19,368 nt of DNA from Chloroflexota bacterium. Lineage in GTDB: Bacteria; Chloroflexota; Limnocylindria; Limnocylindrales; CSP1-4. Each line of letters starts with the position of its first letter. Within the stretch, counting starts at the first letter, position 1. The notes under the pieces were generated by a model. That model ran no database searches and had not been told where the DNA came from. It saw only the letters and a program-made list of their open reading frames with translations. The DNA is taken from the NCBI GenBank assembly GCA_025355255.1, contig JANYAA010000164.1:1-19368 (forward strand). Reading direction: 5' to 3'. The translations under genes were made by a program, and so were the position numbers. This document shows, in pieces, positions 1 to 19,368 of this stretch.

Positions 1-158
1 GCCAACTGCTCGGCGACGGTTGTGTAATAGGCGGCGTACTCGGGAATTAACGCATGGTGGGCGAACCCCGCGGCCAGCCGAATGACGAGCGCAAGCGCCG
101 TCAGCCCGGCGAGGCCCCACGCATAGCGGGACGGACGCGGCACGACGACGATCGACAT
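1..158 (-). CDS. N-terminus of a membrane protein, possibly a GT39/ArnT-like glycosyltransferase (cut by left edge)
   Basis: Partial gene: the ATG is at 158-156 and the frame stays open to base 1, giving about 52 residues. After a short basic start (MSIVVVPRPSRYAWG) comes one hydrophobic segment with an Arg near its end (ALALVIRLAAGF), then a short loop with PEYAAYYTTVAEQLA. Arg at the end of the first membrane helix followed by a loop with acidic and aromatic residues and an A-x-x-L ending is typical of the first helix of integral-membrane glycosyltransferases that use polyprenyl-phosphate sugars (GT39/ArnT/PMT type). That assignment is inference from a short fragment. The catalytic region lies outside the window. 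It is on the same strand as the ice-binding-like gene, 116 bases downstream of it, with a hairpin between them, so probably a separate transcript. Confidence 0.55.
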   Translation of the reverse strand, partial: MSIVVVPRPSRYAWGLAGLTALALVIRLAAGFAHHALIPEYAAYYTTVAEQL

Positions 159-224
159 GGCACCACCATCGCCCACGCGGCCGTGTGACGTCAACGCGCG
201 CCAAGCTCCAGATATGGCGAGGCC

Positions 225-249
225 CGGCTGAGAAGGGGGATCTCAGCCG
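225..249 (-). terminator. Hairpin after the ice-binding-like gene
   Basis: Perfect 8-bp inverted repeat CGGCTGAG (225-232) / CTCAGCCG (242-249) with a 9-base loop, lying 25 bases past the stop of the gene ending at 275. There is no T-tract on either side, so Rho-independent termination is plausible but not certain; it could also simply protect the 3' end of the RNA. Confidence 0.45.
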
Positions 250-274
250 AGCCCGCCAAGGGGAAGCGAGGATC

Positions 275-1180
275 TTAGCGGCGGCGAGCTCGCCGGCTCG
301 GCGCAAGGACCGCCAGCAAGAGTGCCGTGGAGAGGACGGCGACGAACAGGATGAGGAGGGAGAGGCTCCTGCCCGACGGAGAGGTAGTGGCAAGGGCGTC
401 AGTGGGCGGCGTCGTCGCGCCGGCATTCGAACTCGCACCGCCGCTTCCACCACCGCGCACGCAGGTTGGGACGGAGATCTTGTCGGCAATCATCGTCACC
501 TTGCCGTTGCGGGCGAGCGCGCGCCCCTCGACGGTGACGCCAGCGGCGATGGTGATCGACGTGAGCGCCATGATCGTGCCGCGCATCGTGGAGCCGGAGC
601 CAAGCGTTGCCGAGCTTGTGACCTGCCAGAAGACATTGCAGGCCTGGCCGCCGTTGATGATCTTGACGTTGCTCGACGAGGCCGTTACCAGGTCAGAGGT
701 TGCCGTGAAGATCCAGACAGCGTCCGGATTGTGCTCAGCATCGAGCGTGAGCGTTCCGGTCAGGTCGAGGGTCGCGCCACCGGCCGTGTACACGCCTGCG
801 GCCAGCGTGAGTCCGCCGAGGGCGGCGTGGGTCGCACTGGACGGCCGCCCGGCCGCGTCCTCGTAGGCGATGGCGAGGTCGCTCTTGGCCTTGAGGGCTG
901 CCGCATCGGCAAGGTGGATCGTCCCGCTCGCCGTGCCGGGCGGAAAGCCCGTCACAGCTGAGGCCGGGTGGATCCCGATGTTGCCGTGCACCTTGGTGGC
1001 GCCTGTACTGCTGATGGACGGCGTGCCAGCGAGGATCGCATAGGACGCGGCGGTACCCAGGCCAACGGTCGCAGGCCCGGCGGCAAGCACCGTTTGGCCG
1101 CCAACGAGCATGCCGAGCGCGAGTGCGAGCGTCATGCCAAGCGCAAGGGGGTTGCGCGCGCTGTTGCGTCGTAGCTGCAT
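275..1180 (-). CDS. Secreted, membrane-anchored ice-binding-like (DUF3494) protein
   Basis: A 301-residue protein. Residues 1-34 are a signal peptide (basic MQLRRNSAR, hydrophobic core, cleavage near VLA-A). Residues about 38-240 match the ice-binding-like / DUF3494 fold: LGTAASYAILAG at the start, HGNIGIHPAS and VTGFPPG, then LTLAAGVYT, NPDAVWIFTA and the closing IADKISVPTC. Known family members are discontinuous beta-solenoids that bind ice or act as surface adhesins. A Gly/Ser/Thr/Pro linker (241-272), a membrane helix (273-292) and a RRARRR tail follow, so the domain is probably displayed outside the membrane; no LPXTG motif is seen. I chose the ATG at 1180 because GAGGGA sits seven bases upstream and it directly begins the signal peptide; an in-frame ATG at 1348 would bury the signal. 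Whether it binds ice cannot be read from the sequence. Confidence 0.88.
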   Translation of the reverse strand: MQLRRNSARNPLALGMTLALALGMLVGGQTVLAAGPATVGLGTAASYAILAGTPSISSTGATKVHGNIGIHPASAVTGFPPGTASGTIHLADAAALKAKSDLAIAYEDAAGRPSSATHAALGGLTLAAGVYTAGGATLDLTGTLTLDAEHNPDAVWIFTATSDLVTASSSNVKIINGGQACNVFWQVTSSATLGSGSTMRGTIMALTSITIAAGVTVEGRALARNGKVTMIADKISVPTCVRGGGSGGASSNAGATTPPTDALATTSPSGRSLSLLILFVAVLSTALLLAVLAPSRRARRR

Positions 1181-1371
1181 TGTCGATCCCTCGGATGGGC
1201 GAAGTCGCCCCTGGTCCAGGATGGCGGATGCCTGGGATTGGACAACCGAGGGCGAGATGTCGGCCGTCGTCCGTCCGGCGAGCGAGCCGCCACCCATGCG
1301 GACCAGCCGAACGCTCCGGACTCTGCAGCCAGCCCGCGCTGACGTCATGACGACCCGTCATCCCGCGCGCG

Positions 1372-1764
1372 TCAGACGCGGATCACCGTCAGCCCGGGGA
1401 TGGCGGCGTGATCGTCGTCCTGGGTCACCAGCGGGACGCCCAGCGCAATCGCTGTCGCCGCGATCCATGAATCATTCACCGGCATCCGTCGGCCGATATC
1501 GCGCAGCGTCACCCGCAAGCGCGCCCAGACTGCGGCGACTGCGTCATCCACCGGCACCGGGTTGAGCCCCATGACCGCGGTGAGCGTGGCGAGGCGTTGA
1601 TCGCGAATTGCCAAATCTGCCGCAGCGAGTACCCCCGCCCGCAGCTCGCCCACTGTGATCACCGAAACCGCCAACTGGTCTGGCAAAAGGTCCACGCGCA
1701 GGGGCCTGCCGCTCTCGTTGGCGATGAAGACGCTTGTATCCGCGAGCCCGCTGGTCGGTGGCAT
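1372..1764 (-). CDS. vapC: PIN-domain ribonuclease, VapC-like toxin without visible antitoxin
   Basis: A 130-residue single PIN domain. The acidic residues expected to bind Mg2+/Mn2+ are present: Asp9 (LADTSVFIA), Glu40 (VGELRAG), Asp98 (VNDSWIAATA) and Asp116-118 near the end (LVTQDDDHA). VapC proteins are endoribonucleases that cleave tRNA or rRNA and are normally neutralised by a small VapB encoded just upstream. Here the gene upstream is an acyl-CoA synthetase ending only 9 bases before this ATG, leaving no room for a VapB there, and downstream (1181-1371) I find no short antitoxin-like reading frame. It is therefore an orphan PIN protein, or its antitoxin is elsewhere. The vapC symbol reflects the domain; toxicity is not shown. 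Confidence 0.82.
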   Translation of the reverse strand: MPPTSGLADTSVFIANESGRPLRVDLLPDQLAVSVITVGELRAGVLAAADLAIRDQRLATLTAVMGLNPVPVDDAVAAVWARLRVTLRDIGRRMPVNDSWIAATAIALGVPLVTQDDDHAAIPGLTVIRV

Positions 1765-1773
1765 ACACCGCGT

Positions 1774-3483
1774 CTAGCGCGTGACGGGGATCCCCGCCAT
1801 GCGGTCCGCCACGGCGGATCGACGCACCTTGCGCGTGTGTGTTCGCGGGAAGTCCGGGTCCGGGAACGGTGCGCGCCCAATGACCCGCTGGTGGTCCGCC
1901 AGCCGCTTGTTCGCCGCCCGCGCGGCCAGCGCCAACGCCGCGGCCTCGTCTTCAGGCTGCACGCTGAACGCTGCACCCGGGCGATACGTGAAGGCGATGC
2001 GCCCCCGGTCCGACTCGTACACCACGGGCTCCACGAGCCCCTCCGCCATCAGCGCCGCCTCCACGTCCTCCGGATGCACGTTCATCCCGTTGGGCAGTGC
2101 GATGAGCGAGCGGGTCCGGCCGGCCAGACGCAGCGCCCCATGCGCGTCCAGCTCCCCGATGTCGCCTGTCCGATACCACCCGTCGGCGGTAAAGGCGGCC
2201 TCTGTCGAGACCGGATCCTGCCAGTAGTCGACAAAGACCGAGGGACCGCTCACAACCACTTCGCCATCCGACTCAATGCGAACCTTCATCGGCGGCGTGA
2301 TCCAGCCGACGCGGTTCTCCGGGGTCTTGCCCTGCCAATTAGTGGATACCAGGCCGGCCTCCGTGGACCCGTACCCCTGGACCACCTCCACGCCCAGCGC
2401 CTCCCAGCTCCGCTGCAGGCTTGGCGAGAGGTGCGCCGCCGACGACAGGACCAGCCGCAGCTCCCCGCCCAGCGCGGCGTGGACCTTCTTGAACAGGCGA
2501 CGACGAAGCTTGACGGGCAGGTGCGGCGCAACACGGAGCGCGCGCCGGAACGTGGCGCCGGAACCTGACTTGTCGGCCTCGCGGCGGATGGCCGCGAAGA
2601 GGAGCTCCAGCACCTGCGGGACGACCACCAGCGCCGTGGCCCGGTGGCCTTTGATGGACGCGGCAATCAGGTCCGGCCGCAGCGTCGCGATGTACTCGGT
2701 CTCGGCTCCCGCAGCCACTGCGTAGATCAGGCCCGCAACCTGCTCCATGATGTGGCTCAGGGGCAGGATGGACACCATGCGGTTGCGCCCGGCCGGGATG
2801 GTCTCGAGACACCGCCGGGTGGAGGCGAGCAGCATCGACTGCGTCACCGTCACGCCCTTGGGGTTGCCGGTGGAGCCCGACGTGCAGAGGATCTCCATCG
2901 GCTCGGCCGGATCGGCGGGCGTCCGATCGGCGAGCGCGGCAAGCGCTTCCGGGCTGGCGGGGTCGATGAGGTCGTCGAGGTCCAGGATCGGCAGGGCGGC
3001 AAGGCGGGCCATCGTTGCGGGCTCAAGCGTGGCGCCGCTACCCAGGATGATGGCCGACGGCTCCGTGAGCGTGGCGATCCGCTCCACGGTGTCGGGCGTC
3101 ATGCGCGCGTCGAGCGGTACGAGGATGACGTCGGCACGCGCGGCGGCGAAGAGTGCAGCCGCGAAGGTGGGTCCGGGCGCGCCCTGGATCATGACGCGCT
3201 CACGCGGCCCGAGCGCCAGCGACAGCCTGGCCGCGGCCTGCTCTACGGCGACACCAAACTCGGCATAGGTGAGCGACTGCTCGCGCGACGTGGATGTCCG
3301 GACGCCCAGCAGCAGCTGCGCGCCGTGTCTGCTGATCGCCTCCGCAAGCAGCGCCGGAAGCGAATCAGGCACGACGGTGGAACCTGATGCCGTCCGGGCG
3401 CTCAACGTCAACTGACCTCGGGGGCGGACCGCCGAGTACGTCTCGGCGGGTGGGACCCGAGGATAGCCCCCGCTACCGGGCAA
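1774..3483 (-). CDS. AMP-forming acyl-CoA synthetase / ligase (ANL superfamily)
   Basis: About 569 residues, the usual size for acyl- or aryl-CoA ligases of the ANL superfamily, which adenylate a carboxylic acid and transfer it to CoA. All core motifs are visible: phosphate loop TSGSTGNPKG (201-210), PLSHIMEQ (241-248), YGSTEAG (371-377), YRTGD (437-441), hinge region with Arg456 (LRLAGRTRS), NGMNVHPEDVE (465-475) and the catalytic lysine near the C-terminus (RTHTRKVRR, Lys552). No membrane segment or carrier-protein domain follows, so a CoA ligase is likelier than an NRPS module; the substrate is not predictable. The start is uncertain: 3483 is a TTG with weak upstream GGG, and other TTG/GTG codons occur in the first 40 residues. 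It is immediately followed by the PIN gene (9-base gap), suggesting co-transcription. Confidence 0.88.
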   Translation of the reverse strand: MPGSGGYPRVPPAETYSAVRPRGQLTLSARTASGSTVVPDSLPALLAEAISRHGAQLLLGVRTSTSREQSLTYAEFGVAVEQAAARLSLALGPRERVMIQGAPGPTFAAALFAAARADVILVPLDARMTPDTVERIATLTEPSAIILGSGATLEPATMARLAALPILDLDDLIDPASPEALAALADRTPADPAEPMEILCTSGSTGNPKGVTVTQSMLLASTRRCLETIPAGRNRMVSILPLSHIMEQVAGLIYAVAAGAETEYIATLRPDLIAASIKGHRATALVVVPQVLELLFAAIRREADKSGSGATFRRALRVAPHLPVKLRRRLFKKVHAALGGELRLVLSSAAHLSPSLQRSWEALGVEVVQGYGSTEAGLVSTNWQGKTPENRVGWITPPMKVRIESDGEVVVSGPSVFVDYWQDPVSTEAAFTADGWYRTGDIGELDAHGALRLAGRTRSLIALPNGMNVHPEDVEAALMAEGLVEPVVYESDRGRIAFTYRPGAAFSVQPEDEAAALALAARAANKRLADHQRVIGRAPFPDPDFPRTHTRKVRRSAVADRMAGIPVTR

Positions 3484-3492
3484 TGTGAGACC

Positions 3493-3687
3493 CTATTGGG
3501 GGGTGATGCGCCCCTGCTCTCCCACCGTCCGCTCGCGGACCGCGTCCACCAGATCGCCCGGTCGGCGCGCCGGATCGTTGGAGGCGCCGGGGCGGCGCTT
3601 GCGCTTGCGGTCGTTCGTCAGCGCGCGAAGACGCTCCTGCGAGGTCATCGGCGCCGGGGTCTCGTCCTCGGCGTGCTTGTCGGTCAT
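3493..3687 (-). CDS. Small basic hypothetical protein (64 aa)
   Basis: Begins at ATG 3687 with a well-placed AAGGA seven bases upstream, and ends at a TGA nine bases before the start of the acyl-CoA synthetase on the same strand, so it may lead that transcript. The protein is soluble and highly charged: acidic N-terminus (MTDKHAEDETPAP), then basic (ERLRALTNDRKRKRRPG) and an Arg/Asp-rich C-terminal half. No known domain is recognised. The basic cluster could bind nucleic acid, but that is only a guess. A longer in-frame extension upstream exists but lacks a better ribosome site and runs antisense through the VOC remnant, so I reject it. Confidence 0.6.
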   Translation of the reverse strand: MTDKHAEDETPAPMTSQERLRALTNDRKRKRRPGASNDPARRPGDLVDAVRERTVGEQGRITPQ

Positions 3688-3784
3688 GGTGTCGTCCTTC
3701 GCCGGCGGGCAGGCCTTGTGGCCCGCGCGTGCGCCCACCGTACCGCACGCAAGCCCAGATGACCCGACGCCGCCGCCAACAGGC

Positions 3785-4280
3785 ACCGAGGACGCGGCAG
3801 CGCTGGGTTCGCGTGTCGCCGCGGCCGGCGGCACCGTGGTGTTGCCCGCCATGCAGGTTGGCGATGTGGGCACGATGGCGGCGCGTTCATCTCGGCCTGG
3901 CAGCCGGACTCGATGCCCGGCTTCCACACCGGTGTCCCGGGCTCCTACCGGTATGCGGAGCTCAACTCGCGCGGTCTTGAGGCAGCGCTGGCGTTCTATC
4001 GGGACGTCTTCGGCTGGACCACGGAGCAGCAGCCGCTGCCCGACGGCTCGGTCAACACCCACCTGTTCCACCATGGCGAGCTGATCGCCGGCGCCATGCC
4101 GGTCTACCCCATGATCCCGGCGGACGTCCCCAGTTACTGGATGGTCTATTTCGCCACCGACGATGCCGACGGGGCGTGCGCCCGCGCGATTGCCGCCGGC
4201 GGATCCCGGATCGTGCCGCCCATGCCCATGCCCATGCCCGGTAAGGCGCCTTCTTCGCACTTCATCAGCAGATGGGCTGA
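3785..4280 (+). pseudogene. Decayed two-module VOC (glyoxalase/bleomycin-resistance fold) gene
   Basis: Remnant of a two-domain VOC protein of the kind related to mycobacterial CFP30B. Module 1 survives only from its second half: EDAAALGSRVAAAGG and TVVLPAMQVGDVGTMA (to 3880). The frame then slips and GAFISAWQPDSMPGF resumes in another frame at 3880. Module 2 (from 3913) is nearly complete: YRYAELNSRGLEAALAFYRD, VFGWTTEQ, YWMVYFATDDADGA, IVPPMPMPMPGK, then a second slip at 4243-4245 and GAFFALHQQMG ending at TGA 4280. At both slips the segment that family members carry just before GAF (roughly AVFADPT/Q) is missing. The N-terminal half of module 1 and any start codon are absent. An ATG at 3913 opens a frame that runs on to 4497, but past 4245 it is out of phase with the family and overlaps the next gene. 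Confidence 0.75.
4221..4238 (+). repeat. Short hexanucleotide repeat (CATGCC x3)
   Basis: Three tandem CATGCC units encode the Pro-Met-Pro-Met-Pro-Met stretch of VOC module 2, seven bases before the second frame slip. Such repeats are slippage-prone, although the slip itself lies just outside the repeat. Confidence 0.5.
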
Positions 4281-4348
4281 CGGGCGGGTTCGCCGAGCGT
4301 CTTGCGCTTGGCGCGTACGATGTCCGCGACATCCTTGGAGGACAAGAC

Positions 4349-4591
4349 ATGACCGGCCAGACTTGGACTTGGGCGAAACTCGATCCGCAGACGATTGCGC
4401 TTGTGGAAGAGGCGGAGCGCGCCATCGGCGTTGGCTTTGTGGTGGTGTACGCGCCGGGCGACCCGCGGCGCGATATGCCCGCCTCGCTGCCGCTTGAAGC
4501 TGCGCCGTTGTCTGAAGCCCAGCTGGAGCACCTGCGCAGCCTCGAGGCCCGTGTGGGCGGCGTGGCCGTGGCGTACCAGCCGCTCTCCTAG
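4349..4591 (+). CDS. Small soluble hypothetical protein (80 aa)
   Basis: Starts at ATG 4349 with a strong GGAGG (4337-4341) seven bases upstream, and ends at TAG 4591. The protein has no membrane segment or signal: a Trp-containing start (MTGQTWTWAKLDPQTIALVE), a short hydrophobic strand (GVGFVVVYAPG), an acidic leucine-rich helix (SEAQLEHLRSLEARVGG) and a final strand (VAVAYQPLS). The pattern suggests a compact alpha/beta domain. I do not recognise the family and assign no function. It is separated from the VOC remnant by 68 bases, so it could formerly have been co-transcribed with it. Confidence 0.7.
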   Translation: MTGQTWTWAKLDPQTIALVEEAERAIGVGFVVVYAPGDPRRDMPASLPLEAAPLSEAQLEHLRSLEARVGGVAVAYQPLS

Positions 4592-4886
4592 GGCCCCTAC
4601 GGGCGCGCGCGGGCAAGCCGTTGCTTCCCAGACGACAACGGTTCCGCGACGCGACGCTTGTCCCCTCGGGCGCACAGCCCGTTCCACGGCTCGGCCACGC
4701 CACGCGAAAAACCGCGCTCATGGAGGGAATCGCGTTCCGGGGCGGAACGGTTGTCGCTCCGGAAGCGACGGCGACCCACGGGCTGGTCTGAGGTCGTTAC
4801 TTGCGTGGTTGCGCAAGTTAGCGAATAATCGGAGCTCCGCCGCAAGCCCGGCGCAAGTCCCGCCGCAGCTGCCTGTTGGAGGCCCC
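4592..4886 (+). promoter_or_regulatory. 295-base non-coding region with hairpins and a promoter/operator candidate for the rhodanese
   Basis: No convincing gene lies here. It contains CCGTTG (4618-4623) / CAACGG (4636-4641), which may be a weak end for the upstream gene. Two consecutive hairpins follow: CGTTCCG (4733-4739)/CGGAACG (4743-4749) and GTCGCT (4753-4758)/AGCGAC (4764-4769). A promoter candidate is TTGCGT (4801-4806), 17 bases, AATAAT (4824-4829, five of six matches to the -10 consensus). The perfect inverted repeat ACTTGCG (4799-4805) / CGCAAGT (4812-4818) overlaps the -35 box and spacer, the usual place for a repressor site. The remaining leader to the GTG at 4887 includes GGAGG. 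Confidence 0.55.
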
Positions 4887-5228
4887 GTGTTCTCGTTTCT
4901 CAAGAAGCTCACCGCTGGCACGCCGTCCATCGACGTCGTCGAGCTTGAGGTCCTCCTCGCCCAACAGGCCGTCCGTGTGCTGGATGTTCGCGAGGACGCA
5001 GAGTTCCGCTCCGGCCACGTGCCCGGCGCGGTCAACATCCCGGTGAAGAGGCTGCCGGACCGACTGGCGAAGCTCAAGCGCGACAAGCCGTACGCGGTGA
5101 TCTGCGCGTCGGGCGCCAGAAGCCGTGGCGCGGTGAATTACCTGCTGGACAACGGCTTCGAGGGCGCCGTCACGGTGAGTGGCGGCACGAGCGCCTGGAC
5201 CCGCGGTGGGCGGCCCATCGTCCGCTGA
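4887..5228 (+). CDS. Single-domain rhodanese-like sulfurtransferase
   Basis: A 113-residue cytoplasmic protein consisting of one rhodanese domain. The conserved strand VLDVREDAEFRSGHVPGAVN (31-50) and the active-site loop CASGARS with Cys73 are intact, so transfer of sulfane sulfur via a Cys73 persulfide is expected; the loop length fits sulfurtransferases rather than Cdc25-type phosphatases. It starts at GTG 4887, supported by TTGGAGG ending five bases upstream; the frame is open further upstream but with no family similarity. A promoter with an overlapping inverted repeat lies about 60 bases upstream, suggesting regulated expression. It converges with the GyrI-like gene, three bases apart. 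The neighbouring arsenic genes hint at thiol/metalloid stress but do not prove a link. Confidence 0.88.
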   Translation: MFSFLKKLTAGTPSIDVVELEVLLAQQAVRVLDVREDAEFRSGHVPGAVNIPVKRLPDRLAKLKRDKPYAVICASGARSRGAVNYLLDNGFEGAVTVSGGTSAWTRGGRPIVR

Positions 5229-5231
5229 AGC

Positions 5232-5866
5232 CTAGCCGGCCACCGGAGTCACCGGCTGGCGCAGGATCGTCTTGACCTTGGCTGGGTCGCCCCTTCGCGG
5301 ATCGCCCAGATAGATCTCGTGATGCTTGCCGCGCGGCGCAAGGCCGGCGTCGGCGATGGCGGGTGCAGCTTCTCGATCGACGGCCGCGCCGCCGCATACG
5401 AGCCGAGGTGCAGGACCTGTGCCACATCGCCCTCGTCCAGCGCCTCGACACGCAAGTTGGCGGCGAACGGCGTCTCCAACTTCAATCGGCCCGTCGCCGG
5501 CGCGGCCGTGCACTCGTCGGATGTCGCCTCGTGTGGCAGGCCGATGAAGAGCGTCCAGCGCCACGTGTCGCGACCGTCGAGGCGCCCGTCGGCAAAGATC
5601 ACGTCGAGGTCTGTGGCGCCGTCGACCGTCCACCACAGACCCTCGAGCGACCTAACCTTGGTGATGGCACCGCGACGCTTGAGCGCAAACCGCAGCGTCC
5701 ACGCCGTCGCGTACAAGCCGGGCATCCGCGGGGCGAAGCCCGCCTCGCCAGCTGGCCCCTCTCCGTCGATCATGACGCAGCGCCGGGATGCCAGCCGCAG
5801 AAACCGCACGACGCCTGGCTTCCCGGCCAGCTCATCGGCCACGGTGGACGCTGTGTCGAACTGCAC
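5232..5866 (-). pseudogene. GyrI-like small-molecule-binding domain protein, frameshifted near the C-terminus
   Basis: About 210 residues when both frames are joined, the normal length for stand-alone GyrI-like (SOUL/GyrI superfamily) proteins. Recognisable parts in order: RFLRLASRRCVMIDGEGPA, YATAWTLRFALKRRG, LEGLWWTV, DTWRWTLFIGLP, EGDVAQVLHLGSY, PSIEKLH, then, in the next frame, AIADAGLAPRGKHHEIYLGD and KVKTILRQPV ending at TAG 5232. The frame changes where two bases (5361-5362) stand instead of three between the His codon (5363-5365) and the Ala codon (5358-5360): a one-base loss. Unrepaired, translation would run to 5249 with a foreign tail. The start is GTG 5866 with GGAGG six bases upstream. 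It follows the ArsR-type gene by 36 bases on the same strand, probably one operon. The domain binds hydrophobic small molecules in characterised relatives; the ligand here is unknown. Confidence 0.8.
5234..5257. terminator. Inverted repeat at the junction of convergent genes
   Basis: AGCCGG (5234-5239) / CCGGCT (5252-5257) with a 12-base loop sits right after the rhodanese stop and within the last codons of the opposing GyrI-like gene. It could act in both directions, but has no T-tract. Confidence 0.3.
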
Positions 5867-5902
5867 TGCGCACCTCCGGTCAGGCGCCTGGATACGGCCG
5901 AT

Positions 5903-6241
5903 TCACGCGACGGGCTGAACCACCGAGAGCGCACGGCCAGCGGAGGACGACGTTGCGTCCAGGCCGCCCGCAAGATCGCCAGCAAGCACACGGAACCTGG
6001 TGACCGCCTCTGGCCTGAGCCAGTAGTACACCCAGGACGCGCGGCGCTCAGAGCTGACCCAGCCGGTCTCGCGCAGCACTTTGAGGTGGTGGCTCACGGT
6101 GGGTTGCGCCACCGCGCAGCAGGCCGCGAAGTCGCAGGCGCAGACTTCCGCGTCGGCTGCCAATTGGCGCAGGATCGCCAGTCGCGTCGGATCGGCAGCG
6201 CCCTGCAGCAGGAGCGTGTCGGGATCGGCACCGCGATATCG
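5903..6241 (-). CDS. arsR: ArsR/SmtB-family metalloid-responsive repressor; 5' end unresolved
   Basis: A winged-helix repressor. Visible parts are GAADPTRLAILRQL (helix before the sensor), EVCACDFAACC, recognition helix QPTVSHHLKVLRETG and wing SSERRASWVYYWL. Cys-x-Cys-Asp plus the following Cys-Cys resembles the As(III) site of ArsR, so arsenite probably releases it from DNA. The first legal start in this frame is TTG 6163, which would delete the conserved DPTRL helix; upstream the frame reaches TGA at 6242-6244 with no ATG, GTG or TTG between. In the adjacent frame TTG 6252 or GTG 6231 followed by CCGATCCC would join smoothly if one base were restored at 6221-6222. Likely a one-base deletion, or use of a rare CTG start (6211/6208). 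It is divergent from arsM, the usual layout for autoregulation and arsM control. Confidence 0.8.
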   Translation of the reverse strand, partial: RYRGADPDTLLLQGAADPTRLAILRQLAADAEVCACDFAACCAVAQPTVSHHLKVLRETGWVSSERRASWVYYWLRPEAVTRFRVLAGDLAGGLDATSSSAGRALSVVQPVA

Positions 6242-6256
6242 TCAAGTATCAATATC
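6235..6256. promoter_or_regulatory. Divergent arsR/arsM control region, candidate ArsR operator
   Basis: GATAT (6235-6239) and ATATC (6252-6256) form an imperfectly filled inverted repeat in a locally AT-rich patch, unlike the surrounding GC-rich sequence. On the minus strand a promoter candidate towards arsR is CTGACG upstream with GATACT (about 6248-6243) as -10, overlapping this patch. ArsR-family operators are typically AT-rich inverted repeats over the promoter, so this is the most probable repressor site for both genes. Confidence 0.45.
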
Positions 6257-6284
6257 AGCGACACCGCGTCAGGCGCGCACCACC

Positions 6285-6308
6285 GAGGCTGAGGCAGAGG
6301 CAGAGGCA
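6285..6308 (+). repeat. Four tandem GAGGC(T/A) hexamers forming the arsM ribosome-binding region
   Basis: GAGGCT, GAGGCA, GAGGCA, GAGGCA in direct succession; each carries a GAGG Shine-Dalgarno core. The last GAGG (6303-6306) lies ten bases before the arsM ATG at 6317. Unit gain or loss would leave the last site in place while changing the number of alternative ribosome landing sites. Confidence 0.6.
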
Positions 6309-6316
6309 ACGACACC

Positions 6317-7141
6317 ATGACCACCGAGACCATCCACGAGATTGTCCGCGACCACTACGCCGCCGCCGCCATCCAAGCGAGCGAAGGCTCGTGCTGCACA
6401 ACCGAGAACCAGGGGATCGGTGCGGACCTGTACTCGGTGCTGGAGCGCGAGGCGCTGCCGGACGCCGCGGTCCTCGCATCGCTTGGCTGCGGCAACCCGG
6501 TGGCGGTGGCTGAGCTGCGCGAGGGCGAGCGCGTGCTGGACCTGGGCTCCGGCGGCGGCATCGACGTGCTGCTCTCCGCCACGCGTGTCGGCCCCACGGG
6601 GCGCGCCTTTGGCCTGGACATGACCGACGAGATGCTTGCGCTTGCGCAGCAGAACGCAGCCGATGCCGGCGCAACCAACGTGGAGTTCTTGCGCGGCCAC
6701 ATCGAGGCCATCCCGCTGCCGGCCAACTCCATCGACGTGGTCATCAGCAACTGCGTGGTGAACCTCGCGGCGGACAAGGCGGCGGTCTTTGCCGAGATCG
6801 CCCGCGTCCTGCGCCCGGGCGGCCGGATGGGCGTGTCCGACATCGTCGCCGACGACCGGCTCAGCGCCGCCGAGCGCGCCGAGCGCGGCTCGTACGCGGG
6901 GTGCATCGCCGGCGCGCTGTCCGTCAGCGAGTTCCGCGCCGGGCTGGAGGCGGTGGGCCTGACGGACATCTCCATCACGCCCAGCCACGAGGTGACCGAC
7001 GGGATGACCAGCGCGATCATCCGCGCGTCTAAGCCCACGGCGGGTGCCGGTGCCGCCGGCGCCGCCAAGCCGCGCATCGCGCTGAAGTCGCTGCCGCTGA
7101 CCTCCGCCGGGTCCTGCTGTGGGCTCGAGGGGTGCTGCTGA
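6317..7141 (+). CDS. arsM: Arsenite S-adenosylmethionine methyltransferase
   Basis: A 274-residue cytoplasmic class I methyltransferase of the ArsM family, which methylates As(III) stepwise to volatile or less retained species. SAM motif I is VLDLGSGGGIDVLL (73-86), followed by GLDMTDEML. Family hallmarks are present: HYAAAA at the N-terminus with GSCC (Cys26-Cys27), SLGCGNPVA (Cys58), ISNCVVNL (Cys146) and YAGCIAGA (Cys196). Cys58, Cys146 and Cys196 correspond to the arsenite-binding cysteines of known ArsM enzymes. The tail ends in SCCGLEGCC, extra cysteine pairs also seen in many ArsM proteins, probably for metalloid binding. The start at ATG 6317 is preceded by tandem GAGGC repeats. The stop overlaps the arsN2 start by one base (TGATG), so the two are translated together. 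It is divergent from arsR. Confidence 0.95.
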   Translation: MTTETIHEIVRDHYAAAAIQASEGSCCTTENQGIGADLYSVLEREALPDAAVLASLGCGNPVAVAELREGERVLDLGSGGGIDVLLSATRVGPTGRAFGLDMTDEMLALAQQNAADAGATNVEFLRGHIEAIPLPANSIDVVISNCVVNLAADKAAVFAEIARVLRPGGRMGVSDIVADDRLSAAERAERGSYAGCIAGALSVSEFRAGLEAVGLTDISITPSHEVTDGMTSAIIRASKPTAGAGAAGAAKPRIALKSLPLTSAGSCCGLEGCC

Positions 7142-7587
7142 TGCCATTGGAAGTCGCGATCAGGCGCGCCGGTGCAGAAGATGTCCCCGCGGTTGAGGCG
7201 TTGCTGGCCAGCGCCTCGCTGCCGTTGAACGGGGCCGCCGAAGCCGTGGCGCGGGCGGGCGTCGTTGCCCGCGCGGACGGCGCCATCGTTGGCGCCGCAG
7301 CATTGGAGCTCTACGGCGAGGCTGGGCTGCTGCGCTCCGTCGTTGTGGCTCCGGACCACCGCAGGACCGGCGTCGGGCGGGCTGTGGTGGCGGCCGCGGA
7401 AGCACTTGCCCGTGACGAGGGCGTCCGCGACATGTACCTGATCACCGAGACCGCGATCGACTGGTTCCCGCGCCTCGGCTACACCCCGGTGGAGCGCGCC
7501 GTGGCCAACGAGGCCGTCGGCGCGTCCGTCGAGTTCACCACGATCTGCCACGACAAGGGCGTCCCGATGGTGCGTCGCCTGCGATGA
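7141..7587 (+). CDS. arsN2: ArsN2-type GNAT acetyltransferase
   Basis: A 148-residue GNAT-fold protein. It has the N-terminal IRRAGAEDVPAVEALL, a conserved LPLNGAAE segment, VGAAALELYGEAGLLRSVVV (beta4), the acetyl-CoA pyrophosphate loop RRTGVGR (74-80), ITETAIDWFPRLGY and a closing ICHDKGVPMVRRLR. This pattern fits ArsN2, the family routinely found in arsenic operons; the related ArsN1 detoxifies phosphinothricin or methylarsenical-type antibiotics, while the substrate of ArsN2 is less certain. ATG 7141 overlaps the arsM stop by one base and has GAGGGG at about the right distance; a GTG at 7132 is in frame but too close to that site. The coupled arsM-arsN2 pair has no arsenite pump or arsenate reductase in this window. 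Confidence 0.88.
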   Translation: MPLEVAIRRAGAEDVPAVEALLASASLPLNGAAEAVARAGVVARADGAIVGAAALELYGEAGLLRSVVVAPDHRRTGVGRAVVAAAEALARDEGVRDMYLITETAIDWFPRLGYTPVERAVANEAVGASVEFTTICHDKGVPMVRRLR

Positions 7588-7600
7588 GTTTCACTCGCCT

Positions 7601-7620
7601 GGTGTCGCGCAGATGACACC
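7601..7620 (+). terminator. Hairpin after arsN2
   Basis: GGTGTC (7601-7606) / GACACC (7615-7620), an eight-base loop, 14 bases past the arsN2 stop. No T-run follows, so termination is only suggested. Confidence 0.35.
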
Positions 7621-7725
7621 CAGACGGTCGGGCGTGGGGCTGGTGCCATTAGGCCTGCGGGTGCAAGATGACCTGGCTCGGACCCCCCGGGCACAACGCA
7701 GCCACACCAGGACGGGAGAGAACAC

Positions 7726-8031
7726 ATGGCACGCAGCAAGCAGGAGCCGGACGGCATCCGCTCAAGTTCCGCCCGCAGCGGCGAAGACGACGTTGAGGGC
7801 CACGCGATGCACCGCGGCGGCGAGGCCGACGGCGCCAAGTCATCGCTCACCAAGTCCAGCCTGACCCGCAGCTCGGCCCGCAGCCGGGACGAGGACGACG
7901 TCGAGGGCCACTCGATGCTCATCAACCCGGGCCTCAGCCAGGATCTCGCCAAGGCTCGCGACGCCGAGATCCAGCGCTCGGTCCGCGCCCACAACCAGCA
8001 GTCCGAGGCCAAGCGGCCCTTCAAGAAATAG
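7726..8031 (+). CDS. Small hydrophilic protein with two EDDVEGH repeats
   Basis: A 101-residue protein with GGGAG about eight bases before ATG 7726. It lacks a signal peptide, membrane helix or cysteine and is dominated by Ser, Arg, Asp and Lys. Two copies of one unit stand out: SSARSGEDDVEGHAM (14-28) and SSARSRDEDDVEGHSM (49-64), joined by the related SSLTKSSLTRSS. The units differ at synonymous sites (GAA/GAG, GTT/GTC), so the peptide and not just the DNA is being kept. The C-terminus is a likely amphipathic helix (LSQDLAKARDAEIQRSV) ending in a basic RPFKK. The function is unknown; clustered Asp/Glu with His could bind a metal or serve as a docking motif. It is flanked by hairpins on both sides, so probably a single-gene transcript. 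Confidence 0.82.
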   Translation: MARSKQEPDGIRSSSARSGEDDVEGHAMHRGGEADGAKSSLTKSSLTRSSARSRDEDDVEGHSMLINPGLSQDLAKARDAEIQRSVRAHNQQSEAKRPFKK

Positions 8032-8033
8032 CA

Positions 8034-8069
8034 CCCCGGAGCCACCGGGGCACCGGGAGTGCGCCGGTG
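8034..8069 (+). terminator. Overlapping GC-rich hairpins after the EDDVEGH gene
   Basis: CCCCGG (8034-8039) / CCGGGG (8045-8050) starts three bases after the stop codon. A second inverted repeat CACCGG (8051-8056) / CCGGTG (8064-8069) follows directly. There is no T-tract. Together they probably end the transcript and separate it from the Crp-like gene. Confidence 0.5.
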
Positions 8070-8179
8070 GCCAGCCTCCCGATCCGCCAGACGACAACCA
8101 CACGCCCGCCCCCGCACGCTGGAGTAGCATCCGCGAACCGGGGACGGGCGTTTGGCTGTACGTGAGGGACCACAAGGCG

Positions 8180-8896
8180 ATGGCAGGACCCACAGGACCG
8201 GCTGGCGCGGACTTCGCGATTGAGGCGCTGGGCCGCAGCGCGCTGTTCGCCAAGGTTCCGCCAGATGACCTCGCCGCCTGCGCCGCAAGCCTGCGCGTGC
8301 GCCGCTACCGGCGCGGCGAGACGATCTTCCACCAGGGCGATCCGGGGGACTCGCTGTACATCATCGAATCGGGCTCCGTGAAGATCGTCCTGCCGTCACC
8401 TGAGGGCCAGGACAGCGCGATTATCGCCACCCTGGGCCGCGGCGACTTCTTTGGCGAGCTTGCGCTGCTGGACGGTGAGCCGCACTCGGCAACCGCGGTG
8501 GCCATCGATCCGGTAGAGGCGCTGATCCTCCAGCAGGCCCGCTTTGCCGAGTTGCTTGAGGGTCAGCCGGGGCTGCGCAAGGCGCTCATCGCGGGGCTTG
8601 TGGCGGAGCTGCGGCGGCTGACGGGCCACGTGGAGGACCTCCACTTTCTGGACCTCCCCGGGCGTCTGGCCAGCCGCATCATCCGCATCGCGCGCGAGAC
8701 CAGCCCCGGCCAGAACCGTGATGTGCGCATCGAGTGGCGCTTCACGCAGTCCGAGCTTGGCGGAATGATCGGCGGCACGCGCCAGACCGTGAACCGTCTG
8801 CTGTCCGATCTCACGACGCAGGGCCTCGTGCGGCTTGAGGGCGAGACGATGGTGATCCCCGATCTCGACCGGCTGGCGCGGGCGGCTGAGCGGTGA
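8180..8896 (+). CDS. Crp/Fnr-family transcriptional regulator
   Basis: About 238 residues. The N-terminal cyclic-nucleotide-binding beta-barrel includes YRRGETIFHQGDPGDSLYII, SGSVKIVL and RGDFFGELALLDGEPHSATA. A long dimer helix follows, then a winged helix with FTQSELGGMIGGTRQTVNRLL. In cAMP-binding Crp the pocket has Glu and Arg (E. coli Glu72, Arg82); here the Glu of FGEL is kept but the Arg position is His (EPHSA), so nucleotide affinity may be changed or lost. No iron-sulfur cysteines like Fnr. Start: ATG 8180 with GAGGGA ten bases upstream; GTG 8162 in frame would add six residues. The stop is overlapped by the next gene (GTGA, 8893-8896), so it is translationally coupled to the GAF and protease genes. 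It may regulate its own operon or the adjacent cyclase gene. Confidence 0.9.
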   Translation: MAGPTGPAGADFAIEALGRSALFAKVPPDDLAACAASLRVRRYRRGETIFHQGDPGDSLYIIESGSVKIVLPSPEGQDSAIIATLGRGDFFGELALLDGEPHSATAVAIDPVEALILQQARFAELLEGQPGLRKALIAGLVAELRRLTGHVEDLHFLDLPGRLASRIIRIARETSPGQNRDVRIEWRFTQSELGGMIGGTRQTVNRLLSDLTTQGLVRLEGETMVIPDLDRLARAAER

Positions 8897-9717
8897 CGGC
8901 GCGACGGCCGTCGCCGGCCGCGGTGGAGCGCCTGCTCGCGGCCATCGCGCTGCGGGCGGAGGCTGCCCGCCGTCTCGAGGGCTCCGGCGTTGGGGCCGTG
9001 CTGCGCTCAGTGGTGGAGGCCACGGTGGCCCTGTTTGAGGCGGAGGCCTCCTCGATTGCGCTATTCGACCCGGCGAGCGGCCGCTTGGTGTTTGAGGTGG
9101 CGGCGGGCGAGAAGGGCCAGCCCGTGGTGGGGCTGTCCATCGCCCCGGACCAAGGCATCGCGGGCTACGTGTTCACCACTGGCCAGGCGCTGGCACTGTC
9201 GGACGTTGAGAACGATCCGCGCTTTGGCCGCGAGGTTGCAGCGAAGACGGCGTTCCTGCCCCGCTCGATCATCGCTGTGCCGCTGCTGGACGAGCGCGGG
9301 ACGATCGGCGTGCTGGAGGTGCTCGACAAGCGCACCTCGGCCGCGTTCTCACTGCGCGACGTGGAGTTGGCGGCGGTCTTTGCCCGGCAGGCGTCCGTGG
9401 CCATCCGGGCCAGCCGCGTGGAGCGAGACTTGGCCACGCTGCTGGTGACGACGCTGCGCGAGCTGGCGGGTGACGAGGATGCGGCGGCTATCGATGTGCT
9501 CGTCGCGCGGGCCGTTGCGTCGCTGGGCGCAGGCGAGGACGCTGGGCCCTGGCGCCTCGCCGATCTGGTGGCCCGCCTGCGCGATGCGGATCCGGCGCAG
9601 GTGGAGCTGGTGACGGAGCTGCTCGAGGTGCTGGAGCGGCGGGCAGTGCGGTCTAGCCGGGCGCGCCGTGGTGCTCGCAGCCAGCGCGGTTCCTCCGCCG
9701 CCTCGCCCGAGGCGTGA
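8893..9717 (+). CDS. GAF-domain sensory protein
   Basis: A 274-residue cytoplasmic protein with a single GAF domain at about residues 30-175: VVEATVALFEAEASSIALFD, GQPVVGLSIAPDQGIAGYVF, LSDVENDPRFGREVAAKTAF, RSIIAVPLLDERGTIGVLEV and FARQASVAIRASRVER. GAF domains bind cyclic nucleotides, tetrapyrroles or other small ligands and often dimerise; no NKFDE-type signature that would indicate a cGMP phosphodiesterase site is seen. After it comes a helical acidic region (LARLRDADPAQVELVTELLE) and a short disordered basic tail (SSRARRGARSQRG). There is no kinase, cyclase or GGDEF output domain, so its partner is probably encoded nearby. The start GTG 8893 overlaps the Crp stop by four bases and its own stop overlaps the protease start in the same way. 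Confidence 0.88.
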   Translation: MTARRPSPAAVERLLAAIALRAEAARRLEGSGVGAVLRSVVEATVALFEAEASSIALFDPASGRLVFEVAAGEKGQPVVGLSIAPDQGIAGYVFTTGQALALSDVENDPRFGREVAAKTAFLPRSIIAVPLLDERGTIGVLEVLDKRTSAAFSLRDVELAAVFARQASVAIRASRVERDLATLLVTTLRELAGDEDAAAIDVLVARAVASLGAGEDAGPWRLADLVARLRDADPAQVELVTELLEVLERRAVRSSRARRGARSQRGSSAASPEA

Positions 9718-10538
9718 GCGACCTCGCGCTCCCCGCGTGGAGCGAGCCGTTCATCGGGGAGCACCGAGCTGATCTCGCCCGGCTTCGGCCGCTCCCGGGG
9801 CTGGATCGTGCGGCGGTGTTTGGCCATGCCGATGGCAGCGGCATCCGCGTCGCCATCATCGACTCAGGCGTCGAGGGCAGCCATCCCGATGTCGGCGGCC
9901 GGCTGGTCGCCAGCGTGCGGGTGGAGATGGGCTTGGAGGAGCCAATTGTCAGCGATGACGGCGAGGGCCAGGACGTGGTGGGCCACGGGACAGCGTGCGC
10001 GGGGATCATCCATGCGCTCGCCCCGGCCGCGGAGATCATCTCGGTCCGCGTGCTGGGGCCGGACAACCGGGGCAAGGGCGCCGTGTTTGCCGCGGGTCTC
10101 GAGTGGGCCATCGAGCAGGGCGCGAGCGTCGTGAACCTCTCGCTCTCGTCGCGTTCGGACGCCTTCTTCGACGTCTTCCACGATCTCGCGGATCGCGCCT
10201 ACTTCGCCAACGTCCTGTTGGTCTGTGCCGCGAACAATGGCCCGGGGCCCTCGTACCCGTCCCTCTTCGCTGCCGTGGTATCGGTTGCCGCGCATGACCT
10301 CGCCGATCCGTGGGCCTGGTTCTACAACCCCAACCCGCCGGTGGAGTTTGGCGCGCGCGGTGTGGACGTGGAGGTGGCCTGGAAGGGCGGCGGCCGGATG
10401 GTGGCCACGGGCAACTCGTTTGCCGCGCCGCACATCGCGGGTCTGGCTGCGCTGATCCGGTCGCGCCACCCGGACATCTCGCCGTTTGAGGTGAAGACGA
10501 TGCTGGCGGCAACGGCGGGCGCAGGGACGCCGCTCTGA
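9714..10538 (+). CDS. Intracellular subtilisin-like serine protease (S8 family)
   Basis: A 274-residue S8 peptidase with an intact active site: Asp50 (RVAIIDSGVEG), His91 (VVGHGTACAGI), oxyanion Asn174 (VCAANNG) and Ser235 (ATGNSFAAPHIAG). No signal peptide or long propeptide precedes the domain (only about 45 residues: MSDLALPAWSEPFIGEHRAD and on), so it should act in the cytoplasm; known intracellular subtilisins keep a short N-terminal inhibitory extension. The GTG start at 9714 overlaps the GAF gene stop by four bases (GTGA), so protease output is tied to sensor translation. The context suggests a regulated protease under GAF and Crp control, but the substrate is unknown. A C-terminal accessory domain is absent. 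Confidence 0.92.
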   Translation: MSDLALPAWSEPFIGEHRADLARLRPLPGLDRAAVFGHADGSGIRVAIIDSGVEGSHPDVGGRLVASVRVEMGLEEPIVSDDGEGQDVVGHGTACAGIIHALAPAAEIISVRVLGPDNRGKGAVFAAGLEWAIEQGASVVNLSLSSRSDAFFDVFHDLADRAYFANVLLVCAANNGPGPSYPSLFAAVVSVAAHDLADPWAWFYNPNPPVEFGARGVDVEVAWKGGGRMVATGNSFAAPHIAGLAALIRSRHPDISPFEVKTMLAATAGAGTPL

Positions 10539-10617
10539 ACCTTGCCTGCGGTGACCCGTTGCTGACTCCGCCTCCCGGCTGCGGTACTGTGCGCCACACG
10601 GGAGGGCACAGGCAGTC
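10539..10617 (+). promoter_or_regulatory. Promoter and inverted repeat upstream of the cyclase gene
   Basis: A promoter candidate is CTGACT (10562-10567), 17 bases, TACTGT (10585-10590). A perfect 7-bp inverted repeat CCTCCCG (10571-10577) / CGGGAGG (10599-10605) brackets the -10 box, which is a common place for an operator. The right arm contains GGAGG, 12 bases before the ATG at 10618. In read-through RNA from the protease operon this arm would be paired, which could hide the ribosome site; in RNA started at this promoter the left arm would be absent. Confidence 0.4.
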
Positions 10618-13600
10618 ATGACGTGCAGTAGCTGCAGGGCCGCAAACCCCGCCAGCCAGAAGTTCTGCGGGGAGTGCGGAGTTCGGCTCGCGCTCGTCTG
10701 CGCAGCATGCGGGGCCCAGCTGCCGCCGGGTCAGAAGTTCTGTGGCGAGTGTGGCGCGGCCACGAGCGGCGCAGGAGCACCGTCCGCCGACGGACGTGCC
10801 GCTAAGCCGGTCGCTGAGCGGCGCCGGGTCACCGTCCTGTTCGCAGATCTCGTCGGCTTCACGCCCTTTGCCGAAGAGCGCGACGCAGAGGCTGTGCGCG
10901 ACACCCTCAGCCGCTACTTCACCCTCGCCACCGATGTCATCAGCAGGTACGGCGGCACAGTCGAGAAGTTCATCGGCGATGCCGTGATGGCCGTCTGGGG
11001 CGCGCCCACCGCGCACGAGGACGACGCCGAGCGTGCGGTCCGAGCGGGTCTCGAGCTGATTGACGCGATCCCGGCGCTGGGTCCGGGCATCGCCGCGCGC
11101 GCTGGCGTGCTGACCGGCGAGGCCGCAGTGACGCTGGGCGCGCTGAACCAGGGCATGGTCGCTGGCGACCTCGTGAATACCGCCGCCCGGCTGCAGAGCG
11201 TGGCGCCGTCGGGCGCCGTGCTGGTGGGCGAGACGACAAGGGAGGCCGCGAGCCGCGCCATCGTGTTCGAGGAGGCGGGTGCGCAGCTCCTCAAGGGCAA
11301 GGCCGCCCCAGTTGCGGCTTGGCGTGCAGTCCGCGTCGTCGCAGAGCGCCGCGGGACAGGCCGCGGCGACACGCTTGAGGCCCCGTTCGTCGGGCGCGCT
11401 GACGAGCTCCGGCTGCTCAAGGAGCAGTTTCACGCCACGGGCCGTGACCGCCGTGCACGCCTGGCGTCCGTCATCGGCCACGCAGGCATCGGCAAGAGCC
11501 GTCTCGCCTGGGAGCTGGAGAAGTACCTCGACGGCGTCGTCGAGATCGTCCGCTGGCACCGCGGCCGCTCGCTCTCGTACGGCGAGGGGGTCACATTCTG
11601 GGCGCTGGGTGAAATGGTCCGCCGACGAGCGGGGCTAGCCGAAATCGACGATGAGGCGACGTCCCGCGCAACGGTGACGGCGATGCTGGCGCAGTACGTC
11701 GCCGATGCGGACGAGCGGCGCTGGATGGAGCCGCGGCTTCTTGCGCTGCTGGGCCTCGAGGAGACGCCGTCGGGCGGACGCGAAGAGCTGTTCGCGGCAT
11801 GGCGCACGTTCTTCGAGCGGCTCGCCGCCGACGGCACCGTCGTCATGGTCTTCGAGGACCTCCAGTGGGCCGACGACGGCCTGCTGGACTTCATCGAGCA
11901 CATGCTGGACTGGAGCGGCAGCCACCCGCTGTTCGTGGTCTCACTGGCGCGTCCAGAACTGCTTGAGCGGCGGCCGGGCTGGGGGACGGACCGCCGTGGC
12001 GCCGTGGCCGTGCGGCTGGGACCGCTGCCCGATGCCGCTATGCGCGAGCTGCTGGCGGGCCTTGTGCCCGGCCTGCCGGAGGCCGCAGTTGGCCGCATTT
12101 TGGCCCGCGCCGACGGCTACCCGCTGTACGCGGTGGAGACGGTTCGAATGCTGCTGGCCGACGGGCGCCTCGAGCCGTCAGACGGCGCCTATCGGCCCGT
12201 GGGCGATCTGGGCGACATGGAGGTCCCGGGCACGCTGCACGCGCTTGTCGCGGCACGCCTCGACGCGCTGCCGCCGGCCGAGCGGACGCTTGTCCAAGTG
12301 GCATCCGTCCTTGGCCAGACGTTCACTTTGGCCTCCCTCTGCGCTGTGACCGGCGACAGCTCACCCGCGCAGGAGGCGATGCTGGCGAGCCTGCGGCGAC
12401 GCGAGATCCTCGCGATCGAGACAGATCCCCGCGCACCCACGCGCGGTCAGCACGCATTCGTCCAGGCGCTGGTCCGCGAGGTGGCCTACGGGACCCTGTC
12501 GCGCCGCGAGCGGCGTGCGCGCCATCTCGCCGCTGCCCGCTACTTTGAGGGTCTGGGCGACGACGAACTCGCCGGCGTCCTCGCCACCCACTACCTGGCC
12601 GCCTATCGCGCCGCCCCGGAGGGGCCAGAAGGCGAGGCGGCGGCGGCCCAGGCCCGCGTTGCGCTGCGGGGCGCGGCCGATCGGGCCGAGTCGCTCGGCT
12701 CACTCGTCCAGGCAGCTGAGGCGCTGCGTGCCGTACTCGAGGTCACCACGGATCCTCGCGAGCGCGCGGCCACGCTCCAGCGCAAGGGCTGGAATCAGAT
12801 GCTCGCCAGCCGATACGAGGAGGGCGAGCTGGCGCTTAACCAGGCGGTCGATGCGTGGACGGCGCTCGGTGACCGGGGGGCGATGTTGCACACGGTTGCG
12901 CAGATCGCTGGCTCGCAGCTGGCGAGGGCGCAGATCGGGGGGGCAAACGCCACGATCGCGGCGCACCTTGCCGAGGCAGAGGCACTCGCCGACAACCCGG
13001 ACGCGGTCGAGGGATTGGCCTGGTTTGCCGAGGCGGCCGGACGGACGGCGTTTCGGTCGTCCCGCAATGAAGAGGCCATCGTCTGGTGTGACCGAGCCCT
13101 CCGGATCGCGGAGCCGAGGCGCATGGACTACGTCATCTCCATGGCGCTCATCACCAAGGCCGTTGCAATGTCGTACCTCGGCCGCATCCGGGAGGGCAAC
13201 GCACTCCAGATGGGCGCGTATCTCGATGCCGGTTCGCGAGGACAACATGTCGCCCGCCTGCGGGCCGGCGTCAATCTCGCTGCGCAGGGAGTGGACGAGG
13301 ACCCGCGCCGATCGCTCCAGTACACCCTTGAGGGGATCGAGGACGCCCGTCGACTGGGGTTGGGCACGTTCGCGTTCTACCACGCCACCAACCTCGCGCC
13401 TCCAGCGCGGCGTTTGGGCCTGTGGGACATGGCGCTCGCGGCCCTCACCGAAATGGAGGAAGCGGCTGGACCCGAACTGCTTGAGGTCATCGAGCAGGCG
13501 CGAGCAGAACTCCTGGTCTGGCGTGGCGTGGATCCCGGCGACGCGCCCGAGCGCATATTCGCGGCCGCTGAGGCAGCCGAGGATCCGCAGCAGATCGCCA

Positions 13601-14139
13601 ACGGCTACTACGTCGCGATTGACGCGGCGTTCATCCGCGAGGACTACGGGGCCTGCGTTACGCTCGGGCGAAAGTTCATGACCCTCGACGCGGGCTTCGG
13701 CGGGCCTGGAGCATGCGTCCAGATCGGGCGAGCGGCGCTGGCCGCCCAGGATCTCGACCTCGCAGGGGTCGCCCAGGCCCGAGTGAGGACGATGAACAGT
13801 GCTGGTGGTGCGCTCGACAGCGACATGGCACTCCTCGAGGCGGGCATCGCGGCGCTGCACGGGGACGTTGAGGCCGCGGCGAGCGGGTACCGCGCCGCCC
13901 TCGCCGGCTACCGGGAATTCGGCCTTCGCTTCGACTTCGCCCTCGCCGTGGTGGACATGGCTGCGCTGCTGGGTTCTGACCACCCCGCCGTTCGGGCATC
14001 GGTCGCCGAGGCTCGCGAGACCCTCGTCTCACTGGGAGCCGCGCCGATTCTCGCCCGTCTCGACCGGCTGACGGCGGGCAGTGTCGCGGGCGCCAAGCCG
14101 GCAGGGCAGGCGTCCACGCCTTCATCGATCTCGGTGTAG
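10618..14139 (+). CDS. Zinc-ribbon / class III adenylate cyclase / STAND-type ATPase / helical repeat protein
   Basis: A 1173-residue multidomain signalling protein. (1) Double zinc ribbon: Cys3, 6, 17, 20 and Cys28, 31, 42, 45. (2) Class III cyclase, about 66-240: metal-binding Asp77 (VLFADLVGFT) and Asp121 (KFIGDAVMAVWGAP); Lys117 and Asp184 specify adenine; Asn187 and Arg191 (GDLVNTAARLQ) stabilise the transition state. All are intact, so cAMP production is expected. (3) AAA/STAND ATPase from about 257: FVGRADEL, Walker A GHAGIGKS (287-294), Walker B VVMVFEDLQW (408-417). (4) Alpha-helical, TPR-like C-terminal half (about 620-1150). The layout is a known family in Actinomycetota and Chloroflexota, acting as a switch in which the ATPase and repeats sense a partner and control the cyclase. 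It lies 79 bases after the protease gene, with its own promoter candidate, and is a possible cAMP source for the nearby Crp-like protein. Confidence 0.93.
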   Translation: MTCSSCRAANPASQKFCGECGVRLALVCAACGAQLPPGQKFCGECGAATSGAGAPSADGRAAKPVAERRRVTVLFADLVGFTPFAEERDAEAVRDTLSRYFTLATDVISRYGGTVEKFIGDAVMAVWGAPTAHEDDAERAVRAGLELIDAIPALGPGIAARAGVLTGEAAVTLGALNQGMVAGDLVNTAARLQSVAPSGAVLVGETTREAASRAIVFEEAGAQLLKGKAAPVAAWRAVRVVAERRGTGRGDTLEAPFVGRADELRLLKEQFHATGRDRRARLASVIGHAGIGKSRLAWELEKYLDGVVEIVRWHRGRSLSYGEGVTFWALGEMVRRRAGLAEIDDEATSRATVTAMLAQYVADADERRWMEPRLLALLGLEETPSGGREELFAAWRTFFERLAADGTVVMVFEDLQWADDGLLDFIEHMLDWSGSHPLFVVSLARPELLERRPGWGTDRRGAVAVRLGPLPDAAMRELLAGLVPGLPEAAVGRILARADGYPLYAVETVRMLLADGRLEPSDGAYRPVGDLGDMEVPGTLHALVAARLDALPPAERTLVQVASVLGQTFTLASLCAVTGDSSPAQEAMLASLRRREILAIETDPRAPTRGQHAFVQALVREVAYGTLSRRERRARHLAAARYFEGLGDDELAGVLATHYLAAYRAAPEGPEGEAAAAQARVALRGAADRAESLGSLVQAAEALRAVLEVTTDPRERAATLQRKGWNQMLASRYEEGELALNQAVDAWTALGDRGAMLHTVAQIAGSQLARAQIGGANATIAAHLAEAEALADNPDAVEGLAWFAEAAGRTAFRSSRNEEAIVWCDRALRIAEPRRMDYVISMALITKAVAMSYLGRIREGNALQMGAYLDAGSRGQHVARLRAGVNLAAQGVDEDPRRSLQYTLEGIEDARRLGLGTFAFYHATNLAPPARRLGLWDMALAALTEMEEAAGPELLEVIEQARAELLVWRGVDPGDAPERIFAAAEAAEDPQQIANGYYVAIDAAFIREDYGACVTLGRKFMTLDAGFGGPGACVQIGRAALAAQDLDLAGVAQARVRTMNSAGGALDSDMALLEAGIAALHGDVEAAASGYRAALAGYREFGLRFDFALAVVDMAALLGSDHPAVRASVAEARETLVSLGAAPILARLDRLTAGSVAGAKPAGQASTPSSISV

Positions 14140-14146
14140 CCCGGCC

Positions 14147-15064
14147 ATGACCCTCCATCTCGGCCTCTACATCCCAACCTGGCCCGGCGCCGATCGGGTG
14201 CCGCCGCGCTGGGCCGACATGCGGGCGCTTGCGCTAGCGGCCGAGGACTTGGGCGTGGACAGCCTCTGGGTGGCCGATGAGTTGGGGTTCCGGGAGGGCT
14301 GGACGTTCACAGCGGCGTTGGCCGCGGCAACGTCTCGCGCCCAGGTGGGACCCCTCGTCATGTGCACCCGATACCGCAACGCGGTGCTCGTCGCCTCCAT
14401 GGCGCGGGCGCTCGACGAGGTGAGCGGCGGCCGGCTGGTGCTGGGTCTGGGGCTTGGCGGCGGGGGCGGGGACGCGCGCCTGCCGGCGTTCGGCTGGGAA
14501 CCGGATGCGCCGGTTGGCCGCTTTGCCGAGTCCGTAGAGATCACATCGCGCCTGCTTCGCGAGGATACCTTCGCGCACACCGGTCGCTTCGTCTCGATCG
14601 ACCAACCGAAGATCGGTCCCGAGGGGCCGCAGGGCCGCGCAATCCCTGTCTGGGTCGCGGCTGGAAAGCCACGCACGATGGGCATCGCGGCGCGGTTCGC
14701 CGACGCGGTGAGCCTGTCCGAGGTGGTCACGTCGGCGGCATCGGCCACACCGCTCCTCGCAGGCGTGCGGGCCGCTTGCGGGGAGATCGGTCGCGACCCC
14801 GCGACCCTCGAGGTGACGGGCCTGGCGCGCATCGCGCCCTCGTCCGATGGGCGCCTGGAGAGCGACCGGCCGGACACCATCGCCGGGACGCCCGAGCAGG
14901 TGGCGATGCGGCTGGCCGAGATCCACGCGGCTGGCATATCGCACCTGACGTGCTTTATCGGCGACGAGGATGACGGCCACCTATACCCCGCGCTGACTGG
15001 GCGCTCGCTGGAGCGGTTTGGCGCCGTGAAGGAGGCGCTCCGCACGCTCGAGGCCCTCGGCTGA
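14147..15064 (+). CDS. LLM-class F420-dependent oxidoreductase
   Basis: A 305-residue luciferase-like monooxygenase-fold protein (TIM barrel). It starts LGLYIPTWPGA, continues with LAAEDLGVDSLWVADELGF, VGPLVMCTRYRNAVLVA, MARALDEVSGGRLVLGLGLG, FGWEPDAPVGRFAESVEITS, and ends with GTPEQVAMRLAEIHAAGI. The absence of a flavin reductase partner and similarity to actinobacterial LLM enzymes favour cofactor F420 over FMN, though this cannot be decided from sequence alone. The substrate is unknown. ATG 14147 is seven bases past the cyclase stop, so it is probably co-transcribed with it; the ribosome site is weak (CCGGCC), suggesting coupling or low expression. A functional link to the cyclase is not evident. 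Confidence 0.88.
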   Translation: MTLHLGLYIPTWPGADRVPPRWADMRALALAAEDLGVDSLWVADELGFREGWTFTAALAAATSRAQVGPLVMCTRYRNAVLVASMARALDEVSGGRLVLGLGLGGGGGDARLPAFGWEPDAPVGRFAESVEITSRLLREDTFAHTGRFVSIDQPKIGPEGPQGRAIPVWVAAGKPRTMGIAARFADAVSLSEVVTSAASATPLLAGVRAACGEIGRDPATLEVTGLARIAPSSDGRLESDRPDTIAGTPEQVAMRLAEIHAAGISHLTCFIGDEDDGHLYPALTGRSLERFGAVKEALRTLEALG

Positions 15065-15082
15065 GCTCGTAGGCTCGGCGTC

Positions 15083-15252
15083 ATGCACTCCATGACTGCC
15101 TCCAGCACGCGAGTGTTGACAGGCGCGTCGGGCGGCGCCGAAATCGTCTGTTCAGCCCCCGTTATGCAGCCAGTGCATGGGGCGTAGCCGATCGGGGTGC
15201 CCCCGGGGGACCTTGTCTGCCGCACTCCCCTGCAGCCAGCCATGGAGTGCAT
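15083..15252. repeat. Intergenic segment bordered by 12-bp perfect inverted repeats
   Basis: ATGCACTCCATG (15083-15094) faces CATGGAGTGCAT (15241-15252); counting mismatches the likeness extends to about 16 of 18 bases. Within the 146-base interior there is a third related palindrome, ATGCA-gccag-TGCAT (15164-15178), another GCACTCC (15222-15228) able to pair with GGAGTGC (15244-15250), and the self-complementary core CCCCCGGGGG (15200-15209). The segment lies between convergent genes (15064 and 15276). No open reading frame, tRNA or transposase is visible. It could be a bidirectional terminator/structured RNA or a small non-autonomous element; no target duplication was identified. Confidence 0.55.
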
Positions 15253-15275
15253 ACGCGGCGGGTCAGACCACCAAT

Positions 15276-16604
15276 CTAGGGCTCGGGGAGCGGCTCCAAG
15301 ACTCGCGCGCCGCCGTCCGCAACCACGTTGTCCTCGCGACGCCGCGGATCAACCGGCCGCAGCAGCAGCGCGCCCAGCAGGAAGAACACCGCACCAGCGG
15401 CCATTGCCGCGCGCGGACCCGCCGCCCCCGGCAGGAACGTGAGCAGCGGTCCGCCCACGATCAGCGCCACAGGCCCCGCCGACGCCGTGGCCACGTTGCT
15501 CATACCCATGAACCGGCCCGACGCGGCTTTCGGGATGATGTCCGTCATCAGCGCCCAGTCCACCGCCAAGAACGACCCGGCGCCAACAGCCACCAGCAGG
15601 ATCCCCACCATGGAGACCGCCATCACCGGCGACATCACCAGGATCACCATGCCGACGATGCCGCTCACGCAGGCCGCATAGATCACGGCCTTGCGGCCAT
15701 ATCGGTCTGCCAGCCGCGCCGACGGGATGGACACGACGAGGATCGACACGCCGATGAGCACGCTTGCCAGCGTCCCCCAGAGCGACTTGTCCGAGTCGTT
15801 CAGGCCCAGCGAGCGCTCCATGTACAGGACGTTGAGGTTGTAGATCACGCCCACGCCAGCGAGGATGAACAGGCGGGACGCCACCAGCCAGACGTAGCTG
15901 CGCTCGCGGAGGATGTCGGTTCCCCAGGCCTCCAAGGCAATCGCCTTCCAGGATTTGCCCTCGCGCGGCTTTGGCTTGCGGCCCTCGCGCACCCAGAAGA
16001 TCGTGCCCATGGCGGTGGAGAACTCGATGATCCCCACGCCGATGGTGGGCAGCGTGAAGTCGCGCCCTAGCAGGAACCCCGAGTAGGCGAAGGCCTGGCC
16101 GCCGATGACGCCTAGCACGGTCATCACGCCCACCAGCGCGCTCGCGGTGCCCACCTGCTTGGCCGGAACGAGATCTGGGACGTACCCCTGAAACGGGCCT
16201 TGGGCAAAGTTGGAGCTGAACTGGAGCAGGATCAGGAAGGCCACGATGGCGACGAAGCTGTTGGACATCGCGATGCCGATGAGGAAGAACACGTCCAGCG
16301 TTGCGCCGATGGCGATGTACGGCTTGCGGCGGCCCCAGCGGCTCATCGTGTAGTCGCTGATGGAGCCCACGGTTGGCTGGACGATGATGGCGATCAGGAC
16401 CGCGAGGATCTTGGCGACCGCCAATGCGATGCCGGTCCCCTCCTCGCCCACGATGCCGGGCATCCGCGCCTGGAGGACAACGCCGTCAAGGGCTCCCCAG
16501 ATGCCGTTGATGCCCAGCCAGTAGATCGACAGCTGGAGCAGCTGCGTCCACGGCAACACGGCGGTGGGGCGGTTGGCGTCCGACTCGGGCGGTACGGTCT
16601 CCAT
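15276..16604 (-). CDS. MFS transporter (GPH/SLC45-like)
   Basis: A 442-residue integral membrane protein with about twelve hydrophobic segments in two halves. MFS motif A appears in loop 2-3 as DYTMSRWGRRKP (84-95) and again in the second half as DRYGRKAV. The long form with RWGRRKPYI resembles the GPH and SLC45-type sugar:cation symporters, but drug or metabolite export cannot be excluded. A central cytoplasmic loop (EGRKPKPREGKSWKAIALEA) separates the halves, and the C-terminus is a soluble Arg/Glu-rich tail. I chose ATG 16604 because GAGGGG lies seven bases upstream; an in-frame ATG at 16625 has no ribosome site. It converges with the F420-type oxidoreductase and is 212 bases downstream of the PrsW stop on the same strand; the gap holds a hairpin, so probably a separate transcript. 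Confidence 0.9.
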   Translation of the reverse strand: METVPPESDANRPTAVLPWTQLLQLSIYWLGINGIWGALDGVVLQARMPGIVGEEGTGIALAVAKILAVLIAIIVQPTVGSISDYTMSRWGRRKPYIAIGATLDVFFLIGIAMSNSFVAIVAFLILLQFSSNFAQGPFQGYVPDLVPAKQVGTASALVGVMTVLGVIGGQAFAYSGFLLGRDFTLPTIGVGIIEFSTAMGTIFWVREGRKPKPREGKSWKAIALEAWGTDILRERSYVWLVASRLFILAGVGVIYNLNVLYMERSLGLNDSDKSLWGTLASVLIGVSILVVSIPSARLADRYGRKAVIYAACVSGIVGMVILVMSPVMAVSMVGILLVAVGAGSFLAVDWALMTDIIPKAASGRFMGMSNVATASAGPVALIVGGPLLTFLPGAAGPRAAMAAGAVFFLLGALLLRPVDPRRREDNVVADGGARVLEPLPEP

Positions 16605-16660
16605 CGCAGATCCCCTCTGCTCCATTGCCCGTTGGCGATGTCCTCCACGCTACGGCGCGC

Positions 16661-16687
16661 GTCAAGGGCGCCGGCGCCGGCTTTGAC
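16661..16687. promoter_or_regulatory. GC-rich inverted repeat between PrsW and the MFS gene
   Basis: GTCAA (16661-16665) / TTGAC (16683-16687) enclose a nearly self-complementary GGCGCC core. It could terminate the PrsW transcript. On the minus strand TTGAC would also serve as a -35-like element for the MFS gene, so an operator role is possible. No good -10 box was found. The rest of 16605-16816 shows nothing else recognisable. Confidence 0.35.
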
Positions 16688-16816
16688 GTTGCGCCCGTCA
16701 CGTGCAGACCGCGATCGGCGGCGGACGCACATTCGGATGAAGACTTCGTCGGCTGCGAAGCGTCAGAGGACAGATCGGGAAGAGCGAACGACCGGCGGGC
16801 TTGCGGGCGGCGACGG

Positions 16817-18586
16817 TTAGCGGGGCAGGAGCCTCCGGCCGTCCACCCAACCCGTCCAGCCGTTGACGGCAACGACGCGTACCCAGTCGCCGGCCTGCTC
16901 TGCGACCAGGAGGTCGAGGCCCGGAGCCAGCGTGACGACGGGCTGACGCGACGGGTCCGGGTAGTCCCAGGCTGGCATGCCCGCGGCGGGGACGCGCGCG
17001 TTGGGCGTCCAGACGGGCGCCGCGGGGGTCACGAGCTGAGGCGCGACGGGTGCCGGTTGGGGGATTGGTTCGGCAACCGGTGCAACTTGGACCGCCGGCT
17101 CAGGCGCCGGCTGCGGGGCAGGCTGCACGACAGGCGCGGGCTCCACCGCCGGGGCAGGCGTCGGGGCCGGCTCGGGTGCGAGCTGGGCGACCGGAGCGGG
17201 CTGGCCCCAACCGGGGATCGCAGCGGTCGGCTGGCCCGGCGCTGGCGCGGGCTGGGCAGCGGGCGCTGATTGCGCGGCGGGCGCAGCTTGGCCCCAACCG
17301 GACGTGGCGACGGGCGCCGCGACGGCCGCTGGCACCGCTACGGTCCCCGGTGCAGCGCCCCAAACGGGCGCAGCCGCACCCGGCACGCCAGCCGCGAACC
17401 CGCCCACTGCGGGCATCGCGTCAAGCTGAGCCTTCAGCTGCCGCACATGGTCCGCACGTTGGGAAACCTCGGGCGCATCCTCGGAGCCTAGGCGGCTCAT
17501 CGCCATCGCCAACTGGATCTGTTCCCGCTGGATCTGGCCCTTGAGCTTGCCGGCCATCGGCCCCTTCGCCCGCTTCGCTGCCCCACGCGCCTTTCGGCGC
17601 GCAAGGAGCCCGCCAAGCTCGGCGAGATCAGCAGTCGTGATCGAGCCGTCGTCGTTGAAGGTCTGGGTGAGGGAGCCAAACCAAGCCTGCTCGCGGCGGC
17701 GAGCCAGCCGGATGAGGATCACGAGGCCCACGAGCATCGGCACACCCTTGACGGTGGCCATCACATAGAAGCCGACGATGCCGTCACCGCCGATGCCGGA
17801 GAAGATGGGCGAGTTCCACAAGAAGTGGGCCGCAACGCCACAAGCCGCGAGCCCGACGCCCACAAGCAGGCGCCGCATCCACGGCTGGTCCGTGCGAATG
17901 GTGTAGTAGGCGATGCCCATGCCGGACAGGCCGGTGTACAGGAAGTGGCTGTAGGGGCCAGCGCCCAGGATCCGAATCAGGAACATCTGGAACAGGCTGC
18001 CGTATGAGCCAGATTCGCCAAAGGCCCGGACGAAGTAGAAGACGTCCTCAACCAGCAGGAAGCCGATGCCCACCATGGCGCCCCAGATGAATCCGTCGAG
18101 CATGTCGTCCATCTCGGGCCGGGCCAGCGACACGAGCAGGATCACGCCCAGGGCTTTGAAACCCTCTTCGACAAAGGGCGCCGTGAGCGCAGGGCTCCAG
18201 GTCTGGGTGAAGTTCGTGTCGCCCGTCAGCTTGTAGATGATCTCCGCGAGCGGCGTATTGGTGTACATCGACAGCGCCGTGGCAGCAATCCCGCCCCAGG
18301 CCACGGCGGCGACGAGGATGCTCACGGGCTCGCGCTCGTAGGTGTCAATGAGGTAGATCACCGCAATGACGGGGATCGCGTAGGGGGTCAGCATCATGAC
18401 CGTTGTCAGCCAGGCATTGGGCACGGCCGACAGCATCTGGAGCTGCTGCGACAGGAAGTCCAGCCCGGTCAGCACGAGCGTGGCGACAAACAGCCAGAAC
18501 GCGGGCTGGTGGCGCTGGATGAACGAGGTCTGGTAGCCCCAGCGGGTCGAGGGCCCGGCGTCAAACAGGTTCGGAAGCGTGCTCAT
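16817..18586 (-). CDS. PrsW-family intramembrane protease with Pro/Ala-rich linker and SH3-like C-terminus
   Basis: A 589-residue protein. Residues about 28-320 form the multi-pass PrsW domain (CPBP/type II CAAX-protease superfamily): FVEEGFK (Glu140-Glu141), DGFIWGAMVGIGFLLVED (Glu180), YSHFLYTGL (His214) and AAHFLWN (His254), the expected metalloprotease residues. In Bacillus, PrsW makes the site-1 cut in an anti-sigma factor. A cytoplasmic helical basic region follows (LARRKARGAAKRAKG), with a leucine-rich coiled-coil-like stretch, then about 140 residues of Pro/Ala/Val/Gln (PVAQPAPV-type repeats), and finally an SH3b-like module (APGLDLLVAEQAGDWVRVVA, GWTGWVDGRRLL). The fused tail is absent from the founding PrsW. 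It starts at ATG 18586, three bases after the upstream gene, so one operon. Confidence 0.88.
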   Translation of the reverse strand: MSTLPNLFDAGPSTRWGYQTSFIQRHQPAFWLFVATLVLTGLDFLSQQLQMLSAVPNAWLTTVMMLTPYAIPVIAVIYLIDTYEREPVSILVAAVAWGGIAATALSMYTNTPLAEIIYKLTGDTNFTQTWSPALTAPFVEEGFKALGVILLVSLARPEMDDMLDGFIWGAMVGIGFLLVEDVFYFVRAFGESGSYGSLFQMFLIRILGAGPYSHFLYTGLSGMGIAYYTIRTDQPWMRRLLVGVGLAACGVAAHFLWNSPIFSGIGGDGIVGFYVMATVKGVPMLVGLVILIRLARRREQAWFGSLTQTFNDDGSITTADLAELGGLLARRKARGAAKRAKGPMAGKLKGQIQREQIQLAMAMSRLGSEDAPEVSQRADHVRQLKAQLDAMPAVGGFAAGVPGAAAPVWGAAPGTVAVPAAVAAPVATSGWGQAAPAAQSAPAAQPAPAPGQPTAAIPGWGQPAPVAQLAPEPAPTPAPAVEPAPVVQPAPQPAPEPAVQVAPVAEPIPQPAPVAPQLVTPAAPVWTPNARVPAAGMPAWDYPDPSRQPVVTLAPGLDLLVAEQAGDWVRVVAVNGWTGWVDGRRLLPR

Positions 18587-18589
18587 CTG

Positions 18590-19368
18590 TCAGCCCCCGA
18601 TCTGGACGGAGTTGATGAAGTCGTTGAGGTCGCCGCTGACATCCTTGAGCGACCCCGATGGACCAAACATGTCGAGCAGGGCAGCCTTGCCACCCTTGAC
18701 GAGGGCCACGATGCCGCCGTCCACCTGCTTGCCCTCGATGGTGCCGGTGTAGTTGAGGACCGCACCGTCGAAGTCGTTGATGGCGCCGATCTGCGGGTCT
18801 TCGCCGGTGAACTGGCCCTCCTTGAACCAAGCGTCGCGGTACTGGGTGGCCAGGCTCACGGCCTTGTCCTTCCAGGCGATGCCGCCGGCGATGATGATGA
18901 CGCTGCCCTTGGAGAACCCGGTCATGCCGGAGTCCTGGCCCACGACGGACCAGCCGTTGGGCGGCCTGACGGTGACGCCGTTGCCGATGTCCACGGCATC
19001 CCCCGCGGCGACAGGCCCGGGGTTGGCCGGGTTGGCGGGGGTGCCGGGCTGGGCCGGATTCTGCGGGGCCGCGGGTCCGGTGTTCACCGTCTGCGGGTTG
19101 CCGGGGAGCGGGATGGCCGCGTTGATGACGTTGGCGCTGAACAGGACGCCCAGCATGATGGCGACCGCAGCGATGCTCGTCCGCAAACCGTGGGTGCCCG
19201 AGGCTGCCTCAGCAGCGGCGCCGAACGCCCGGATCTTGGCCTTGGCCGGGACCCAGGGGATGGGCGGCGGCGTGGGGGCGCCGGTGGGGGCGCCGGTGCC
19301 GGGGACCGTGGGCGCGCCCCAGAGCGGGGCGGCGGGCGCTGCCGGGGCGGGCGCCGGGGCTTGCGGGG
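18590..19368 (-). CDS. Single-pass membrane protein with Pro/Ala-rich N-terminus (cut by right edge)
   Basis: The frame is open to the right edge, so the start is outside; a TTG at 19186 is in frame but falls at the edge of the membrane helix and is unlikely to be the start. The visible part has a cytoplasmic Pro/Ala/Gly/Thr-rich stretch (PLWGAPTVPGTGAPTGAPT), a short positively charged segment (VPAKAKIRAF), one membrane helix (SIAAVAIMLGVLFSANVINA), a second low-complexity linker (Pro/Asn/Ala) and an external domain of about 130 residues (VDIGNGVTVRPPNGWSVV, DAWFKEGQFTG, NDFDGAVLNYTGTI, LNDFINSVQIGG). The external domain is like the small beta-rich domains of many uncharacterised actinobacterial surface proteins; I do not recognise a named family. 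It ends three bases before the PrsW start. The topology (type II, one helix) suits a PrsW substrate or partner, as an inference only. Confidence 0.75.
   Translation of the reverse strand, partial: PQAPAPAPAAPAAPLWGAPTVPGTGAPTGAPTPPPIPWVPAKAKIRAFGAAAEAASGTHGLRTSIAAVAIMLGVLFSANVINAAIPLPGNPQTVNTGPAAPQNPAQPGTPANPANPGPVAAGDAVDIGNGVTVRPPNGWSVVGQDSGMTGFSKGSVIIIAGGIAWKDKAVSLATQYRDAWFKEGQFTGEDPQIGAINDFDGAVLNYTGTIEGKQVDGGIVALVKGGKAALLDMFGPSGSLKDVSGDLNDFINSVQIGG

Follow-up and report, generated by a model that had tools for sequence, protein, structure and literature searches.

A subtilisin-family protease, its GAF-domain partner, and a repeat peptide: a candidate peptide-maturation module in Chloroflexota

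The window (the whole 19,368-nucleotide stretch of Chloroflexota DNA analyzed here) contains a row of genes that probably form a peptide-maturation module, in which an S8 protease and its GAF partner would cut a small motif-bearing peptide, with control by a Crp-type regulator, a cyclase, and other nucleotide-binding neighbors. From the sequence this model takes the pairing, the motif, the repeats, the palindrome, and the neighbors. The product of the peptide gene is likely the substrate, overlooked in the first-pass annotation of this DNA. The features are as follows.

7603–7618, no strand assigned: palindrome TGTCGCGCAGATGACA (TGTC-N8-GACA), putative operator at which Crp would control the peptide gene
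7726–8031, plus strand: gene for a 101-residue repeat peptide with two EDDVEGH motifs and a basic C-terminal tail, putative precursor or substrate
8162–8896, plus strand: Crp/Fnr-type regulator with cyclic-nucleotide-binding (CNB) and HTH domains (Pfam cNMP_binding and HTH_Crp_2), alternative start ATG at 8180
8893–9717, plus strand: GAF-domain protein (Pfam GAF), partner of the S8 protease
9714–10538, plus strand: cytoplasmic S8 (subtilisin-type) protease (Pfam Peptidase_S8), triad D50/H91/S235
10618–14139, plus strand: double zinc ribbon, class III cyclase, and AAA_16 ATPase protein (Pfam DZR, Guanylate_cyc, and AAA_16)

The Crp, GAF, S8, and cyclase reading frames are all open over these coordinates, and their arrangement had been described accurately: GTGA overlaps are present at 8893–8896 and 9714–9717, 79 bases separate S8 from the cyclase-ATPase gene, the ATG at 8180 that had been taken as the Crp start lies in frame within 8162–8896, and the Pfam families agree with the earlier reading of regulator, sensor, and protease. 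The peptide gene lies upstream, with 130 bases between it and the Crp gene, and carries GGGAG 7 bases 5′ of its ATG; its DDVEGH codons occupy 7786–7803 and 7894–7911. The window protease belongs to the S8 (subtilisin) peptidase family by domain (Peptidase_S8, E 1.3e-30), triad, and predicted structure (subtilisin fold, pLDDT 87; best Foldseek matches to subtilisin BPN′). The triad, previously called intact, is present and conserved across an alignment of 62 sequences (D 62/62, H 62/62, S 61/62, the remaining one being a gap), and the N terminus, judged by eye, shows no hydrophobic export segment, consistent with the claimed lack of an export signal. This protein is the sole S8 match in its genome (83% complete). 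A large-collection search found 7,945 of 8,000 scored S8 candidates matching at E ≤ 1e-30, not necessarily all of them orthologs.

S8 and GAF orthologs co-occur in an identical 60 of the 177 genomes of the window's class, and the two genes adjoin in 59 of the 60 class loci and in 49 of 53 loci outside the class. The pair is also found in other Chloroflexota and in Actinomycetota, including 11 Planobispora-type loci with the gene order cyclase-S8-GAF; a GAF neighbor was absent beside the Gemmatirosa S8 and in locus L154, which shares 4.4 kb of one genome with L138. These counts exclude distant S8 paralog loci (L070–L075), the Salibacterium loci L038 and L039, and L032–L035, which are copies of class genomes. 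Where Crp, GAF, and S8 were all found (50 class loci), Crp stands upstream of GAF on the same strand. The first-pass annotation had proposed a gene-neighborhood check for recurrence of the trio and had allowed that the grouping would be chance if the genes were usually unlinked; the trio is found again well outside the circle of near-identical genomes, and adjacency in 59 of 60 loci speaks against the latter. Judged by these neighborhood comparisons, the Crp-GAF-S8 trio is not a chance grouping. The first-pass annotation knew of no described system with this composition; likewise, our literature search found no description of a GAF-S8 peptide module, in coverage that excluded bioRxiv and most subscription journals. 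Of nine representatives of recurrent class neighbor clusters compared with Pfam, five have no family, and the other four are an M24 peptidase, a methylguanine methyltransferase-type protein, a ketoacyl synthase, and a tRNA synthetase.

The window peptide has no family in Pfam or NCBIfam; 77 homologs are present in a large protein collection, and all named ones are hypothetical. Changed codons relative to L076 over the C-terminal 45 codons comprise 6 synonymous and 3 nonsynonymous. Short ORFs with at least one [DE][VTA]xGH occur in 49/60 class loci (reversed motif 8; five shuffles 3–13), and at least two copies within one short ORF in 43/60 (reversed motif 0; five shuffles 0); these counts, like those of the palindrome below, are not blind, because both patterns were discovered on some of the loci counted afterward. 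The 11 class loci without a motif ORF include 5 on contigs <5.3 kb and 6 with 8–12 kb at hand. Among the 53 other loci, the one-copy motif was barely above control (20 loci forward versus 14 reversed and 7–15 in shuffles), and only multicopy motif genes rose clearly above it, numbering 13 versus 1 reversed and 0 in shuffles; the scan of eight control loci gave 2 forward versus 3 reversed. Genomes with the module average 4.2 matches to the DNA pattern for [DE]D(V/T/A/I/M)EGH, and those without it 1.0; the reversed control gave 3 in the 60 module genomes and 20 in the 117 others, module-free genomes also being above control (121 versus 20). The stretches separating the motifs are gene-specific, with a likeness of 0.74 within a gene versus 0.28 between genes (27 genes). 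Lys or Arg is present in every one of 85 inter-motif segments; a description of the segments as basic was dropped, net charge being positive in 29, zero in 28, and negative in 28.

Of 67 peptide ORFs, 39 have TGTC-N8-GACA in their upstream region, versus 1.65 expected, and the window palindrome belongs to a set of 58 such sites counted over 60 loci. The narrow form TGTCRN6YGACA occurs at 4 places in the whole window genome, the window palindrome among them, hardly above the 3 of a reversed-pattern control. By its CNB domain and Crp-type HTH (Pfam), the window Crp is a Crp/Fnr protein. An Arg in the CNB pocket of this family usually contacts the phosphate; this position is His in the window (29 R and 22 H among 51 sequences), and the window Crp thus lacks the feature expected of a cAMP-responding Crp/Fnr. 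A CNB gene lies within 6 kb in 55/60 class loci and is absent over that distance in 27/53 other loci.

In a second Chloroflexota group, the S8-GAF pair stands beside lanthipeptide synthetases (LanKC; nine loci, one assigned by Pfam and the others by similarity to that one). All nine loci (7 genomes) contain precursor-like ORFs in which [DE]V[SATEQ]GY is followed at once by a variable segment containing Cys, and across the 53 loci this motif was counted 33 times forward and 2 reversed. Its position in the LanKC precursors suggests a fit with cleavage at the leader-core border. A lanthipeptide reading of the window itself was dropped, as PF05147 (LANC_like) matches 0 of the 177 class genomes. 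The recurrent extra partners of the pair are small precursor-like peptides sharing the motif, lanthipeptide synthetases, and transporters with a CNB domain, a set that points to peptide maturation. An MFS-CNB exporter was not found in the window genome, and the window MFS gene (15276–16625, opposite strand, no CNB match) is not claimed as an exporter.

Under the maturation model, gene 7726–8031 would encode a precursor with DD[VT]EGH copies, short gene-specific segments between them and, in this clade, a basic tail. S8 and its GAF partner would recognize [DE]-[VT]-x-G-[HY] and cut alongside, most likely after His/Tyr, which would free the inter-motif segments. Crp may control the precursor gene from the TGTC-N8-GACA palindrome, while a cyclic nucleotide (or similar ligand), probably sensed by GAF, would switch or dock S8; the messenger would come from the cyclase-ATPase where that gene is linked. 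The product would probably leave through a transporter, for which many relatives have an MFS or ABC protein that itself carries a CNB domain. We infer that cleavage occurs and where, which ligand is sensed, that Crp binds the operator, that the product is exported, and what role the peptides play. A bolder form, offered tentatively as possible rather than probable, is a bacterial multicopy prohormone: tandem propeptides, perhaps unmodified, would be cut in the cytoplasm by a dedicated S8-GAF pair, with a cyclic nucleotide setting both the activity of the pair and the supply of precursor. The cut peptides would leave the cell through transporters gated by nucleotides and act as signals or toxins specific to the species, and the pair would have been recruited as a lanthipeptide leader peptidase in other Chloroflexota.

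The cyclase had been credited with all catalytic residues; this is only partly so. Both metal-binding Asp are present, as are the Lys, Asn, and Arg, whereas Met occupies the adenine position, which is usually Asp or Thr; 10 aligned sequences have M, L, R, I, or F there. Cyclases lie within 6 kb in 13/60 class loci versus 2.4–3.3 expected, an enrichment that concerns a minority of loci. Only two of these 13 loci, that of the window and that of its closest relative, have the cyclase on the same strand immediately behind S8; in the remaining 11 it sits elsewhere. The closest solved relatives of GAF include an HD-GYP GAF, the Lcd1 GAF-cAMP structure, and the PDE10A and PDE2A GAFs; NKFDE-like residues (NK...F...DE) mark cNMP-binding GAF domains, and in their place the window reads DK...F...D-x-E. 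The earlier idea of nucleotide or ligand control is supported insofar as cyclases are enriched near the trio and the closest solved relatives of GAF include several cAMP and cGMP binders; the stress or phage-defense cascade attached to it is not, since the partners point to peptide maturation.

As a rival, a cyclase messenger acting via GAF and Crp might turn on intracellular proteolysis of the cell's own proteins in stress or defense, the small peptide being incidental. The Planobispora-type loci would suit this, reading cyclase-S8-GAF without a multicopy peptide (with one single-copy motif match in each of four of these loci), as would the Miltoncostaea replicon, whose sole cyclase match stands in the S8 gene row, and the Gemmatirosa plasmid, where the sole cyclase match is ∼6.4 kb from S8 and TPR-CHAT genes adjoin S8; no multicopy or GY motif ORF was found in any of these. 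We nevertheless consider it unlikely, as motif peptides, LanKC, and CNB transporters are recurrent partners in the majority of class loci and at many loci besides. The defense reading was dropped, PADLOC on four window proteins and two relatives having given, in our judgment, domain-level matches only (e.g., to the PycC cyclase, E 1.3e-18). Alternatively, the repeat peptide could be a trans-acting inhibitor, chaperone, or tether whose repeated motif keeps S8 inactive until GAF senses its ligand. Bacterial subtilisins are often restrained by prosegments, the peptide-S8 linkage is tight, and the repeats could bind several S8-GAF units; however, the similar motif at the expected leader-core border in LanKC loci suits cleavage, and inter-motif segments are gene-specific and homogenized, like those of multicopy precursors, which leaves this reading quite improbable. 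That the neighbors have no common function and are linked by shared ancestry only is very hard to credit, even though most loci come from related genomes and only the window and its nearest relative have a cyclase immediately behind S8, because the pair recurs in the same 60 genomes and, in reversed order and with different third genes, in other Chloroflexota and Actinomycetota. A TOMM reading was dropped because the cyclase scored 185 bits against TIGR03903 (cutoff 706) and the scanned neighbors included no TOMM enzyme.

Among known systems, AmyP-type S8 proteases serve class III lanthipeptides in Bacillus amyloliquefaciens, with the motif (T/S/A)EVE. Shared features are an S8 protease on ribosomal peptide precursors, a short acidic-Val motif and, in the LanKC-group relatives of the window system, a LanKC partner. 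The passages of the review PMC10885120 considered here mention neither a GAF partner nor CNB/Crp/cyclase surroundings, and the window system differs in its multicopy DD[VT]EGH precursors. Relative to a class III lanthipeptide cluster, the window's class has an S8 protease with an intact triad but not LanKC with LANC_like. NCBIfam matches of S8 fall below cutoff for QhpE (111 versus 165 bits), mycosin (130 versus 278.75), and PatA (32 versus 421), and partner enzymes of the QhpE and PatA/PatG pathways were not recognized among scanned neighbors. Bacillus intracellular subtilisins share the fold and, by eye, the absence of an export signal, whereas the window S8 is in an operon with GAF, Crp, and the peptide. 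Pycsar and VMAP/MoxR systems are alike in that a class III cyclase adjoins protease and CNB proteins; the window CNB protein, however, is a Crp HTH regulator rather than a TIR or membrane effector, scanned relatives have Crp regulators or CNB transporters instead of a Pycsar-type CNB effector with TIR, and the vWA-MoxR-VMAP triad was not seen. Among the passages of PMC7159879 considered here, the one on S8 concerns a NucA context.

If the maturation model is true, a large S8 group would be assigned its substrate, together with the motif that it recognizes and the partner that it works with, and ribosomal peptide maturation would be tied to cyclic-nucleotide signaling. The motif makes precursors findable, i.e., tandem peptides with no recognized modifying enzyme nearby, and a group of lanthipeptide clusters would have in the S8-GAF pair a candidate for its leader peptidase.

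S8 orthologues (E < 1e-40, a threshold placed at the natural gap in the match list) and GAF orthologues (E <= 1e-25) were each found in 60 of the 177 Limnocylindria genomes, and the two sets of genomes are identical. One locus was taken per genome with S8 (n = 60, window included), and neighboring domains were called with profiles built in this analysis and run on stop-to-stop frames. GAF lay within 400 bases of S8 in 59 loci, the remaining locus sitting at a contig end; the grouping of Crp, GAF, and S8 noted in the first-pass annotation is thus not due to chance. The two overlaps joining these three genes, and the presence of a cyclase gene after them, as described there, were likewise borne out in the window, an entire contig of 19,368 bases from a 2.73-Mb genome (83% complete) with a single Peptidase_S8 match, the window S8 itself, and seven Guanylate_cyc matches. 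Chloroflexi MAGs and 'Candidatus Limnocylindrales' are among the named homologues. Crp, GAF, and S8 share a strand in all 50 class loci where the three were found; in 29 of these, at most 15 bases lie between the Crp stop and the upstream end of the GAF frame, and in 20 the Crp-GAF gap exceeds 150 bases. A gene with a cyclic-nucleotide-binding domain (CNB) lies within 6 kb in 55/60 class loci; in 37/60, this range includes an MFS transporter whose CNB is C-terminal. Elsewhere in the window, both on the minus strand, are genes for an Ice-binding-like protein close to the contig end (275-1348; Pfam E 6e-57) and a 589-residue PrsW-type intramembrane protease (16817-18586), whose weak C-terminal SH3-like match falls under the family cut-off.

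Crp-GAF gaps, where present, contain a small ORF with tandem D-D-[VT]-E-G-H motifs, and the window encodes a peptide with this motif upstream of Crp:

7726-8031, plus strand: repeat peptide gene, 101 residues, two EDDVEGH copies and a charged tail (SMLINPGLSQDLAKAR..., net charge +4)

Short ORFs with [DE][VTA]xGH occur in 49/60 class loci, 43 of them with at least two copies per ORF, as compared to 8 and 0 loci for the reversed motif and 3-13 and 0 for five residue shuffles; the motif was first spotted in some of the loci later counted, so the weight of this non-blind count rests on copy number and the reversed control. Among the 11 loci lacking a motif ORF, five come from contigs shorter than 5.3 kb, and for the other six 8-12 kb of sequence is available. 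Genome-wide searches with a DNA pattern encoding [DE]D(V/T/A/I/M)EGH gave on average 4.2 matches per genome where the module is present (n = 60) vs 1.0 where it is absent (n = 117; control totals, 3 and 20 matches, respectively). In some genomes, additional peptide copies lie on separate contigs, such as an eight-match array on contig 5 of genome G021. In 27 genes with at least three copies, likeness of the inter-motif segments was 0.74 within a gene vs 0.28 between genes, as would suit a multi-copy precursor in which a putative recognition site is constant and the product varies. Pfam and NCBIfam hold no family for the window peptide, and those of its 77 homologues that bear names are annotated as hypothetical. 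In a second peptide type, a conserved Arg/Lys-rich tail comes after a single D[VT]EGH motif, as at these loci, among others:

L051, 1610-1879: second peptide type
L080, 2969-3178: second peptide type
L090, 3595-3834: second peptide type

Both types are fused in the window peptide.

The 60 class loci (547 kb) contain 58 copies of a palindrome, TGTC-N8-GACA, that was first noticed in four loci including the window; it lies within 250 bases upstream of 39 of 67 peptide ORFs, as compared to 1.65 expected from its density over all loci; 27 of the 39 sit 97-135 bases before the ORF start. Because its half-site spacing is similar to that of Crp operators and the neighboring gene encodes a Crp protein, Crp likely controls the peptide gene through this putative operator. 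A narrower version of the palindrome, TGTCRN6YGACA, was found at four places in the whole window genome (one at 7603-7618) vs three for the reversed control, a number uninformative on its own; around the other three, no multi-copy motif ORF was seen, and there was one single-copy match (locus L196).

S8 searches matched 48 of 400 Chloroflexota genomes, class members included (E <= 1e-28), and 26 of 394 genomes of the Planobispora class (E <= 1e-40). Of 53 loci outside the class set (23 and 26 fetched from these searches, plus Planobispora, an Actinomycetota MAG, Miltoncostaea, and Gemmatirosa), GAF adjoins S8 in 49, the exceptions being Gemmatirosa, L154, and, both at contig ends, L152 and L155. 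Gene order varies, with GAF-S8 in many loci and S8-GAF in others. The cyclase is associated in a minority of loci: 13/60 class loci have one within 6 kb vs 2.4-3.3 expected from genome counts (Poisson values of 1.6e-6 to 3.7e-5, which exaggerate the association, the genomes being related), and its side and strand vary among loci. Eleven Planobispora-type loci have the order cyclase-ATPase, S8, GAF (Planobispora has six cyclase matches in 9 Mb), and Miltoncostaea has, on one strand with other genes interspersed, cyclase-ATPase-kinase, sigma-70, S8, GAF, and MFS-CNB. The sigma-70-family gene there (L104, 7411-7947) adjoins S8-GAF, and a similar gene lies near the pair on the opposite strand in the Actinomycetota MAG (L037, ~7415-8336). 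On a Gemmatirosa plasmid (L105, 6478-15097), an S8 relative without GAF is flanked by a sigma-70-like gene (borderline region 2 match) and two CHAT-matching genes, of which the one scanned is TPR-CHAT; the plasmid's sole cyclase match is nearby.

In nine loci of seven other Chloroflexota genomes, the pair adjoins a LanKC-type (class III lanthipeptide synthetase) enzyme, in the order LanKC-GAF-S8-MFS in five. The one scanned has RamC_N, kinase, and LANC_like domains, and the remainder score at least 371 bits against it (L138 in pieces). In small ORFs of all nine loci, a variable stretch containing Cys comes after [DE]V[SATEQ]GY (e.g., LSGEVSGY-LVDQCSLTCVLTSCTITSL in L142 and GDVEGY-TYTVSWLTCCCIRTSCCLQFS in L143); across the 53 loci, 33 occurrences of the forward motif and 2 of its reverse were counted. 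Leaders of these ORFs look Nif11-like, and a Pfam scan of two matched no family. Mainly because of the parallel between DVEGH in one kind of precursor and DVEGY in the other, we read the motif as the predicted site of action of the shared S8-GAF pair. None of the 177 class genomes gave a LANC_like match; therefore, the class repeat peptides are not lanthipeptides. In L139, an ABC transporter with a C-terminal CNB (9971-13408) adjoins GAF-S8, and a small ORF with EDVQGY is nearby.

Taken from sequence, the Crp/GAF/S8 genes and the peptide probably form a peptide-maturation system. Weighing against this reading are the near-control genome-wide palindrome count and the loci without precursors, among them the 11 Planobispora-type loci, Miltoncostaea, and Gemmatirosa, where no DVEGH/DVEGY-type precursor was found. 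The model of the first-pass annotation, nucleotide-switched intracellular proteolysis to which the peptide would be incidental, appears unlikely. In the available portions of the review PMC10885120, the nearest described function found is that of AmyP, a class III lanthipeptide protease of the S8 family with the motif (T/S/A)EVE. A GAF-S8 pair was not found in the portions available of PMC7159879, PMC8960859, PMC6497799, and PMC10206099, nor did searches of the open-access literature show a report of the GAF-S8 peptide module.

The S8 model is a confident subtilisin fold (pLDDT 87). In subtilisins, the residue preceding the cleaved bond may be aromatic, so a predicted cut after His or Tyr would suit this fold. 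The GAF model is good in its core only (mean 71), with an HD-GYP GAF and several cyclic-nucleotide GAFs as the nearest solved structures. We infer every arrow of a likely circuit in which a messenger would set S8 activity through GAF and precursor supply through Crp, and CNB transporters would set export (no MFS-CNB was found in the window genome, 83% complete). In the bold case, the module may be viewed as prohormone-like.
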